Assembly (NCBI GenBank): GCA_902524595.1 | Contig: CABZDS010000006.1 | Location: forward strand, 1 to 64,000 | Length of the DNA: 64,000 nt | Source: an uncultured Pelagibacteraceae bacterium | Lineage (GTDB): Bacteria > Pseudomonadota > Alphaproteobacteria > Pelagibacterales > Pelagibacteraceae | Direction of reading: 5' to 3' | In this document: one piece after another, positions 1 through 64,000 of the stretch | Layout of the letters: each line of letters starts with the position of its first letter | Position numbering within the stretch: the first letter of the stretch is position 1 | Made by a program: the position numbers and the translations under genes | The notes under the pieces: generated by a model | Seen by the model: the letters and a program-made list of their open reading frames with translations, nothing else | Told to the model about the DNA's origin: nothing | The model's database searches: none

Positions 1-1
1 G

Positions 2-748
2 TTAAAAGCAATTTATTTTCATGAAATGGATAGATTTAGAAGAACATTAATTCAATCTCTTCTTTCGCCAGTTTTATCAACGTCTTTATACTTTATAGTT
101 TTTGGTTCAGTAATTGGAGATTATGTCGAAAATATTGATGGAATTAGTTATGGCTCTTATATTGTGCCTGGTTTATTGATGTTAACCTTATTAACTCAAT
201 CAATAAGTAACACTTCTTTTGGAATATTTTTTCCAAAGTTTAATGGAACGATTTATGAAATACTAGCTGCACCAATTTCAACAACCGAGATTGTTATAGC
301 TTATGTTGGAGCAGGGGCAACAAAAACAATATTAGTAGCTGCAGTGATTTTTTTTACATCACTTTTTTTTGCTGAGGTAAATGTAAAGTTTCCTTTACTA
401 ATGATTTTTCTATTAATCTTAGTGGCTTTTACTTTTGCATTGTTTGGATTTTTGATTGGACTCTTGAGCAAAAATTTTGAGCAAATGTCTATAATTCCTA
501 CAATAGTTATAACGCCAATGGTTTTCCTAGGTGGTAGTTTGTACTCTCTAGACATGCTCCCAAGTTTTTGGCAGACAGTCACGTATTTTAATCCTGTTGT
601 ATATTTAGTTAATGGACTAAGGTTTTCATTTTATGGAGTATCAGATTTTAATATATGGATAAGTATATCAACAATGATTTTATTTTTAATTGTTTGTGTG
701 ACACTAGTAGCAGCCATATTGAAAAAAGGTTATAATATAAAAAATTGA
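2..748 (+). CDS. ABC-2 type transporter permease (5' end outside window)
   Basis: Membrane permease subunit of an ABC-2 family exporter (NodJ/YadH-like). The open frame runs to the window edge, and an in-frame ATG at 26 falls inside what looks like the conserved cytoplasmic N-terminus (acidic-aromatic stretch followed by RFRRT). The true start is therefore probably upstream and the gene is partial here. About six hydrophobic segments follow, with the family's typical central loop (residues around FEQMSIIPTIV) and the F-x-G-G-x-L-Y-S-L-D-M-L-P stretch near residue 170. The ATP-binding partner is expected just upstream. Cargo cannot be told from the sequence. Two tiny membrane ORFs follow on the same strand. 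Confidence 0.85.
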   Translation, partial: LKAIYFHEMDRFRRTLIQSLLSPVLSTSLYFIVFGSVIGDYVENIDGISYGSYIVPGLLMLTLLTQSISNTSFGIFFPKFNGTIYEILAAPISTTEIVIAYVGAGATKTILVAAVIFFTSLFFAEVNVKFPLLMIFLLILVAFTFALFGFLIGLLSKNFEQMSIIPTIVITPMVFLGGSLYSLDMLPSFWQTVTYFNPVVYLVNGLRFSFYGVSDFNIWISISTMILFLIVCVTLVAAILKKGYNIKN

Positions 749-749
749 T

Positions 750-917
750 TTGACTGTTGATCAAATAATTCCATCAATTTTTTTAATTTTAGTTTTAATA
801 CTAGTATTGCCAAATTTTTTGAGATCAAATTCAAATATTAAACAATTAGTATCAAATTTCTCTATCTGGATAATAATAATATTACTAATATTTGGATTGA
901 TGTATTTTTTGATGTAA
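750..917 (+). CDS. small membrane protein, 55 aa (TTG start)
   Basis: A short open frame starting at TTG 1 bp after the permease stop and ending in TAA. Its 55 residues form two hydrophobic stretches (about residues 6-21 and 36-54) separated by a polar N/S/K-rich linker, which suggests a two-helix membrane protein. There is no recognisable family. Support comes from its tight position between the permease and the next small ORF, its hydrophobic pattern, and the absence of any other gene here. The start codon is non-ATG, so the exact N-terminus is uncertain. Confidence 0.5.
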   Translation: MTVDQIIPSIFLILVLILVLPNFLRSNSNIKQLVSNFSIWIIIILLIFGLMYFLM

Positions 918-925
918 ATAGATTT

Positions 926-1090
926 ATGATTAAATTTATTCTTCCAGCAGTTATATTAATTTTAATTATAATTTTTTGGGAAAAAATTAACGAATTTTTA
1001 TTAAGCAAATTTAAAATTAAACTTAATTACATAGCCATCATCATATTAGTTTTAATATTATTAGTTTTATCCTTATTGCTATATTTCTAA
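926..1090 (+). CDS. small membrane protein, 54 aa
   Basis: ATG-initiated frame of 54 residues with two hydrophobic helices (about residues 3-17 and 35-53) joined by a charged linker (W-E-K-I-N-E...K-F-K-I-K). It follows the preceding 55-residue ORF by 8 bp and precedes the TauE gene by 6 bp, so it is probably cotranscribed. No family is recognised. It has the same two-helix layout as its upstream neighbour, and the two may function together; this is inference from position only. Confidence 0.5.
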   Translation: MIKFILPAVILILIIIFWEKINEFLLSKFKIKLNYIAIIILVLILLVLSLLLYF

Positions 1091-1096
1091 TTTATA

Positions 1097-1843
1097 ATGG
1101 AGATTAATTTATTATTCTTTCTTAGTGTTGTTCCAGCAATAGTTTTATATGGAATTGCTAAGTCAGGTTTAGGTGGATCGATATCATTAATTTCAGTTCC
1201 ATTAATGACAGTGGTAATGCCATTAAACCAAGCACTTGCTATAATTTTACCAATACTAATTTTTTCAGACATTATTGCTGTTTATAGATTTAGAAAGGAA
1301 TTCGATTTTGGGACACTGAAATTAATAGTTCCATTTGCTGCTATAGGAATAATAATAGGCTCATTTACCTTTACATATTTTTCAGAGGATTTACTTAAAC
1401 TAATTGTAGGAATAATGGGTTTCTTATTTTCTGGTCATTATTTTTTATTTAAAAAAGAAAAAACAATACCTGCAAAGAAAAATTTTTTAAAAGGTGCAAT
1501 TTGCTCATCTGTTGCTGGTTTTTCAAGTTTTTGTGTACATGCTGGTGGAACACCAACAAGTCTTTATTTACTACCGTTAAGAATGAAGAAAGAAATTTAT
1601 GTTGGGACAAGAATTATTTTTTTTAGTTGTGTTAATCTAATTAAGCTTCCTCTGTATGTTTATTTATCCATGATGAATTTTGATACTCTGTATCAGTCAG
1701 TTACTCTTTTCCCTTTAGCGCTTATTGGAATATTTATAGGTTATAAATTACTCAAAATAATTGAGGAAAATTTATTCTACAATATTATTTATGCACTAAT
1801 TTTAGTTAGTAGCTTTAAGTTAATATTAGATTATATGGTTTAA
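1097..1843 (+). CDS. TauE/SafE family exporter
   Basis: 248-residue inner-membrane protein of the TauE/SafE (DUF81) family, anion or sulfonate/sulfite exporters. The sequence shows the family's two half-repeats with 7-8 hydrophobic helices: the first contains the G-I-A-K-S-G-L-G-G motif near residue 20, and the second has A-G-F-S-S-F-C-V-H-A-G-G-T-P near 140. Length is normal for the short form of the family. A second, longer TauE homologue lies in the sulfonate block at 21682. This copy has no sulfur genes beside it, so its substrate is open. A perfect terminator hairpin follows directly. Confidence 0.85.
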   Translation: MEINLLFFLSVVPAIVLYGIAKSGLGGSISLISVPLMTVVMPLNQALAIILPILIFSDIIAVYRFRKEFDFGTLKLIVPFAAIGIIIGSFTFTYFSEDLLKLIVGIMGFLFSGHYFLFKKEKTIPAKKNFLKGAICSSVAGFSSFCVHAGGTPTSLYLLPLRMKKEIYVGTRIIFFSCVNLIKLPLYVYLSMMNFDTLYQSVTLFPLALIGIFIGYKLLKIIEENLFYNIIYALILVSSFKLILDYMV

Positions 1844-1869
1844 TTAGGCTTTAATTTCTTAAAGCCTAA
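1844..1869 (+). terminator. terminator-like hairpin after tauE
   Basis: Perfect 11-bp inverted repeat (TTAGGCTTTAA / TTAAAGCCTAA) with a 4-base TTTC loop starting right after the TauE stop codon. The downstream tail is only weakly T-rich (TAAGTTTATA), so termination strength is uncertain. It separates the exporter from the thiamin riboswitch transcript. Confidence 0.6.
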
Positions 1870-1980
1870 TAAGTTTATAACTAAAAAGGAAGGGAATAAT
1901 TAACATTATATTAATTCAATTAACTCAGCAGATATAATGCTAATTAGTTTAATCAGATATGCAAAATTTAGAGTATTTTC

Positions 1981-2009
1981 TTGAAATTTTAAGTTTTATG
2001 TTTTATTTA
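1981..2009 (+). promoter_or_regulatory. possible promoter of the TPP riboswitch transcript
   Basis: A TTGAAA hexamer at 1981 and TATTTA at 2004, spaced by 17 bases, lie just before the riboswitch. The -10 match is poor in an AT-rich background, so this is a weak prediction based on position and spacing. Confidence 0.25.
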
Positions 2010-2012
2010 AAC

Positions 2013-2074
2013 ATTGGGGTGCTTTTTAGCTGAGAATAACCCATTGAACCTGTCCGGTAATTCAGAAAGGGAAA
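2013..2074 (+). promoter_or_regulatory. TPP riboswitch (Thi box), compact form
   Basis: The conserved TPP aptamer blocks appear in order: GGGGTGC (2016), GCTGAGA (2029), ACCC (2039), TTGAACCTG (2044), TCCGG-TAAT (2053) and the closing AAAGGGAA (2067). The optional P3 stem is reduced to a TTTTTA linker between GGGGTGC and GCTGAGA. The last conserved block doubles as the purine-rich ribosome-binding site, and the ATG of the transporter starts at 2076. Ligand binding would therefore be expected to hide the RBS and block translation. No separate expression platform fits in the remaining space. The call rests on recognised consensus blocks; the mechanism is inferred from the geometry. Confidence 0.9.
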
Positions 2075-2075
2075 A

Positions 2076-3506
2076 ATGAATAATCTAAATATCATTGATC
2101 AATTAACAGCAATTATTTTGATCATAACTATAAGTTTGTTGTTTGTTTTTATAGGCATCTACTATTCAAAAAAATTTAAAGGACTAAACAATTACTTAGT
2201 TGCTAACCGCTCTATTGGAACTTTATCTTTAACATCAAGTCTTGTTGCCTCTGCTCTTGGCGCTTGGATTTTATTTGGACCAGCATCCGCAGCTACGTGG
2301 GGAGGGATTGGTGCGGTTATTGGTTATTCATTGGGTACTGCATTTCCACTTTTTATTTTAATTTATCTTGGTAAAAAATTTAGAACCAGTTATCCGCAAG
2401 GCAAAAGTATTATAGAAATAATAAGATTAAGATTTGGACCAAATTTATATAAACTCATTTTAGTTTTTTCTATTTTTTATATGACAATTTTTTTAATTGC
2501 TGAAGTTACTGCTGTAGCTTTTTTAATTAATTATATTTCCAGCACTGCATTGTGGATTACTTCATTGATAGTAATATCTTGTTCATTACTTTACACATTA
2601 TATGGAGGCCTCAGAGCATCATTAATTACAGATAACATTCAATTTTTTGTATTTATAACTCTTTTAATAATTAGTATAATTTTTATTTTTTCAATCGAAA
2701 CAAATGAATTTAGCTTTGAACTAATTAAAAATAATAATCCACATTTATTAAGTTTTAGTTATCTTCCAAATTATACTGCAGGTTTAACTTTCTTTGTAGC
2801 TGTTGCTGCAACTAATCTTTTTCATCAAGGTAATTGGCAAAGAGTTTATGCTGCAAAAAATTATAAAGTTTTAAAAAAAAGTTTGATATTTTCGTTTTTT
2901 ATAATAATACCAATAGTCTTTTTTATGGGATTTAGTGGTTTAGTGGCCGTTTCTCAAGATTCCAATATCGTGCCTGATCTTGCCTTTTTCTCGATTTTAT
3001 TAAAAGAAAATTTAATAGTATTCTCAGTCATTGTAATAATTTTAGCTATCTCTTTAACAATTAGCAGTATTGACACTTTAATAAATGCTATTTCAAGTTT
3101 GGTAATAGTAGATGTAGATAAAGTTTTAAATTTAAAAAATAATCATTTAAATATCTCAAAACAATTTGTTATATTCCTTTCAGTTATAGCTTTTTTTGTA
3201 GCATCAAAAGGATTTAGTATTCTTTATTTATTTTTAATAGCAGATTTATTTTGTTGTGCGGCTGTTCTAAGTGTTTTTTACACTTTTTATTCAAAATCTT
3301 ATGACGAAAAAAATGCTTACGTTTCTATATTAATAGGGTTAATTGCAGGACTATTATTTTTTCCAAGTCCAGATTTTTCTAAATCAATATTATTTGGCGT
3401 AATTTTACCAATTGATTTAGCACCATCATATATTTCTCAATCTCTTTTATTTTGTTCATTTATTGCGGCAACATTATCACCAATAATTGCATGGAAATTG
3501 AAATAA
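2076..3506 (+). CDS. thiV: sodium:solute symporter, ThiV-like thiamin-precursor transporter
   Basis: 476-residue SSS-family (SLC5-like) sodium symporter with about 13 transmembrane helices. It shows the family core: a G-x-W-I-L-F-G-P-A-S-A-A-T-W-G-G segment near residue 62, and an F-H-Q-G-N-W-Q-R segment near 250 typical of this family. It is controlled by the TPP riboswitch ending one base before its ATG. In SAR11 an SSS transporter in exactly this setting was named ThiV and proposed to import the thiamin pyrimidine precursor HMP or related compounds; that is literature knowledge, not visible here. The direct riboswitch link makes a thiamin-related substrate the best reading. Confidence 0.85.
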   Translation: MNNLNIIDQLTAIILIITISLLFVFIGIYYSKKFKGLNNYLVANRSIGTLSLTSSLVASALGAWILFGPASAATWGGIGAVIGYSLGTAFPLFILIYLGKKFRTSYPQGKSIIEIIRLRFGPNLYKLILVFSIFYMTIFLIAEVTAVAFLINYISSTALWITSLIVISCSLLYTLYGGLRASLITDNIQFFVFITLLIISIIFIFSIETNEFSFELIKNNNPHLLSFSYLPNYTAGLTFFVAVAATNLFHQGNWQRVYAAKNYKVLKKSLIFSFFIIIPIVFFMGFSGLVAVSQDSNIVPDLAFFSILLKENLIVFSVIVIILAISLTISSIDTLINAISSLVIVDVDKVLNLKNNHLNISKQFVIFLSVIAFFVASKGFSILYLFLIADLFCCAAVLSVFYTFYSKSYDEKNAYVSILIGLIAGLLFFPSPDFSKSILFGVILPIDLAPSYISQSLLFCSFIAATLSPIIAWKLK

Positions 3507-3532
3507 TTGATGTTTAATAAAAACATAATTAT

Positions 3533-3540
3533 TGTATAAT
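3533..3540 (+). promoter_or_regulatory. extended -10 element (TGTATAAT) before rseP
   Basis: The octamer TGTATAAT ends 7 bases before the rseP ATG at 3548. A start site 6-7 bases downstream of this box would make the message leaderless or nearly so, and no Shine-Dalgarno sequence is visible before the ATG. The same arrangement occurs before the dioxygenase at 36131. In AT-rich DNA such a box can arise by chance. Confidence 0.35.
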
Positions 3541-3547
3541 TGAACAA

Positions 3548-4657
3548 ATGCTAAATTTTGTATTACCATTTATTGTATTAATCGTTGTTGTTGTTTTCAT
3601 TCATGAATATGGACATTATTATTTTGCAAAAAGATATGGTGTTGGTGTAACGGATTTTTCAATAGGTTTTGGTCGAGAATTATTTGGATGGAATGATAAA
3701 TCAGGGACAAGATGGAAAGTTTGTTGGATACCTCTAGGTGGTTATGTAAAATTCTTTGGAGATAGAAATGTATTCTCACAAGCAGATCAAGAAGAATTAC
3801 TAAAAAAATACAGTAAAGAAGACCAACATAAATTGTTTGTAACAAAACCCCTTTACCAAAGAGCATTAATAGTTGCTGGAGGACCATTGGCTAATTTTTT
3901 ATTAGCTTTGTTCATTTTTACTTTCATCTACATGTTTGCTGGTAAAGATTTTACTCCAGCTGTAATTGATGAAGTGTTAAAAGATAGTCCAGCCGAAGTT
4001 GCTGGCATGCAAAAAAATGATGTCATTATTGAAATAGATAATATAAAAGTAGAGAGTATTCTTGATGTTTCTAAATTAATAGCAATGTCAACATCAGAAT
4101 TAATTGATTTTAAAGTTTCAAGATATGACCAGGAGATAATTTTAAAAGTTAAGCCAAATTTTGTTGATAGTGTTGATGAATTAGGAAACAAATTAAAAAA
4201 AAGGATGGTAGGTATTAAACTTAGTCCTTATAATAATCAAATAACACACAAAAAACTTGGACCTGCACAAGCTTTACTTCAATCATTTAATGAAGTTTAT
4301 TTTGTAACAACTTCATCACTTAAATATCTTGGATCAATGTTTACAGGAGCAGGTGACAGTTCTCAATTGGGTGGTCCAATAAGAATAGCAAAAATTTCTG
4401 GTCAAGTAGCAGAATTTGGAATTATACCTTTTGTCAGTATGATGGCTTATATTTCAATAAGTTTAGGATTAATTAACTTATTTCCTATACCTTTATTAGA
4501 TGGGGGACATCTAATGTTTTATGCATTTGAAAAAATTCTAGGTCGTCCTCTAAGTCAAAAAACACAGGAAGGGTTTTTTCGAATCGGAATGTTTTTATTG
4601 CTTTCTTTGATGTTTTTCGCCACATTTAACGACCTTAGAGATTTAGGCTTATTTTAA
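3548..4657 (+). CDS. rseP: RIP metalloprotease RseP (site-2 protease)
   Basis: 369-residue intramembrane zinc protease of family M50B, which cleaves anti-sigma factors and leftover signal peptides within the inner membrane. The HExxH zinc site is H19-E20-Y-G-H23 in the first helix. A PDZ domain occupies about residues 125-200 (V-I-D-E-V-L-K-D-S-P-A at its start). The second metal-ligand motif is L-L-D-G-G-H in the third helix near residue 318. The length is shorter than the two-PDZ E. coli enzyme and typical of single-PDZ alphaproteobacterial forms. In many relatives rseP sits between dxr and bamA; here it is alone, before hup. Confidence 0.93.
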   Translation: MLNFVLPFIVLIVVVVFIHEYGHYYFAKRYGVGVTDFSIGFGRELFGWNDKSGTRWKVCWIPLGGYVKFFGDRNVFSQADQEELLKKYSKEDQHKLFVTKPLYQRALIVAGGPLANFLLALFIFTFIYMFAGKDFTPAVIDEVLKDSPAEVAGMQKNDVIIEIDNIKVESILDVSKLIAMSTSELIDFKVSRYDQEIILKVKPNFVDSVDELGNKLKKRMVGIKLSPYNNQITHKKLGPAQALLQSFNEVYFVTTSSLKYLGSMFTGAGDSSQLGGPIRIAKISGQVAEFGIIPFVSMMAYISISLGLINLFPIPLLDGGHLMFYAFEKILGRPLSQKTQEGFFRIGMFLLLSLMFFATFNDLRDLGLF

Positions 4658-4681
4658 GGCTTTTTTAATAACTAAAAAAGC
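4658..4681 (+). terminator. weak terminator-like hairpin after rseP
   Basis: Perfect 8-bp stem GCTTTTTT / AAAAAAGC (4659-4666 and 4674-4681) with a 7-base loop immediately after the rseP stop. The stem is mostly A:T and no T-tract follows, so it may be only a weak terminator or mRNA end. The rest of 4682-4809 shows no gene; it should hold the hup promoter. Confidence 0.35.
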
Positions 4682-4809
4682 GTTGTAATTACTTACCTTT
4701 TTGACCACTATATATTGTAGTTCAAAAATAAATATACACTAAAAAAAAGCTTGAATTATCAATGATTTTGTTAAGTATAGATCCATAAACCTTTAAAACC
4801 GGAGCTAAA

Positions 4810-5085
4810 ATGAACAAAAAACAATTAGTAGCAAAGCTAGCTGGTTCGTTAAATCAAAGTAAAGCTGATGCAGAGCGTACTTTTGATACTATTACGAATA
4901 CTATACTAGATGCGTTGAAAAACGACGATTCTGTAAAGATTGCAGGTTTTGGTACATACAAAGTGGCTAAAAGAAAAGCCCGAATTGGACGTAATCCTAG
5001 AACTGGAGAGCAAATCCAAATCGCTGCTTCTCAAAAGGTAAAGTTTTTACCTGCTAAAGCACTTAAAGAAGTATTTAACAAGTAA
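4810..5085 (+). CDS. hup: HU family DNA-binding protein
   Basis: 91-residue nucleoid protein of the HU/IHF family, which bends and compacts DNA as a dimer. It has the classic layout: two N-terminal helices (M-N-K-K-Q-L-V start, K-A-D-A-E-R), the G-F-G-T-Y-K segment, and the beta-arm signature G-R-N-P-R-T-G near residue 62 ending in V-K-F-L-P-A-K-A-L-K. The GGAG motif 6 bases before the ATG fixes the start. It is a single-gene unit with a strong terminator behind it. Confidence 0.96.
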   Translation: MNKKQLVAKLAGSLNQSKADAERTFDTITNTILDALKNDDSVKIAGFGTYKVAKRKARIGRNPRTGEQIQIAASQKVKFLPAKALKEVFNK

Positions 5086-5094
5086 AACTCTTTT

Positions 5095-5141
5095 AACAGC
5101 CTTTATTAGGAATGGTAAAATTCTTAATAAAGGCTGTTTCT
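5095..5141 (+). terminator. rho-independent terminator of hup
   Basis: A 13-bp perfect stem (AACAGCCTTTATT / AATAAAGGCTGTT) with a further partly paired inner section (AGGAAT / ATTCTT), followed by a short T-rich tail (TTTCT). It lies 10 bases after the hup stop, as expected for an intrinsic terminator of a highly expressed gene. Confidence 0.8.
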
Positions 5142-5207
5142 ACATGCAAAAACTGCATATCTATTTTTAACAACAATCATTAGTTTTTATTTATTTAAAA
5201 TTATAAG

Positions 5208-5231
5208 AACCTCTTTTTAACATTGGAGGTT
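5208..5231 (+). promoter_or_regulatory. hairpin covering the amtB ribosome-binding site
   Basis: AACCTC at 5208-5213 is exactly complementary to GAGGTT at 5226-5231, forming a 6-bp stem with a 12-base loop. The 3' arm contains most of the GGAGG Shine-Dalgarno of amtB, whose ATG is at 5234. When formed, the stem would mask the RBS. Upstream, 5142-5207 shows only a small ATGCA/TGCAT hairpin and no ORF. Whether it responds to nitrogen status is unknown. Confidence 0.5.
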
Positions 5232-5233
5232 AA

Positions 5234-6535
5234 ATGACAAAACATTTAAAAAAACTTGTTAGTCCCTTGGTAAGTTTAATTTTCTTATTAAGTATGACAA
5301 GTACAGGTTTCGCTGAAACTACAGTCTCCGCAGAAGTTCAAGCAATTTTTAACTCATTTTTATTTTTAGTTTGTGGTTTTCTAGTCATGTTTATGGCTTG
5401 TGGATTCGCAATGCTAGAATCAGGAATGGTAACTTCTAAGAGTGTATCTGTAATTTGTGCGAAAAATATCGGTTTATATTCAATAGCTGGAATTATGTTC
5501 TGGATGGTTGGATATAACTTAGCTTACGGAATTCCAGAAGGTGGATATATAGGAACGTTCACACCATGGTCTGACGCGAGTGCTGTTGATACTGGATATG
5601 CAGATGGATCAGATTGGTATTTCCAAATGGTATTTTGTGCTACGACAGTCTCAATCGTATCAGGAACATTGGCAGAAAGAATTAAATTATGGCCATTTTT
5701 CTTATTCGCAGCAATTTTATCAGGAATTATTTATCCAATTGTCATGGGATGGCAGTGGGGTGGTGGCTGGTTAGCTACTTTAGGGTTCTCTGACTTTGCT
5801 GGTTCAACTCTTGTACACTCTACTGGTGGAGCGGCTGCATTGGCAGGTGCAATATTATTAGGTGCAAGAACTGGAAGATTTGATAAATCAGGTGCAGCAA
5901 AACCAATGAAACCATTTGCAGCTTCATCTATACCTTTAGTTACAGTTGGAGTATTTATTTTATGGTTAGGTTGGTTTGGTTTTAACGGTGGTTCACAGCT
6001 TGCTATGGGAACTTTCGATGATGCAGTTGCCGTATCAAATATCTTTATTAATACTAACTTAGCAGCGTGTGGTGGTGTTTTAGCTGCAGCAGTTATGACT
6101 AGATTACTAGCTGGTAAAACTGATGTAGTACAAATGCTTAATGGTGCAATTGGTGGGCTAGTAGCAATTACAGCTGAACCATTAGCTCCAGCACCCATTG
6201 CAGCAATATTCATTGGTGCGATTGGAGGAATTATAGTTGTATTTGGAACTAAACTTCTTTTCAATTTCAAAATTGATGATGTTGTTGGTGCAGTACCTGC
6301 TCACTTGTTTGCTGGGATTTGGGGAACACTTGCAGTTCCATTAACAAATTCTGATGCAAACTTTAGCGCACAGTTAATTGGTGTATTATCAATTAATGTA
6401 TTTGTATTTGTGGTTGCTTATATTGTTTGGGCAATTATGAAAAATACAATGGGTATAAGATTGAGTAAAGAAGCTGAGCTAAAAGGTACAGATGTTACCG
6501 AAACTGGCGTGATAGCTTACGCAATAAGAGACTAA
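5234..6535 (+). CDS. amtB: ammonium transporter
   Basis: 433-residue Amt/MEP/Rh channel that admits ammonium across the inner membrane as a trimer. An N-terminal signal peptide (about residues 1-28, ending near G-F-A-E) precedes 11 predicted helices. Family motifs are clear: F-W-M-V-G-Y early, the pore-histidine block V-H-S-T-G-G-A-A-A-L near residue 193, G-W-F-G-F-N-G-G-S, and the second pore histidine in P-A-H-L-F-A-G near residue 355. A strong GGAGG lies before the start and is paired in a hairpin. No glnK/PII gene is adjacent. A GC-rich terminator follows. Confidence 0.95.
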   Translation: MTKHLKKLVSPLVSLIFLLSMTSTGFAETTVSAEVQAIFNSFLFLVCGFLVMFMACGFAMLESGMVTSKSVSVICAKNIGLYSIAGIMFWMVGYNLAYGIPEGGYIGTFTPWSDASAVDTGYADGSDWYFQMVFCATTVSIVSGTLAERIKLWPFFLFAAILSGIIYPIVMGWQWGGGWLATLGFSDFAGSTLVHSTGGAAALAGAILLGARTGRFDKSGAAKPMKPFAASSIPLVTVGVFILWLGWFGFNGGSQLAMGTFDDAVAVSNIFINTNLAACGGVLAAAVMTRLLAGKTDVVQMLNGAIGGLVAITAEPLAPAPIAAIFIGAIGGIIVVFGTKLLFNFKIDDVVGAVPAHLFAGIWGTLAVPLTNSDANFSAQLIGVLSINVFVFVVAYIVWAIMKNTMGIRLSKEAELKGTDVTETGVIAYAIRD

Positions 6536-6557
6536 ATTTAACTCCCTTAAGTTAATC

Positions 6558-6587
6558 AAAAAGGCCCCATTAATGGGGCCTTTTTTT
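6558..6587. terminator. bidirectional rho-independent terminator (amtB / bcp)
   Basis: Near-perfect palindrome centred at 6571 with the GC core GGCCCCAT / ATGGGGCC flanked by an A-tract on the left and a 7-base T-tract on the right. It lies between the converging stops of amtB and bcp and should terminate both strands. Confidence 0.9.
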
Positions 6588-6588
6588 A

Positions 6589-7050
6589 TTAAATTGTTTT
6601 TAAGAATTCTAAAACTTCTTTAGCGTGGTCTTTAACTTTCACTGAACGCCATTCTTTAATAATTTTGTTGTCTTTTAACAAAAAAGTACTTCTAATAAGC
6701 CCCATAAATTCTCTACCCATGAATTTTTTCTTACCCCAAACTTTATATGCTTTAATCGCATCTTTTTTTACGTCTGCTACTAAATCAAACTTAATTTTGA
6801 ATTTACCTCTAAATTTTTCATGGCTTTCTATATTATCTTTAGAAATACCAATAACTTCACAATCTAGTTTTTTAAATTGTGAAAGTAGAGAATTGAAGTC
6901 TTTTGTTTCAATTGTGCATCCCGGCGTATTATCCTTTGGATAAAAATATAAAACTTTAAATTTACTTTTAATTTTATTTAGTTCTAAATTACCATTATTT
7001 GTTGATGGTAATTTAAAATTTGGTGCTCTTTTATATATTAATTTAGACAT
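6589..7050 (-). CDS. bcp: peroxiredoxin, BCP/PrxQ type
   Basis: 153-residue thiol peroxidase that reduces hydrogen and organic peroxides in the cytoplasm. The AhpC/TSA fold is clear: F-Y-P-K-D-N-T-P-G-C-T near residues 37-47 carries the peroxidatic Cys46 in the P-x-x-x-T/C context. The usual resolving Cys five residues later is replaced (T-I-E-T-K-D-F), so this looks like a 1-Cys variant or one using another thiol. The C-terminal arginine region (G-L-I-R-S-T-F-L-L) is present. The start overlaps the end of the upstream gene at 7043 by 8 bp, indicating translational coupling. Confidence 0.92.
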   Translation of the reverse strand: MSKLIYKRAPNFKLPSTNNGNLELNKIKSKFKVLYFYPKDNTPGCTIETKDFNSLLSQFKKLDCEVIGISKDNIESHEKFRGKFKIKFDLVADVKKDAIKAYKVWGKKKFMGREFMGLIRSTFLLKDNKIIKEWRSVKVKDHAKEVLEFLKTI

Positions 7051-8011
7051 TTTTATTTTCTTCCCATAGTTTCATATAATTAATATATGGCGATAAACCA
7101 TACGATGAATTAATATTTGTTATATGAACTGCCAAAGATTTTAAAGGAGATATACATATTTCTTTAATAAAAATATCATTTATATGCTTCTCAAATGGAT
7201 CATTTCTAATTAAGCAGGTTTTATTAAAATTATCCCAATATTTCGATAGATGTTCCTTTGAAAGTAAAAAAGTACATAAAACCTTGTTTATAGATCTCCA
7301 ATGTCGATCGCTGCCTGCAAATATTTTCGATTGATCAATATCTGTGTATAAGTAAGGATAATCTGAAGGACAAATAAAGATTTCTCTTTTTAATTGTGAT
7401 GATAATCTTTCATATGTTTCGATCATTTCAAAAAGACACTTTTCCTCATGAATATAGTCATCTTCAACAAAATAAACTAAATCTTTAATTTCCAACTTTG
7501 CTGTTTTATAACATTTTAATAAGCTAGATAGGTTACCAAAAGTTTCTTTGTTATTATCAAATTGAATTTTATCCTCGTATTCATCATTTCTGTGGTTAAT
7601 AATTTTATAGTCAATAAAGCTTTTATTTAAAATATTTTTGAATTCATTATTATCAGATTTGTCCATACTATTGTCAATTACTAATAATTTTAATTTTATA
7701 TCGTTTCTTAAAGAAGAAAGTGATTTCATAGATTTTATTAATGATATCAAACATCTTTTTGAATATTCTAATTTATCAGCTTCAAATATTCTTTTTTTGT
7801 TTTGATCCCATATTAAAATATCAATATTAGTTCTAAAAATTATTAATAAATCTCTTACTTTTCTAGTTAAATTAACTTTGCCAAGCGGAATAACTATAGA
7901 TTTATTATTATTATTTTCGTTGATAAATTTTAGATTGGATTGCTCAATTAATTCTAAACCTAGTTTTCTTGCTATTAGTATAAATAATTTTTTTATAATG
8001 TTATTTTTCAT
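7043..8011 (-). CDS. glycosyltransferase-like protein, function unknown
   Basis: 322-residue protein of uncertain family. The middle resembles a GT-A glycosyltransferase: a beta-strand K-L-L-V-I-D-N-S-M-D near residue 108, then V-Y-F-V-E-D-D-Y near residue 180, where E-D-D could be the nucleotide-sugar metal site. No membrane segment is obvious beyond a hydrophobic N-terminus. Lys/Asn/Ile content is high, like surface-glycan genes further right. It is the upstream member of a two-gene unit with bcp (8-bp overlap). A role in cell-surface sugar transfer is plausible but unproven. Confidence 0.55.
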   Translation of the reverse strand: MKNNIIKKLFILIARKLGLELIEQSNLKFINENNNNKSIVIPLGKVNLTRKVRDLLIIFRTNIDILIWDQNKKRIFEADKLEYSKRCLISLIKSMKSLSSLRNDIKLKLLVIDNSMDKSDNNEFKNILNKSFIDYKIINHRNDEYEDKIQFDNNKETFGNLSSLLKCYKTAKLEIKDLVYFVEDDYIHEEKCLFEMIETYERLSSQLKREIFICPSDYPYLYTDIDQSKIFAGSDRHWRSINKVLCTFLLSKEHLSKYWDNFNKTCLIRNDPFEKHINDIFIKEICISPLKSLAVHITNINSSYGLSPYINYMKLWEENKNV

Positions 8012-8040
8012 TTATTTTGATATGTATTATCTTAAATTAT

Positions 8041-8427
8041 ATGGGTATAAAATCATCAAAAGAATTAGTTTCAGAAGCACTTTCTCAAATTAAAACTTTA
8101 ACCACTAGTGAAGCATTAGAGTTGGTTAACAAAGATAAATGCAACTTGATTGATCTTAGAGATATCAGAGAATTAGAAAAAATGGGAAGAATAGAAAATT
8201 CTCATCACATTCCTAGAGGAATGCTAGAGTTTTGGATGGATCCAGACAGTCCTTACTTTAAAGAAGGCAAAATAGATATGAATAAAGAAATTGTTTTATT
8301 TTGCGCAGGTGGACTAAGATCTGCTTTGGCAACTAAATCTTTAAAAGAAATGGGATTTGAAAAAATATCACATGTAGAAGGTGGATTTTCTCAAATGAAG
8401 AATGCTGGTTTTAAAGTAATCAAATAA
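8041..8427 (+). CDS. rhodanese-domain protein
   Basis: Single rhodanese domain, about 128 residues from the ATG at 8041. A longer reading from TTG at 8017 is possible but would come within 6 bases of the divergent neighbour and adds no domain sequence. The catalytic loop is L-F-C-A-G-G-L-R-S, with the persulfide-forming Cys followed by G and R as in active sulfurtransferases; N-L-I-D-L-R-D-I-R-E is the typical N-terminal block. The substrate is unknown; such proteins move sulfane sulfur or relay thiol signals in the cytoplasm. Confidence 0.88.
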   Translation: MGIKSSKELVSEALSQIKTLTTSEALELVNKDKCNLIDLRDIRELEKMGRIENSHHIPRGMLEFWMDPDSPYFKEGKIDMNKEIVLFCAGGLRSALATKSLKEMGFEKISHVEGGFSQMKNAGFKVIK

Positions 8428-8429
8428 TT

Positions 8430-8903
8430 TTAGTCAAACAGAGTAATTCTTTTTGCAAAAAAGATTCTTATTACCCAATAAATAAATAATCCAAGTGGCC
8501 CAATAAAATAAGTAATAATTAAAGGAAAAAAGATTAATATTTTTGACATATAAAACCTTTGACTGTCTCTAACAATCCAAGATCCACAAAATAAATTTAT
8601 AGCCAAAAAATGTGTCCAAAATAAAATTAAAAACTCATTACTTTCAAAAAGTTCAGCAAGGTCATAAAAACTTAAATATAAAATAAAGTTTTTATCAAAA
8701 TTATATCCAGCAAAGAAGAATATATATAAAAGGTAAGCATAAACACTTGCCAAAATAAATGTTGGAATTATTGAAGTAACAAATAAACCACAAACTTTTG
8801 TTTGCGGGAGAATAATAAGCATTAACCAAAATGGTATTACACCTATATTTAACCACATATAGATCATTTCTATTGTAAAAAATGTAGATATTTGTTCAAT
8901 CAT
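8430..8903 (-). CDS. ABA4-like integral membrane protein (DUF4281)
   Basis: 157-residue protein with four predicted helices. The second half matches the ABA4-like family pattern: W-T-H-F-L-A-I-N-L-F-C-G-S-W-I-V-R-D near residue 105, then F-I-G-P-L-G-L-F-I-Y-W near residue 135. Plant ABA4 is needed for neoxanthin formation, while bacterial members are uncharacterised membrane proteins. It converges on the rhodanese gene with a 2-base gap. No carotenoid genes occur in this window, so a pigment role cannot be argued from context. Confidence 0.7.
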   Translation of the reverse strand: MIEQISTFFTIEMIYMWLNIGVIPFWLMLIILPQTKVCGLFVTSIIPTFILASVYAYLLYIFFFAGYNFDKNFILYLSFYDLAELFESNEFLILFWTHFLAINLFCGSWIVRDSQRFYMSKILIFFPLIITYFIGPLGLFIYWVIRIFFAKRITLFD

Positions 8904-8930
8904 CAGGGTTATATTATATTAAATGCAATA

Positions 8931-9494
8931 ATGATTCCTATAAAAAATAAAAGAAAAAATTTAGAAGCAACAATTGATGAAATGCGCAACTTTGCGCTAA
9001 ATTATGTGGAAAAATTTGCACCATCAAAACAACAGCTAAAAACATATCTTTTAAAGAAATATTTAAGATCTAAAGTTGATAATGTTAAAAGAAGCAATAT
9101 TTCTGATCTAATCGAGATTGTTGCTGAGGATTTAGAAAAATCTAAATTTATAAATGATAAATTTTATTCAGAAACAAAAGCAAAAAGTCTAATTCAAAGA
9201 GGTTCATCAATAAATAAAATTAGAAAATATTTAATAAGAAAAGGAGTTGGTGAAAAATATATAAAAAATACAATTGAACAAATTAATGAAAATAATGAAG
9301 ATCAAGATTTTTTTTCAGCTATAAAAGTTTGTAAAAAAAAAAGAATTGGTCCTTCAAGAACGGAAGATAATAGACCCCTATTTTATAAAAAAGATATTGG
9401 TATATTAGCAAGATCTGGATTTGATTTTGAAGTTTCTAGAAGAGTAATGGAACTAGATAAAGAGGAATATTTGAAAATTATAAATCTTCTTTAG
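8931..9494 (+). CDS. recX: RecX family regulatory protein
   Basis: About 187 residues from ATG 8931; an in-frame TTG at 8892 would overlap the divergent gene's start and is disfavoured. It has the repeated three-helix RecX modules: the alphaproteobacterial opening A-L-N-Y-V-E-K-F-A-P-S-K-Q-Q-L, then K-F-I-N-D-K-F-Y-S-E...S-L-I-Q-R-G-S-S, the family signature, then I-R-K-Y-L-I-R-K-G-V. RecX binds and modulates RecA filaments. recA is not adjacent here. The 3' end overlaps an opposing 49-residue ORF by 17 bp. Confidence 0.85.
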   Translation: MIPIKNKRKNLEATIDEMRNFALNYVEKFAPSKQQLKTYLLKKYLRSKVDNVKRSNISDLIEIVAEDLEKSKFINDKFYSETKAKSLIQRGSSINKIRKYLIRKGVGEKYIKNTIEQINENNEDQDFFSAIKVCKKKRIGPSRTEDNRPLFYKKDIGILARSGFDFEVSRRVMELDKEEYLKIINLL

Positions 9495-9627
9495 ACTTTT
9501 TATTTTTTTCTTCTAAATAATACTGAATTTTACTTTTGATATAGTTTTTTACCATCACAAATACTATTAATCCAAAAATTGATACAGAAACTATTATAAT
9601 TAATATTATTCTTAATTGTTCACTCAT
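9478..9627 (-). CDS. small single-helix membrane protein, 49 aa
   Basis: A 49-residue frame whose ATG overlaps the stop codon of the upstream cysQ gene by one base (TAATG), a classic coupled junction. One hydrophobic helix (about residues 6-25, rich in Ile/Val) is followed by a basic, Lys-rich tail ending S-K-E-D-L. No known family. The coupling and the clean signal-anchor architecture argue it is real despite its size. It overlaps the 3' end of recX on the other strand. Confidence 0.6.
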   Translation of the reverse strand: MSEQLRIILIIIVSVSIFGLIVFVMVKNYIKSKIQYYLEEKNKKSKEDL

Positions 9628-10397
9628 TATATATTTTTATTTCTTTTCAAAATTATACTAGGATTTTTAAAATTTTCTTTTCCGTAGAGTATTTCATTTC
9701 CCTTAAAATCTGTAACTATACCCCCTGCATTTTCAAGAATAGCATGCCCAGCTGCTATATCCCATTCACACGCTCTAGGCTCTGCAACATAACCATCGTA
9801 TTCATTTGAAGCTATTACACAAAATTTTAAAGAACTTTTCATCCTTTTAAATTCGCTAACATTCATTGATTTATATATTTTGTTAATTTCAGGTTTTAGT
9901 TTATTTGAATATGATACAAATTTAAGTTTATTTTTTGAAATTTTTGAACTGTCTAATTGTATATGTTTATTGTTAATAATTTCAAATGAGCAATCTTTCC
10001 CATAAGAATAAAATAATCTATCTAATGCTGGCGCGTATATTATACCTGCTACAGCTCGATTATTAATTATTAAACCGGCATTTAAAGTAAATTCATCAAG
10101 ATCATTAATGTAATCATAAGTTCCATCAATTGGATCTATTAGCCAAAAATCTTTTAAATCCTTCTTGGATTTATTATGACTAGTTTCTTCTGATATAATT
10201 GGTATCTGAGGAGTTAAATCATTTATTTTTTCAGTTAAAATTCTATTAACTTCGAGATCACCATTACTAACAGGGGTGTTATCATCCTTAATTTCTTTTG
10301 TTAATCCTTTTTCTCTTAATTCTATTGAAACATTTCCTGCGTATAAAAAAGTATCAATTAGCTCTTCAATGGTTGCTTTTATCTCGATATGATTCAT
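9627..10397 (-). CDS. cysQ: 3'(2'),5'-bisphosphate nucleotidase, CysQ-like
   Basis: 256-residue member of the inositol-monophosphatase superfamily. The metal-binding motifs are all present: E-E near residue 69 (I-I-S-E-E-T), D-P-I-D-G-T-Y-D-Y-I near residue 90, and the C-terminal C-E-W-D-I-A-A-G-H-A-I-L-E near 210. The Y-D-Y-I-N/E-F-T variant is typical of CysQ, which dephosphorylates PAP from sulfur assimilation, rather than inositol-specific enzymes; substrate choice remains inference. It is the middle gene of a three-gene unit, abutting the DUF3553 gene upstream (0-bp gap) and coupled by TAATG to a 49-residue ORF downstream. Confidence 0.85.
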   Translation of the reverse strand: MNHIEIKATIEELIDTFLYAGNVSIELREKGLTKEIKDDNTPVSNGDLEVNRILTEKINDLTPQIPIISEETSHNKSKKDLKDFWLIDPIDGTYDYINDLDEFTLNAGLIINNRAVAGIIYAPALDRLFYSYGKDCSFEIINNKHIQLDSSKISKNKLKFVSYSNKLKPEINKIYKSMNVSEFKRMKSSLKFCVIASNEYDGYVAEPRACEWDIAAGHAILENAGGIVTDFKGNEILYGKENFKNPSIILKRNKNI

Positions 10398-10565
10398 TTA
10401 TTCAAACTTTTCTAATTCGACATTGTTAGCATTAATAACTTTCTTTCCTGCATTTTCAAAATTAACAGTTACTTTTTCCTTAATAATTGACTGTACTTGC
10501 CCTATTCCCCAATCTTTATTATTAGGATTTATAACTTTATCACCTGGTTCAAAATCTAAAATCAT
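10398..10565 (-). CDS. DUF3553 domain protein, 55 aa
   Basis: A 55-residue frame ending exactly one base before the cysQ start codon. The sequence matches the small alphaproteobacterial DUF3553 pattern: F-E-P-G-D-K-V at residue 5, D-W-G-I-G-Q-V-Q-S near residue 17 and [10 protein letters not shown] near residue 31. This is a compact beta fold resembling the CarD/UvrD-associated tudor-like modules. Its function is unknown; similar modules are found at the ends of some helicases. The immediate junction indicates cotranscription with cysQ. Confidence 0.8.
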
Positions 10566-10606
10566 TTGATTTTACTTATAATAGAAATGAGTATAAATAC
10601 CACCAA

Positions 10607-11722
10607 ATGAATTTTGAACTAAACTCGATTGGATTAGATAAGAAACCGTCTGATACAAAAGTAATAGTCGCTATGTCAGGTGGAGTAGATTCATCTACAG
10701 TTGCTGGTTTAATGAAAATGCAAGGTTATAATGTTACTGGTATAACTTTAAAACTTTACAACGATAGCCAAGAAGTAGTTAAATCTAAAGTATGCTGCTC
10801 AGGACAAGACGTTATGGACGCAAAAAGAGTCGCTCATAAATTAGGTATTGATCATAAAATTCTTTATTACCAAGACAAATTTAAGCAAGGTGTCATAGAT
10901 AATTTTGTAGAAAGTTACTTAAAAGGAGAAACTCCAATACCGTGCGTACAGTGTAATCAAACTATCAAATTTAAAGATTTATATGAATTTGCCAAAGATT
11001 TAAAAGCCGATGCTTTGATCACAGGTCATTATGTAAAAAATATAACAATTAATGAAAAAAATAATATGTATAGAGCAGTAGATAAAAATAGAGATCAAAG
11101 TTATTTTCTCTTCAACACTACAAGAGAACAGTTAAATTATTTACGATTTCCATTAGGTGGAATGTTAAAAAACGAAACTAGAGTTATCGCTAAAAAACTA
11201 AATTTAAACGTTGCAGATAAGCCAGACAGTCAAGATATATGTTTTGTTCCTAACGGAGACTATTCCTCGGTAATAAAAAAATTTAAGCCAGACTCATTAA
11301 AAAAAGGTAACATTAAAAATTTAAATGGCAATGTAATTGGTGTGCATGATGGAATTATAAATTTTACTATTGGACAAAGAAAAGGAATAAAAGTTGCTAG
11401 CAAAGAAGCATTATATGTAATTAAAATTGATGCTGAAAATAATGAGATAATTGTTGGTGGAAGAGAACGTCTTGGAAAAAAGAAAATTAATTTAAAAAGT
11501 ATAAATCTACTATCTGATAAGAATGAATTAAGAGAAAATATTCTTGTTAAAGTTAGATCTACAGGCAAACTATTAAGTGCTAATGTAAATATTTTAAATG
11601 AGGATAAAGCTGAGGTAAAATTAGATAATTCAGAAGATGGCATTTCACCTGGACAGGCATGTGTATTTTATAAAGAAGATCAATATGGTTACAAAGTTCT
11701 TGGTGGAGGTTGGATTACTTAA
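10607..11722 (+). CDS. mnmA: tRNA-specific 2-thiouridylase MnmA
   Basis: 371-residue enzyme that installs the 2-thio group on U34 of Lys, Glu and Gln tRNAs using ATP and persulfide sulfur. The PP-loop S-G-G-V-D-S is at residues 24-29. The first catalytic-region cysteines are C113 and C116 in T-P-I-P-C-V-Q-C-N, the second catalytic Cys is in D-S-Q-D-I-C-F-V near residue 210, and the C-terminal beta-barrel ends G-Q-A-C-V-F-Y. Length and motif order are standard. It converges on the next gene with an 8-bp overlap. Confidence 0.96.
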
Positions 11723-12353
11723 CTTTTAAAGAAAAATATGATACTAAAAAATATAATTGTACTAAAACAAAATAGTTCCAAGATATTATATTTTTAATAT
11801 TTGGGTATTCATCAATTTTTATAATTAAAATTGGCAAAAGCAATATGCCAACTATTATTAAAAATAGACTTAATAAATTTTTTAAGTTAACAAATTTAAA
11901 ATTAAACTTACCTTTTAAAAAACTTTTATTCTTAATAATTCTCTTCGATACAAAATATTGAGTTAAAATTATAAATAAAATATATATATAAATACCAATT
12001 CTTCTAAAAAACTCATATGCCTTTCCTTCTCCTAGAAAAATTAAATATAAAATTAAAAAAATTAGGCTTAAAATTGATAAAGTATATAAAGGTATTTTAT
12101 TCTGATTTTGAAGGTAACTAATTAAACAATTCCAATAAAAAAATAAAAATAAAACGTATATAAACATAAAAAATTTAAAAAAATATTTTACTGGTTCATA
12201 CCTTCCTGTTCTCGAGATAGATGTGCAGCCATCAATGAAAGGAATACATTTTGGTACTAAATCTAAATATATGGAAATTAAGTAAGAAACTGTAACTGTT
12301 AATACAGGTATTATAAAACAGCCTATAGCAAATGCTTTAATATATTTAAGCAT
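11715..12353 (-). CDS. multi-pass membrane protein, possibly Frag1/DRAM-like
   Basis: 212-residue protein with six predicted helices. After the first helix comes a loop with three cysteines/acidic residues and the stretch [12 protein letters not shown], which loosely resembles the first extracytoplasmic loop of the Frag1/DRAM/Sfk1 family (I-S-x-T-G-x-x-P-P). Helix number also fits that family. The match is weak, and an unclassified membrane protein is equally possible. It overlaps the 3' end of mnmA by 8 bp on the opposite strand. Confidence 0.6.
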
Positions 12354-12367
12354 TAAAATTTTTTTTT

Positions 12368-12451
12368 CTATTTTTTTTTATTTTTTTTTCTTGCTCGTCT
12401 TTTTTTAGAGCCCATTTTCCTTCGGCCCCTATGTTTTTTGGGGTATCCCAT
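12368..12451 (-). CDS. 27-residue highly basic microprotein
   Basis: A short frame with a strong Shine-Dalgarno (AAGGAG, 3 bases before the ATG). Of 27 residues, about 18 are Lys, Arg or His, with a K-K-H-R-G-R-R-K start and a K-K-R-R-A-R-K-K-N end. The composition is like tiny ribosome-associated proteins (bTHX, bL36, or the AURKAIP1/COX24-like bacterial peptides), but no direct match is recognised. It sits 14 bases before the next minus-strand gene (start 12353) and could be cotranscribed with it. Confidence 0.55.
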   Translation of the reverse strand: MGYPKKHRGRRKMGSKKRRARKKNKKK

Positions 12452-12526
12452 AATCTCCTTAATTTTACATTTTTATTGACTTATTCGAGGGATATAGCAT
12501 TGTCATTATAACTAATCAATTTTTTT

Positions 12527-13705
12527 ATGGTTAATTCTGTCAAAACTTTTTTAAAACAAGTAGGAAAAGATTATCAAAATCAGTCAGTTAATCCGCCTGT
12601 AGTAAGAGCTTCAACTATAATATTTAAAACTTTGCAAGATATAAAGAAAACACAAAGTAATTATAAAAAAAATCCCCTAAGCAAAAATTTTGATTATGGT
12701 CGAAAAGGAACATCAACAACATTTGCACTACAAGAAGTATTAAGAAAAATTGAAAATGCTTATCAAGTTTATTTAACTCCAACAGGGTTTGGTGCGGTTT
12801 TTCTTGGAGTGATTAGTGTTGTAAGACCTGGTGATGAAATTATTATAACTGACTCGGTCTACTCTCCTACAAGATTTTTAACCGAAGACTATTTAAAAAA
12901 ATTCAATATTAAAGCAGTATTTTATGATCCAAAAAACTTAGATGACTTTAGAAAAAAAATTACAAATAAAACTAAACTTATTTTTGTTGAAAACCCAGGA
13001 AGTAACACATTTGAATTTCAAGATTTAAAAAAAATATTATCTTTTGCAAAGAATAAGAATATTTATACAGCTATTGATAATACCTGGGGAACACCTTATT
13101 TTATCAAGCCTTTAAACCTAGGTTTTGATATGTCTATAGTTTCAGCGACAAAATATTATTCTGGTCATTCAGATGTAATGGGTGGTAGTTTAGCAATAAA
13201 AAAAACACTTTTTAAGCAAGTGGAATTAAGTCAAAAAGCAGTTGGTTTAAGGTTGAGCCCAGATGATGCTTATTTAATTATGAGAGGACTAAGAACATTA
13301 GATATTAGGTTAGACAAGCATCAAGATAATACAATCAAGGTAGCTAATTTTTTGAGTAAACAAAAAAAAGTTAAAGAGGTTTTTTACCCAATAAAAAAAA
13401 ATATTAAAAAATACAAAATGTGGAAAAAGTATTACTCTGGATCATCTGGGTTAATGGGTATAAAAATTATTTCTAAAAATAAAAACTCTGTAATTAAATT
13501 TTTGAATAAACTAAAATTATTTGCCCATGGTTACAGCTGGGGTGGATTTGAAAGTCTTGCTTTATATCAAGACAAATTGGCACTGGGCAACAGGAGCTAC
13601 ACAAAGCTGAGTAATAACGAACATATTATAAGATTGCATATTGGTTTAGAAGATCCAAATGATTTGATTGCTGACATTAAACAGGCTATTAAATCTGTAA
13701 GATGA
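12527..13705 (+). CDS. metC: Cys/Met metabolism PLP enzyme, probably cystathionine beta-lyase
   Basis: 392-residue fold-type I PLP enzyme of the Cys/Met metabolism family. The PLP-lysine lies in S-A-T-K-Y-Y-S-G-H-S-D-V near residue 207, and the aspartate that holds the pyridine nitrogen is in A-I-D-N-T-W near 184. The Y-G-R-K-G-T near residue 64 and the C-terminal S-W-G-G-F-E-S segment are typical of MetC-type lyases, which cleave cystathionine to homocysteine, pyruvate and ammonia. A related C-S lyase activity is possible. The stop overlaps the MFS gene by 4 bp. Confidence 0.8.
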   Translation: MVNSVKTFLKQVGKDYQNQSVNPPVVRASTIIFKTLQDIKKTQSNYKKNPLSKNFDYGRKGTSTTFALQEVLRKIENAYQVYLTPTGFGAVFLGVISVVRPGDEIIITDSVYSPTRFLTEDYLKKFNIKAVFYDPKNLDDFRKKITNKTKLIFVENPGSNTFEFQDLKKILSFAKNKNIYTAIDNTWGTPYFIKPLNLGFDMSIVSATKYYSGHSDVMGGSLAIKKTLFKQVELSQKAVGLRLSPDDAYLIMRGLRTLDIRLDKHQDNTIKVANFLSKQKKVKEVFYPIKKNIKKYKMWKKYYSGSSGLMGIKIISKNKNSVIKFLNKLKLFAHGYSWGGFESLALYQDKLALGNRSYTKLSNNEHIIRLHIGLEDPNDLIADIKQAIKSVR

Positions 13706-14922
13706 ATGACACCAAATTTTTTCCAACAAAGAAAGCATTAATTACTGTAATAGCTGCATCTGTTGTTGTTATTATTGCACTAGGAATAAGACAAACTTTT
13801 GGAATGTTTTATTTTGATTTTGCAACTGATTTAGATATCACCATAACACAGTTCGGTTTCACAATGGGATTACAGCTTTTATTGTGGGGTGTTTTCAGTC
13901 CTATGTTTGGAATTATTACGGACAAGTATGGTGGCGATATTGCAATTTTTATTGGATTTGTTTTTTATTTGTTAGCAATTTTATTATTTTATTCAGGTTT
14001 TAATACTGGTTATTATTTTACAATAACAATAGGAATATTAGTTGGGGTTGGATTAGGATCCACAGCTATCAGTATACCTGTTTCAGTTGTTGCAAAACAT
14101 TTTCCGGTATCAAGCAGAACAATAGCAACAGGCATAGTAACATCAGCAGGATCTTTTGGATATTTTATATCACCTCTAATCACTAGATACTCACTTGTTG
14201 AACATGGGTGGGAATATACAATGTTATTTTTCTGTTTCTTTTTAGGTCTAGGATTAATTGTAGCATTATTTGTTTCAACACCAAAAATACCTGTTGGTAC
14301 AAATCAAAATAACAATCAAACAGCTAGAGAAGCTTTAAAAGAGGCTTTTTCAAATAAAAGTTACATCTATCTTACGTTAGGTTTCTTTGTATGTGGTTGG
14401 CACATTGCTTTAGTTGCAACTCATATACCCACGTACATGATTGATAAAGGATTACCAGATTGGTGTGCAGCGATGGTCTTGGCTTTAATCGGACTTTTTA
14501 ATATGGTCGGAACAATTACAAGTGGATATCTCGCAACCAGATATAGTCAAAAAATTTTATTAAGTGTGATTTACTTACTAAGAGGAGTATCAATAATCTA
14601 TTTCATATTCCTTCCACCAAGTGTATTTAATTCAGTAATCTTTGGAATTACTTTTGGGATGTTATGGCTATCAACAGTTCCTCCAACAAATGGAATCATA
14701 GGAAAAGTATTTGGAACTAAATATATCGGATTATTATATGGAATTGTTTTTGTAAGTCATCAAATTGGATCTTTTTTAGGAGCTTATTTGAGTGGTGTTT
14801 TCTACGAACTTAACGGTAATTTTGATTATGCTTGGTACATATCTATCGCATTATCAATTTTTGCTGGTTTGATACATTTACCTATAAAAGAGAAGCCAAT
14901 TGAAAGACCACAAATCGCATAA
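13702..14922 (+). CDS. MFS transporter
   Basis: 406-residue major facilitator with 12 predicted helices in two six-helix halves. It contains the loop 2-3 signature G-I-I-T-D-K-Y-G-G-D near residue 72 and a G-I-R-Q-T-F-G-M-F start typical of the OxlT/monocarboxylate-like (OFA and related) carriers. The start overlaps metC by 4 bp, which suggests cotranscription, so an amino acid or organic acid related to methionine metabolism is conceivable. The substrate cannot be read from the sequence. Confidence 0.85.
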   Translation: MNDTKFFPTKKALITVIAASVVVIIALGIRQTFGMFYFDFATDLDITITQFGFTMGLQLLLWGVFSPMFGIITDKYGGDIAIFIGFVFYLLAILLFYSGFNTGYYFTITIGILVGVGLGSTAISIPVSVVAKHFPVSSRTIATGIVTSAGSFGYFISPLITRYSLVEHGWEYTMLFFCFFLGLGLIVALFVSTPKIPVGTNQNNNQTAREALKEAFSNKSYIYLTLGFFVCGWHIALVATHIPTYMIDKGLPDWCAAMVLALIGLFNMVGTITSGYLATRYSQKILLSVIYLLRGVSIIYFIFLPPSVFNSVIFGITFGMLWLSTVPPTNGIIGKVFGTKYIGLLYGIVFVSHQIGSFLGAYLSGVFYELNGNFDYAWYISIALSIFAGLIHLPIKEKPIERPQIA

Positions 14923-16114
14923 ACTTAAATTTAACCCGTATTTAGAAAAACTTTATCAATCAGATAAATCACTAATAATCTACAAGGTCGAAAATGGTTA
15001 CAACATTTATACAGATTTTTCTAAAAAAATTAAATTAACAAAAAATAATATACACAAATTTTTAAACTCTTTTGAAAAAATGAAATACAATAAAGAAACT
15101 GATCAATATGTTGGTTTTTTTGGATATGAAATTTTAAATTATTTACTTAGTATTAAAATAAGCAAACAGTCTAAAAATGGTTTTTATAAAGGAGTTTTTT
15201 ACAAACCAGAAACAATTATTAAAATTAGAGATAATATTTCAATATTTTCAAACAAAAAAAAGCAAGAATTTAATAATTATTTTAAACCAACTAAAATTTT
15301 ATCACCCTTTAAATTGAATATTAAATATCAAAAATACAAAAAAATATTTGATATTTTTTCAAAAAAAATAAGACAAGGAGAAACATATCAAATAAAAATT
15401 TGTACGAAATATCGTAATAAATCTTCAATAAATCCAATTAATTTTTTCTGGAGATTAATGAAGTCAAATGCTTCACCAGAATCTTTTATGATAAGAGATA
15501 AAAACTATTCTATTGTAAGCTGCTCGCCTGAAACTTTATTATTTAAAAAAGGCAATAAAATCGTTACCAAACCTATTGCTGGCACATTACGAAAAAGTAA
15601 AAAAACGAACAGATCTAGTGCCTTAAGGTTTTTTAGAAATAACATTAAAGAGACTAAAGAGCATAATATGATTGTAGATATGGAAAGAAGTGATTTATCC
15701 AGAGTTTGTATTCCTGGGACAGTAAAAATTGATAAAGAAAAGTATGTTGAGGAATACAGGCACTTATATCACTATGTTACAACTATATCTGGAAGCCTAT
15801 TAAAGGGTATGACTGTAAAAAATATTATCAGATCTATGATGCCTGGCGGATCAGTCATAGGCTGTCCCAAAGTACGAACCTTGGAATTATTAAATCAACA
15901 AGAAAAAGAGAATAGAAATATTTTTACAGGTAGTTTTGGCTTCATAAAATTTAATAAAGACATGAGATTTAACATAATAATAAGATCTATATTAAATTAT
16001 AAAAATACATCAGAAATATCTGCAGCATCTGGAGTTGTATTAGATAGTGCAGCAAAAAAAGAATTTAATGAAAATTTTATCAAAGCTAAATCATTATTAG
16101 AATTATTTAAATGA
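14900..16114 (+). CDS. pabB: chorismate-binding enzyme, aminodeoxychorismate synthase component I-like
   Basis: 404-residue chorismate-using enzyme, expected to aminate chorismate with ammonia from the adjacent PabA. It starts at TTG 14900 inside the MFS gene; the first in-frame ATG would remove about 60 residues of N-terminal domain, so TTG is preferred. The chorismate domain (150-400) shows E-T-L-L-F-K near 211, K-P-I-A-G-T at 224-229, V-D-M-E-R-S-D-L-S-R, and G-G-S-V-I-G-C-P-K. The motif is P-I-A-G-T, as in anthranilate synthase, not the P-I-K-G-T of E. coli PabB. Context (pabA, pabC) favours pABA, but the motif leaves room for doubt. Confidence 0.8.
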   Translation: MKDHKSHKLKFNPYLEKLYQSDKSLIIYKVENGYNIYTDFSKKIKLTKNNIHKFLNSFEKMKYNKETDQYVGFFGYEILNYLLSIKISKQSKNGFYKGVFYKPETIIKIRDNISIFSNKKKQEFNNYFKPTKILSPFKLNIKYQKYKKIFDIFSKKIRQGETYQIKICTKYRNKSSINPINFFWRLMKSNASPESFMIRDKNYSIVSCSPETLLFKKGNKIVTKPIAGTLRKSKKTNRSSALRFFRNNIKETKEHNMIVDMERSDLSRVCIPGTVKIDKEKYVEEYRHLYHYVTTISGSLLKGMTVKNIIRSMMPGGSVIGCPKVRTLELLNQQEKENRNIFTGSFGFIKFNKDMRFNIIIRSILNYKNTSEISAASGVVLDSAAKKEFNENFIKAKSLLELFK

Positions 16115-16677
16115 TTTATATAATAGATCACCAGGATTCATTCACATGGAATGTAGTTCATCAATTCTCTCAGTTTGATAAAGTTTATTGCTCAAATTAT
16201 TTTGAAATAAATAACAGTTTATTAAAAAAATCTAACACAATTGTATTATCTCCTGGACCCGGTTCACCCAAAGATTATCCAAATACTTCAAAAATTTATG
16301 ATAAATTTAAAGGAAGAAAAAAAATCATAGGAATTTGCTTGGGGTATCAGCAAATACTACATTGTGAAAATGCCAAAATTATTCAACAAAGGAGAATATT
16401 TCATGGTTATCAATCTGAAGTAAAAGTTGTTTCGAATAAATCTATCTTTAGAAAGAATTCTAAATTTAAAGTTGGAAGATATCATTCACTTAAGCTTCAA
16501 GAGCCATTTATTAAAGAAAATTTTGATATTACTATGAGATGCGCTAAAACTAATATTGCTATGGCTTTTGAAAACAAAAGAGATGATGTATATGGTTTTC
16601 AATTTCATCCAGAATCTTTTTTAACAACAAATGGTAAAATTCTTATTAAAAAAATCTTACAGTCGAAAAGATCTTAA
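16111..16677 (+). CDS. pabA: glutamine amidotransferase, PabA/TrpG type
   Basis: 188-residue class I amidotransferase supplying ammonia to the chorismate enzyme encoded just upstream (ATGA overlap). The triad is visible: Cys in I-G-I-C-L-G-Y-Q-Q near residue 75 and His/Glu in F-Q-F-H-P-E-S near residue 169. The oxyanion strand S-P-G-P-G-S-P is near 48, and the opening D-H-Q-D-S-F-T-W-N is the standard PabA/TrpG start. Gene order with pabB and a class IV aminotransferase-fold lyase points to folate synthesis. Confidence 0.9.
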   Translation: MIYIIDHQDSFTWNVVHQFSQFDKVYCSNYFEINNSLLKKSNTIVLSPGPGSPKDYPNTSKIYDKFKGRKKIIGICLGYQQILHCENAKIIQQRRIFHGYQSEVKVVSNKSIFRKNSKFKVGRYHSLKLQEPFIKENFDITMRCAKTNIAMAFENKRDDVYGFQFHPESFLTTNGKILIKKILQSKRS

Positions 16678-17407
16678 AGAAAAAGAATTTAAAGATCTAT
16701 GGAATGCCCATGGGGTTTTCACAACTATGTGGGTCTATGGAAAACCTCAAAAGATTTTATTTTTTAAAGAACACATAACAAATCTCATTAAGTCTACCAA
16801 AAATTATAAAATTTATGATCGTAATTTAAAAAGAAATATATTTAAAATAATTAAATCTAATTTAAATAAACAAAAAAATTATAATCATTTATTGAGAATT
16901 GCAGTAACCAAAAGTTTAATTTCTATTTCTTTGAGAGATAAATTAAAAATAAAAAAAAATCTTCAGTTAAAGTTACTCAATTACAATAGAATTAAGCCTG
17001 AACATAAAAATCTAAAGTATAAATTTATATTAAAAAATTTATCTAAAATGGATAATACAAAATCTGATATCGCTCTTTGTTCAAATGGAAAAATTTTAGA
17101 AACAGGAACTTCAAATATTATTTTTATAAAAGATAATAAATATTATTCACCAATAAGAAAATTTTATAGAGGAGTTAATCTTAAGTTTTTTGAAAAAAAT
17201 TTTAGGATAAAAAAAACTAATATTAATGTTAATAATTTAAATCAATATGAGGAAATACTTCTAATCGGATCTGGCAAGGGAGTTTCCACAGTTTCATCCA
17301 TAAAAGAGAAAAACTGGAATAGAAAAAAATATAAATCTTATGAAACTTTTGTAAACAAATATAACACTCAAATACTTAAACAAAAAAAATTGAGTAATTA
17401 TTTATGA
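16631..17407 (+). CDS. pabC: class IV aminotransferase-fold protein, aminodeoxychorismate lyase-like
   Basis: 258-residue PLP enzyme of the BCAT/DAAT/PabC fold. Family features are the F-T-T-M-W-V-Y-G opening, the K-x-x-x-I-L-K-N region near residue 133 expected to hold the PLP lysine, and G-K-I-L-E-T-G-T-S-N-I-I-F near 155, the phosphate-side signature. PabC releases pyruvate from aminodeoxychorismate to give pABA. It overlaps pabA by 47 bp if the ATG at 16631 is used. The first 10-15 residues do not look domain-like, so a later start is possible. Confidence 0.78.
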   Translation: MVKFLLKKSYSRKDLKEKEFKDLWNAHGVFTTMWVYGKPQKILFFKEHITNLIKSTKNYKIYDRNLKRNIFKIIKSNLNKQKNYNHLLRIAVTKSLISISLRDKLKIKKNLQLKLLNYNRIKPEHKNLKYKFILKNLSKMDNTKSDIALCSNGKILETGTSNIIFIKDNKYYSPIRKFYRGVNLKFFEKNFRIKKTNINVNNLNQYEEILLIGSGKGVSTVSSIKEKNWNRKKYKSYETFVNKYNTQILKQKKLSNYL

Positions 17408-17802
17408 GAAACCCTAATAATCCGTGCATATTCTGTTTTACAAAGAAAAAGGAATATCTTTTTGAAAATGAACTAGCTTATGCAACTAATGACACTTATC
17501 CTGTATCAAAATTTCATTCACTTATAATTCCAAAGCGGTGTGTTAAAAATTATTTTGATCTAACCTCAAAAGAAATCTTAGCGTGCAATAAATTAATAAA
17601 GAAGCTAAAAATACAAATTGAAAAGAACGATAAATCCGTAAAGGGTTTTAACATTGGTACCAACTCTGGCAAGGTTGCTGGACAATCTATTAATCATTGT
17701 CATATTCATTTGATTCCAAGAAGAAAAAATGATGTTAAAAATCCTCAAGGTGGTGTTCGAGCTGTAATCTCTTCTAAACAGCATTATGTAAGGAAAAAGT
17801 AA
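17404..17802 (+). CDS. HIT family nucleotide-binding protein
   Basis: 132-residue histidine-triad protein. The H-C-H-I-H-L-I triad lies near residue 100, following G-Q-S-I-N, and an N-terminal C-I-F-C may bind zinc, as in bacterial Ap4A hydrolase or HinT-like proteins. Substrates are typically dinucleoside polyphosphates or AMP-lysine adducts. It overlaps pabC by 4 bp and is the last gene of the pab run. The 106 bases to aprM hold no further ORF and should contain the apr promoter. Confidence 0.88.
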   Translation: MRNPNNPCIFCFTKKKEYLFENELAYATNDTYPVSKFHSLIIPKRCVKNYFDLTSKEILACNKLIKKLKIQIEKNDKSVKGFNIGTNSGKVAGQSINHCHIHLIPRRKNDVKNPQGGVRAVISSKQHYVRKK

Positions 17803-17908
17803 CTTTTATTAACATTTTTTTATTGAGATGAGATTATTAGTCAGTTGATCTAATATTTTTTATAGATTAAGAACTTAGATTAGTATTATATTTAGCGGAG
17901 ATAATAAT

Positions 17909-18703
17909 ATGTTCACAACAAATCCATTTGCTGTCCTTTCTTCAACAGTTCCTTCAATTGCTTTGCAAGCATTTGTTTTACTGATGTTAACATTAGTAGT
18001 GATTGGAACACTGATGGATATTATTCATAAAAAGAATGTAAAATATTTTTTTAATAATGCTAAAAAAGCAAAAAAAGCAGCAAGTAGAGAATTAAGTCTC
18101 GGAGAGAAAACAGCAATAATTTCAAAAACAGTAGTCCATGATATTGGAACTACATCTGAATTAGGTTTGGGTAAAAGAAGATTTGCACATGTATTAGGAA
18201 TGTATGGAACAATATTATTTTGGATCGGGTCAGGTGTTATGATATTTGGATATTCATCTCCTAATGCCGTAACTCCATCTATATGGCCAATCATTTGGCA
18301 CGCTGGTGCAATTTTAACTTGCCTTGGAGCTTATTGGTTTTGGTTTTTTTTAAGAGTAGATGTATCAGCTGAAGCTCACTCAGTTTTTAGAATCATAAAA
18401 GCAGATTTATTTGTTTTAGCTTTAGTATTATCTTCTACGTTTGGTTTAGCTTGGTCGTATTTCCAATATTCAGGATCTGCTGGTTTAAGTATTTTATTTT
18501 TAATTTTGTTTGCAGTTGCTAACATAGTTTTATTTGGAGGAGTTTACTGGTCTAAATTTGCTCATATGTTCTACAAACCAGGTGCTGCAATCCAAAAAAA
18601 TTTAGCAGAAGCAGATGGTTCTAGAGATAATCTACCACCACCCGCAGATGCTCCAGAAAAATTTGGCCTTGGAATTAAACGTGAGGCACCAAAGCACTAT
18701 TAA
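17909..18703 (+). CDS. aprM: AprM, putative membrane anchor of APS reductase
   Basis: 264-residue integral membrane protein with about six helices (first near residues 15-37; others near 93-110, 125-147, 165-187, 192-214). Its position directly before aprB and aprA matches the aprMBA order known in SAR11 and some sulfur oxidisers, where AprM is proposed to pass electrons between the AprBA enzyme and the quinone pool. No haem-binding CxxCH is present. Candidate ligands are histidines in W-H-A-G and A-E-A-H-S. A GGAG precedes the ATG. The anchor function is literature inference. Confidence 0.85.
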   Translation: MFTTNPFAVLSSTVPSIALQAFVLLMLTLVVIGTLMDIIHKKNVKYFFNNAKKAKKAASRELSLGEKTAIISKTVVHDIGTTSELGLGKRRFAHVLGMYGTILFWIGSGVMIFGYSSPNAVTPSIWPIIWHAGAILTCLGAYWFWFFLRVDVSAEAHSVFRIIKADLFVLALVLSSTFGLAWSYFQYSGSAGLSILFLILFAVANIVLFGGVYWSKFAHMFYKPGAAIQKNLAEADGSRDNLPPPADAPEKFGLGIKREAPKHY

Positions 18704-18742
18704 TATGATTGATAAAATTTTAAAGAAAGGTAATAAGTAGAT

Positions 18743-19213
18743 ATGTCAACTTTTGTATACATGACGAGATGTGATGGTTGCGGTCACTGCGTAGATATAT
18801 GTCCATCAGATATCATGCACATAGACGAAACTATTAGAAGAGCAAAAAATATAGAACCAAATTTTTGTTGGGAATGTTATTCATGCGTTAAGGCGTGTCC
18901 TAATCATGCAATTGATGTAAGAGGATATGCTGACTTTGCTCCAATGGGTCATAGTGTTAGAGTTAGAAGAGAAGAAGAAAAAGGAACTATTTCTTGGAGA
19001 ATTAAATTTAGAAATGGTACAGAAAAAAATTTTGTATCACCAATAACAACAAAACCTTGGGGAAAATTCATACCAAAATTAGCTGAAGCTGATACTCCTA
19101 ATCAAGGAGAGATTAACTCACAAATTTTATATAATGAGCCACATGGTTTAAATACTGATAAAGAATTACCAACTTTAGACAAGAATTCATTTAAGCAAGG
19201 CGTTTATTATTAA
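18743..19213 (+). CDS. aprB: adenylylsulfate (APS) reductase beta subunit
   Basis: 156-residue ferredoxin-like subunit that carries electrons to and from the AprA flavin. Two 4Fe-4S motifs are complete: C10-x2-C13-x2-C16-x3-C20 and C42-x2-C45-x2-C48-x3-C52. After them comes the AprB-specific tail (G-Y-A-D-F-A-P-M-G, then a beta-rich extension that wraps AprA). In an aerobic marine heterotroph the enzyme most likely runs in the oxidative direction, joining sulfite and AMP to APS. Its stop overlaps the aprA start by one base. Confidence 0.96.
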   Translation: MSTFVYMTRCDGCGHCVDICPSDIMHIDETIRRAKNIEPNFCWECYSCVKACPNHAIDVRGYADFAPMGHSVRVRREEEKGTISWRIKFRNGTEKNFVSPITTKPWGKFIPKLAEADTPNQGEINSQILYNEPHGLNTDKELPTLDKNSFKQGVYY

Positions 19214-21072
19214 TGGCTAAGCACAAAACTATAATCGAAGAATGTGACGTACTAGTTGTCGGTGGAGGTATGGCTGGAACAGGAGCTACCTTTGAAGCAA
19301 GACACTGGGGAAGAGACTTAAAAATAATCTGTGTTGAAAAAGCAAATATAGATAGAAGTGGTGCAGTTGCGCAAGGTCTTTACGCAATTAACTGTTATAT
19401 GGGAATGCAGTGGGGTGAGAATATGCCAGAGGACCATGTACGGTACGCTAGAAACGATTTGATGGGTCTTGTTAGAGAAGATTTAGGTTATGATATGGCA
19501 CGTCATGTAGATTCAACTGTTCACATGTTTGATGAATGGGGTCTTCCAATGATGAAAAATAAAGAAACTGGAAGATATCAAAGAGAAGGTAAGTGGCAAA
19601 TAATGATACATGGTGAGAGTTACAAACCAATTGTAGCTGAAGCTGCAAAAAAATCTGCTGATAAAATTTATAACAGAATAATGATTACCCATCTTTTAAA
19701 AGATGAAAAAAATCCAAACCGAATAGCTGGTGCAGTTGGATTCAATGTTAGAACCGGAAATTTTCACGTATTTAAATCTAGAACAGTAGTCGTTTCTGCT
19801 GGAGGAGCATCGCACATATTTAAACCAAGAGCAGTTGGTGAGGGTATGGGTAGAACATGGTATGCACCTTGGAGTAATGGATCTGCTTACGCGCTACCTA
19901 TTCAAGCAGGTGCAAAAATGACTCAAATGGAAAATAGAATTGTACTTTGTAGATTCAAAGATGGTTATGGTCCTGTTGGAGCATATTTCTTACATTTAAA
20001 AACTTACACTCAAAATGCTAATGGCGAAAACTACGAGAAGAAATGGTATGAAGCTACCAAAAAATTAGTAGGCGAATATATAGACCATCATCCAACACCA
20101 ACTTGTTTGAGAAATCATGCATTTATCCAAGAAACAGCTGCAGGTGGAGGACCAATCCACATGGTCACAAAAGAAGCATTCCAAGATCCACACTTAGAAA
20201 CGGTTGGATGGGAAAACTTCTTAGGGATGACAGTTGGACAAGCAGTGGTTTGGGCTTCTCAAAATATTGATCCAAAATATACAAACCCTGAATTAACTAC
20301 ATCAGAACCATACGTAATGGGATCTCACGCAACATGTTCAGGAGCTTGGGTAAGTGGACCAGAAGATATAGCGCCCGATGAATATTTTTGGGGATATAAT
20401 AGAATGATGACTATTGATGGATTATTTGGAGCAGGAGATGCAGTTGGTGGAAGTGCTCACAAGTTTTCATCTGGCTCATTTACAGAAGGAAGGCTAGCAT
20501 CTAAAGCTGCTGTTAAATATATTCAAGATAAAAAAGCTGATGATATAGAAGTTTCTGATGCACAATTAGAAAAGCTTAAAGAAGAAATATTTAAGCCGAT
20601 TGAGAATTATACAGTGGGCAGAAATGAAATTACTGGAGGAACTGTTTCTCCTAGCTATATTTTACCTATACAGGGACTACAAAGACTACAAAAAATTATG
20701 GATGAATATTGTGGTGGATTAACAAATAATTACATGACAAACGATAATTTACTTAAAAAAGGCTTAGAACAGCTACAATTACTTCAAGAAGACTTAGATC
20801 ATGTTGGAGCTGAAGATTATCACCAATTGATGAGAGCATGGGAACTTAAGCATAGAGCTGTAACTTCAGAATGTGTTGCTCATCATACACTATATAGAGA
20901 AGAAACGCGTTGGCCAGGTTATTATTATAGAGGCGATCATATGAAACTTGATGATGAAAACTGGCACTGTTTAACTGTTTCTAGAAGAGACCCTGAAACT
21001 GGAAAATTTGAAATGGAGAAAAAGCCTGTTTATCATATCGTTGATGATAAAGAGAAGAAGCAAGCTTCCTAA
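19213..21072 (+). CDS. aprA: adenylylsulfate (APS) reductase alpha subunit
   Basis: 619-residue flavoprotein catalytic subunit of the fumarate reductase/succinate dehydrogenase family. The FAD-binding V-V-G-G-G-M-A-G-T-G lies near residue 15. AprA-type features follow: D-R-S-G-A-V-A-Q-G-L-Y-A-I-N near 47 and the C-terminal W-E-L-K-H-R region. Together with AprB and AprM it can oxidise sulfite, here plausibly the sulfite released by the neighbouring SuyAB and Xsc enzymes. No ATP sulfurylase gene lies in the window to complete the route to sulfate. Length is typical. Confidence 0.96.
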   Translation: MAKHKTIIEECDVLVVGGGMAGTGATFEARHWGRDLKIICVEKANIDRSGAVAQGLYAINCYMGMQWGENMPEDHVRYARNDLMGLVREDLGYDMARHVDSTVHMFDEWGLPMMKNKETGRYQREGKWQIMIHGESYKPIVAEAAKKSADKIYNRIMITHLLKDEKNPNRIAGAVGFNVRTGNFHVFKSRTVVVSAGGASHIFKPRAVGEGMGRTWYAPWSNGSAYALPIQAGAKMTQMENRIVLCRFKDGYGPVGAYFLHLKTYTQNANGENYEKKWYEATKKLVGEYIDHHPTPTCLRNHAFIQETAAGGGPIHMVTKEAFQDPHLETVGWENFLGMTVGQAVVWASQNIDPKYTNPELTTSEPYVMGSHATCSGAWVSGPEDIAPDEYFWGYNRMMTIDGLFGAGDAVGGSAHKFSSGSFTEGRLASKAAVKYIQDKKADDIEVSDAQLEKLKEEIFKPIENYTVGRNEITGGTVSPSYILPIQGLQRLQKIMDEYCGGLTNNYMTNDNLLKKGLEQLQLLQEDLDHVGAEDYHQLMRAWELKHRAVTSECVAHHTLYREETRWPGYYYRGDHMKLDDENWHCLTVSRRDPETGKFEMEKKPVYHIVDDKEKKQAS

Positions 21073-21081
21073 CCATTTTAG

Positions 21082-21432
21082 ATGAGTATTGTCGACAAAT
21101 CAGACGAAGAAATCATTAAAATTGCTGATCCTATCTGGGATAACATGGTTAGATGTTCTAACATGAAAGATTATGGTGGATTTACTAGGGATTTATCATC
21201 ACAAATGCTCTATGGGGCTAACGAAGTAGAGCTTGGTAAGCAATGGGCAAGCAATAAGCTAATCTCAAGTCTTAAAGAAGGGTGTAAGGCTATAGGCTGT
21301 CTAAGAAGAGGCTTGTACGTAACTGTTATTTATAAACAAAACAGTACAGAGATACCCGGAGACTTTTTAGGTCGACTTGTCCTTGGAGAAGAGGGAGATG
21401 AGATCAAAGTCTTTGGGGCAACCATTTTTTAA
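21082..21432 (+). CDS. conserved-looking hypothetical protein after aprA
   Basis: 116-residue soluble protein 9 bases after aprA, so probably part of the apr operon. An acidic helical N-terminus (D-E-E-I-I-K-I-A-D-P-I-W-D) is followed by a segment with four cysteines in total, including C-K-A-I-G-C-L-R-R-G near residue 70, and a beta-rich C-terminus (V-L-G-E-E-G-D-E-I-K-V-F-G). The alpha-plus-beta layout loosely recalls NTF2/SnoaL-like folds, but no family is assigned. A role linked to sulfite oxidation is suggested by position only. Confidence 0.7.
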   Translation: MSIVDKSDEEIIKIADPIWDNMVRCSNMKDYGGFTRDLSSQMLYGANEVELGKQWASNKLISSLKEGCKAIGCLRRGLYVTVIYKQNSTEIPGDFLGRLVLGEEGDEIKVFGATIF

Positions 21433-21483
21433 ATTTAATTAAATATTATTTGCATTTAATAAAACTTGTGGTAATTCGCGGAT

Positions 21484-21630
21484 ATGCTTCAAGTTTTTAA
21501 TCAAAATATTAAAAAAATCCCTTTATTAGTTTCAAATCAGCTTTCAAAAATAATTAAATCTTTTCTTTATCTTTTTATATTTTTTACTTGGGCAATTATA
21601 ATCCTAGGGACATTTCAAAATTTTATTTAA
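21484..21630 (+). CDS. small single-helix protein, 48 aa
   Basis: 48-residue frame in the 249-base gap between the apr genes and the second TauE. The first half is amphipathic and basic; residues 27-42 form one hydrophobic helix (F-L-Y-L-F-I-F-F-T-W-A-I-I-I-L). The ribosome-binding site is weak, and no family is known. It may be a small partner of the exporter, or a chance frame. The remaining gap shows no other structure. Confidence 0.4.
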   Translation: MLQVFNQNIKKIPLLVSNQLSKIIKSFLYLFIFFTWAIIILGTFQNFI

Positions 21631-21681
21631 TTTATTCTTATAATCATTGACTTTGGATTATGAGAGGAATAGTTAGATTAT

Positions 21682-22767
21682 ATGGAATATTTTCTTCCAA
21701 TAGCTCAAGTCGAAATTAATATACTCTATATATTTGGTTTAAGTTTAGCGGTTGGTATTCTTTCAGGATTGTTTGGTGTAGGCGGAGGATTTTTAATGAC
21801 ACCATTTTTAATATTTTTAGGTATTCCACCTGCTTATGCAGTACCAAATGAAGCAAGCAATATTTTAGGAACATCGGTGTCAGGTTCAACCACCCATTAT
21901 TTAAAAGGTACACTAGATTATAAAATGGGATTAATGATTGTGGTCGGAGGAACTATTGGAACCTTACTTGGCATATTAACTTTTTCTTATTTTCAGGATA
22001 TTGGAAAAATAAATATCGTTATCTCTTTAGCCTACATGTATATCTTAGCTATACTTGGAACTTTAATGCTTATTCAAGGAGTATCAGAAATTGATAAGGC
22101 CAGAAAAAAAATTATTGTTAGAAAAAAATTACATACTCATTATTGGATACATGGACTTCCTTTTAGAATGCGTTTTAAAAAATCAAAGGTTTATGAAAGT
22201 GCATTTACTCCTATTATTATTGGTTTAATTGTTGGATATATCGCTGCAATTATGGGAGTAGGTGGTGCATTTATATTGGTTCCTGCGATGATTTATATTA
22301 TTGGAATGCCAACCAAACTAATCCCTGGTACATCTTTGTTCGTTACAATATTTGTAAGTGCAATCGTAACTGTTCTTCATGCTTTTAATTATGGAACAAT
22401 TGATCTTGTTTTAGTTTTTGTACTTATACTTGGCTCAATTATTGGTGTTCAGTTTGGTCAAAAAATTGGTGAAAAAGTTGATAGCTCAGAATTTAAAACA
22501 ATATTAGCAGTACTTTTATTATTAGTCGGAATTGCAATTGCTTATGACACTTTTATAAAAGAAGATGTAGTTGTTGAAACAGTATTAAATGGAAGCAAAA
22601 ACCTTGGTAATATTGCACAGTTTATATTAGATTATTCTAAAGACCTTCCGGTTTTTTATGGACTTACATCAGTTGTATTAGCAGTAGTTCTTGGAATTGG
22701 AGCAGCAATTTTAAGAAATTATATTTCTAAGTGGAATAAAGCAAGAGAAGCTAAACTTAAAGCCTAA
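21682..22767 (+). CDS. TauE/SafE family sulfite/sulfonate exporter
   Basis: 361-residue TauE/SafE protein, longer than the copy at 1097 because of a basic cytoplasmic insert (about residues 130-170) and a C-terminal extension. Repeat signatures are [10 protein letters not shown] near residue 32 and [10 protein letters not shown] near residue 194. The family exports sulfite or sulfonates. Here it sits between AprMBA and SuyAB/Xsc, so relief of toxic sulfite made from C2/C3 sulfonates is the natural reading. It converges on suyB with a 4-bp overlap. Confidence 0.88.
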
Positions 22768-23930
22768 GCACTTCTGTATAATTTTGTCATAACAAATTCT
22801 CTATGACCTAGAGCTTCAGCACAAGTTAATCTACCGTTTGCAACTCTTATAGTAGCTTTGATTAATTCGTCACCAGCTTCATCTAAATTCATTTCTCTTG
22901 ATAAAATTTTAGAAACATCAACATCAATATGCTCACTCATAGTTCGAGCAGTCAAAGGATTAGCAGTTAGTTTAATCACAGGTTCAATTGGGTTTCCTAT
23001 TATATTTCCTTGACCTGTTGGAAATAGGTGAAGATTAAATCCTCCTGCAGCTTGTAAGGTCACACATTCTGCGGCAGCTGATGATGTATCCATAAAGTAT
23101 AATCCAGGACCTTTAGTTGGTTCCTCTGCTGGCTCTAGAACGTCAATAAATTTGCATCCACCTATTTTTTGAAAGTTTCCAAATGCTTTTTCTTCAATTG
23201 TAGATAGTCCACCAGCTATGTTTCCAGCAGTTGGTTGACTTTCGGAAAGATCATCAGTAGCTTCTTTTAAGATAAAATTATTATAAGAACTCCACGTTTT
23301 TCTAAACTTTTCTTGAGCCTCAGGCGTTTTTCCTCTTTTTTCACATACAGTTTCAGCACCAGTCAGCTCTGATGTTTCACCAAAACATAAATGAACACCA
23401 AAGGGTTCTAATTTGTCCATTAAATTTCCAACAGTTGGATTTGATGCTAAACCTGATGTTGTATCAGACTCTCCACATTTAACTGATATCCATAAATCAC
23501 TTATAGGACGTTCTTCTCTTTGTTTCTCTGATGCCCAAATTGAAAATTCTTGAGCTTTCTTTGAAACTCTTGCAATGGTTTCTATATCTCCTACACCTTC
23601 TATACTAAAACCTTCAACTGGCTTTCCAGTAGTTGCAATTGCATCAACAATTCTTTTCGTCCATTTAGGCTCTATACCAATTACTATAACTGCTGCAACA
23701 TTAGGATTTTTTCCTGTTCCAATCATTGTTCTGAAATGAAGCTCTAAATCTGCTCCAAATTGTAATCTTCCATAAGAATGAGGAAGTGCAATTGTACCTT
23801 TAATATTATTAGCTACTGCTTCTGCACAAGCATTTGAAATATCATCAACAGGTAAAATTATTACATGATTTCTTGTACCTGTTCTTCCATCTTCTCTTTT
23901 ATATCCTAAAAACGTTTTTGGAATTTCCAT
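22764..23930 (-). CDS. suyB: (2R)-sulfolactate sulfo-lyase beta subunit
   Basis: 388-residue member of the UxaA/GarD C-terminal family. It opens [16 protein letters not shown] and contains cysteines suited to an Fe-S or metal site (V-K-C-G-E-S-D near residue 150, C-F-G-E-T-S near 182) and the family's G[14 protein letters not shown] segment. With SuyA it splits sulfolactate into pyruvate and sulfite. A split altronate dehydratase is the alternative, but adjacency to xsc, tauE and apr strongly supports SuyAB. The gene starts one base after the suyA stop. Confidence 0.88.
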
Positions 23931-23931
23931 T

Positions 23932-24219
23932 TTACCATTTTTTAGTTTTTACATTGTGAACATGTACATGCTCACCTTTTTTAATTGATTTTACGACTTT
24001 ACCAATATCATGTCCGTACTTTAATATCGTGTCTCCCTCGTTAAGATCAGCCATAGCAATTTTATGACCCAAAGGTATTTCATCCATCGATTGAATTTTT
24101 ACTGATTTATCATTTTCCATAATCCAGCAATCACAGTCTTGCTTAGGAGTAATTTTTTCAATAACTACAACACCTACATTGTCTTTTTCATCGTGGATTA
24201 TAATATCTGTGCCGGCCAT
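23932..24219 (-). CDS. suyA: (2R)-sulfolactate sulfo-lyase alpha subunit
   Basis: About 95-residue SAF-domain protein, the small subunit of sulfolactate sulfo-lyase. It shows [11 protein letters not shown] near residue 10, the central L-G-H-K-I-A-M-A-D, and H-V-H-V-H-N-V near the C-terminus, characteristic of UxaA-N/SuyA. The ATG at 24219 is chosen over an in-frame TTG at 24252, because the longer form adds no domain and would run into the palindrome at 24249-24268. suyA and suyB form a two-gene unit transcribed away from xsc. Confidence 0.86.
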
Positions 24220-24248
24220 TGTGACGATTTCTTTGTTTGAAATTCGAT

Positions 24249-24268
24249 CCAATTTATATATGAATTGG
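24249..24268. promoter_or_regulatory. 20-bp near-palindrome in the suyA-xsc divergent promoter
   Basis: CCAATT and AATTGG arms flank a T-ATATAT-G centre; 18 of 20 positions are symmetric. It lies 30 bases from the suyA ATG and 41 bases from the xsc ATG, in the 90-base region that must hold both promoters. The form suits a dimeric repressor or activator controlling both sulfonate enzymes. No regulator gene is adjacent. A TTGACA hexamer at 24274 lacks a convincing -10 partner. Confidence 0.5.
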
Positions 24269-24309
24269 GCACTTTGACAATTAAAAAATAGAATTAAGAA
24301 GAATTTGAT

Positions 24310-26094
24310 ATGGCTAAAATGACAACTGAAGAAGCTTTTGTAAAAGTTTTACAAATGCATGGTATCGAACATTCGTTTGGTATTATTGGTTCTGCATTCA
24401 TGCCTATTTCTGATCTTTTCCCAGAAGCTGGAATAACTTTTTGGGATGTTGCTCATGAAACAAATGGTGGATTGATTGCTGATGGTTACACTAGAGCAAC
24501 TGGAAAAATGTCAATGGTGATTGCTCAAAATGGTCCAGGGATCACAGGACTTGTTACACCTATAAAAACTGCATACTGGAATCATACTCCACTACTATTA
24601 GTTACGCCTCAAGCTGCGAACAAAACTATGGGCCAAGGTGGTTTTCAAGAAGTAGAGCAAATGAATTTATTTAAAGACATGGTGTGTTATCAAGAAGAAG
24701 TTAGAGACCCATCAAGAATGGCAGAAGTTTTAAATAGAGTAATAGAAAAAGCATTCAGAGGGTCGGCACCTGCACAAATAAATGTACCAAGAGATTTTTG
24801 GACACAAGTCATAGATATAGAATTACCTCCAATTGTAAGATTTGAAAGACAAGGTGGCGGAAAAGATGCTGTTGATAGAGCGGCAAAATTATTATCAGAG
24901 GCAAAATTCCCAGTTATTTTATCTGGGGCAGGAGTTGTTATAGGTGATGCCATTGATGATTGTAAAAAATTAGCAGAAAAGCTTGATGCACCTGTATGTA
25001 ATGGATATCAACATAACGATAGCTTTCCAGGAAGCCACCCATTAGCTGTTGGTCCGTTAGGCTATAATGGATCTAAAGCTGCCATGGAATTAATTTCAAA
25101 AGCCGATGTAGTATTGGCATTAGGAACAAGATTAAATCCATTTTCAACTTTGCCAGGATATGGAATTGATTATTGGCCAAAAGATGCAACAATTATTCAA
25201 GTAGATATGAACCCTGATCGTATTGGTTTAACGAAGAAAGTGACAGTTGGTGTTTGTGGTGATGCTAAAATGGTTGCTCAACAGATATTAGAAAAACTTT
25301 CAAGTAATGCAGGAGATAATGGCAGAGAGGATAGAAAAAATCTTATTCATCAAACAAAATCTGCATGGTTACAAACTCTGACAAGTCTAGACCATGAGGA
25401 TGATGATCCAGGAACTGTATGGAATAAAGAAGCAAGAGAAAGAGATAAAGACAGAATGTCCCCAAGACAAGCATGGAGAGCTATTCAAGCTGGAATGCCA
25501 GAAGATGTTATAATTTCAAGTGATATTGGAAATAATTGTGCAATTGGTAATGCATACCCAACATTTGAGAAACCAAGAAAATATTTGGCACCAGGTTTAT
25601 TTGGACCGTGTGGTTATGGATTTCCATCTATCCTGGGAGCAAAAATTGGGTGCCCGGATACTCCAGTTATAGGTTTTGCTGGCGATGGAGCATTTGGAAT
25701 AAGTATGAATGAAATGAGTTCATGCGCCAGAGAAGAATGGCCAGCAATAACAATGGTAATTTTTAGAAATTATCAATGGGGTGCTGAGAAAAGAAATTCA
25801 ATATTGTGGTTCGATGATAATTTTGTTGGAACAGAGCTAGATCCAGAATTAAGTTATGCAAAAGTTGCTAATGCCTGTGGATTAAAAGGTGTTATTGCGA
25901 ATACAATGGAGGAAACTACTAAAGCCATCAAGCAATCATGCGAGGATCAGAAAAAGGGCATTACTACATTTATTGAAATAATCTTAAACCAAGAATTAGG
26001 TGAGCCATTCAGACGAGATGCTATGAAAAAACCAGTTAAAGTAGCCGGAATTAGCAAAAATGATATGAGACCCCAAAAATCTCTAATTACTTAA
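24310..26094 (+). CDS. xsc: sulfoacetaldehyde acetyltransferase
   Basis: 594-residue thiamin-diphosphate enzyme that converts sulfoacetaldehyde plus phosphate to acetyl phosphate and sulfite, the last step of taurine and isethionate use. The ThDP glutamate is in A-H-E-T-N-G-G near residue 50, the Mg-ThDP motif G-D-G-A-F-G-I-S is near 460, and N-Y-Q-W-G-A-E-K-R-N near 493 is a recognised Xsc signature absent from acetolactate synthases. Length matches characterised Xsc. It is divergent from suyAB. No taurine aminotransferase or dehydrogenase gene is seen in this window. Confidence 0.95.
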   Translation: MAKMTTEEAFVKVLQMHGIEHSFGIIGSAFMPISDLFPEAGITFWDVAHETNGGLIADGYTRATGKMSMVIAQNGPGITGLVTPIKTAYWNHTPLLLVTPQAANKTMGQGGFQEVEQMNLFKDMVCYQEEVRDPSRMAEVLNRVIEKAFRGSAPAQINVPRDFWTQVIDIELPPIVRFERQGGGKDAVDRAAKLLSEAKFPVILSGAGVVIGDAIDDCKKLAEKLDAPVCNGYQHNDSFPGSHPLAVGPLGYNGSKAAMELISKADVVLALGTRLNPFSTLPGYGIDYWPKDATIIQVDMNPDRIGLTKKVTVGVCGDAKMVAQQILEKLSSNAGDNGREDRKNLIHQTKSAWLQTLTSLDHEDDDPGTVWNKEARERDKDRMSPRQAWRAIQAGMPEDVIISSDIGNNCAIGNAYPTFEKPRKYLAPGLFGPCGYGFPSILGAKIGCPDTPVIGFAGDGAFGISMNEMSSCAREEWPAITMVIFRNYQWGAEKRNSILWFDDNFVGTELDPELSYAKVANACGLKGVIANTMEETTKAIKQSCEDQKKGITTFIEIILNQELGEPFRRDAMKKPVKVAGISKNDMRPQKSLIT

Positions 26095-26160
26095 ACTTAT
26101 TTATTTACAATATAAAATAAATATTTAAGTAAAAAAAATTAATCTTATTGTTTAATTTAA

Positions 26161-26877
26161 ATGAGTAAAAAAACTATAATTTTAATACCATCTCATAATT
26201 GCAGTAGAAGATTTATAAATGTAATTAAAAATTTAAGAAAAAACAATATAAAGAATGATATATTAATTATTGATGATAAATCTTCAAATGGCTCAAAGGA
26301 AATAATCGACAACATAAGAAGGAAATTTAAAAACATTATTGTTTTAAAAAACTCTATAAATTTAGGTCAAGGTGGATCAATAAAGAGGGGAATTAAATTT
26401 ATAAATAATAAATATCATTTGATATGCACAATGGATGATGATGGACAACATCATCATAATGATGTAAGAAAAATTATAAAAATATCAAATAAAATCAAAT
26501 TAAATAATCAAATAATATTTGGGATTAGAGATTTAAATTTTAGAAAGACACCTTTTAAATCATTTTTAGGCAATAAAATTAGCAGCACAATATATAAATT
26601 TATTACCAATGACAGTTTAAAAGACACTCAGACTGGACTAAGACTTTATAGCACAAAATTAGCGAAAAAGTTTCTTAAAATAAAAGCAAATGGTTTTGAT
26701 TTTCACAATATTATGAATTATTTTTTAATTAAAAACAAAGTAAAAATTTATAAAATTCAAATAAAGACTATTTATTTTGAAAAAAATAAAAAAACAAGAT
26801 TTAAAGGTATTAAAGATACTTTTAGAATTCTTAATTCAATTTCGAAATTTTATTTTAATTTAATTTTTTCCCGCTAA
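26161..26877 (+). CDS. family 2 glycosyltransferase
   Basis: 238-residue GT2 (dolichol-phosphate-mannose synthase-like). The opening I-I-L-I-P-S-H-N-C lies at about residue 6, the first acidic pair D-I-L-I-I-D-D-K near residue 37, and the metal-binding M-D-D-D-G-Q-H near residue 92. It lacks C-terminal membrane helices, so it is the short soluble form. Very high Lys/Asn/Ile content marks the start of a lower-GC stretch. It converges on the next gene with an 18-bp overlap. A 66-base AT-rich gap separates it from xsc. Confidence 0.88.
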   Translation: MSKKTIILIPSHNCSRRFINVIKNLRKNNIKNDILIIDDKSSNGSKEIIDNIRRKFKNIIVLKNSINLGQGGSIKRGIKFINNKYHLICTMDDDGQHHHNDVRKIIKISNKIKLNNQIIFGIRDLNFRKTPFKSFLGNKISSTIYKFITNDSLKDTQTGLRLYSTKLAKKFLKIKANGFDFHNIMNYFLIKNKVKIYKIQIKTIYFEKNKKTRFKGIKDTFRILNSISKFYFNLIFSR

Positions 26878-28515
26878 AATAAAATTGTTAACTTCTCGAA
26901 TAATTTTTAATTCTTTGTTAATAATTTTATTATTTATAAAATCTCTTACATTATCTTGATGTCCATAGATGAGGAAATAATCATACTTTTCAAAGTTTTT
27001 TTTATTATGATCTAAATAATTATCATTCCAATTAAAAAACTCCCTAAACATCGGTGTATAAAATATTAATTGAAAATCTGTTACAAAATTGTCTTTATTT
27101 ATTTTATTTTCGTTTAGAAGTTTTAAGATTTCATAATTTAAGATTTTATTACCCCTCATTTCATTTTTAATTTGTAAATCATAAATTTTTAATTTTTCGT
27201 TATCAAAAATTATTGAAAAAAATATTAATAAAGAAAAGATTAGTGAATATATGATTTTAAAATTAAATTTTAAAGAAATAATATTTGGTTTTTTAAAATT
27301 TAAAATTTTAAAATAGAAATTGCTTAATAATTTTATATTCAATAAAACTTTCTCAATCAAAATAGAATTAACAATAATTATTGCAGGTATTGCAAAGAGC
27401 ATATTTCTAATATCATATGATAAAAACAGCATCCAATATATGATTACAGGAAATATAAATGTAAATAATATCCTACGTGTTTTATCAATAAGCAATCCAA
27501 AAAGTGAAGTTATAAAAAAATAAAATAAATTATTTTCTTTTAAGAGACCCAAAGAGTACAAAATTTTATTTTTCAGATTAAAACTATCTAATTGACCCAT
27601 CTCATTAAATATATTTGAACCAAAAAAATTATTAAATGAATTGAAGTATAGTGCTATAAAATATAACAGTGATATTACTAAAATAACTAATTTAATAAAT
27701 AAACTATTCTTTTTCAAAAGCAAAAAATAAAAAAGTGTAAATAATCCAGACACTTTTATTCCTAAAGATACAAGTATTGTTGTAGCTTGCAAATATTGAA
27801 TTTTATAATTTGACTTTTGATTTAATAAATAAAAGAAGACAGTAACTATAGCTACTAGAGCTGTATCAACATAACCGGTCAATATAAAATTTCTTTGATA
27901 ATAAAAATATAAACAAAATAAAAATAATTTTATATAATTAGATGGTCTTTTATTGACCAATATTTCATCTAAGCAAACTAGTAATATTAATATTGGATAT
28001 ATTACAGTAGTAAACTTTGCAAAAAATTCTATTTCAGAACTTGTTATTAAATAAGTAATAGACCATAATTTTGGAATTAATTCAGCTCTAACCATTCCAC
28101 TAGGATAAATACTATTTGAAAAATTTATTGCCCATTCATTAAATGAAACAACGGCATCCCATGAATAAAAAACGTTTCCAGTATTTTTAAATAATGCAAA
28201 TATAATTAATATAAATATAAATGTTGTGATTACTAAATTTATAGAAACATCAATGTTTAATTTTCTTTTTCCATAGTCAAGATTAACTATAATAAATATT
28301 AATTCTAAAGCGATAATGAATAATAGAACTTCTTTTGTATAAATTTTAAGATAAATTAAAAGAGTAATTAATAAATAATTTACTAATAAACTTATTATTA
28401 TTATTTTGATTATATTAAATAAAAGTGTTCCATCTAATTTAAATACGTTTTTTAATGCAATTCCTGGTAAACAAAATATTTGAAGTATAGATAAACACCC
28501 AAGAAAAAAAATCAT
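26860..28515 (-). CDS. large multi-pass membrane protein, possible GT-C glycosyltransferase
   Basis: 551-residue protein with about 13 hydrophobic helices and a soluble C-terminal tail of roughly 100 residues. After the early helices, a periplasmic-type loop Y-S-W-D-A-V-V-S-F-N-E-W-A near residue 123 carries an Asp in the position used by GT-C enzymes (PMT/ArnT-like). That and the glycan neighbours suggest a lipid-linked sugar transferase, but no diagnostic motif is certain. It overlaps the upstream gene by one base, so it is cotranscribed with the phosphodiesterase-like pieces. Confidence 0.6.
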   Translation of the reverse strand: MIFFLGCLSILQIFCLPGIALKNVFKLDGTLLFNIIKIIIISLLVNYLLITLLIYLKIYTKEVLLFIIALELIFIIVNLDYGKRKLNIDVSINLVITTFIFILIIFALFKNTGNVFYSWDAVVSFNEWAINFSNSIYPSGMVRAELIPKLWSITYLITSSEIEFFAKFTTVIYPILILLVCLDEILVNKRPSNYIKLFLFCLYFYYQRNFILTGYVDTALVAIVTVFFYLLNQKSNYKIQYLQATTILVSLGIKVSGLFTLFYFLLLKKNSLFIKLVILVISLLYFIALYFNSFNNFFGSNIFNEMGQLDSFNLKNKILYSLGLLKENNLFYFFITSLFGLLIDKTRRILFTFIFPVIIYWMLFLSYDIRNMLFAIPAIIIVNSILIEKVLLNIKLLSNFYFKILNFKKPNIISLKFNFKIIYSLIFSLLIFFSIIFDNEKLKIYDLQIKNEMRGNKILNYEILKLLNENKINKDNFVTDFQLIFYTPMFREFFNWNDNYLDHNKKNFEKYDYFLIYGHQDNVRDFINNKIINKELKIIREVNNFILAGKN

Positions 28516-29183
28516 TATATGTAATTAAAAAATTTATGATTTGGAATTCTTTTAGGAAAATGTTTTTTTTGAGATAAAATTTCCCCATTATGAGAATGAA
28601 TACCTCTTCTTAAAGTAATTAATTGAAAATATTTTAAAAAAGTTATTTTCTTTTTGTTTATTGTTAATTTATCATATTTGCTTACCTTTTTTATATAATT
28701 AGTTTTGTAAAATAATTTTTTATCTTTTTGTGTTTCTACAAAAAATATCTTCTTTGATTTAAATCTTACTTTATCTAATAACTTTGCACATCTATTTTTA
28801 TCTTTTGATGTATTAAAAAAAACAAAAGCATCGTTAGTCATAAGCTTTTCAATTCTTTTAAATTTTATTCCAATGGAATTAAGAAATTCTTCATGACTAA
28901 TTTGTTCATATAAATATAGCTTGTCATCTTCAACATTAATTTGGCTTAAACCATTAAAAATTATTAATTCTATGTTTTTAATTTTTAATAAATAATCTAT
29001 TAAAGTATCAATTTTTTTTAAACAATAAATAATTTCCTCACTATCATTCTTTTTTTTCCAATAATGATGTTGGACGTGAGCTAAAGAATTTAAAAAAAAA
29101 ATTGCAAAAAAGTTATCTTTTTTTTTAAAAAAGTTAATAAATATTCTGAATGACAAATCTTCCCAAGCAATTATTTGTACCAA
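28515..29183 (-). CDS. C-terminal piece of a probable alkaline-phosphatase-superfamily (phosphodiesterase-like) protein
   Basis: 222-residue frame resembling the second half of a type I phosphodiesterase/sulfatase-like domain: F-F-L-N-S-L-A-H-V-Q-H-H-Y-W near residue 28 looks like the D/N-x-x-x-H-x-x-H metal block, and G-I-H-S-H-N-G-E-I-L near residue 195 like the last metal histidine. It lacks the N-terminal core strand, which is in the adjacent frame at 29171-29764. The two frames overlap by 13 bases, so the pair is best read as one gene broken by a frameshift. A start at 29183 (TTG) is not convincing by itself. Confidence 0.55.
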   Translation of the reverse strand: MVQIIAWEDLSFRIFINFFKKKDNFFAIFFLNSLAHVQHHYWKKKNDSEEIIYCLKKIDTLIDYLLKIKNIELIIFNGLSQINVEDDKLYLYEQISHEEFLNSIGIKFKRIEKLMTNDAFVFFNTSKDKNRCAKLLDKVRFKSKKIFFVETQKDKKLFYKTNYIKKVSKYDKLTINKKKITFLKYFQLITLRRGIHSHNGEILSQKKHFPKRIPNHKFFNYI

Positions 29184-29764
29184 ATTTTTATTCCCAAACT
29201 TAAAGTAACCTTTAAATAAATTAATAAAAAATTATTTAAATCTTTTATACTCAAATACATTTTTAAATTTTTTATTAATTTAAAAATTAAAATTAGCTTT
29301 TTTTTATTAGATAGCTTTCCTCTAGATTTAGTAATTTTTTTTATTGGAATTAAAATATTATTTAGTTTACTTGGATGAGCTTTTTCAGAATAGACCCATG
29401 GATCAGGAAAGAATACTTTCACATTTTTCGAATTTTTCTTAGAGGCATTCATAGGTCCCCATATATAAAAATCATTTTTTCTCTTTTCCCAAATTTGTTT
29501 TAATTTTAAAGATGGTATATCCCCAAGATTTTTTATCTTATGAACTTTAGATGGTGTCTGAGTATGAACCGAAACCCACTGTGACCAAGGATCAAGATAG
29601 CCAAATTGATTATTGTCACCAATATATCTATCATTTGTATATGTATCGGTTTTATTAAATTTCAAAATTTTTTGTATATTTGTTAAATTGTACTTTTTTG
29701 AATAATATTTCAAAATATTTATGTTAAATTCATTTAACTCTAATAAAAATAATTTTTTATTCAT
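29171..29764 (-). CDS. N-terminal piece of a probable alkaline-phosphatase-superfamily (phosphodiesterase-like) protein
   Basis: 197-residue frame with the first half of a phosphodiesterase-like domain: core strand L-F-L-L-E-L-N-E-F-N at residue 4, then W-S-Q-W-V-S-V-H-T-Q-T-P near residue 60, matching the family's segment around the nucleophile, and I-W-G-P-M-N-A near 100. It ends shortly after a Lys/Leu-rich region in which an A-run (GGAATAAAAATTTGG on the coding strand) is a plausible slip site. Continuation is in the frame ending at 28515. Neighbouring glycan genes suggest modification of surface sugars. Confidence 0.55.
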   Translation of the reverse strand: MNKKLFLLELNEFNINILKYYSKKYNLTNIQKILKFNKTDTYTNDRYIGDNNQFGYLDPWSQWVSVHTQTPSKVHKIKNLGDIPSLKLKQIWEKRKNDFYIWGPMNASKKNSKNVKVFFPDPWVYSEKAHPSKLNNILIPIKKITKSRGKLSNKKKLILIFKLIKNLKMYLSIKDLNNFLLIYLKVTLSLGIKIWYK

Positions 29765-29795
29765 AATTATTACTATTAATAAAAAAATAAAATAA

Positions 29796-30719
29796 ATGTC
29801 AATTTATGATTCTAAATTGTTGATTACAGGTTCTTCAGGATACATTGGCGAAAATCTTTATTTCTTTTTAAAAAAAATAGGTTTTAAAAATATTACATTA
29901 ATTGATAAAATAATAAAAAAAAAAATAAGCAATCAATTTAAGATAGATTTAAGCAAAAAAAAAATAGTTAAAAATTTTTTCAAAAACAATAAATTTGAAT
30001 ATATAATTCATTTGGCTGCAATTTCTAATATAAGAAGTTTCAAGAAAAACTATAAAAAAAAAATTCATTATAACCTACTAATAACCAAAAATATTTTTGA
30101 ATCTATAAATTATAAAACAAAATTTATCATAGCTTCATCTGCAGCTGTATATGGTTATCCAAAAAAAAATAAAATAGATGAAAAAACCGTATTAAAGCCA
30201 ATTAATAATTATGGAATTTCAAAAAAAATTACCGAAGGTTATTTAAAAAAAAAAGATAACTTTGTTATTTTTAGATTTTTCAATGTTATAGGTACACTAA
30301 CAAATAATTATAGTTATAATAATTCATTTTCTCAGAAAATATTTTACAAACATAAAAAAAAAATAAATAAGATAGATATTTTTTTTAAAGCAAATAATAA
30401 TAAAATTCTGTTTCCTGAGAGAGATTTCATTCATATTTATGATATTTGTAAAATTCTAATGTTTAGTATAATTCATTTTAAAAAGTTTAAAAATTTGATA
30501 ATTAATTGTGGTATTGGAAAAAAAATATCTATTATGCAAATAGTGAAAAAATTTGAAAGCCATTTTAATTATAAATTTATTTATAAATTTAAAAATCTTG
30601 CTGAAGATGAAATATTGTCAATATGTTCAGATAATAAAAAATTATTAAACATAATAAAAAATAATTTAAAATTTAAATCTTTAGACAAAATTTTATCAAA
30701 TTATTATTTTAAATTATGA
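29796..30719 (+). CDS. NAD-dependent sugar epimerase/dehydratase
   Basis: 307-residue extended short-chain dehydrogenase. The NAD-binding T-G-S-S-G-Y-I-G lies at residues 11-18, I-A-S-S-A-A-V-Y-G near residue 110, and the catalytic Y-G-I-S-K near residue 138, giving the usual S/Y/K set. UDP-glucose 4-epimerase and dTDP-sugar relatives share this pattern, so the exact sugar is not determined. Codon and residue use is strongly AT-biased, as in the rest of this glycan stretch. The gene is divergent from the phosphodiesterase-like pair. Confidence 0.85.
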   Translation: MSIYDSKLLITGSSGYIGENLYFFLKKIGFKNITLIDKIIKKKISNQFKIDLSKKKIVKNFFKNNKFEYIIHLAAISNIRSFKKNYKKKIHYNLLITKNIFESINYKTKFIIASSAAVYGYPKKNKIDEKTVLKPINNYGISKKITEGYLKKKDNFVIFRFFNVIGTLTNNYSYNNSFSQKIFYKHKKKINKIDIFFKANNNKILFPERDFIHIYDICKILMFSIIHFKKFKNLIINCGIGKKISIMQIVKKFESHFNYKFIYKFKNLAEDEILSICSDNKKLLNIIKNNLKFKSLDKILSNYYFKL

Positions 30720-30739
30720 AACATTGTTAAAAAATTTTT

Positions 30740-32317
30740 ATGAAAATTAAGAATATACTTTTTATAATGGCGGACCAACTTAGATGGGATTATCTATCAT
30801 GTTATGGTCATCCACATTTAAAAACTCCTCATTTAGATATCCTAGCAAAAAAAGGTGTAATGTTTGATTCTGCTTACGTTCAAGCACCTGTATGCGGTCC
30901 ATCAAGAGCATCTTACTACACAGGAAGAACAGTTTTCAGTCATGGATCTACTTGGAATCAGGTTCCACTTCCAATAGGTGAACTAACAATTGGTGATTAC
31001 TTAAGACATTCAGGAATAAAAACTTGTGTTGTAGGCAAAACACATATGAGACCCGATATTAGCAGCATGAATAGATTAGGTATTTTAAAAACTACAGAGA
31101 TAGGTTCAGTTGTAATGGAACCAGGTTTTGAACCGTACGAGAGAGATGATGGACTTCATCCAAACAATATTATGAAGAAGGCTGAAAAAAAATTATCCTA
31201 TAACCAATGGTTAAATAAATTAGGATATGATGGAGAGAATCCCTGGGATAGTTGGGCTAATTCAGTTGAGGATGAAAATGGGGAAGTTTTAAGTGGATGG
31301 AGATTAAGAAATTCAAATAAACCATCTAGAATACCAGAAAAACATTCAGAAACTGCATTTATGACTAATAGAGCAATCGATTTTATAAAAGAAACTAAAG
31401 AGCAATGGTTTTTGCATCTATCGTATATTAAACCACATTGGCCTTACATTGCACCTGCTCCATATCATAAAATGTATTCGCAAAATCAATTTTATCCTGT
31501 CCAAAGATCAGACTCAGAAAAAAATATTAATCATCCTGTTTATAAAGCTTTTATGAATAATAGTATTTCAAAAACATTTTCACAAGAAAATGTAAGGGAA
31601 ACAGTTCTTGCTGGCTATATGGGTTTAATCAAACAAATTGATGACAATCTCGGAAGACTTTTTAAATTTTTGAAAGAAAATGGAAATATGGAAGATACTA
31701 TGATTGTTTTTACCTCAGATCATGGAGATTATCATGGAGATCATTGGCTTGGTGAAAAAGAATTATTTCATGAACAAATAGTAAAAGTACCAATGATTAT
31801 TTATGATCCGAGTCAAGAGGCCAACAAAACGAGGGGAAAAAAAGAGAAAAGATTTGTTGAAGCAATTGATTTACTTCCAACTTTTTTAGATGCTGTTGAA
31901 AGTAAAGCAAGTAAACACAGGCTCGAAGGCTCATCTTTAATTCCAATTCTAAGGGATGAAAAAATTAATAAGTGGAAAGAAAGTGTGTTTAGTGAAATAG
32001 ATTATTCATTTAATGAAGCTAGAAAAATTTTAAATATAGGCGCATCAGATGCAAGAGCCTATATGATTAGAAATAATAAATGGAAATATATTTATTACAA
32101 AGGTTTTCCCCCACAATTATTTGATCTAGAAAAAGATAAAGATGAATTTAATGATCTTGGTCAATCTAAAGATCATCAAAACATTTTAAATCACATGAAA
32201 GATATTTTACTAGAAAGATTAACAGATCGAAAAAATAGAACTGCCGCTGACGATGAATTTGTTTTAAAAGAGAGAAATTATTCTGAAGATGGTGGAATAA
32301 TGATTGGCGTTTGGTAA
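30740..32317 (+). CDS. cytoplasmic sulfatase / phosphonate monoester hydrolase family protein
   Basis: 525-residue type I sulfatase-fold hydrolase. The formylglycine site is C52-G-P-S-R56, the metal Asp is in M-A-D-Q-L near residue 12, and the second metal site is T-S-D-H-G-D-Y near residue 331. A long insert and the W-D-Y-L-S-C-Y-G-H-P-H opening match the phosphonate monoester hydrolase/arylsulfatase group. There is no signal peptide, so it acts on an imported ester. It converges on a TRAP permease gene with a 1-base gap. A maturing enzyme for formylglycine is not in this window. Confidence 0.88.
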   Translation: MKIKNILFIMADQLRWDYLSCYGHPHLKTPHLDILAKKGVMFDSAYVQAPVCGPSRASYYTGRTVFSHGSTWNQVPLPIGELTIGDYLRHSGIKTCVVGKTHMRPDISSMNRLGILKTTEIGSVVMEPGFEPYERDDGLHPNNIMKKAEKKLSYNQWLNKLGYDGENPWDSWANSVEDENGEVLSGWRLRNSNKPSRIPEKHSETAFMTNRAIDFIKETKEQWFLHLSYIKPHWPYIAPAPYHKMYSQNQFYPVQRSDSEKNINHPVYKAFMNNSISKTFSQENVRETVLAGYMGLIKQIDDNLGRLFKFLKENGNMEDTMIVFTSDHGDYHGDHWLGEKELFHEQIVKVPMIIYDPSQEANKTRGKKEKRFVEAIDLLPTFLDAVESKASKHRLEGSSLIPILRDEKINKWKESVFSEIDYSFNEARKILNIGASDARAYMIRNNKWKYIYYKGFPPQLFDLEKDKDEFNDLGQSKDHQNILNHMKDILLERLTDRKNRTAADDEFVLKERNYSEDGGIMIGVW

Positions 32318-32318
32318 T

Positions 32319-33629
32319 CTAAGGATACATCAAACTCGGCAAGTATAAACATAAAGCTGGAAAAGTTATTAATAACGCAAGTCTAATTACGTCAGTAATT
32401 AAGAACGGCAAAGTGCCAAACCAAATAGTTTGTAGAGGTGTTTTATTCATTACACCTTTTATAACAAACAAATTCATACCAACCGGAGGTGATATCAACC
32501 CGAATTCAACAACTATTACTGCAAATATACCAAACCAAACTGGATCAATTCCTGCATCAGCAATTACAGGATAAAAAACAGGAATAGTTAAAAATAACAT
32601 TGCAAGTGAGTCCATTACAGTTCCCAGAACTAAATAAATTGCACATATAACTAAAATAATCCCTAATGGAGTTAGTTGAAGATCATTAATAAAATCAACT
32701 ACCGTGAAAGGCAACTGAGTAACCGTTATTAAAAAATTAAAAACACTTGCACCAATAACAATTAGATAAAGAGCACCAACAGTTTTTACAGTGTCCCATA
32801 TAGAATTTCTAAGCAGTTCAATTGTAAGTTCACCCCTAAAAAAAATAAATACAATAACCAAAATAACCCCAACTGCAGCACTTTCGGTGGCTGTAAAGAA
32901 ACCAAGATAAAGACCACCCATAATTATCGCAAAGATTAAAAATATTGGAAAAACTTTTGTTAGAGCGGATATTCTGTCTCTTGCAGTCATTTTCTCTCCA
33001 TGACCGCCTTGATCAGGGTAAATTACTAAATAAACTCTAATTGCAATCATATAAAGAACTACTGCAATCAATCCTGGTATTAGAGCTGCAAAAAATAGTT
33101 GTTGTATAGATTGCTCAGTTAAGTATGCATAAATTATCAATATTACACTCGGTGGAATTATAATTCCTAATGTTCCACCTGATGCAACGGAACCACTTAT
33201 TAATGCATCGCTATATCCATGTCTTTTCATTTCTGGACCAGCCATTTGTGACATCGTAGCTGCTGTTGCAATTGAAGATCCACAAATCATTCCAAACCCA
33301 GCACACGCACCAACCGTAGACATTGCCAATCCACCTTTATAATGACCAACTATTGCATAAGCTGCATCATATAAATTTCGAGATAAGTTTGCTCTATTTG
33401 CAAGATTACCCATCAAAACAAAAAGAGGTAACACTGACAATGTATATTTAGAGACAGCTTCAAACGGTGCAGTTCCCAAAACGAAAAGAGCTTGTTCAAA
33501 ACCTGTTATTAATGCAAAACCTGTAAAACCAACTACCAACATTGAAATACCTATTGGTACATTTAAAGCCATAAGAATTAGTACGACTAAAAAAGATAAC
33601 GAACCGCTTACAATTGGATCAAAGCTCAT
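32319..33629 (-). CDS. dctM: TRAP transporter large permease, DctM family
   Basis: 436-residue 12-helix permease that drives sodium-coupled import of a substrate delivered by the periplasmic DctP protein. Family blocks include N-V-P-I-G-I-S near residue 24, the G-S-S-I-A-T-A-A-T near 117, and G-G-T-L-G-I-I-I-P-P-S near 151. Its start overlaps the dctQ stop by 4 bp. The matching binding protein gene is at 35050 on the opposite strand, across a short divergent promoter region. Confidence 0.94.
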   Translation of the reverse strand: MSFDPIVSGSLSFLVVLILMALNVPIGISMLVVGFTGFALITGFEQALFVLGTAPFEAVSKYTLSVLPLFVLMGNLANRANLSRNLYDAAYAIVGHYKGGLAMSTVGACAGFGMICGSSIATAATMSQMAGPEMKRHGYSDALISGSVASGGTLGIIIPPSVILIIYAYLTEQSIQQLFFAALIPGLIAVVLYMIAIRVYLVIYPDQGGHGEKMTARDRISALTKVFPIFLIFAIIMGGLYLGFFTATESAAVGVILVIVFIFFRGELTIELLRNSIWDTVKTVGALYLIVIGASVFNFLITVTQLPFTVVDFINDLQLTPLGIILVICAIYLVLGTVMDSLAMLFLTIPVFYPVIADAGIDPVWFGIFAVIVVEFGLISPPVGMNLFVIKGVMNKTPLQTIWFGTLPFLITDVIRLALLITFPALCLYLPSLMYP

Positions 33630-34102
33630 GAGTTTTCACTCCTTAAGGCACTTATTAACCAAAAAACTATAGCAATAACACTCAACCACATGCCAACAGA
33701 TGCTGCATAATAAAAAGGATAAAAATATATTTCTAAATCAATAGTTACTCTTTCATTTTTAAAGAAAGCCATAGCTTCTTTTGTTGTTGCATATGCCATC
33801 ATTGACATAATAACTATCATTAAAAAAAATCTAAAAATGTTTATGAAAATTTGAAAGGTATTGTTTGAAACATTTTTTATAAAATCAGCAGAAACATTTG
33901 CATTTAAAAAGAAAGCTCTAGGCATTGCTAGGAAGGCAACCAAAGCCATTCCAAATTCAACTAATTCAATTGTTCCTGTGACAGGAGAATTTAAAAATCT
34001 TCTACCAAAAACATCACAAAAAGTTAGTATCGCTAAGGATAACAATATTAATCCTGATATAATTGCTGAAAGATCAAATATGTAATTAATTTTAAATTTC
34101 AT
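33626..34102 (-). CDS. dctQ: TRAP transporter small permease, DctQ family
   Basis: 158-residue four-helix subunit that pairs with DctM. The F-C-D-V-F-G-R-R-F-L segment near residue 27 and the E-L-V-E-F-G-M-A near 45 are typical DctQ features. It is the first gene of the leftward pair dctQ-dctM and starts 53 bp from the divergent FAH-family gene. Confidence 0.9.
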   Translation of the reverse strand: MKFKINYIFDLSAIISGLILLSLAILTFCDVFGRRFLNSPVTGTIELVEFGMALVAFLAMPRAFFLNANVSADFIKNVSNNTFQIFINIFRFFLMIVIMSMMAYATTKEAMAFFKNERVTIDLEIYFYPFYYAASVGMWLSVIAIVFWLISALRSENS

Positions 34103-34103
34103 T

Positions 34104-34128
34104 TGATAAACTTTCTTCTAATTTATCA
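34104..34128. promoter_or_regulatory. inverted repeat between dctQ and the FAH-family gene
   Basis: TGATAAA (34104-34110) and TTTATCA (34122-34128) are perfect 7-base arms with an 11-base spacer, centred in the 53-base region shared by the divergent dctQM and FAH-dctP transcripts. The geometry suits a dimeric regulator. No regulator gene is adjacent, and AT-rich sequence makes chance repeats likely. Confidence 0.4.
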
Positions 34129-34155
34129 GAGATTAACGTATAAAGTTATAAAAAT

Positions 34156-35013
34156 ATGAAATTTATCTCATTCAATCGTGATAATATTGAAAAGTTTGGA
34201 ATTATTGAAAATAATTTAATAACTGATTTGACTGGAAAGATAGATGGAGCTTCAAGTTTAAAAGAATTAATAAAGATAAAAAAGATTAAAGATGCAAAAG
34301 AATATGCAAAGAGTAATCCAGGCTCAATAAAGCCTGACCAAATTGAATATTCGCCTTTAATTCCTAATCCAGGTAAAATTATATGTGTAGGTTTGAATTA
34401 TAATGAACACGTAAAAGAAACTAATCGTACCATTGAGGAAAACCCAGTTATATTTCACAGATTTCCAGAAAGCCAAACAGCTCATATGCAAGCAATACAA
34501 AGACCAACTGTATCAGAAAGTTTAGACTTTGAAGGAGAGATGGCAGTAGTAATGGATGAAGGTGGTAAACACATCAAACCAGAGGATGCTTTAAAGCACA
34601 TCGTTGGTTTTTCTTGTTACAACGAAAGTACTATTAGAGAGTGGCAAAGACATACTAGACAATTTGGTATGGGAAAAAATTTTGAAAAGACAGGAAGTTT
34701 TGGTCCTCACATGGTTTTAGCAGAAGATATTCCAGATTATAAAAGTTTAACGATAGAGACTAGGCTTAATGGTGATGTAATGCAAAATGCTAAACTAAGT
34801 CAATTAATTTTCGATATACCAATTTTAATTTCATATGTATCAAAAGCTATGGCGTGGAGAGCAGGTGATGTTTTGGTGACAGGAACTCCTGGTGGAGTAG
34901 GCTTTAAAAGAAATCCACCTGTTTTTATGAAACCTGGAGATAATGTTGAAGTCGAAATCACTGATATTGGTGTTTTATCTAACACTATTAAGGATGAAAT
35001 AATCTCAAATTAG
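34156..35013 (+). CDS. fumarylacetoacetate hydrolase family protein
   Basis: 285-residue metal-dependent C-C bond hydrolase or hydratase. The FAH core begins at K-I-I-C-V-G-L-N-Y-N-E-H near residue 75. Metal ligands are in L-D-F-E-G-E-M-A-V-V-M near 124, and the C-terminal V-T-G-T-P-G-G-V-G-F is diagnostic. The family handles products of aromatic ring cleavage (acylpyruvases, 2-oxopent-4-enoate hydratases), which fits the extradiol dioxygenase two genes downstream. It is in the same direction as dctP, 36 bp apart. Confidence 0.9.
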   Translation: MKFISFNRDNIEKFGIIENNLITDLTGKIDGASSLKELIKIKKIKDAKEYAKSNPGSIKPDQIEYSPLIPNPGKIICVGLNYNEHVKETNRTIEENPVIFHRFPESQTAHMQAIQRPTVSESLDFEGEMAVVMDEGGKHIKPEDALKHIVGFSCYNESTIREWQRHTRQFGMGKNFEKTGSFGPHMVLAEDIPDYKSLTIETRLNGDVMQNAKLSQLIFDIPILISYVSKAMAWRAGDVLVTGTPGGVGFKRNPPVFMKPGDNVEVEITDIGVLSNTIKDEIISN

Positions 35014-35049
35014 AGTTAAAATTTTAATATAAATTTTAGAGGGAGAAAT

Positions 35050-36063
35050 ATGAAAAAAAAAATAATTGGATTTGTTTTTGGTGTTTTAAGTTTGGGTATA
35101 GTAAATGCTGCCTCAGCAACTGAACTTAAACTTGCAACATTTGAACCACCAAAAGCATTTATCGCAAGCAAAATTCTTGCTGCATGGGCTGATAAAGTCA
35201 ACGAATGTTCAGCTGGAGCAGTTAATGTTAAAATGTTTGCAGGAGGTGTTTTAGGAAAACCACCACAACAATATGATATTGTTACAAAAGGTGTAGCAGA
35301 CATTTCATGGACGGTACTTGGATATATCGGAGGACAGTTTCCATTGAGCTCTGTAATTGAATTACCTTTTTTAACAAAAACTTCAAAAGCAGGGTCTAGA
35401 GCTTTAAATACTCTATATGAAGAAGGTTACTTAGATAAAGAGATGGCAGGAATTAAACTAATTGGTTTACATTCTAATCCCGGATATCAAATACATATGA
35501 AGTCAGATAAAGTTGTAAGACCTGCTGACTTTAAAGGTAAGAAAATGAGAGTACCAAGTAAAATTGCTGGAACAATTTTAAAAACTCTTGGAGCAACTGG
35601 TGTAAGAGTGCCGGCTCCTGGAACATCGGAAGCACTTAACAAAGGTGTAATTGATGGAACTCCATTCCCTTACACTGCAATCGGATCTTTCAGATTATTT
35701 GATGTTACTAAATATCACACGGAAGTTAACATAACTAATGCAACATTTGGTTTGATAATGAACCAAGGTAAATATGATGGATTATCAGCTAAAGGCAAAG
35801 GATGTGTAGATAAATTTAGTGGTCAGTGGTTTGGTGATTGGGCATCTGGATTAATAGATAGTCAAAATGCTAAAATGAGAGTTGAGGTAGAGAATAAACC
35901 TGGGCATGAGATCATAGTGGCTTCTGATGATGTTATAGCTGAATATAAGAAAATATTAGCACCTATCGAAGCAAACTGGCTTGCTGAAATGAAAGGCAAA
36001 GGCCTTGATGGTGACGCAGTTCTAAAAAGAGCAAGACAAATAATTACTAAAATAGACGGTTAA
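35050..36063 (+). CDS. dctP: TRAP transporter periplasmic binding protein, DctP family
   Basis: 337-residue secreted binding protein. A signal peptide (about 1-23) ends at A-S-A-T. TRAP features are the F-E-P-P-K-A-F start of the mature chain, the K-M-R-V-P-S region near 160 that carries the carboxylate-binding Arg, and G-V-I-D-G-T-P-F-P near 199. It has a strong Shine-Dalgarno (GGGAG). Its permeases are encoded divergently at 32319-34102. Surrounding enzymes suggest an aromatic or related acid as cargo. A strong terminator follows. Confidence 0.92.
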   Translation: MKKKIIGFVFGVLSLGIVNAASATELKLATFEPPKAFIASKILAAWADKVNECSAGAVNVKMFAGGVLGKPPQQYDIVTKGVADISWTVLGYIGGQFPLSSVIELPFLTKTSKAGSRALNTLYEEGYLDKEMAGIKLIGLHSNPGYQIHMKSDKVVRPADFKGKKMRVPSKIAGTILKTLGATGVRVPAPGTSEALNKGVIDGTPFPYTAIGSFRLFDVTKYHTEVNITNATFGLIMNQGKYDGLSAKGKGCVDKFSGQWFGDWASGLIDSQNAKMRVEVENKPGHEIIVASDDVIAEYKKILAPIEANWLAEMKGKGLDGDAVLKRARQIITKIDG

Positions 36064-36079
36064 TTTAAACCTTATTTTT

Positions 36080-36110
36080 GAGCCTGCATTAAATAATGCA
36101 GGCTCAATTT
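36080..36110 (+). terminator. rho-independent terminator after dctP
   Basis: Perfect 11-bp stem GAGCCTGCATT / AATGCAGGCTC with an AAAT loop (36080-36105), then a short T-containing tail (AATTTTAAT). It lies 16 bases after the dctP stop and separates it from the dioxygenase gene. Confidence 0.8.
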
Positions 36111-36116
36111 TAATCC

Positions 36117-36124
36117 TGTATAAT
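36117..36124 (+). promoter_or_regulatory. extended -10 element (TGTATAAT) before the dioxygenase
   Basis: TGTATAAT ends 6 bases before the ATG at 36131, right after the dctP terminator. No ribosome-binding site lies between, so transcription from this box would give a leaderless message. It is the same octamer and spacing as before rseP. Confidence 0.4.
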
Positions 36125-36130
36125 AATTTA

Positions 36131-37105
36131 ATGGCAATAAATGCATTAAGCTACATCGGTGTTAATTCAGATCGAATTGAAGACTGGTCAGATTATTCTA
36201 GAAAATGTTTGGGAATGCAGCAGGTAGATAGAGCAAAAGATTCTCTTTCATTTAGAATGGATGATCAAAAGCAAAGATTAGTTGTGACGGGAGACACTGG
36301 AGATAGTCTGGCCTTCATGGGCTGGGAAGTTGAGAAAAAAGAAGATTTAAAAATGTATGCTGATCGTCTTGAGAATAATAATATCCCAGTAACTCATGGA
36401 CAATCCTCATTTGCAGATAAAAGATTTGTTAGAGATTTAATTTATTTTAAAGACCCTCAGGGCAATCAGATAGAATTGATATTTGATCCAATGAAAGATA
36501 GCGATACTTTCAAACCATCTAGACCAATTTCAGGATTTAAAACTGGTGCATTAGGAATGGGCCATGTCGTTTTACATGCTAAAGATTTTAATAAACTTGT
36601 TCCTTTCTATAAAGACCTTTTAGATTTTAAAATCAGCGATTATAGCAGTACACCAATATCATTATGTTTCTTCCACGTTAATGGTAGACATCATAGTTTT
36701 GCATTATTTGGATCGGGTCAACAAGGATTTCACCATTTTATGGTTGAGTACAATTCTTTAGACGATGTTGGACAGGGATATGACTTAATGAATTTAAAGG
36801 ATGATAAAATTGCTTATACAATGGGAAGGCATACTAATGATTATATGACCTCATTTTATTCAATAACTCCATCAGGATTCTTTGTAGAAAATGGATGGGG
36901 TGGAAGAATAATTGACCCTAAGACGTGGGAAGCCATTGAAACTTTTGAAGGCCCAAGCTTTTGGGGACATGAAAGATTGTATTTGCCAGAAGAGGAAAGA
37001 AAAAAATTTAGAGATAAAAGAATGCAAACTGCTGCAGAAGGTAAACAAGCTCCTTTATTAGTTGATTGCCCTTGGCTATATTCCAATATAGCTAAAAAGA
37101 AATAA
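36131..37105 (+). CDS. extradiol ring-cleavage dioxygenase (vicinal oxygen chelate, BphC type)
   Basis: 324-residue two-domain type I extradiol dioxygenase. The C-terminal active domain starts G-M-G-H-V-V-L-H-A near residue 142 and carries the Fe ligands H145, H201 or H202 (F-H-H-F-M-V-E) and E253 (F-F-V-E-N-G-W-G-G). H234 in G-R-H-T-N-D matches the catalytic base, followed by M-T-S-F-Y. The size equals BphC-like enzymes that open catechols between C2 and C3. It is followed 12 bp later by a flavin hydroxylase, so the two probably act in sequence. The specific catechol is unknown. Confidence 0.9.
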   Translation: MAINALSYIGVNSDRIEDWSDYSRKCLGMQQVDRAKDSLSFRMDDQKQRLVVTGDTGDSLAFMGWEVEKKEDLKMYADRLENNNIPVTHGQSSFADKRFVRDLIYFKDPQGNQIELIFDPMKDSDTFKPSRPISGFKTGALGMGHVVLHAKDFNKLVPFYKDLLDFKISDYSSTPISLCFFHVNGRHHSFALFGSGQQGFHHFMVEYNSLDDVGQGYDLMNLKDDKIAYTMGRHTNDYMTSFYSITPSGFFVENGWGGRIIDPKTWEAIETFEGPSFWGHERLYLPEEERKKFRDKRMQTAAEGKQAPLLVDCPWLYSNIAKKK

Positions 37106-37117
37106 ATAAAAAAACTA

Positions 37118-38563
37118 ATGAAAGAATACGATGCTGTAATTGTTGGATTAGGTCCAACAGGTGGAACTTTAGCAAACTTATTAGCAATTCAAGGTTATTC
37201 AATTTTTGTTTTAGAAAAAGAAAATAGTTTTTACCCTCTTCCAAGAGCTGTTCATTTTGATGACGAGGTTATGAGAGTATTCCAAACAATTGGAATTACT
37301 GATAAATTTCTAAAATATACTTTAATTAATAAAGGTACTAAGTTTGTAGATAAAAAGGGCGATGTAATTTTAGATTGGCCTAGACCAAAAGAAATTACTG
37401 AAAACGGATGGTATCCAAGTTATAGATTTCACCAACCTGATTTAGAAAGGCAATTACGAAATAGACTTAAATCTTTTAAAAAGGTTTATATTCAACAAAA
37501 TACTAAACTCTTAAAAGCTACAAATACAAAAAATAGTGTTCAAATAATTTACCAAGACATAAAAAAAAATAAAATTCTGAATATTAAGGCTAAATATTTA
37601 ATTGGTTGTGATGGTGCAAACTCAACAGTCCGAAATCAAATAAAAACAAATATGAGTAATTTAGGATTTACTCAGAAATGGGCAGTGGTTGATTTAATTT
37701 TGAAAAAAAAGAAAAATAAGCTTCCAGATCGTACAATTCAATTTTCTAACAAAGTTAGACCTGCAACATATTGCAGAAATGTAGGCAGAAGAAGAAGGTG
37801 GGAATTTGTAATTAATCACAAAGAAAAAGAAGAAACTATTATGTCTGAAAAGTACATTTGGAATTTCCTTAAACCTTGGCTTAGTAAAAAAGATGCTAAA
37901 CTCGAGAGAAAAACAATATACACATTCAAATCTGCAATTAGCAAGAGTTGGAGAAAAGGTAGAATATTCATTGCTGGAGATGCTGCGCACTTGATGCCAC
38001 CTTTTATGGGCCAAGGAATGTGTGCAGGAATAAGAGATGTTTCAAACTTGTCATGGAAAATATCGCATTGTTTAAAGAATAATCATTCAGATAAATTGCT
38101 TAATACTTATCAGAGCGAGAGATATTCCAATGTAAAAGAGTATGTAAGCACAACTATGAGAATGGGTTCATTTATAAATGCTGTCAACTCAACAAAAATT
38201 ACAAAAAATATTTCTTCAAATAAAGAAGGAGTAAAATCTATGAAATCCATTAAACCAAAACTGGGCAAAGGACTTGGAAAAGCTAATGATAAACTTCGAG
38301 GTAAAATATTCCCTCAATTTAAATTAAAAAATGGGAAAAATTTAGATGAAAAATTTTCTTCAAAACCTATTGTAATAATTTCACCAAAATTAAAGAAAAA
38401 AATTTCCAATAAAATTAATTATGTATTGTCAAATAATGTAAATGGCTTAAGTGAATATCTTAATAATATAAAATCTGAAGGACTTATAGTTAGACCAGAT
38501 AGATTTATAATTGGTTCTATAAAATCTAATAAAATTTCAAAAATAAAAAATTATTCAATATAG
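37118..38563 (+). CDS. FAD-dependent aromatic hydroxylase (MhpA-like)
   Basis: 481-residue class A flavoprotein monooxygenase. The dinucleotide-binding V-G-L-G-P-T-G-G-T lies near residue 9, L-P-R-A-V-H-F-D-D near 45 is typical of MhpA/phenol-hydroxylase relatives, the D-G-A-N-S-T-V-R motif is near 165, and G-D-A-A-H-L-M-P-P-F near 286 binds FAD ribityl. It ends earlier than E. coli MhpA (about 554), with a reduced C-terminal domain. It would ortho-hydroxylate a phenolic acid to give the catechol for the preceding dioxygenase. The 3' end overlaps the opposing BKACE gene by 9 bp. Confidence 0.88.
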   Translation: MKEYDAVIVGLGPTGGTLANLLAIQGYSIFVLEKENSFYPLPRAVHFDDEVMRVFQTIGITDKFLKYTLINKGTKFVDKKGDVILDWPRPKEITENGWYPSYRFHQPDLERQLRNRLKSFKKVYIQQNTKLLKATNTKNSVQIIYQDIKKNKILNIKAKYLIGCDGANSTVRNQIKTNMSNLGFTQKWAVVDLILKKKKNKLPDRTIQFSNKVRPATYCRNVGRRRRWEFVINHKEKEETIMSEKYIWNFLKPWLSKKDAKLERKTIYTFKSAISKSWRKGRIFIAGDAAHLMPPFMGQGMCAGIRDVSNLSWKISHCLKNNHSDKLLNTYQSERYSNVKEYVSTTMRMGSFINAVNSTKITKNISSNKEGVKSMKSIKPKLGKGLGKANDKLRGKIFPQFKLKNGKNLDEKFSSKPIVIISPKLKKKISNKINYVLSNNVNGLSEYLNNIKSEGLIVRPDRFIIGSIKSNKISKIKNYSI

Positions 38564-39340
38564 ATTTAATTCCTTTTTTATAATTTTTATTTTTGTTTCA
38601 TTATCTTGAGCAATTTCACCTGAAGGAAGATATAATGAATTTTCAAATCCAATTCTTATTTTTCCACCAAGTTTTATTGCTTCTTTTAAACAAACAAATT
38701 CTTCCTTTTCAAAAGCGCATATAGCCCAATCTGCTTTAAATTTATTTTTTTCTAATTTTTCTAAATATAAAGGTATTTTATTTGGATCACTAATTTTCCC
38801 AGTATAGTGACCGATTACAAATAAGCACCAAGAGTTGTCTTTTTCTATTTCAGATTGGTTTAATAAATTAGAAAGTAAATCTATATCCTCAGGCTCATGA
38901 CAAATATGTTGAACATTAATTTTTTCATCAGATAAATATTTATATAGTTTTATATCTTCATCAGTTGGATTTCTGCTTGGAATTAATTCTCTAATTGCAA
39001 TCGATATTCCTGGTGGCTTAATATCATATGCATATTTACGCATTTCACCTGGCGAATATCTTCCAACAGCCTCTGTAGTAACTTGTAAGTGCATGTTAGG
39101 AACTATTTTATTTAATTTTATTAATGCTTCACTGCATTCATTAGCGTCTAATATATGTTGGCTTTTTTTATCTCTAATATGAAAATGAATTGCCTCAGCA
39201 CCCGCTTCGTATGATAATTTTGCTGTATTAACAATTTCATCAATAGTTATAGGAACTTTTGGATGATCCTTTTTCATAGGTCTCACTCCGTTGGGTGCCA
39301 CCATAATTTTTGGGAGTTCTTTAGGTTGATAAAATTGCAT
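38555..39340 (-). CDS. beta-keto acid cleavage enzyme (BKACE, DUF849)
   Basis: 261-residue zinc enzyme of the BKACE family, which condenses a beta-keto acid with acetyl-CoA and cleaves it to acetoacetate and a new CoA ester. The N-terminal M-V-A-P-N-G and the zinc H-x-H in A-I-H-F-H-I-R-D near residue 48 are visible, with V-T-T-E-A-V-G near 92 and the C-terminal R-I-G-F-E-N-S-L. Members process 3-keto-5-aminohexanoate, dehydrocarnitine and others; substrate here is unknown. It converges on the hydroxylase gene. Confidence 0.88.
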   Translation of the reverse strand: MQFYQPKELPKIMVAPNGVRPMKKDHPKVPITIDEIVNTAKLSYEAGAEAIHFHIRDKKSQHILDANECSEALIKLNKIVPNMHLQVTTEAVGRYSPGEMRKYAYDIKPPGISIAIRELIPSRNPTDEDIKLYKYLSDEKINVQHICHEPEDIDLLSNLLNQSEIEKDNSWCLFVIGHYTGKISDPNKIPLYLEKLEKNKFKADWAICAFEKEEFVCLKEAIKLGGKIRIGFENSLYLPSGEIAQDNETKIKIIKKELNLY

Positions 39341-39387
39341 AATTAAAGTCTACTATTATTTAATATAAATAAAAATTAAATTTACTG

Positions 39388-39594
39388 ATGAGTAATAATT
39401 TAAAAGTTTCAATAATTATAATACTTGGAGTTATAGCATTGTATATATCAACTCAGTATTATTCAGGTTTTAATAAAAGCAAAACTATTAAAGCGTGTAT
39501 AATTGGAAAAGCTGAATTAGATTCGAATAAACCGGAGAGCGAAAGGCTCTCTGCTGATGAAGTTAAAAAATTTTGTGAAGATCAAATAAAATGA
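39388..39594 (+). CDS. small single-helix protein, 68 aa
   Basis: 68-residue protein with an N-terminal membrane anchor (about residues 6-23) and a periplasmic-type polar domain holding two cysteines (K-A-C-I-I-G near 37, K-F-C-E-D-Q near 64) that could form a disulfide. No family is known. It overlaps the aminotransferase gene by 4 bp (ATGA), showing a two-gene unit. Confidence 0.7.
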   Translation: MSNNLKVSIIIILGVIALYISTQYYSGFNKSKTIKACIIGKAELDSNKPESERLSADEVKKFCEDQIK

Positions 39595-40739
39595 TGAAAA
39601 AATCAAAAAGATCAGATGTTGATCCATTTATAGTAATGGATGTAATGGAATCAGCAAGAATTGCTGAGGAAAAAGGTAAAGATATAATTCATATGGAGGT
39701 AGGGCAGCCAGGAACACCAGCACCTAAGATTGCAAAAGATTATATTACTAATGAGATAAACAAAAACAATCTAGGCTACACTGTATCACTTGGTCTACCT
39801 GCTCTAAGAACAAAAATTTCAAAGCTATATGGAGATTGGTACAATTTAGATTTAAATCCAAATAGAATAGTAGTTACAACAGGTTCTTCTGGAGCCTTTA
39901 TATTGTCTTTTTCGGCGTTGTTTGATAGTGGAGATAGAGTTGGAATTGGATCTCCAAGTTATCCTAGCTATAGACAAATACTAAAATCACTAAGTTTGGA
40001 AACAGTAGATATTCAAACTAAACTTCAAAATAGATTTCAACCTGTTCCAGAAGATATTACAAATAATAATTTAAATGGAATTCTTGTTGCATCACCTGCA
40101 AATCCAACTGGGTCTATGTTAGATAAACAATCGCTAGAGAATTTAATTAATACTGCAAATGAGAATAATGTAAGTTTTATTAGTGATGAAATTTATCACG
40201 GAATTCAATATGAAAATAATCCAACATCAGCTCTAGAGATTACAGATAATTGCTATGTGATCAATTCTTTTTCAAAATACTTTTCCATGACTGGTTGGAG
40301 AATAGGGTGGATGGTTGTGCCAGATGATCATGTCAGACAAGTAGAAAGACTTTCGCAAAATTTGTTTGTTTGTCCACCACACGCAAGTCAAGTTACAGCT
40401 CTTGCTTCATTAGATGCAAATGAAGAGTTACAATCGAATGTTGACGTATATAAAAAAAATAGAGAGATACTTTTAGAGGAATTACCTAAAGCAGGATTAA
40501 AAAAGTTTTCACCACCTGATGGAGCTTTTTACATCTATGTTGATATTTCTGAATATTCAAATGATAGCTTAGCTTTTTGTAAAAAAGTTTTAGATGAAGC
40601 AAATGTTGCGATAACACCAGGAATTGATTTTGATCAAAAAAGAGGAAATTCTACTATCCGATTCTCATATGCTAGAAGCACAAAAGATATAATTGAAGGT
40701 GCTAAGAGAATTAAAGATTTTATGTCTAAAAATTATTAA
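39591..40739 (+). CDS. class I/II pyridoxal-phosphate aminotransferase
   Basis: 382-residue fold-type I aminotransferase of the aspartate-aminotransferase group. The M-E-V-G-Q-P opening is near residue 36, A-N-P-T-G near 167, the pyridine-binding Asp in S-D-E-I-Y near 195, and the PLP-lysine in S-F-S-K-Y-F-S-M-T-G-W-R near 228. The C-terminal I-R-F-S-Y-A binds the substrate carboxylate. Amino-acid specificity is not clear. Two ATGs in tandem (39591, 39594) make the first residue uncertain. A GC-containing terminator follows. Confidence 0.9.
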   Translation: MMKKSKRSDVDPFIVMDVMESARIAEEKGKDIIHMEVGQPGTPAPKIAKDYITNEINKNNLGYTVSLGLPALRTKISKLYGDWYNLDLNPNRIVVTTGSSGAFILSFSALFDSGDRVGIGSPSYPSYRQILKSLSLETVDIQTKLQNRFQPVPEDITNNNLNGILVASPANPTGSMLDKQSLENLINTANENNVSFISDEIYHGIQYENNPTSALEITDNCYVINSFSKYFSMTGWRIGWMVVPDDHVRQVERLSQNLFVCPPHASQVTALASLDANEELQSNVDVYKKNREILLEELPKAGLKKFSPPDGAFYIYVDISEYSNDSLAFCKKVLDEANVAITPGIDFDQKRGNSTIRFSYARSTKDIIEGAKRIKDFMSKNY

Positions 40740-40785
40740 ATGGGGTCAGCTCAATTGGTTATTATCAAAAGAGCTCCCCATTTTT
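40738..40785 (+). terminator. rho-independent terminator after the aminotransferase
   Basis: AAATGGGG (40738-40745) pairs with CCCCATTT (40776-40783), and AGCTC with GAGCT inside, separated by a two-base bulge. A T-tract (ATTTTT) follows. A second perfect hairpin (AAATCCAT/ATGGATTT, 3-base loop) occurs at 40800-40818 and may back it up. Confidence 0.8.
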
Positions 40786-40836
40786 ATGCCATTTTGGCCA
40801 AATCCATCAAATGGATTTAGTTTGTATTATTTTTAA

Positions 40837-40985
40837 TATGTGATATCTCACCAGCTAAGTGTCAGGTGGCGTTATTCTAAGCATTTGCACCTCCTTCACT
40901 TACGAAATTAAATTTTAAGTAGGTTGTATTCAACAAATTTATTTCTATTTTTTATAAATATATTATTTGAATACAACCTATTTCT
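40837..40985 (+). ncRNA. candidate structured small RNA
   Basis: The 347-base gap 40740-41086 holds no convincing ORF but has ordered structure. A TGTATTAT box (40823-40830) could start an RNA near 40837. Then come a 4-bp hairpin GTGA/TCAC (40840-40851), a two-part stem TAAGTG+AGGTG paired with CACCT+CACTTA (40856-40902), and a 13-bp perfect inverted repeat AGGTTGTATTCAA/TTGAATACAACCT (40921-40979) followed by ATTTCTTT, which could be the terminator. The 3' side of the middle stem contains CACCTCCTT, identical to the anti-Shine-Dalgarno end of 16S rRNA. All of this is visible; the RNA itself is a prediction. Confidence 0.4.
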
Positions 40986-41086
40986 TTAGTAGAATCTCGA
41001 CATCAAAATAATCAAAATTTTCCCAAACTCTTAAATGAAACTTATGTCACAGAGACAGATAATAAATATATTTGTAATTAAAACTA

Positions 41087-41278
41087 ATGAAAACGATATT
41101 TGTTATTGGATCAAAAAAACATACACTAAAGTACACAAGAAAAATGCCTGAGGGCGAAGTTAAGAAAATGAAATCTTTTGTTACAAACAAAGGACAGAAG
41201 CTTGAAAAAACTTTAAAATTTAAAATTTTAAAAATCTCAGACGATAAAACTTCAAGAACTTTCAAAATCAGTCTTTAA
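41087..41278 (+). CDS. hypothetical protein, 63 aa
   Basis: 63-residue, very basic (Lys-rich) soluble protein with a short hydrophobic start (T-I-F-V-I-G) and a beta-rich feel (K-H-T-L-K-Y-T-R...F-K-I-S-L). No family is recognised. It ends 8 bp before the photolyase ATG and is likely cotranscribed. The alternative that it is a chance frame is unlikely given the position and codon pattern. Confidence 0.55.
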   Translation: MKTIFVIGSKKHTLKYTRKMPEGEVKKMKSFVTNKGQKLEKTLKFKILKISDDKTSRTFKISL

Positions 41279-41286
41279 TTATTAAA

Positions 41287-42744
41287 ATGAACAAAATCGT
41301 ATGGTTTAGGAACGATCTACGTATATCTAATAATGACGCATTTAATGAGGCTGTAAAATCAGGAAAGGTTTTACCAATTTACATATTTGATAAAGAATAT
41401 TACAAATTACCCACATCAAGCTCATTCCACTTAGATTTTTTAAAATCATCATTAGAAGATTTGTCAAAAACACTAAGTGAAAAATATAATGCTAAACTCA
41501 AGATATATTATGGAGATACATTAGAAATCTTATATCATTTAATCGATAAATTTAAAATAAATGAAGTTTATTCAAATATAATATTCAAGAATATGTATAT
41601 AACTAACTTAGATAAAGAGGTTAGTTTTTTATTTAAAGAAAAAAATATTAATTGGAAAATATCAAATCAATTTGGTGTTCAGCTAAATCATAGAATTAGA
41701 AATAAATGGTCATATAACTGGAATAAATTTATAAACAGTGAAAGTGTTCATTCAAATTTAAATTGTGATTTTATCTCAGATAATTATATAGAAAATTTAT
41801 CGAAAATAGAAACAAACAATTTAGAAAATGGAAAAATTCAAATTGGTGGAAGACAAAACGCACTTCAACTATTAGATTCTTTCCTTAATGAAAGATCAGA
41901 ATATTACCAAAAAGAAATGTCTTCGCCGATAACAGGAGAAACTTCTTGTTCTAGATTAAGCCCTCATATTGCATTTGGAAATATTTCTATTAAAGAAATT
42001 TTCAAAAAAACTAATGATAAGTTAAAATCTAATTTATCTTTTTCAAAAAAGAAATCCTTAATTGCTTTTAAAAGTCGATTAGCCTGGCACTGTCATTTTA
42101 TTCAAAAGTTATATGATGAACCAGAAATTGAATTTAGAAATATGAATAGTGCGTATAATGGAATTAGAGAAAATGATTTTAATGAAGAATATCATTTAGC
42201 ATGGAAAAACGGAACTACTGGTTATCCATTTGTTGATGCTTGCATGAGGTATCTTAGAACTAATGGATGGATTAATTTTAGAATGAGAGCAATGTTAGTC
42301 TCATTTGCTTCTTATCAATTATGGCTTGATTGGAAAAAAACATCAAAACATTTGGCAAAATTATTTACAGATTATGAGCCGGGTATTCATTATTCACAGT
42401 TTCAAATGCAATCAGGAACAACAGGAATAAATTCAATAAGAATTTACAATCCAATTAAACAATCAATTGATCAAGATCCTACAGGAGATTTTATAAAAAA
42501 ATGGGTTCCAGAATTAAAAAATGTTCCAGGAAAATTAGTTCATGAACCATGGAAATTAACATTTATTGAACAAAAAGGAATAAATTTAGAAATTGGTAAA
42601 GATTATCCATCACCAATAGTTGATAATAAAGTATCAACAAAAATTGCTAAGGAAAAAATTTGGTATGTTAAGAAAACACCTGAAGCAAAAATTATTTCAG
42701 CTGAAGTTTTAAATAAACACGCAAGTTTATCTCAAAGAAGATAA
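41287..42744 (+). CDS. phrB: deoxyribodipyrimidine photolyase / cryptochrome family
   Basis: 485-residue light-driven DNA repair flavoprotein. The N-terminal photolyase domain opens I-V-W-F-R-N-D-L-R. The FAD-binding half has the S-x-L-S-P-H-I-A-F-G-N-I-S near residue 225, W-H-C-H-F-I-Q near 262, the G-Y-P-F-V-D-A-C-M-R near 315 and N-F-R-M-R-A-M-L. The order and size fit class I CPD photolyases, with somewhat unusual spacing in the C-terminal part (Y-E-P-G-I-H-Y-S-Q-F-Q-M-Q), seen in a marine subgroup. Repair substrate (CPD or 6-4) cannot be fixed from sequence alone. Confidence 0.92.
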   Translation: MNKIVWFRNDLRISNNDAFNEAVKSGKVLPIYIFDKEYYKLPTSSSFHLDFLKSSLEDLSKTLSEKYNAKLKIYYGDTLEILYHLIDKFKINEVYSNIIFKNMYITNLDKEVSFLFKEKNINWKISNQFGVQLNHRIRNKWSYNWNKFINSESVHSNLNCDFISDNYIENLSKIETNNLENGKIQIGGRQNALQLLDSFLNERSEYYQKEMSSPITGETSCSRLSPHIAFGNISIKEIFKKTNDKLKSNLSFSKKKSLIAFKSRLAWHCHFIQKLYDEPEIEFRNMNSAYNGIRENDFNEEYHLAWKNGTTGYPFVDACMRYLRTNGWINFRMRAMLVSFASYQLWLDWKKTSKHLAKLFTDYEPGIHYSQFQMQSGTTGINSIRIYNPIKQSIDQDPTGDFIKKWVPELKNVPGKLVHEPWKLTFIEQKGINLEIGKDYPSPIVDNKVSTKIAKEKIWYVKKTPEAKIISAEVLNKHASLSQRR

Positions 42745-42747
42745 AAT

Positions 42748-42883
42748 TTAATTACCATAAGGAATTCCAACTAATTTCCCTTTTTCATTGTAAAAATAGA
42801 AATAGTTAGGATTTATAACTTTTGGCTTTTTCGAGCGTCTTAGATTTAAGCTCTGATTTGTTTTTTTTTGATTTACACTTCAC
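42748..42883 (-). pseudogene. possible frameshifted remnant of a small protein gene
   Basis: In the 238-base gap after phrB the minus strand shows a coherent C-terminal peptide (N-P-N-Y-F-Y-F-Y-N-E-K-G-K-L-V-G-I-P-Y-G) ending in TAA at 42748. It has no start codon in its own frame; a TGA precedes it. A GTG-initiated Lys-rich peptide (from 42883) lies in a neighbouring frame, and A-runs of 9 and 5 bases between them are possible slip points. Either a small broken gene or chance. The remaining sequence to 42994 shows nothing else. Confidence 0.25.
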
Positions 42884-42994
42884 AGAAGTTAATTACTAAA
42901 AAAAATTAAGTAAACTATTGATAACTTTTCAACCCAGGTATGCATTTATTTTTAATCTATAAATTCAAATTAAGTATATCTATTGATTTTACTT

Positions 42995-45586
42995 ATGAAA
43001 TTATCGGAATTATTTGAGCAAAATGGATTTAGTTTAGGAAATCTAAAAAAATCATTTTATTTAATAGATAGCACATCAAACTATTTTGTAGCTGAGAGTG
43101 ATGAAGTTTTAGCAAAGCAGCATCAAATATCAGAAAACATTTATTTTTTAGTTAAAGGTAAAGCTACATTTACTAAGTATTTTGAAACTAAATCAATCAC
43201 CTTTGCAAAAATAACAAAGCCTGCAACACCTCTAGGTATATCTGGGCTAAATCAACCCAATAGGTTTATGGGTGAAATTTTCATTGAAGGTGGAACAGAA
43301 TATATCTCATTAAAATTAGACGATTTAAGAGATTTACAACAAGAAAATAGTAAACTTATTTCAACATTATATTCAGCCATATCGTTTTTTTCTTTCCAAC
43401 TGCTTGTATCCTCAAGAAATTTAAACACTTTGTATAAAGATGATGAAATACAAATTTCTCCTGGTATTCCATCAGAAAAAAGTATCACAAATATACATAG
43501 AATTAAATCTGCTACTTTTTTTTCAACTCTCACCGATGATGACTTAGAAAAATTTATTAAATTAGGTAATATTAAGATGTATTCATCTAATCAATATATA
43601 GTTAAAGAGGGCGATGTTTCTAAAGGTTTAAAGATATTATTAAGTGGTAAAGTTGATGGATTATTCCATAACTTTATTAACGGAAAAATAAGAAGAAATT
43701 TTAGAACTCTAACTAGAGCTGGTATTGCTCTAACTTTATCTTCTGGAAAAGGAGATTTCTTTAATCCATATACAATTAGATCTACAAGAGATACAAAAGT
43801 TTTACATATTTCTAACGAAGCACTTGAAAATCTTATTATTTCTGACCCTGAATTATCAATAAAGATTTTCAAAAGACAATTGTGGCAGCTAGGACGTTTT
43901 CAACAAAGTGCAACTGGCCTAACAAAGTATTCAGCAGAAAACGAATTAGAATTTGTTAATTTATTATTGAAAGATAATACTGCAAGAATACCTGCTAGCT
44001 CTAAGTTATATAGTATTCCACATTTATTGAAGAGCACTCATACTTATGCAATGGCATTTGATGTAGTTTATGAATTAATTATTAAAGGAAATGAGATAGA
44101 AAAATCATTATCAAGTCTAATAAAAGATACCTTAAATAACTTAGAAAGAGAGTCTCGTTTCCATAGTCAATTAAATATTATTTACAATAGAGTGTCTAAT
44201 TCCTCTAATAGTTCAGATAAAACAAAATTAAGAGAGTTAACTAACTCTAATTTCACCAAAGCTTTTGACAATGTTAAATATGTAATAAAGGGTTGGGAAA
44301 ATTTACCAGATGAACCAACAAATATTTTTTTTTACAATCACTTAGCAGCTATAGATGACAATCAACTTGCTAATGGACATTCATTTTCAATAGATAGTCA
44401 TTTCATCAGTTCAAAAATTTTATATCCAAAATATGCTAATGGAGGTCAACGTATCGTTAGAACAAGTCGGAACACAGAATTTTGGAGATATAATTATTAT
44501 GAAAATTTAGATTACATTTTTGTTCATACTCCAGAGTCAGACAAATTGGACGAAAGTGAAGAAGAAAAGAAAGTTAGAAAACAAAAGCTTTTTGATGAAG
44601 CTCAAAAAGTGTTTAATCAAAAACAACCGATTGTAATTGCACCCGAAGGAACCTCAGAAACAGAGGATAATAAAACAATAACATCTCCAGGACCATTTAA
44701 AGCGGGTGCATTTAATCTTGCATTTAAACTTAATCCTAAACCAAAACTTATTCCAATTGCCCTTGCTAATTTTGATTATCCAGTTTCTAAAACAATATAT
44801 TCTGCAGTTATTAAGGAGCCAATAACTATAAGTGATCATGTCAAAGATCCAGAAAATCAAGAGGAAATGAAAACCTTCTTAGATAATTACAGAACTAAAT
44901 TTAGATCTTATGTAGAAGAAGCCATTGATTTAGGTAAAAATGTTCAAGACAATATAGATAAAATAGAAAATTTGAAAACTAACGTAAATTTAGTCAGTCC
45001 AGTTGAAGAAGAGTTTGAATTAGACGTTAGAGAATTAGAACATAATTCTTTTCAACAGACGAAAACAAATAACAGTGTTGCCCTGTATGGAAGTTCAACT
45101 TTTAAAATGTGGGATAATGCCAAAAACGATTTATCAATAAATAATCTTTATAATTTAGGCTTTGGGGGTTCAACCTTAGTGTCTTGTAGAAGATATTTTG
45201 ATAGATTGGTTGCTCCTTTAAACCCTTCCAACCTTTTCTTTTATGCTGGAGATAATGATATTGGTTATGGAATGGATAGTGATGAATTGTTAAAAGAATT
45301 TTTATTATTTTCTAACCAAGTTGAAGAAAAACTACCAAGAGCAAAATGTTTTTTTATTTCAATTAAGCCTAGTCCCTTTAGAAGAGATCTTATGACAACA
45401 ATTTTAGATGCTAATTCAAAGATAAAAAAACACCTAACCAATTTAAAAATGTGGGATTATGTAGATATTGCAACACCAATGATAAATGCTGGTTATGATA
45501 AGTTTTATGATGAAGATCCATTACATATGAACGAACTTGGATATAGTTTGTTAAGTAAGCTTGTAAGAGACAAAATTTATAATTAA
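42995..45586 (+). CDS. fusion protein: two cNMP-binding-like domains, PlsC-like acyltransferase, SGNH hydrolase
   Basis: 863 residues from ATG 42995 (an in-frame TTG 12 bases earlier is less likely). Residues about 10-145 and 165-295 look like CRP-type cyclic-nucleotide-binding domains (V-K-E-G-D-V-S-K-G-L-K-I-L-L-S-G-K in the second). Residues about 415-640 resemble a glycerolphosphate acyltransferase, with HX4D as H449-L-A-A-I-D454 and A-P-E-G-T near 550. Residues about 690-863 form an SGNH/GDSL esterase: Y-G-S-S-T near 698, G-F-G-G, G-D-N-D near 752, and D-P-L-H near 841. There is no signal peptide. The unusual combination suggests regulated acyl transfer and release on lipids, possibly nucleotide-controlled. 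Confidence 0.75.
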   Translation: MKLSELFEQNGFSLGNLKKSFYLIDSTSNYFVAESDEVLAKQHQISENIYFLVKGKATFTKYFETKSITFAKITKPATPLGISGLNQPNRFMGEIFIEGGTEYISLKLDDLRDLQQENSKLISTLYSAISFFSFQLLVSSRNLNTLYKDDEIQISPGIPSEKSITNIHRIKSATFFSTLTDDDLEKFIKLGNIKMYSSNQYIVKEGDVSKGLKILLSGKVDGLFHNFINGKIRRNFRTLTRAGIALTLSSGKGDFFNPYTIRSTRDTKVLHISNEALENLIISDPELSIKIFKRQLWQLGRFQQSATGLTKYSAENELEFVNLLLKDNTARIPASSKLYSIPHLLKSTHTYAMAFDVVYELIIKGNEIEKSLSSLIKDTLNNLERESRFHSQLNIIYNRVSNSSNSSDKTKLRELTNSNFTKAFDNVKYVIKGWENLPDEPTNIFFYNHLAAIDDNQLANGHSFSIDSHFISSKILYPKYANGGQRIVRTSRNTEFWRYNYYENLDYIFVHTPESDKLDESEEEKKVRKQKLFDEAQKVFNQKQPIVIAPEGTSETEDNKTITSPGPFKAGAFNLAFKLNPKPKLIPIALANFDYPVSKTIYSAVIKEPITISDHVKDPENQEEMKTFLDNYRTKFRSYVEEAIDLGKNVQDNIDKIENLKTNVNLVSPVEEEFELDVRELEHNSFQQTKTNNSVALYGSSTFKMWDNAKNDLSINNLYNLGFGGSTLVSCRRYFDRLVAPLNPSNLFFYAGDNDIGYGMDSDELLKEFLLFSNQVEEKLPRAKCFFISIKPSPFRRDLMTTILDANSKIKKHLTNLKMWDYVDIATPMINAGYDKFYDEDPLHMNELGYSLLSKLVRDKIYN

Positions 45587-45595
45587 TATTTTTTA

Positions 45596-46144
45596 ATGAA
45601 TTTTAAAAAATATCTATGGAAATGTAGATTGTTAGTCCTCAATACACCTAATTACAGTCATCCAGAATATAAAAGATCAAAAGATTTATACCAAAAAGAC
45701 ATCAGAGGTTTCCACAAAAGATATATAAAATTAGTTTCAAAATTAGATAAATCAAAAAAATTTAAAATTACTTTAATTGGTTTTGACGGCGCAAAAAAAA
45801 TTGAATTAGACAAAATATATACAAAAAAAATTTTTGGAATAGTTGATAAAATGCCAATGAATAAACTAATCAAAGATAAAAAATTTAAACCATTAAATCT
45901 TTCTTTGTTTTCAGATTATAAACCCGAGACAACATTAAAAGGCTTAGGTTTTAAAGATAAGGAAAAAGCATTGTTCACTGTTTCAGCTATAAAAAAAAGA
46001 CCAATAAAATATCAAGTAAATGTTATTGCAACAATGCAAGGTAGGGCCAAAAATCATCCAAATAAAACAAAAGACATGAATGATGCAATAATTGTATTTA
46101 ACAAATGGATGGAAAATTATAAGAAAAATAAAAAAAATGATTGA
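45596..46144 (+). CDS. two-domain protein: DUF4174-like plus basic C-terminal module
   Basis: 182 residues. The first part (R-L-L-V-L-N-T-P-N-Y near residue 11, F-K-I-T-L-I-G-F-D-G near 56, then I-F-G-I-V-D-K-M-P-M near 83) follows the thioredoxin-like DUF4174 pattern. The second (K-P-E-T-T-L-K-G-L-G-F-K near 108, Y-Q-V-N-V-I-A-T-M-Q-G-R-A-K-N-H-P near 140) resembles a separate small module found alone in marine bacteria. No signal peptide, no cysteines for redox work in the first part except C10. The gene starts 9 bp after the large fusion gene and may be cotranscribed. Confidence 0.6.
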   Translation: MNFKKYLWKCRLLVLNTPNYSHPEYKRSKDLYQKDIRGFHKRYIKLVSKLDKSKKFKITLIGFDGAKKIELDKIYTKKIFGIVDKMPMNKLIKDKKFKPLNLSLFSDYKPETTLKGLGFKDKEKALFTVSAIKKRPIKYQVNVIATMQGRAKNHPNKTKDMNDAIIVFNKWMENYKKNKKND

Positions 46145-46334
46145 ATTTTTATTTAAAGTATCGCTTTTAATCCTTGGTTTAATAGTAATTAGGTTTGGTA
46201 TAATTCAGATTAGAAAGTACAAAAAGGGAGAAATTAGATCGAAGAATAATATTTATAGTCAAATTTCATTTTTAATCTTCTTTGCAGCAATTATAGGGTT
46301 AGTTATTTATTCAATATTAGGCTTACTTGAGTAA
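46137..46334 (+). CDS. small two-helix membrane protein, about 65 aa
   Basis: Starting at ATG 46137, which overlaps the upstream stop by 8 bp; a longer TTG reading from 46092 is less likely. Two hydrophobic helices (about residues 2-20 and 40-63) are separated by a basic loop (I-R-K-Y-K-K-G-E-I-R-S-K). No family known. Probably cotranscribed with the DUF4174-like gene. Confidence 0.6.
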   Translation: MIEFLFKVSLLILGLIVIRFGIIQIRKYKKGEIRSKNNIYSQISFLIFFAAIIGLVIYSILGLLE

Positions 46335-46383
46335 GCTAATATATCTCATATTATAATTTTAAAATTCCAATAAGAGCATAATT

Positions 46384-47811
46384 ATGAAAAAAATTATCTT
46401 CGTTTTTCTAAGCATTTTATCAGTATTAAATTACGCAAACGCTAAAGATTTTTTCTTAAATATTACTGATCAAATAGAGAATAATGAGTTTCGACTAAGC
46501 TACGGAGTTTCGGTAACTGATGTTAACCAAGATAATAAATATGATTTTGTGATAACTGGCTTTGGTTTTAAAAATCTTGCTCTTTCTTATAAAAATGGAA
46601 AACTAATAAATATTGTAAATGAAAAAATTTTTACAGATGAAGAGAGAAGAACTATTGGTGTTGCCTCATGTGATATCGATCAAGATGGTTATGAGGAAAT
46701 ATATTTTTTAAATACTGATACATATAGTGGATCAAAAATTTATTCTGATCGATTAATAGATTTTAATAATAATAAATTTGAGGATTTATTTGAAAAAGAA
46801 ATTAATCAAAATGAATTAAACTTAACTGCTGGAAGGTCAGTTGTTTGTGTAGATAGAAATGGTGATGGTGCATATGGTATTTACGTTGCAAATTATGGTG
46901 GTCCAACTCGATTTTATGAATTAATTAGAGATCGAATAAAAGATCAAGCTAATTCATTATCAATTGATAAAATTACTGGAGGTAGAGCTATTGTGTCAGG
47001 ACATATTCTTTCAGATAGATCTGATATTTTTGCTGCAAATGAAAGAGGAGATAACTTTTTATATTATAATTCTAAAGGATCTTTCCAAGATGTAGCTGAA
47101 GAGTATGCAGTTTTAGATAGATTTGAAAATGGTAGAGGAACAGCTCTAAGCGATCTTTTGTATAGAGGAAGATTAGACATTTTATCTTCTAACTGGAATG
47201 GAATGCATAGAGCATATGTTTTAGATGGAGATAAATTTATAGATATATCAACATCTCCATACAATGATCCTACTAAAATAAGAACAGTTATTTCAGCTGA
47301 TTTTGATAATGATGGGTATGATGAAATTTTTATGAATAATATTGGACAATCAAATAAACTTTTCAAAGTTTTAGAGGGAGGTGTATTTGAAGAAATTAAA
47401 ATGGAAAATGGTCTTGAGACAGTTGGTCTTGGTACAGGAGCAGCTGTTGCAGACGTTGATGGCGATGGAATTTTAGAATTATTAGTTTCACATGGTGAGT
47501 CAGGATTTCAACCTTTAACTTTATATAAAGCAGATATTAAAAATTTTAATTATTTAAGAATCAAGCCCCTTAATCAATTTGGAGCTCCAGCAAGAGGTGC
47601 AACAGTAACAATGAAATCCAATAAAAGAATTCATGCAAAAACAATAGATGCAGGTTCAGGATATCTTTGTCAGATGGAGCCAGTAGCTCATTATGGAATA
47701 AGAAAGGGTGAAAAAGACTTTAAAGTTGAAATTAAATGGACGGATGGGTCAATAGAATCGTTTGATATTGATGAATTAAATAAAACTTACGAATTTAGAC
47801 AAAAATTATAG
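46384..47811 (+). CDS. secreted FG-GAP/ASPIC-UnbV repeat protein (CRTAC1-like)
   Basis: 475 residues with a signal peptide (1-20, ending N-A-K). Repeated calcium-binding-like D-x-D/N-x-D-G loops of a beta-propeller occur: V-N-Q-D-N-K-Y near 45, D-I-D-Q-D-G-Y near 98, D-R-N-G-D-G-A near 157, D-F-D-N-D-G-Y near 305 and D-V-D-G-D-G-I near 358. The C-terminus matches the ASPIC/UnbV domain (R-G-A-T-V-T-M-K...D-A-G-S-G-Y). Such proteins are exported and of unknown role. A small ORF and a Cys-rich secreted protein follow. Confidence 0.88.
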   Translation: MKKIIFVFLSILSVLNYANAKDFFLNITDQIENNEFRLSYGVSVTDVNQDNKYDFVITGFGFKNLALSYKNGKLINIVNEKIFTDEERRTIGVASCDIDQDGYEEIYFLNTDTYSGSKIYSDRLIDFNNNKFEDLFEKEINQNELNLTAGRSVVCVDRNGDGAYGIYVANYGGPTRFYELIRDRIKDQANSLSIDKITGGRAIVSGHILSDRSDIFAANERGDNFLYYNSKGSFQDVAEEYAVLDRFENGRGTALSDLLYRGRLDILSSNWNGMHRAYVLDGDKFIDISTSPYNDPTKIRTVISADFDNDGYDEIFMNNIGQSNKLFKVLEGGVFEEIKMENGLETVGLGTGAAVADVDGDGILELLVSHGESGFQPLTLYKADIKNFNYLRIKPLNQFGAPARGATVTMKSNKRIHAKTIDAGSGYLCQMEPVAHYGIRKGEKDFKVEIKWTDGSIESFDIDELNKTYEFRQKL

Positions 47812-47869
47812 GACAATACTACTCATTATATAGTGTTGAAAAATTATAAAGCTTTTATATATCTCCATA

Positions 47870-48013
47870 ATGACTATTTGTTCATTATCATTATTAGCAT
47901 TATTTGTATCAGGCGTTGTAATGTATCTCTTTAGAGAGCCATCTGAGGAAGAAATTAAAAAATTCAATAGTAAAACTCAAGACCGAAGTGACTGGTCAAA
48001 TATGGGTTTTTAA
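47870..48013 (+). CDS. small single-helix protein, 47 aa
   Basis: 47-residue frame with one N-terminal hydrophobic helix (residues 4-21) and an acidic, Ser/Asp-rich tail (R-E-P-S-E-E-E-I-K-K-F, D-W-S-N-M-G-F). It starts 58 bases after the FG-GAP gene and ends 11 bases before the next ATG. A weak 8-bp hairpin (CAATACTA/TAGTGTTG) precedes it. No family is known. Confidence 0.5.
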   Translation: MTICSLSLLALFVSGVVMYLFREPSEEEIKKFNSKTQDRSDWSNMGF

Positions 48014-48024
48014 ATTATTAATTA

Positions 48025-48726
48025 ATGCAGAGGCTTAAAAATATAATAAGTCTTGTTATATTTGTAATTTTTTTTTCAATTCCAATAAACTCAGTAAATT
48101 CTCAAGAAAAAAATTACTACCAAGATATTGTTAATGATTGGAATAAAATTTTTCCTGACAGAAATAGAAATGCAGCAGGTCCTAAATTTTTTAAATATAT
48201 AATAGATAAAGATATATCTTATGAAGATTTTGTAGAATATAATAAATTATACTGTGCAGTATCAGGTTCATTAATAAGTCCAAATGCAGTACCAGAATAT
48301 GTTTATTTAAGTGAAAACAATACAGGTAAGAAGATATGTGGTGAATATTATAGATGCTGTATTCCATGTTCTTGCGATCTAATGAAATATTCAAAAACAA
48401 CCAAGATGAAACATAAATTTAAAGATTTGGAAAAAGAATTTTATGTTTTTACAATTGAAAACCCCTGTGGAAAGCCAGATTTTCCCACAAGAGTAAATAA
48501 AAAATATTTTTGTAATGGTAATGACTTAGACACGAAACAAGTTTCAGTAGTAGATGGAAAATTAGTTATTGGTCTATTACACAAAGCCAAAACCTGCACT
48601 CAATATAATGTTAATGCAATAGATAGACACCAAGTGACAGGTAGATATTGTACACTTAGAAATAATACTCCATTAGATCAGCTTCAATCTGGTATGGGTG
48701 ATATATTCATTAAACTTGCAAGATAA
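48025..48726 (+). CDS. secreted cysteine-rich protein of unknown function
   Basis: 233 residues with a signal peptide (about 1-26, ending V-N-S-Q). The mature chain has about ten cysteines, including a dense C-C-I-P-C-S-C-D-L cluster near residue 113 and later Cys near 149, 163, 193 and 211, suggesting disulfides or metal binding in the periplasm. Family not recognised. The aromatic, Asn/Lys-rich remainder looks like a compact folded domain. It probably belongs with the secreted FG-GAP protein upstream. Confidence 0.72.
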   Translation: MQRLKNIISLVIFVIFFSIPINSVNSQEKNYYQDIVNDWNKIFPDRNRNAAGPKFFKYIIDKDISYEDFVEYNKLYCAVSGSLISPNAVPEYVYLSENNTGKKICGEYYRCCIPCSCDLMKYSKTTKMKHKFKDLEKEFYVFTIENPCGKPDFPTRVNKKYFCNGNDLDTKQVSVVDGKLVIGLLHKAKTCTQYNVNAIDRHQVTGRYCTLRNNTPLDQLQSGMGDIFIKLAR

Positions 48727-48750
48727 TAACAAAATTATATATTTATATAT

Positions 48751-49020
48751 ATGGTATTGTATAATGAAAAAATTAAACATCTTAGTTGTTCTGACTTAAG
48801 GGTATTTTTGAAAAAATTGGTTAAGGATAAAATAGAGAAAGAATGGACTGAGGACTTCATAGATAATATGAACCTTGTAATTATTCCAAGAATGACAATA
48901 AAAAGACGTTACGAAAACAAGGGCATTGATATGACCAGACTAATTGATAATCCTACCTACTATCAGCATGTAAAAAAGAGTGTAGACTCCCGAGGAAATC
49001 TGGAATTCAAAGATCGATAA
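48751..49020 (+). CDS. hypothetical protein, 89 aa
   Basis: 89-residue soluble, charged protein with a helical N-terminal half (L-S-C-S-D-L-R-V-F-L-K-K-L-V-K-D-K) and a conserved-looking W-T-E-D-F-I-D-N-M and P-T-Y-Y-Q-H. No family is recognised. It is a stand-alone gene 24 bases after the Cys-rich protein; cotranscription is possible. Confidence 0.55.
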   Translation: MVLYNEKIKHLSCSDLRVFLKKLVKDKIEKEWTEDFIDNMNLVIIPRMTIKRRYENKGIDMTRLIDNPTYYQHVKKSVDSRGNLEFKDR

Positions 49021-49107
49021 TTTTTTCCAATAAGCCAATTTAATCCCTAGAACTGTATCCATATTTTCTATAAGCTTCATAAATAAAATAAACTAAAGAG
49101 GGAAAAT

Positions 49108-50082
49108 ATGAGTAAATTTTTTAAAATAATTGTTGTCTTATTTTCATCTTTATTTTTAAGTTTTGCAGCAAATTCAACTGAAGTTAAATTTGGACATGTA
49201 GGTAAACCTGGATCTCTATTTTCCGCATCAGTTGATCATTTTGCTAAACTTGCAAATGAAAGATTAGGCAGCAAAGGAAAAGTAACTGTTTTTGGTTCTT
49301 CGCAACTTGGAAAAGATAAACAAGGAATGCAAAAACTGAAATTAGGCACTGTTAATATGTGGTTACCTTCATCAGTAATGGCGTCTATCCATGATGAGTT
49401 TGGTGTATTTGATATGCCGTTTATCATAAAAGATAGAACACATATGAATAAAGTTGAAAGTCAAGTTTTACCGGGAATGTTTAAAAATCTTGAAGCTAAA
49501 ACTGGATACAAAGTTATCGCTGTTTGGGAAAATGGATTTAGACATATAACTAATAACACTAGACCAATTAACACTCCAGGTGATTTAAAAGGAATTAAAT
49601 TAAGAACTCCTAAATCAAAATGGAGAGTTAAAATGTTCCAGTCATATGGTGCAAACCCAACTCCAATGTCATTCTCTGAAGTATTTACTGCTTTGAAAAC
49701 AGGAACAATGGATGGACAAGAAAACCCATATGCACAAATCGCTAGTGCTAAATTCCAAGAAGTTCAAAAATATTTGTCAATTACAGGTCACGTTTACACT
49801 CCTGCTTATGTAACCGTACATAACGACCATTGGAGCAAATTACCTGCAGATGTACAAAGTATTTTAGAGCAAGCTGCTAAAGATACACAAAAGTTTGTTT
49901 ATGCTGAAGCTGCTAATCTTGAAAAATCTTTATTGGGAGTAATCAAATCAGCTGGAGTTCAAGTTAACGAAGCTGATAAAGGTGCTTTCATAAGTGCGAG
50001 TAAAGGAATATACGATCAATTTGCATCAGAAGTACCAACTGGTGGTGCATTAATTGATAAAGTATCATCTTTAGCAAATTAA
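49108..50082 (+). CDS. dctP: TRAP transporter periplasmic binding protein, DctP family
   Basis: 324 residues with a signal peptide (about 1-23). The mature protein shows the DctP pattern: F-G-H-V-G-K-P-G-S-L near 28, the I-K-L-R-T-P region near 165 carrying the carboxylate-binding Arg, and M-D-G-Q-E-N-P near 210. The GGGA-type RBS is strong. It is the first gene of a full dctPQM operon, with a hairpin between dctP and dctQ. Cargo is unknown; following genes suggest a hydroxy- or dicarboxylic acid. Confidence 0.93.
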   Translation: MSKFFKIIVVLFSSLFLSFAANSTEVKFGHVGKPGSLFSASVDHFAKLANERLGSKGKVTVFGSSQLGKDKQGMQKLKLGTVNMWLPSSVMASIHDEFGVFDMPFIIKDRTHMNKVESQVLPGMFKNLEAKTGYKVIAVWENGFRHITNNTRPINTPGDLKGIKLRTPKSKWRVKMFQSYGANPTPMSFSEVFTALKTGTMDGQENPYAQIASAKFQEVQKYLSITGHVYTPAYVTVHNDHWSKLPADVQSILEQAAKDTQKFVYAEAANLEKSLLGVIKSAGVQVNEADKGAFISASKGIYDQFASEVPTGGALIDKVSSLAN

Positions 50083-50095
50083 TTTAATTTGTAAC

Positions 50096-50116
50096 AGGCC
50101 CTCCACCAGAGGGCCT
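50096..50116 (+). promoter_or_regulatory. GC-rich hairpin between dctP and dctQ
   Basis: Perfect 8-bp stem AGGCCCTC / GAGGGCCT with a 5-base loop, followed by G and an A-tract that holds the dctQ start, with no T-tract. As in many binding-protein operons, it may stabilise the dctP message end and lower expression of the permeases relative to the binding protein, rather than fully terminate. Confidence 0.65.
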
Positions 50117-50124
50117 GAAAAAAA

Positions 50125-50634
50125 ATGACATTGCAAAAGTTTATAAATTTTTACGAAAAAATATTAAAACTAGTTCTGTTTATAATGATGGTTGCATTAG
50201 CAGTAACAGTTTTACTTGGTGTTACTTTTCGTTTTGCTGGCAGTGCTTTAGTTTGGTATGACGAGGTTGCAGCTGTTCAACTTGCTTGGATAACTTATTA
50301 TGGTTCAGCTTATGCAGCTTTAAAAGGTTCTCATATAAGTGTTCCAAGTATTTTCAAAGCCTTCCCATTAGCGCTTAGAAAAATTTTCTTTGTAGTATCA
50401 AAATTAGTTGTTTATGGTTTTTTAATATTATTGGCTTATTACGGTTATTTAGTTTTAACTCTCATAACAGGAGAAACCTTAGTAACATTAGAGTGGGTTC
50501 CGCAACCTTTTGTGCAATCAGTTATCCCAATTGCATCATGTTTATTTATTTTATCTGAAACTTTAAGAATTCCTGAAGACTATAAAAATTTAGTTCTTCA
50601 AACAACAGGTGACGAGCAAACAGGAGATATTTAA
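50125..50634 (+). CDS. dctQ: TRAP transporter small permease, DctQ family
   Basis: 169-residue subunit with four helices. The W-Y-D-E-V-A-A-V-Q-L-A-W near residue 46 and the F-R-F-A-G-S before it are typical of DctQ. It overlaps the dctM start by one base (TAATG). Part of the second TRAP set in this window. Confidence 0.92.
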   Translation: MTLQKFINFYEKILKLVLFIMMVALAVTVLLGVTFRFAGSALVWYDEVAAVQLAWITYYGSAYAALKGSHISVPSIFKAFPLALRKIFFVVSKLVVYGFLILLAYYGYLVLTLITGETLVTLEWVPQPFVQSVIPIASCLFILSETLRIPEDYKNLVLQTTGDEQTGDI

Positions 50635-51917
50635 TGATAATTCTTACAATGTTTGCAGTCCTCCTACTTCTTTTATCTATAAATGTACCAATCGCTATTG
50701 GCCTTGCAGTAACAACAATTATTGCAATGGTATTGAAGACAGGAACAAGCTTTTTAATTGATACTGCAATCGTTATGTTTGATGGATCAATGAAGTTTCC
50801 ATTGATTGCTATTCCTTTGTTCATTTTAGCAGGATCAATAATGAATAGTGCGGGTATTTCTAGAAGGTTAATTGCTTTTGCATCAGCACTTGTTGGATTT
50901 ATCAAAGGTGGGTTGAGCATGATCAACATTGCTACCTCAATGTTTTTTGCAGAAATTTCTGGGTCAGCAGTTGCAGATGTTGCTGCACTTGGATCTATTT
51001 TAATTCCAGCAATGAAGAAAAAAGGATATCCTGGAGCCTTTGCTGCTGCTGTTACATCATCTTCTGCATCTCTAGCAATAATCATTCCACCCTCAATACC
51101 AATGATAGTTTATGCGGTAATGGCTCAAAGTTCAGTAGTACAATTATTTGTAGCTGGAATCGTTCCAGGAGTCATCGGAGGTTTTTTCCTAATGTTAGCG
51201 GCATATATTACTGCAAGACGTAAAAACTTCCCGGTTGAGGAAACTTTTAATATTCCAAATGTAAAGAAAACTGCAAAAGACGCAGCATTAGCATTTTTAT
51301 TACCTGTAATTATATTAGGAGGAATTTTTGGTGGCGTTGTAACAGCAACGGAAGGTGCAGGTTTAGCAGTAGTCGCATCTTTAGTAATTGGTTTTATCTA
51401 TAAAGAGATAGATTTTAAAAGATTATACGAGTCAGCATGTGAGGGAGCAATTCAAACTGCATCTGTAATGTTATTAGTAGCTGCATCTGTATTGCTTGGT
51501 GAATTTTTAACAATTGAACAAATTCCTCAAAAGGTAGCTGAATCAATTATAGACTTTACTAATAATAAGTATGCTGTTCTAGGCATATTAAATGTATTTC
51601 TTTTAATAATTGGTTTCTTTTTACACTCTGTAGCAGCAATAATTTTAACTGTTCCTATAGTTATGCCTTTAGTTAATGCAGTAGGTATAGATCCAGTTCA
51701 TTTTGGAATTATAGTTACTTTAAATTTAGCTATAGGTCAGCAAACACCTCCTGTTGCAAGTGTTCTAGTTACGGCATGTTCTGTTGCTAAAGCTGACATA
51801 TGGGATGTTACAAGATCAAATATATCATTTATATGTGTTTTGCTAATCTTATTGCTTTTAGTAACTTATGTGCCAGCAATACCCATGACATTAGTTGAAT
51901 ATTTTTATAGGAGTTAA
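50634..51917 (+). CDS. dctM: TRAP transporter large permease, DctM family
   Basis: 427-residue 12-helix permease. Family blocks are N-V-P-I-A-I-G near residue 18, the F-A-E-I-S-G-S-A-V-A-D region near 103, and S-A-S-L-A-I-I-I-P-P-S near 144, plus the C-terminal Q-Q-T-P-P-V-A. Direct partner of the DctQ encoded upstream. The enoyl-CoA hydratase gene starts 4 bases after its stop, so transport and catabolic genes are probably one transcript. Confidence 0.94.
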   Translation: MIILTMFAVLLLLLSINVPIAIGLAVTTIIAMVLKTGTSFLIDTAIVMFDGSMKFPLIAIPLFILAGSIMNSAGISRRLIAFASALVGFIKGGLSMINIATSMFFAEISGSAVADVAALGSILIPAMKKKGYPGAFAAAVTSSSASLAIIIPPSIPMIVYAVMAQSSVVQLFVAGIVPGVIGGFFLMLAAYITARRKNFPVEETFNIPNVKKTAKDAALAFLLPVIILGGIFGGVVTATEGAGLAVVASLVIGFIYKEIDFKRLYESACEGAIQTASVMLLVAASVLLGEFLTIEQIPQKVAESIIDFTNNKYAVLGILNVFLLIIGFFLHSVAAIILTVPIVMPLVNAVGIDPVHFGIIVTLNLAIGQQTPPVASVLVTACSVAKADIWDVTRSNISFICVLLILLLLVTYVPAIPMTLVEYFYRS

Positions 51918-51921
51918 ATAG

Positions 51922-52704
51922 ATGAATAAATTAATAAAAGTAAACAAAAAAAATAATCATTTAGTTGAAGTTATATTAAATAGACCAGATAAACTTAATG
52001 CAATGACAAAACCAATGTGGGTTGAACTTGGAAAAGTATTTAAAAAACTTTCAAAAAATAAAAACTTAAGATGCATCATAATAAGAGGAAAAGGTGGCAA
52101 ATCATTTTCACCTGGAAATGATATTGGAGAATTTAAAGAAGAAAGATCATCAAGTAAATTGGCAAAATCTTATGGTAAATTTTTACATGGAACATTAGGA
52201 AGTATATTTAATTGTCCTATTCCTACAATAGCGCTTATCGAAGGTATATGTGTTGGTGGAGGTATGGAAATAGCAGCCTGTTGTGACATAAGAATTTGTG
52301 GAAAAAGTTCTAGATTTGGAGTTCCTATAAAAAGACTAGGTCTAACAATGGCTGCAAAAGAGTTGGAAGCATTGCTTAAAATTACAACTTACTCAACAGC
52401 TATGGAAATTCTTTTTGAGGGCAGAGTATTTGACTCACAAGAAGCTTATGAAAAAAGATTGGTTAATAAAGTTGTAAATGATGATTTAGTTGAAAAAGAA
52501 GCTTATAAATCAGCAGAATTGATATGCGAAGGTGCCCCAAAGGTTGCTAGATGGCATAAACAATTTGCAAGAGATATAATAAAAAATGGAAAAGTAACAG
52601 AAAAACTAAATAATATTGGTTATAAATGTTATGATACTGAAGATTTTCAAATTGGATATAAATCATTCTTAAATAAAACAAGGCCAAAATTTAAAAATAA
52701 ATAA
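51922..52704 (+). CDS. enoyl-CoA hydratase/isomerase family protein
   Basis: 260-residue crotonase-fold enzyme. The oxyanion-hole segments are visible: S-F-S-P-G-N-D-I near residue 57 and I-C-V-G-G-G-M-E-I-A-A near 112. Acid-base glutamates at the usual positions (about 117 in M-E-I and later P-I-K-R) are not clearly both present, so hydratase versus another crotonase activity is open. Between the TRAP operon and a CoA-transferase, it likely acts on the CoA ester of the imported acid. Confidence 0.85.
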   Translation: MNKLIKVNKKNNHLVEVILNRPDKLNAMTKPMWVELGKVFKKLSKNKNLRCIIIRGKGGKSFSPGNDIGEFKEERSSSKLAKSYGKFLHGTLGSIFNCPIPTIALIEGICVGGGMEIAACCDIRICGKSSRFGVPIKRLGLTMAAKELEALLKITTYSTAMEILFEGRVFDSQEAYEKRLVNKVVNDDLVEKEAYKSAELICEGAPKVARWHKQFARDIIKNGKVTEKLNNIGYKCYDTEDFQIGYKSFLNKTRPKFKNK

Positions 52705-52707
52705 ATA

Positions 52708-53901
52708 ATGTCTGGAACTATTAAAGGAATAAAAGTTTTAGAATTAACTCAAATTATGGCCGGACCAACATGTGGATTGTTATTAGCTGATCTTGGAGCA
52801 GAAGTAATCAAAATAGAGAAAATTCAAGGTGGAGATGATACCCGAAGATTTCTTCCACCAGATGTAAATGGAGAGTCAGCAGCCTTCATGATGATGAATA
52901 GAAATAAAAAAGGTCTCGCATTAGATCTTAAAAGTAAAGAAGGAGTTGAGATCTTTAAAACATTAGTTAAGCATTCAGATGTTGTAATTGAAAATTTTAG
53001 AAAGGGCACACTAGAGAGACTTGGGATTGGTTATGATGTTATGTCAAAAATTAATCCTAAAATAATTTTATGTGAGATATCTGGATATGGTAGAACTGGT
53101 CCTTATTCAGATAAAGGAGGTTTCGATTTAATTGCTCAAGGAATGAGTGGTTTAATGAGCATAACTGGAGAAAGCGCTGATAAACCTCCTGTAAAAGTTG
53201 GGGCTCCTTTAACAGATATTACTGCCGGATTACTAGCAGCAACTGGAATATTGGCAGCTCTAATTCACAGAGAAAAAACTGGTGAAGGTCAAATTGTTGA
53301 TACATCATTATATGAAGCGGGAATAGTTCATACATATTGGCAGTCAGCAATAGCATCAGCAACAGGTGAGTCACCGGGACCATTAGGATCTGCCCATCCT
53401 TTAACAGCTCCTTACCAAGCATTTAAAACAAAAGATAAATGGATAACAGTAGGAGCTTCAAATCAAAATACATGGTTAAAACTCTTAAAAGCTTTAGAAA
53501 GAGAAGATTTACAAGAAAACCAAAAGTTCTCAGATAACAAAAGTAGAAAAAAAAATTTAGAGGAATTGGTAAAAATATTAAGCGAAGAACTTATCAAAAA
53601 AAATTCAGATGAGTGGTTAAAAATTTTTGATGATAATGGATTACCATGTGGACCAATTTATTCAATTACTGAAATGTTTAAAGATAAACAAACATTGAGT
53701 AGAGAAATGATTATTGAGGTTAATAATAAAAAAGCAGGAAAAAATAAAGCTATTGGTATGCCAATTAAATTTTCTAAAAGTAATGCAGATATTAAAAATG
53801 GAGCACCTGTGCTTGGAGAGCATTCAAAAGAAATTTTGATTAAATTTGGTTATACTGAAAATCAAGTAAAAGACTTATTTGATAAAAAAATAATAATGTA
53901 A
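52708..53901 (+). CDS. CaiB/BaiF (class III) CoA-transferase
   Basis: 397-residue class III CoA-transferase. The opening G-I-K-V-L-E-L-T-Q-I-M-A-G-P is standard, as are D-L-G-A-E-V-I-K-I-E near residue 28 and the catalytic Asp in G-G-F-D-L-I-A-Q-G-M-S-G near 139-150. The C-terminal domain ends V-L-G-E-H-S-K-E-I-L. It would move CoA from a donor such as succinyl-CoA to the imported acid. It follows the hydratase by 3 bp and converges on the FAD/Fe-S gene with a 2-base gap. Confidence 0.9.
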   Translation: MSGTIKGIKVLELTQIMAGPTCGLLLADLGAEVIKIEKIQGGDDTRRFLPPDVNGESAAFMMMNRNKKGLALDLKSKEGVEIFKTLVKHSDVVIENFRKGTLERLGIGYDVMSKINPKIILCEISGYGRTGPYSDKGGFDLIAQGMSGLMSITGESADKPPVKVGAPLTDITAGLLAATGILAALIHREKTGEGQIVDTSLYEAGIVHTYWQSAIASATGESPGPLGSAHPLTAPYQAFKTKDKWITVGASNQNTWLKLLKALEREDLQENQKFSDNKSRKKNLEELVKILSEELIKKNSDEWLKIFDDNGLPCGPIYSITEMFKDKQTLSREMIIEVNNKKAGKNKAIGMPIKFSKSNADIKNGAPVLGEHSKEILIKFGYTENQVKDLFDKKIIM

Positions 53902-53903
53902 AA

Positions 53904-56807
53904 TTAATTTACTGTTTCAAAAATTTTAAATAACAGTTCGGAAACATGCTTTCCTTTTTTCTCTGATAAATCAGATATTTGGTGTCTGCAACTTGTTCCA
54001 TTTGCTAAAATAAAATCTTTTTCAGAACTTTCATTTACCGCTGGAATAAGTGATAAATTTGCCATTTTTTTTGAAACATCATAATTTTTACTACTATAAC
54101 CAAAGGACCCCGCCATACCGCAACAACTAGAATCTATAATTTTATTGTTAATATTTAATTTACTCAATAAACCAGTGAGCCCTTTCATTCTATCTTGAGA
54201 TTTTTGATGACAATGACCATGAATTAAAACATTTTGATCAAATTTATTTAAGCCAATGTTATTTCCTTGATTAATTTCTTTAAGTACAAATTCTTCTAAT
54301 AAGTAAAACTGATTTTTTAGTTTGTCTTTATTTTTTACATTTTTTAATGTTTTAAACTCATCACTAAAAGTTAATAAACAAGAAGGCTCTATACCAACTA
54401 TTGGTGTTTCATAAAATCCATTAACTAAAATATAATTAACAAATCTATTTAATTCCTCTGCAGCTTTATCTAGTTGCCCATAAGAAATATAAGTTCGTCC
54501 ACAACATAGAGGTCTTTTTAAATTATCGTTATCGAAACTTGGAATAATTGCTTCATAACCAAATTTATTAAGCACTTTAATTGTGTACATCAAATTTTGA
54601 ATTTCAAAATTTATATTAAAAGTATCAGCAAACAATATTACTTTATTTTCTGATTTAATTTGTGATTTATATATTTCTTTTAATGGAAATTGGTTTTGTA
54701 CAGTTGGCATTTCCCTCTCAGTTGCATATCCAAATTTTCTAATAATTCCAGATATTACTGGGTAATTTTTTATTTTATTAAATATTGGTGAAACTATTCT
54801 TAAAAGCCAAATTAGTTTGGGCATATTGGAAATTACTCTATCCTTAATACTCATTGAGAATTTTTTAAAATAATGTGACAGAAATTCACTTTTCATTTTA
54901 GCCATATCAACCGACATTGGACATTCATTTTGACAGGCTTTGCAACTAACACAAAGTTCCATAGTTTCGTACATCTCTTTTGAAACAAAAGAGTCTTTTG
55001 GCAATTGATTTGATAAAGCAAGTCGAAGCGTATTTGCTCTTCCTCTAACTAAATCTTTTTCTTCTTTGGTAACTCTGTATGATGGACACATAACTCCCGA
55101 ATCTAACTTTCTACATGCACCATTGTTGTTGCACATTTCAATAGCATCAGAAAATTTACCCCACTCTGACCAATCATAACTAGTATTTATATCATCAGGT
55201 TTGTAGTTTGATTTGTATCTCATTAAAGATCTATCATCAGATTTATAAGGTCTTACAATTTTACCAGGATTTAAAAGATTTTTGCTGTCAAAAGTATCTT
55301 TAATTTCTTCAAATGCATTTGTTATTTTTTTACCAAACATCTTTTCGTGAAATTCTGATCTTACAATTCCATCTCCATGTTCCCCTGAATGAGAGCCTTT
55401 ATAATCTTTAACCATTGAAAATGCTTCTTCTGCAATAGCTTTCATATTCTTTATATCTTTGTCAGATTTCATATTTAATACTGGTCTAACATGAAGTGTA
55501 CCTACAGAGGCGTGTGCATAAAACATTCCACTAGTGTCATACTTTTTAAATATTTGATTTAATCTTGCTGTGTAATCAGCTAAGTTATCGAGAGTAACTG
55601 CGCAATCTTCAATAAAAGCTACAGGTTTTTTATCACCCTTCATAGACATTAAAATATTTAGTCCAGCTTTTCTAATTTCAAATACCTCTTTTTGTTCTTT
55701 TAGATTCTCATAAAAAGTAAAATCATTATTATCATTTTGATTTAGTACTAAATATTCTAAATCTTTTATTTTTTTCTCATAAATATTTGGATCATTATCA
55801 ATAAACTCAACCATTAAAACTGCCTCAGGATTTCCTTTGATATATTTTTTAATCCCTCCAGCGTACATTGGAATATCTTTTGCAAGATCCAGTAAATTTT
55901 TATCCATAAGCTCGACAGTTGTAGGCTTTAACTTGACCATTTCTCTCGTTAGTTCCATTGCTTGATGAAAATTCTCAAAGTAACAAACACCTAATACTTT
56001 ATTGGTGGGTATTTCTGATAATTTTAGTTTTATTTTATTAAATAAAGATAGGGTTCCTTCTGAACCTACTAAAATACTTGATGTATTAAATCCGTTAGGA
56101 TCTATTAAATCTATATTGTATCCACCAACTCTTCTTTGTGTTTGAGGCCAGTTTTCATCAATTTCATTTTTAACGTTTTGTTTAACATCAATAAATTTAT
56201 TTATTATTTTATAAAGTCTGTCTTGATCATTAGTAGTTGCTAAATAATTTTTATTTATACTATCAAACGTATGTATAGAGCCATCATCTAGAATAGTTTC
56301 TATTGCCAATACATTGTGAACCATATTTCCATAATATAGTGATCTTGATCCACAGCTATTATTAGCTGTCATGCCACCAATTGTTGCTCTACTACTTGTT
56401 GATACATCCACAGGATACCATAGACCATGAGGTTTTAGATATGCATTTAAATGATCCAAAACTATCCCAGGTTCAACCCAAACATATTTTTCTTCAATAT
56501 TTAATTCCAAGATTTTATTTTGATGTCTTGAGTAATCTAAAACAATACAATCCCCAACAGTTTGACCACATTGAGAACTACCACCACCTCTAGCTAATAA
56601 TGGCAGTGAATTCTTTTGAGAATATTCCATCAAACTTAAAACATCGTTTTGATCTTTTGGTAGAACAACCCCGACTGGTTTAATCTGATACAGAGAAGCG
56701 TCTGTGCTATACCTTCCCCTCGAGAATTCATCAAATAAAGTTTTACCCTTTATTTTTTTTTCTATCTCTTTTCCAATTTTATTAATTTGACTGGTGTTTA
56801 ATTCCAT
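53904..56807 (-). CDS. FAD-linked / Fe-S 2-hydroxyacid dehydrogenase (YdiJ/Dld type)
   Basis: 967 residues in three parts. An FAD-binding type 4 domain (L-L-A-R-G-G-G-S-S-Q-C-G near residue 74), an FAD-oxidase C-terminal domain (to about 530, with H-A-S-V-G-T-L-H near 408 and H-S-G-E-H-G-D-G near 465), then an Fe-S part with C-V-S-C-K-A-C-Q-N-E-C-P near 625 and two CCG motifs (L-C-C-G-R-T near 752, S-S-C-C-G-M-A-G near 890). YdiJ-like enzymes oxidise D-2-hydroxyacids (D-2-hydroxyglutarate or D-lactate type) and pass electrons on. The exact hydroxyacid is unknown. Confidence 0.92.
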   Translation of the reverse strand: MELNTSQINKIGKEIEKKIKGKTLFDEFSRGRYSTDASLYQIKPVGVVLPKDQNDVLSLMEYSQKNSLPLLARGGGSSQCGQTVGDCIVLDYSRHQNKILELNIEEKYVWVEPGIVLDHLNAYLKPHGLWYPVDVSTSSRATIGGMTANNSCGSRSLYYGNMVHNVLAIETILDDGSIHTFDSINKNYLATTNDQDRLYKIINKFIDVKQNVKNEIDENWPQTQRRVGGYNIDLIDPNGFNTSSILVGSEGTLSLFNKIKLKLSEIPTNKVLGVCYFENFHQAMELTREMVKLKPTTVELMDKNLLDLAKDIPMYAGGIKKYIKGNPEAVLMVEFIDNDPNIYEKKIKDLEYLVLNQNDNNDFTFYENLKEQKEVFEIRKAGLNILMSMKGDKKPVAFIEDCAVTLDNLADYTARLNQIFKKYDTSGMFYAHASVGTLHVRPVLNMKSDKDIKNMKAIAEEAFSMVKDYKGSHSGEHGDGIVRSEFHEKMFGKKITNAFEEIKDTFDSKNLLNPGKIVRPYKSDDRSLMRYKSNYKPDDINTSYDWSEWGKFSDAIEMCNNNGACRKLDSGVMCPSYRVTKEEKDLVRGRANTLRLALSNQLPKDSFVSKEMYETMELCVSCKACQNECPMSVDMAKMKSEFLSHYFKKFSMSIKDRVISNMPKLIWLLRIVSPIFNKIKNYPVISGIIRKFGYATEREMPTVQNQFPLKEIYKSQIKSENKVILFADTFNINFEIQNLMYTIKVLNKFGYEAIIPSFDNDNLKRPLCCGRTYISYGQLDKAAEELNRFVNYILVNGFYETPIVGIEPSCLLTFSDEFKTLKNVKNKDKLKNQFYLLEEFVLKEINQGNNIGLNKFDQNVLIHGHCHQKSQDRMKGLTGLLSKLNINNKIIDSSCCGMAGSFGYSSKNYDVSKKMANLSLIPAVNESSEKDFILANGTSCRHQISDLSEKKGKHVSELLFKIFETVN

Positions 56808-56821
56808 TCCGCATATTTAAT

Positions 56822-57976
56822 TTATTTATTGTTGTATATTGATTTACCAAATTTTTTCAAAGAGATATCTGATATATTTAGTCCTAATCCTGGATTTTCA
56901 TTCAAATATATCCACCCATTCTTCATTTCGTGTTTAATATCGAATAATTCTGATTGTAATGGATCTCTTTCATCATCAAACGACTCTAAAATCCTTCCTG
57001 CTGGTGATGATGCCACAAGTGGTGCATGAATATAGCAGTCGTGATGAGGGGCAATATCAATATGATTTATTTCGCATAAAGAGGCTAGTTTTTTACCATT
57101 TGTAAAACCACCAAACATTGTGCAGTCAAATTGTAAAATTTGTATGGCATTTTCTTCAAGCATTGACCTGCATCCATAAATTGTAGTTTCACTTTCACCC
57201 CCTGATAATGGAACTGTAGTCCTTTTTGAAAGTTCTCTAAGAGATCTTCTGTCATCTTCCCATCTAACTGGTTCTTCAATCCAAGATGGATTAAATGTTT
57301 CAAATTCCTTAACACCTTTTATTGCAGTCTTTAAATCCCAAGCTCTATTAACATCAATCATAAGATTTTTTTCATATCCTATCTCTTCTCGTATTATCTC
57401 AAGTCTTTTAAAATCTTCTTTTATACTAAGTCCGCCTACTTTAACTTTAAAACTTTGGTGACCTAACTGAATTAGTTTTTTTAATTCATCTCTTAATTCT
57501 TTTTCGTCTTTACCATCTCTATAGTATGCGCAAGTTACATAGACAGGAACTTTATTTCTATATCCACCAAATAATTTATATAACGGAATATTTGAAGCTT
57601 TACCCATAAGATCCCAGCATGCAATATCTAAAGCTGCTGAAATTCTTATTAATGCTTCTCTGCTCCAACCCTTTTCACTACTAATTCTTGTATCTGTTAA
57701 TTTAAATATCTTTTCGTATAATCTTTCTGGACTAAAAGGATCTTCACCAATAATTAGATCAGCAATACCATTCGAAAATGGTTTTACTAATGGTGATATA
57801 TCTGTGTAACTTGTAGCTAATCCAAAACCAGAATTACCATCTTTATTTTTAATTTTTATCAATAGCTCGTTTGCTGTTGGAACAATAAAATGGCTTACCC
57901 AATGAGGTGTAACCTCCTCTGGATTGTTAAGAACATAAACCTCTAAGCTATCAATTAAATTACTACTATTTGCCAT
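56822..57976 (-). CDS. mandelate racemase/muconate lactonizing enzyme family protein (enolase superfamily)
   Basis: 384 residues. Family landmarks: K-V-K in F-K-V-K-V-G-G near residue 171 (catalytic Lys pair), metal ligands D in M-I-D-V-N-R near 199, E in W-I-E-E-P near 225 and E in G-G-E-S-E near 253, and the His in A-P-H-H-D-C near 304. The set fits mandelate racemase-group sugar-acid or hydroxyacid dehydratases/racemases. It is 14 bp upstream of the FAD/Fe-S gene on the same strand, suggesting a joint pathway for hydroxyacids. Confidence 0.9.
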   Translation of the reverse strand: MANSSNLIDSLEVYVLNNPEEVTPHWVSHFIVPTANELLIKIKNKDGNSGFGLATSYTDISPLVKPFSNGIADLIIGEDPFSPERLYEKIFKLTDTRISSEKGWSREALIRISAALDIACWDLMGKASNIPLYKLFGGYRNKVPVYVTCAYYRDGKDEKELRDELKKLIQLGHQSFKVKVGGLSIKEDFKRLEIIREEIGYEKNLMIDVNRAWDLKTAIKGVKEFETFNPSWIEEPVRWEDDRRSLRELSKRTTVPLSGGESETTIYGCRSMLEENAIQILQFDCTMFGGFTNGKKLASLCEINHIDIAPHHDCYIHAPLVASSPAGRILESFDDERDPLQSELFDIKHEMKNGWIYLNENPGLGLNISDISLKKFGKSIYNNK

Positions 57977-58021
57977 ACATTATCAATTTGATTATATATT
58001 TTCTTTAGCATATACAGCGGT

Positions 58022-59194
58022 ATGGCAATTTCAAATAATATAAGACCAGGTCGACATTTTTTACAAATTCCAGGACCAACAAATGTTCCAGATAGAGTTT
58101 TAAGAGCTATGGATTATCCAACTATAGATCATAGAGGACCAGACTTTGCAGAACTTGGATTAAGAGTTTTAGATCGAATAAAATTAATTTTCAAAACCTC
58201 TGAACCTGTAATAATTTTTCCAGCTTCAGGAACAGGTGCTTGGGAAGCTGCACTTGTAAACACTTTAAGCGCTGGAGACAAAATCTTGATGTTTGAAACT
58301 GGACATTTCTCAACACTTTGGTGGGATATTGCTCAAAAATTTAAAATTGAAGTAGACTTTGTTGAAGGTGATTGGAGAACAGGTGTTGATCCAAACATCG
58401 TTGAACAAAAACTAAAAGAAGACAAAGATAAAAAAATAAAAGCAGTTTGCGCTGTACATAATGAAACTTCTACTGGTGTTACAAGTAGAATTGGAGAAAT
58501 TAGAAAAGCTATGGATAATGCGGAACATCCGGCTTTATTATTTGTTGATACGATATCTTCATTAGGTTCTATTGATTATAGACATGAAGAGTGGAAAGTT
58601 GATGTAACTGTGGGGGGTTCTCAAAAAGGATTACTATTACCACCAGGACTTTCTTTTAATGCAATAAGTTCTAAAGCTTTAGAAGCATACAAAACATCTG
58701 AATTACCAAAATCGTATTGGGATTGGGGACCGATGTTAGAAAATAATAAAAAGGGTTATTTTCCTTATACACCGGCGACAAATTTATTTTACGGTTTGGA
58801 TGAAGCAATTAATATGCTTACAGAAGAAGGTTTAGATAATGTTTTTAAAAGACATAAAAGATTTGCTGAAGCTACAAGAGTTGCAGTTAATTCATGGGGA
58901 TTAGAAATACTCTGTAAAAATCCAGAAGAATACTCAGACTCATTAACAGCTGTAGTGATTCCAGATGGTCATGATGCAGATTTTTTAAGAAAAACTATTT
59001 TAGATCACTATAATATGTCATTAGGAACAGGACTCGCAAAAGTTGCTGGAAAAATTTTTCGAATTGGCCACTTAGGTGATTTTAACGAACTAATGTTAGC
59101 TGGAACATTGGCAGGTGTTGAAATGGGTTTAATGAAATCTAAAATACCTTATAAAAAAGGTGGAATACTTAAGGCACTTGAGTATCTTTGTTAG
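58022..59194 (+). CDS. alanine/serine-glyoxylate aminotransferase family protein
   Basis: 390-residue class V PLP aminotransferase of the serine-glyoxylate or aspartate-glyoxylate (BhcA-like) type. The opening Q-I-P-G-P-T-N-V-P is typical, with A-S-G-T-G-A-W-E near residue 68, V-D-T-I-S-S-L-G near 178, and the PLP-lysine in G-G-S-Q-K-G-L near 200. It uses an amino acid to turn glyoxylate into glycine. It is divergent from the enolase-superfamily gene (45-base gap). Confidence 0.9.
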   Translation: MAISNNIRPGRHFLQIPGPTNVPDRVLRAMDYPTIDHRGPDFAELGLRVLDRIKLIFKTSEPVIIFPASGTGAWEAALVNTLSAGDKILMFETGHFSTLWWDIAQKFKIEVDFVEGDWRTGVDPNIVEQKLKEDKDKKIKAVCAVHNETSTGVTSRIGEIRKAMDNAEHPALLFVDTISSLGSIDYRHEEWKVDVTVGGSQKGLLLPPGLSFNAISSKALEAYKTSELPKSYWDWGPMLENNKKGYFPYTPATNLFYGLDEAINMLTEEGLDNVFKRHKRFAEATRVAVNSWGLEILCKNPEEYSDSLTAVVIPDGHDADFLRKTILDHYNMSLGTGLAKVAGKIFRIGHLGDFNELMLAGTLAGVEMGLMKSKIPYKKGGILKALEYLC

Positions 59195-59212
59195 TCAATC
59201 AAGTTACTAATC

Positions 59213-60190
59213 ATGCTTGATTTTTGTATTATAGGATCAGGAATTTCAGGATCAACGATCGCAAACTTACTAAATAAAAAATATTCTGTAAAAGTTTATG
59301 ATAAAGCAAAAGGTTTTGGTGGAAGAAGTTCTTTTAAAAAATATAAAGATAAAATTGGATTTGACCATGGGCTCCAATATATCTCTCCGAAATCCACTAA
59401 ATTTAAAACATTTACTAATAAACTTATTAAGAAAAAAGTTTTAAAAAATTGGGGTGGTAAGCATCTATTTCTGCATAAAACAGTCAAAGAAATTAAAAAT
59501 CACTTAAAATTAATTGGAACTAGAGGAAACAACTCAATTAGCAAACATTTATTAAAGAAAATTAAATGTAATTTTGAACATGAGCTAATAAATATAAAGA
59601 GATTAAATGATCATTGGGAATTAACATTTAAAAATGATGTAAAACAAAAATGTAAAAACCTTATTTTGACCTGCCCATTTCCTCAAAGTAAGAAATTAGG
59701 ACAAAAATATTTAAATAAATCCTATTTAAATCAAAAAGTTAAGATGGATGCCAATTTAACAGTAATGATTGTTACAAATAAGCTTAAGCAATCTAATAGT
59801 AGTTATTTTTTTAATGATGAAATGCTTGGTTGGGCCGCATATGAAAATAGTAAGAAAAGATTTAATTATAAGTATGATTTATGGACACTTCAAAGCACAT
59901 ACAAATACGGTAATAAATTCACGAAAGATTATAGAAACAAAAGAAAATACTATACAAATCAACTAGTTAAAAAATTTGAAAAATTAACAAAATTAAAAAT
60001 CAAAAAAATTCAACACTCAAGAATTCATGGTTGGATGTATTCATCAAATTCAAAGCCACTAAAACAATTATCTTTGTGGAATAAGTCGCTAAAATTAGGT
60101 TTGTGTGGTGATTACTTTGGAGGGCCAAGACTAGAAAATGGGTGGCAAAGTGCACACGATTTACATAGTAAAATACGATATGGTAAATAA
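59213..60190 (+). CDS. FAD-dependent amine oxidase/renalase-like oxidoreductase
   Basis: 325 residues. The dinucleotide-binding G-S-G-I-S-G-S-T is at residue 8, followed by V-Y-D-K-A-K-G-F-G-G-R near 31, a typical amine-oxidase/renalase second strand. The C-terminal G-D-Y-F-G-G-P-R-L-E-N-G-W near 301 binds FAD. Such proteins oxidise small nucleotides or amines; substrate unknown. It starts 18 bp after the aminotransferase and is followed directly by a small secreted protein. Confidence 0.85.
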   Translation: MLDFCIIGSGISGSTIANLLNKKYSVKVYDKAKGFGGRSSFKKYKDKIGFDHGLQYISPKSTKFKTFTNKLIKKKVLKNWGGKHLFLHKTVKEIKNHLKLIGTRGNNSISKHLLKKIKCNFEHELINIKRLNDHWELTFKNDVKQKCKNLILTCPFPQSKKLGQKYLNKSYLNQKVKMDANLTVMIVTNKLKQSNSSYFFNDEMLGWAAYENSKKRFNYKYDLWTLQSTYKYGNKFTKDYRNKRKYYTNQLVKKFEKLTKLKIKKIQHSRIHGWMYSSNSKPLKQLSLWNKSLKLGLCGDYFGGPRLENGWQSAHDLHSKIRYGK

Positions 60191-60649
60191 ATGAAAATTA
60201 TATTTTCGATATTAATTTTGTTTTTTTCTTCATCAATTAGTTATTCCAAAAATACTGACATCATCCATGATTTTAAAATTACATTTGATTGTAAATTAGA
60301 AAAAATAATGATCAAAAATAAAGATTTTAATTATCAAACTTTTACTGCAGACAATATTGAAGTTGATAAAAACAAAGTATTAAAAGTTGTAGCAGCACAA
60401 CCAAGTAAACTTACTATTAATGGTTTATCAGAATTTATAGATACTTATTCAGATATTAGTAAAGATGATGTTAGAATTGCTAAAAACGACACCATTTTAT
60501 TTAAAAATATAGATAAAGAAAAAAAATACTCGGAATCAGTATTTTTAAATAGATCAACAGGCGAATTAATTCATGAAGTTACAAAAAATATGAATACCAA
60601 AGATAATGAAAAATATATTTCTTTCTTTGGTTGCACTAAAGAATTATAA
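60191..60649 (+). CDS. secreted protein of unknown function, 152 aa
   Basis: 152 residues with a signal peptide (about 1-20, ending S-Y-S-K). The mature chain is polar, beta-prone, with two cysteines (F-D-C-K-L near 32, F-F-G-C-T-K near 147) that could pair. No family is recognised. It starts at the stop codon of the FAD oxidoreductase with no gap, so it is the last gene of that run. The 140 bases after it contain only very short frames. Confidence 0.7.
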   Translation: MKIIFSILILFFSSSISYSKNTDIIHDFKITFDCKLEKIMIKNKDFNYQTFTADNIEVDKNKVLKVVAAQPSKLTINGLSEFIDTYSDISKDDVRIAKNDTILFKNIDKEKKYSESVFLNRSTGELIHEVTKNMNTKDNEKYISFFGCTKEL

Positions 60650-60789
60650 TATATTAAATGAGTGGTCTAGAAATATTTGGTGTAGCATTAATATTAATTG
60701 ATATCTACAATCGTATTTATGGATGAATTTCAGGTATTCAATGAATTAATGACATGGATTATTATTGAAATAATTCAAAACTAAATAAA

Positions 60790-63558
60790 TTAATTTTCTA
60801 TTAATTGTGTAGTTTCAAAATAGTTTTCATCAAAATATCTTTTAGCTAATTTAGAAATTTCATTAAGAGTTATCTGATTAATGATTTGTTCATAAAAATT
60901 TACACGCTCAAAACTTTCATTATATTTCTCTGCTTTTATAATTGCATTCAACCAAAAAATATTAGAATTTAAATTTTCTTCATAATCTTTTATCAATGAT
61001 TTTTTTTGATTTATAAATATCTGCTTATCAAAATTTTTCTTGGAAACATTTGTTAATATCTCATCAATTTTTTTGTTAATATTATCTATATTTTTTGGAT
61101 CGGAATTAAAATTAATCATTATACTAGTTAATCCAATAGGTTTTTTTTGTGAAAAAAACTCATAAGATCCTGCAGAATAAACTAATTTATCTTTTTCTCT
61201 TATCTTATCAAAAATTAGTTTATCAATTATTGATATAAGTAATTTATTTTTAAGACGGTTAGGAAACATATTATTAAATTTTTTGTTATAAAACCTTGTT
61301 ACAGAGGCTTTGACTGGATTTTCTTCCTCATATAATATTTTTTCTTTATTAAGATTTGTTAATATATTTCTCTCAATATAAGTATCTTCTTTATTATTTA
61401 ATTTTAAACTTCCAATATATTTTTTTATTAAAAGTTCTATTTCGTCAAATTTAAAGTCCCCAACTATTACAAATGTAAAATCCCCACTATTTTGAAATCT
61501 TTCTTTGTAGAAATTATCTACATCTTTAAAATTAACTTTTTTATATTCCTCGATTGTTGGATAAGCTATTCTTGGGTTTTGAAGATAAAATTTATTATAA
61601 AAGTCCTTGAGATATGAATACATTGGATTTTGCATCTCAATTTGTAATTCATCAATTTTTTCATTTTTAAATATTTCGATGTGGTGTTGTTGAATTTTTA
61701 AATCATTAAAATTGACATATAATAATTTAAATAGATCTTCTAAATATTGATTGTTACTATAACCATTAATACTTTCTGTATATCTCGAGATTTCTGGATA
61801 GATATCAATGATATTGGTTGGAAACAATTCCTCCTTCTCTGGAGTTGTTAAATCACCAACATCAGCTCTAGCCAAAATACTTTCAGCATAAGTTGCTGAA
61901 GGTAATTTGTCTATATCTACAGTTGAGTATCCACCTAAACTATATCCTTCAATTAATATTTGATCTTTTTTAAAATCTGTTTTTTTTAAAAGAATTTTAG
62001 CTCCATTGCTTAAAATAATTTCTTTTACATTTGAGTTTGGATAAAATTTAGTTTTAATTATTTTTGATCCTTCAAGATTACCTTTAATTAACTCAACTTT
62101 TTTTAATTCATAATCATATTTTTCTATTTTCTTTGAAATTACGATTTTTTTGATTTTATCAATTTCATTTTTATCAGGCAAATTTTTTACACTTAATGGT
62201 CCTTTAATTTGTAAAATTTGGTTTTCATTTTTTATGTAATTTTCAAAATAGTTATTAATTTCACTTAAAGAAATAGTTGGAAGTATTTTTTTTGAATATT
62301 CTATATATTTTTCAGGACCCGATATCATTTCATCTTCCGTAAAATGGCGTATATATTCATTAACAAAGCTGGATGAGGAACGTGTTTCTTCTGATGTTAA
62401 AAATTTCTCTAGGCTTTGAATTATTTCCTTTTTTGCCTTATCTAATTCGGACTGGAGAAAACCATGTTCTTTGACTTGTTCTATAAGATAATAGATATCT
62501 TCTATACCTTCTTTAATTTTATCAGATCTTAAACTAGTATTTATTATAAAGTATTTATCTTTATCAGATATGTTAAAATCGCCGATATAAGCACTTTTAA
62601 AATTTACTGAATTTTCATTTATTAGTTTTGCAATTCTTTTTTGAAATATGTTTTCAGTAATATTTTTTATTCTTGATAATTTATAATATTTAAAAGTATT
62701 TAATGGTTTAAATGTATCTTTGTTCCATATTACAAAATCAATATCTTCTTCTTTTTTATTCTGAAAAGAAAAAAATTGTCGATTAAAATTTGGTATTGAA
62801 GGATCTGGAACAATTAAGTCAAAACTATTTTTTAGATAACTGAAATGCTTCTTAATTAAATTCTCAATTTCTATTTCATTAATATCCCCAATAGCAAAAA
62901 CCGCCATTATCTGAGGCTGATACCATTTTTCATAGAAATCTATAACGTCTTGATAACTAAAGTTTTTTATTACATCTATTGTTCCAATAGGTCTTCGTTC
63001 GAGCAAAAGTGAATCTTTGTAAATATAATTCAGTAATTCGTTAACATATTTATTTTCAGATCCTAAATCTTGTCTCCATTCTTCTTCAACAATCTTTCTT
63101 TCTTTTTCAAATTGATCATCTTTTAAATCTAAATTCCCTGCAATATCAGATAATATTTGAATTCCTTTTTCAACATTATTGATATCATCAGTTGGAATTT
63201 CAAACTGATAGTTTGTTTTAAAATAACCAGTTGTTGCGTTAAAATGAGAACCAATATTTAACCCAAGACTTGATAAAAATTCGTCAATTGAATTACCTGG
63301 AAAATTTTTTGACCCATTAAAAGCCATATGCTCTAGCAAATGTGCCAAGCCTCTTTGATGCTCTTCTTCCATTAAGGAACCAGCTTTAACAACGAGTTTT
63401 AAATATACTTTCTTTTTAGGAGTGTCGTTTTTCCTTATATAATAGGTTAATCCATTTTCTAGTTTTCCATATTTTATTTTAGGATCTAAAGGAAACTCAC
63501 TTGCTAAAGAATTTGATACTAAAATAAAACAAAACAATATTTTTAAATATATTCTCAT
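60790..63558 (-). CDS. M16 family (pitrilysin) zinc metallopeptidase
   Basis: 922 residues with a signal peptide (about 1-20). The inverted zinc motif is H73-L-L-E76-H77, followed by M-A-F-N-G-S-K-N-F, and the third ligand is the Glu in K-I-V-E-E-E-W near 153. It contains two M16 domain pairs; the second half (from about 490) lacks a zinc motif, as usual for the family. It should act in the periplasm or outer envelope on peptides or misfolded proteins. It follows a minus-strand M24 remnant by 6 bp. Confidence 0.93.
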   Translation of the reverse strand: MRIYLKILFCFILVSNSLASEFPLDPKIKYGKLENGLTYYIRKNDTPKKKVYLKLVVKAGSLMEEEHQRGLAHLLEHMAFNGSKNFPGNSIDEFLSSLGLNIGSHFNATTGYFKTNYQFEIPTDDINNVEKGIQILSDIAGNLDLKDDQFEKERKIVEEEWRQDLGSENKYVNELLNYIYKDSLLLERRPIGTIDVIKNFSYQDVIDFYEKWYQPQIMAVFAIGDINEIEIENLIKKHFSYLKNSFDLIVPDPSIPNFNRQFFSFQNKKEEDIDFVIWNKDTFKPLNTFKYYKLSRIKNITENIFQKRIAKLINENSVNFKSAYIGDFNISDKDKYFIINTSLRSDKIKEGIEDIYYLIEQVKEHGFLQSELDKAKKEIIQSLEKFLTSEETRSSSSFVNEYIRHFTEDEMISGPEKYIEYSKKILPTISLSEINNYFENYIKNENQILQIKGPLSVKNLPDKNEIDKIKKIVISKKIEKYDYELKKVELIKGNLEGSKIIKTKFYPNSNVKEIILSNGAKILLKKTDFKKDQILIEGYSLGGYSTVDIDKLPSATYAESILARADVGDLTTPEKEELFPTNIIDIYPEISRYTESINGYSNNQYLEDLFKLLYVNFNDLKIQQHHIEIFKNEKIDELQIEMQNPMYSYLKDFYNKFYLQNPRIAYPTIEEYKKVNFKDVDNFYKERFQNSGDFTFVIVGDFKFDEIELLIKKYIGSLKLNNKEDTYIERNILTNLNKEKILYEEENPVKASVTRFYNKKFNNMFPNRLKNKLLISIIDKLIFDKIREKDKLVYSAGSYEFFSQKKPIGLTSIMINFNSDPKNIDNINKKIDEILTNVSKKNFDKQIFINQKKSLIKDYEENLNSNIFWLNAIIKAEKYNESFERVNFYEQIINQITLNEISKLAKRYFDENYFETTQLIEN

Positions 63559-63564
63559 AATAGA

Positions 63565-63771
63565 TTAAAGCACTACTAAATCAAATTTGTGATTACCTAA
63601 TCTTTCGTTACCTTTTTCAGTAACAAGATATGTTTCACCTAAATTCATAGCTAATTGATTTTCAGAGTCCATCAATATCATATGCATAAAGAATACATTT
63701 CCTGTCCGAATTTCATATGGATTTCCTGTGTATAACATTGGCCAATCCATACATAAGTTTGATACATTCAT
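63565..63771 (-). pseudogene. C-terminal remnant of an M24 (creatinase/Xaa-Pro-peptidase-type) metallopeptidase
   Basis: 68-residue frame preceded, within three codons, by an in-frame stop, with no upstream gene body. The sequence corresponds to the last part of M24 peptidases: M-D-W-P-M-L-Y-T-G-N-P near residue 8, G-N-V-F-F-M-H-M-I-L near 24, and L-G-E-T-Y-L-V-T near 45 with the late metal-region Glu. The catalytic H-G-x-G and the first metal ligands are missing, so it cannot be active. It may be a leftover from a deletion just upstream of the M16 gene. The right-hand side 63772-63952 shows no further homologous frame. Confidence 0.6.
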
Positions 63772-63874
63772 AAGTCCCTAATAGTCTAGACAAGTCTAAA
63801 AAATAAGTAAAATATATCTTTCTTAATGTTACCTTAAATCAAACATTTAAAATTAAGGCAAATTAATTTGTGCA

Positions 63875-63895
63875 AACTAGAGCACAACTAGAGCA
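63875..63895 (+). repeat. 11-bp-phased direct repeat
   Basis: AACTAGAGCA occurs twice (63875-63884 and 63886-63895) separated by a single C, giving one-helical-turn spacing. It lies about 60 bases before the partial gene at the right edge, in the region expected to hold its promoter. It could be a protein-binding site or a short slippage repeat. A weaker AGTCTA pair with 10-base spacing is nearby at about 63782. Confidence 0.45.
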
Positions 63896-63952
63896 TAGAG
63901 ACCTATAAAATAATCTAATCATTTGATAGAGTCATCACATGATCGGAAAAAA

Positions 63953-64000
63953 ATGAAAAGAGATCGTTTATTATGGCTAGCTATCATCTTAATACTTGGT
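63953..64000 (+). CDS. start of an unidentified membrane or secreted protein (3' truncated)
   Basis: Only 16 codons are in the window: M-K-R-D-R-L-L-W-L-A-I-I-L-I-L-G, a basic start followed by a hydrophobic helix, as in a signal peptide or first membrane segment. A GGAAAAAA purine run precedes the ATG. Nothing more can be said. Confidence 0.35.
   Translation, partial: MKRDRLLWLAIILILG

Follow-up and report, generated by a model that had tools for sequence, protein, structure and literature searches.

A frame-conserved micro-ORF in a candidate structured small RNA gene of Pelagibacter (SAR11)

SAR11 bacteria, the ocean's most abundant, are poor in regulators, and very little of their DNA lies between genes. 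Two kinds of bacterial RNA are relevant to the locus described here: dual-function small RNAs, such as SgrS/SgrT, in which a stand-alone small RNA bears a small ORF, and the anti-Shine-Dalgarno (anti-SD) small RNAs with CCUCC loops found in Alphaproteobacteria. In S. meliloti, peTrpL/rnTrpL is a trpL-type leader that acts in trans (PMC7298713). For SAR11 itself, the survey of strain HTCC1062 by Meyer (2009) reported structured RNA candidates with other motifs (PMC2704228). A later study of strain HIMB5 (Stav 2019) mentions in its body three or more sORF motifs whose peptides have no defined function, with the details placed in its supplement (PMC6429828).

In a window of 64,000 nucleotides from an uncultured Pelagibacteraceae bacterium (contig CABZDS010000006.1, positions 1 to 64,000), we found an intergenic unit that shares features with each of these systems. 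It is like the trpL-type attenuator leaders in having a very short ORF with an SD sequence, RNA hairpins around and after it, and, as judged from comparison and prediction, a translation state that could set the RNA structure. Unlike those leaders, it has no same-strand downstream gene and no codon run for one regulatory amino acid. The gene facing the RNA 3′ end was convergent in all 172 decidable loci and belonged to about a dozen gene families, so the unit is not the leader of a downstream gene. This count required an ORF of at least 80 aa and excluded seven contigs that were too short and two loci without such an ORF. For attenuation, a scan for intrinsic terminators gave no terminator-like sites in 40600-41200.

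The unit is like SgrS/SgrT as a stand-alone small RNA with a small ORF, differing in that its peptide has only 6-10 residues and no base-pairing target was found. With regard to the properties of a dual-function small RNA, the unit shows a promoter-like block, conserved at the sequence level, that may give it a transcript of its own, and a strong comparative coding signal suggestive of a translated small ORF; for base pairing, a conserved 11-mer, taken as a full-length seed, had no perfect complement elsewhere in its own genome. As in the anti-SD small RNAs, CCUCC is present on one strand, but here it complements a real SD. The Meyer motifs come from the same clade, and none matches the unit by context or described fold. 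The HIMB5 sORF motifs, as far as the body of that study describes them, also come from this clade and may include the unit, and we do not claim its first sighting. Rfam 15 at gathering score had no matches in the window or in 18 related loci, and relaxed thresholds gave nothing credible. The unit is thus missed by Rfam, and also by ORF callers with ordinary length limits.

The unit lies in an intergenic gap of 347 nt (40740-41086), pointed out as unusually long in a first-pass annotation. On one side of the gap is an aminotransferase gene (39591-40739, plus strand); on the other, from 41087 and also on the plus strand, come a 63-aa ORF and then a photolyase gene. The 63-aa ORF (41087-41278) was 90-98% identical in relatives with the same context. 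Conservation covered about 40738-41008, a broader region than the 40786-40985 proposed by the annotation. All the elements it listed are present in the sequence, among them the small hairpins and the two-part stem, the CCTCC-bearing CACCTCCTT (40888-40896), and a long inverted repeat (arms 40917-40947 and 40953-40983, 84% complementary over 31 nt). A hairpin at 40738-40783 is present as well, and the scan mentioned above gave no canonical terminator there. Both sequences of its suggested switch, CACC (40849-40852) and GGTG (40865-40868), exist, but their pairing is not kept in relatives. Folding energy was far under that of shuffles on both strands (z of -7.3 for the minus strand and -7.6 for the plus strand); folding therefore exceeds chance, yet gives no choice of strand. 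No tRNA or tmRNA was found in the window.

Read on the minus strand, copies of the unit have GGAGG and, at normal spacing, an ATG that opens a short frame whose last codons are (Pro)-Pro-Asp-Thr-stop. In the window, the very strong SD AAGGAGGTG (40888-40896, minus strand) is the complement of CACCTCCTT, and its GGAGG is conserved. It stands before the micro-ORF MLRITPPDT-stop (40855-40884, minus strand). The ATG was in frame in all 64 distinct copies. The distance from ATG to the prolines ranged from one to about five codons; the spacing thus shifts while the frame is constant. The general pattern was M-x(1-5)-PP(D/E)T-stop, for a peptide of 6 to 10 residues. Across the 64 copies, the only changes in the tail were synonymous, D to E, or an exchange of stop codons. 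Third positions varied in four of the four sense codons of the tail and first or second positions in none of eight (exact p = 1/495, with positions treated as independent). The N-terminal residues varied freely, with the C-terminal residues and the stop kept.

In a sister genus, g12, the micro-ORF reads ATG TCA CCA CCT GAA ACT TGA (MSPPET-stop), with CCG, ACA and TAA as variants. One clade (L033, L034 and L038) had single-proline forms, MLKLPDT-stop or MLNLPDT-stop. The copies in this clade adjoin genes for a Fur/Zur-like regulator and a ZnuB-like transporter.

The strict pattern of an SD followed by PP(D/E)T-stop was found in 112 of 298 Pelagibacteraceae genomes, with one copy in each; the reversed pattern, used as a control, gave no matches. 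The unit is confined to Pelagibacter and g12, except for one match in genome G547 of genus g4, and roughly half the Pelagibacter (SAR11) sampled carry it. Since many SAR11 genomes are without it, the unit is dispensable. Considering the few regulators and scarce intergenic DNA of SAR11, the retention of a 240-nt RNA by roughly half the genus implies a conditional benefit. Among 201 genomes searched in its genus, many had strong to moderate matches to the non-coding stretch, in varied gene contexts. Covariance model R1, which represents the 3′ part, matched six g12 genomes and, of the 27 Pelagibacter genomes listed, 20. A scan of named genomes for the core motif found the SD and ORF at 110 of 119 loci, nearly all in Pelagibacteraceae (SAR11). 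The remaining nine loci, in unrelated bacteria, look like chance. When 190 genomes from across the class were searched with a covariance model, the matches were the genome itself and only two weak ones, in G472 (E 0.06) and in G209 (E 0.03), the latter without the ORF pattern. None of 53 genomes from another family in the order had the ORF pattern.

The consensus fold of the RNA consists of a stem between the SD and the proline codons and three 3′ hairpins. In an alignment of 38 sequences, 97.5% of the cells paired in the consensus and 12 pairs were changed on both sides. These covariation values were reached by none of 500 shuffles and by no slid control. Compensatory changes in the stems, whose lack among relatives the first-pass annotation would have taken as evidence against its proposal, were thus present. 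The support was strongest in hairpin 2 (AAATCC/GGATTT, 40800-40818), with paired changes from A-U to G-C and from C-G to U-A, and in hairpin 3, the terminal stem (40738-40783), with 8 of 12 pairs changed on both sides. Hairpin 1 (GCC/GGC, 40788-40798) showed a paired change from C-G to G-C in 4 sequences. The SD-proline stem is nearly invariant, and its covariation support is therefore thin. The convergent aminotransferase gene has its stop codon next to hairpin 3, which is possibly a 3′ end shared with this gene; the predicted RNA 3′ end abuts the same codon.

In hairpin 3, 42 cells would be G-U if the minus strand is the RNA against 8 that would be G-U if the plus strand is (A-C on the minus strand), although these cells come from related sequences and are not independent. 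This bias favours a minus-strand RNA, as do the reading frame and the promoter-like block. Coding signal and covarying helices, taken together, suggest that the small RNA is translated as well. The small RNA proposed in the first-pass annotation is supported as a conserved, structured small RNA gene, but not on the plus strand. A conserved promoter-like block reads on the minus strand, and the supposed anti-SD sequence complements a conserved SD that precedes a frame-conserved micro-ORF. The opposite-strand SD and 9-codon ORF, which it mentioned last, turned out to be the key feature.

The predicted RNA is about 240 nt long (40738-40979, minus strand), as judged from -10 spacing, covariation, the G-U bias and copies found with covariance model R1. 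Near its 5′ end is a hairpin formed by the inverted repeat (40917-40983), with a near-invariant first arm, GTTGTATTCAA. Position-wise conservation over 67 dereplicated loci gave 100% for ten of the eleven positions of this arm, GTTG[T/C]ATTCAA, and 97% for the other. The second arm has decayed in one clade (L040/L057/L092-type copies), implying a constraint on the sequence of the first arm itself. In the same 67 loci, a conserved block spans -31 to -9 relative to the invariant arm, with T-14, A-13 and A-18 conserved at 100%, and a TACTAA-like sequence stands upstream of the arm at a fixed distance. In the window this block (40986-41008, minus strand) comprises a GATNYCGGGAATC-type sequence and then the -10-like TACTAA (40991-40986), and is a putative promoter. 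From the -10 spacing, transcription would start at AGGTTG, at about 40979. No -35 element was evident upstream of TACTAA in the 67 loci. A conserved CGGGAATC-type block (40995-41008) lies just 5′ of TACTAA and is possibly an activator site or part of an unusual promoter.

Comparison of occupied and empty sites delimited the unit. In two genomes without it, 42 nt separate genes c0 and c17, as compared with 306-355 nt at filled sites, and this short spacer is similar to the end of the filled sites that lies nearest c17. The unit is thus discrete and about 300 bp long. The strand of the gene on its other side varies. In six genomes (G226, G012, G082, G203, G217 and G308) the unit and efp kept one relative orientation at a distance of 140-215 kb, with G235 and G240 as exceptions, which suggests that it is mostly at one chromosomal position where the neighbours turn over. 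The surroundings form a hot spot in which neighbouring genes differ between close relatives (flanks of L009-L095). These neighbours include genes for a small cytochrome-like protein, transporters, a HIBADH-like dehydrogenase and a methyltransferase.

We give roughly even chances to the explanation that the unit is a stand-alone minus-strand small RNA gene whose PP(D/E) micro-ORF pauses ribosomes, so that the RNA is gated by translation; the proposal is drawn from sequence comparison. The RNA would be transcribed from about 40979 to 40740, with its SD predicted to pair with the Pro-Pro codons and so to be held in a hairpin. A ribosome starting translation would open this hairpin and then pause at Pro-Pro-Asp/Glu right before the stop, holding the SD stem open. 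Ribosome occupancy could then determine how stable the RNA is, how it folds or where its 3′ end lies, and the RNA would act as a regulatory RNA gated by its translation state. In E. coli, PPD and PPE are among the EF-P-dependent pause sites, PPD being found only in the pausing set (PMC4140641). EF-P was present in all 41 genomes tested. A search of the unit's own draft genome for EF-P gave no match; with 41 of 41 elsewhere, the draft is probably just incomplete there. The single-proline copies in L033, L034 and L038 weaken the idea of a Pro-Pro pause. As a further step, which we regard as rather doubtful, the free-standing RNA might use its pause ORF of 6 to 10 codons to sense translation capacity, either as EF-P activity or as the charging level of the tRNAs for Pro, Asp/Glu or Thr, and act in trans. 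No trans target was found for the invariant 5′ 11-mer, whose only matches in its own genome are the two arms of the unit.

The main rival is a function of the peptide only, in which the micropeptide of 6 to 10 residues is the product, its C-terminal PP(D/E)T binds a partner and the RNA is a structured mRNA. The restriction of constraint to the C-terminal residues and stop, with D to E and synonymous changes, is what such a peptide would show. However, a plain mRNA needs just a terminator 3′ of the stop, where we found covarying helices, and the free variation of the N-terminal residues also speaks against it; we consider this explanation possible but improbable. The convergence of the facing gene in all decidable loci, the position of hairpin 3 next to its stop codon and the rapid change of neighbours would all be expected of a shared transcription-end module that insulates convergent genes at a gene-turnover hot spot, with the micro-ORF RNA being secondary. 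Such a module leaves the conserved frame of the micro-ORF and the promoter-like block unexplained, and no terminator-like sites were found by the scan. It is accordingly an unlikely account.

We consider two other readings to be far less likely still. A plus-strand small RNA exposing CCUCC as an anti-SD sequence would draw on the presence of CACCTCCTT and its stem and on the equal folding of the plus strand. The CCTCC is, however, explained by the opposite-strand SD with its in-frame ORF in 64 of 64 copies, and both the G-U excess in hairpin 3 and the promoter-like block point to the minus strand, which makes this reading very improbable. The patchy distribution and clean empty sites could suggest a mobile or selfish repeat, but the unit occurs as a single copy per genome, has no adjacent transposase, gave no match to its exact core pattern in IMG/VR and keeps its distance and orientation relative to efp in the six genomes; we hold this to be equally improbable.

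If translated, the micropeptide would be one of the shortest for which comparative coding evidence exists. The unit appears to be present in cultured strains, and the role of a stand-alone pause ORF is thus directly testable. The sole genus g4 copy (L311, contig C6 of G547) lies on a contig of 3,036 bp and is of the MSKLTPPDT-stop type, like Pelagibacter copies; it may reflect transfer or misbinning.
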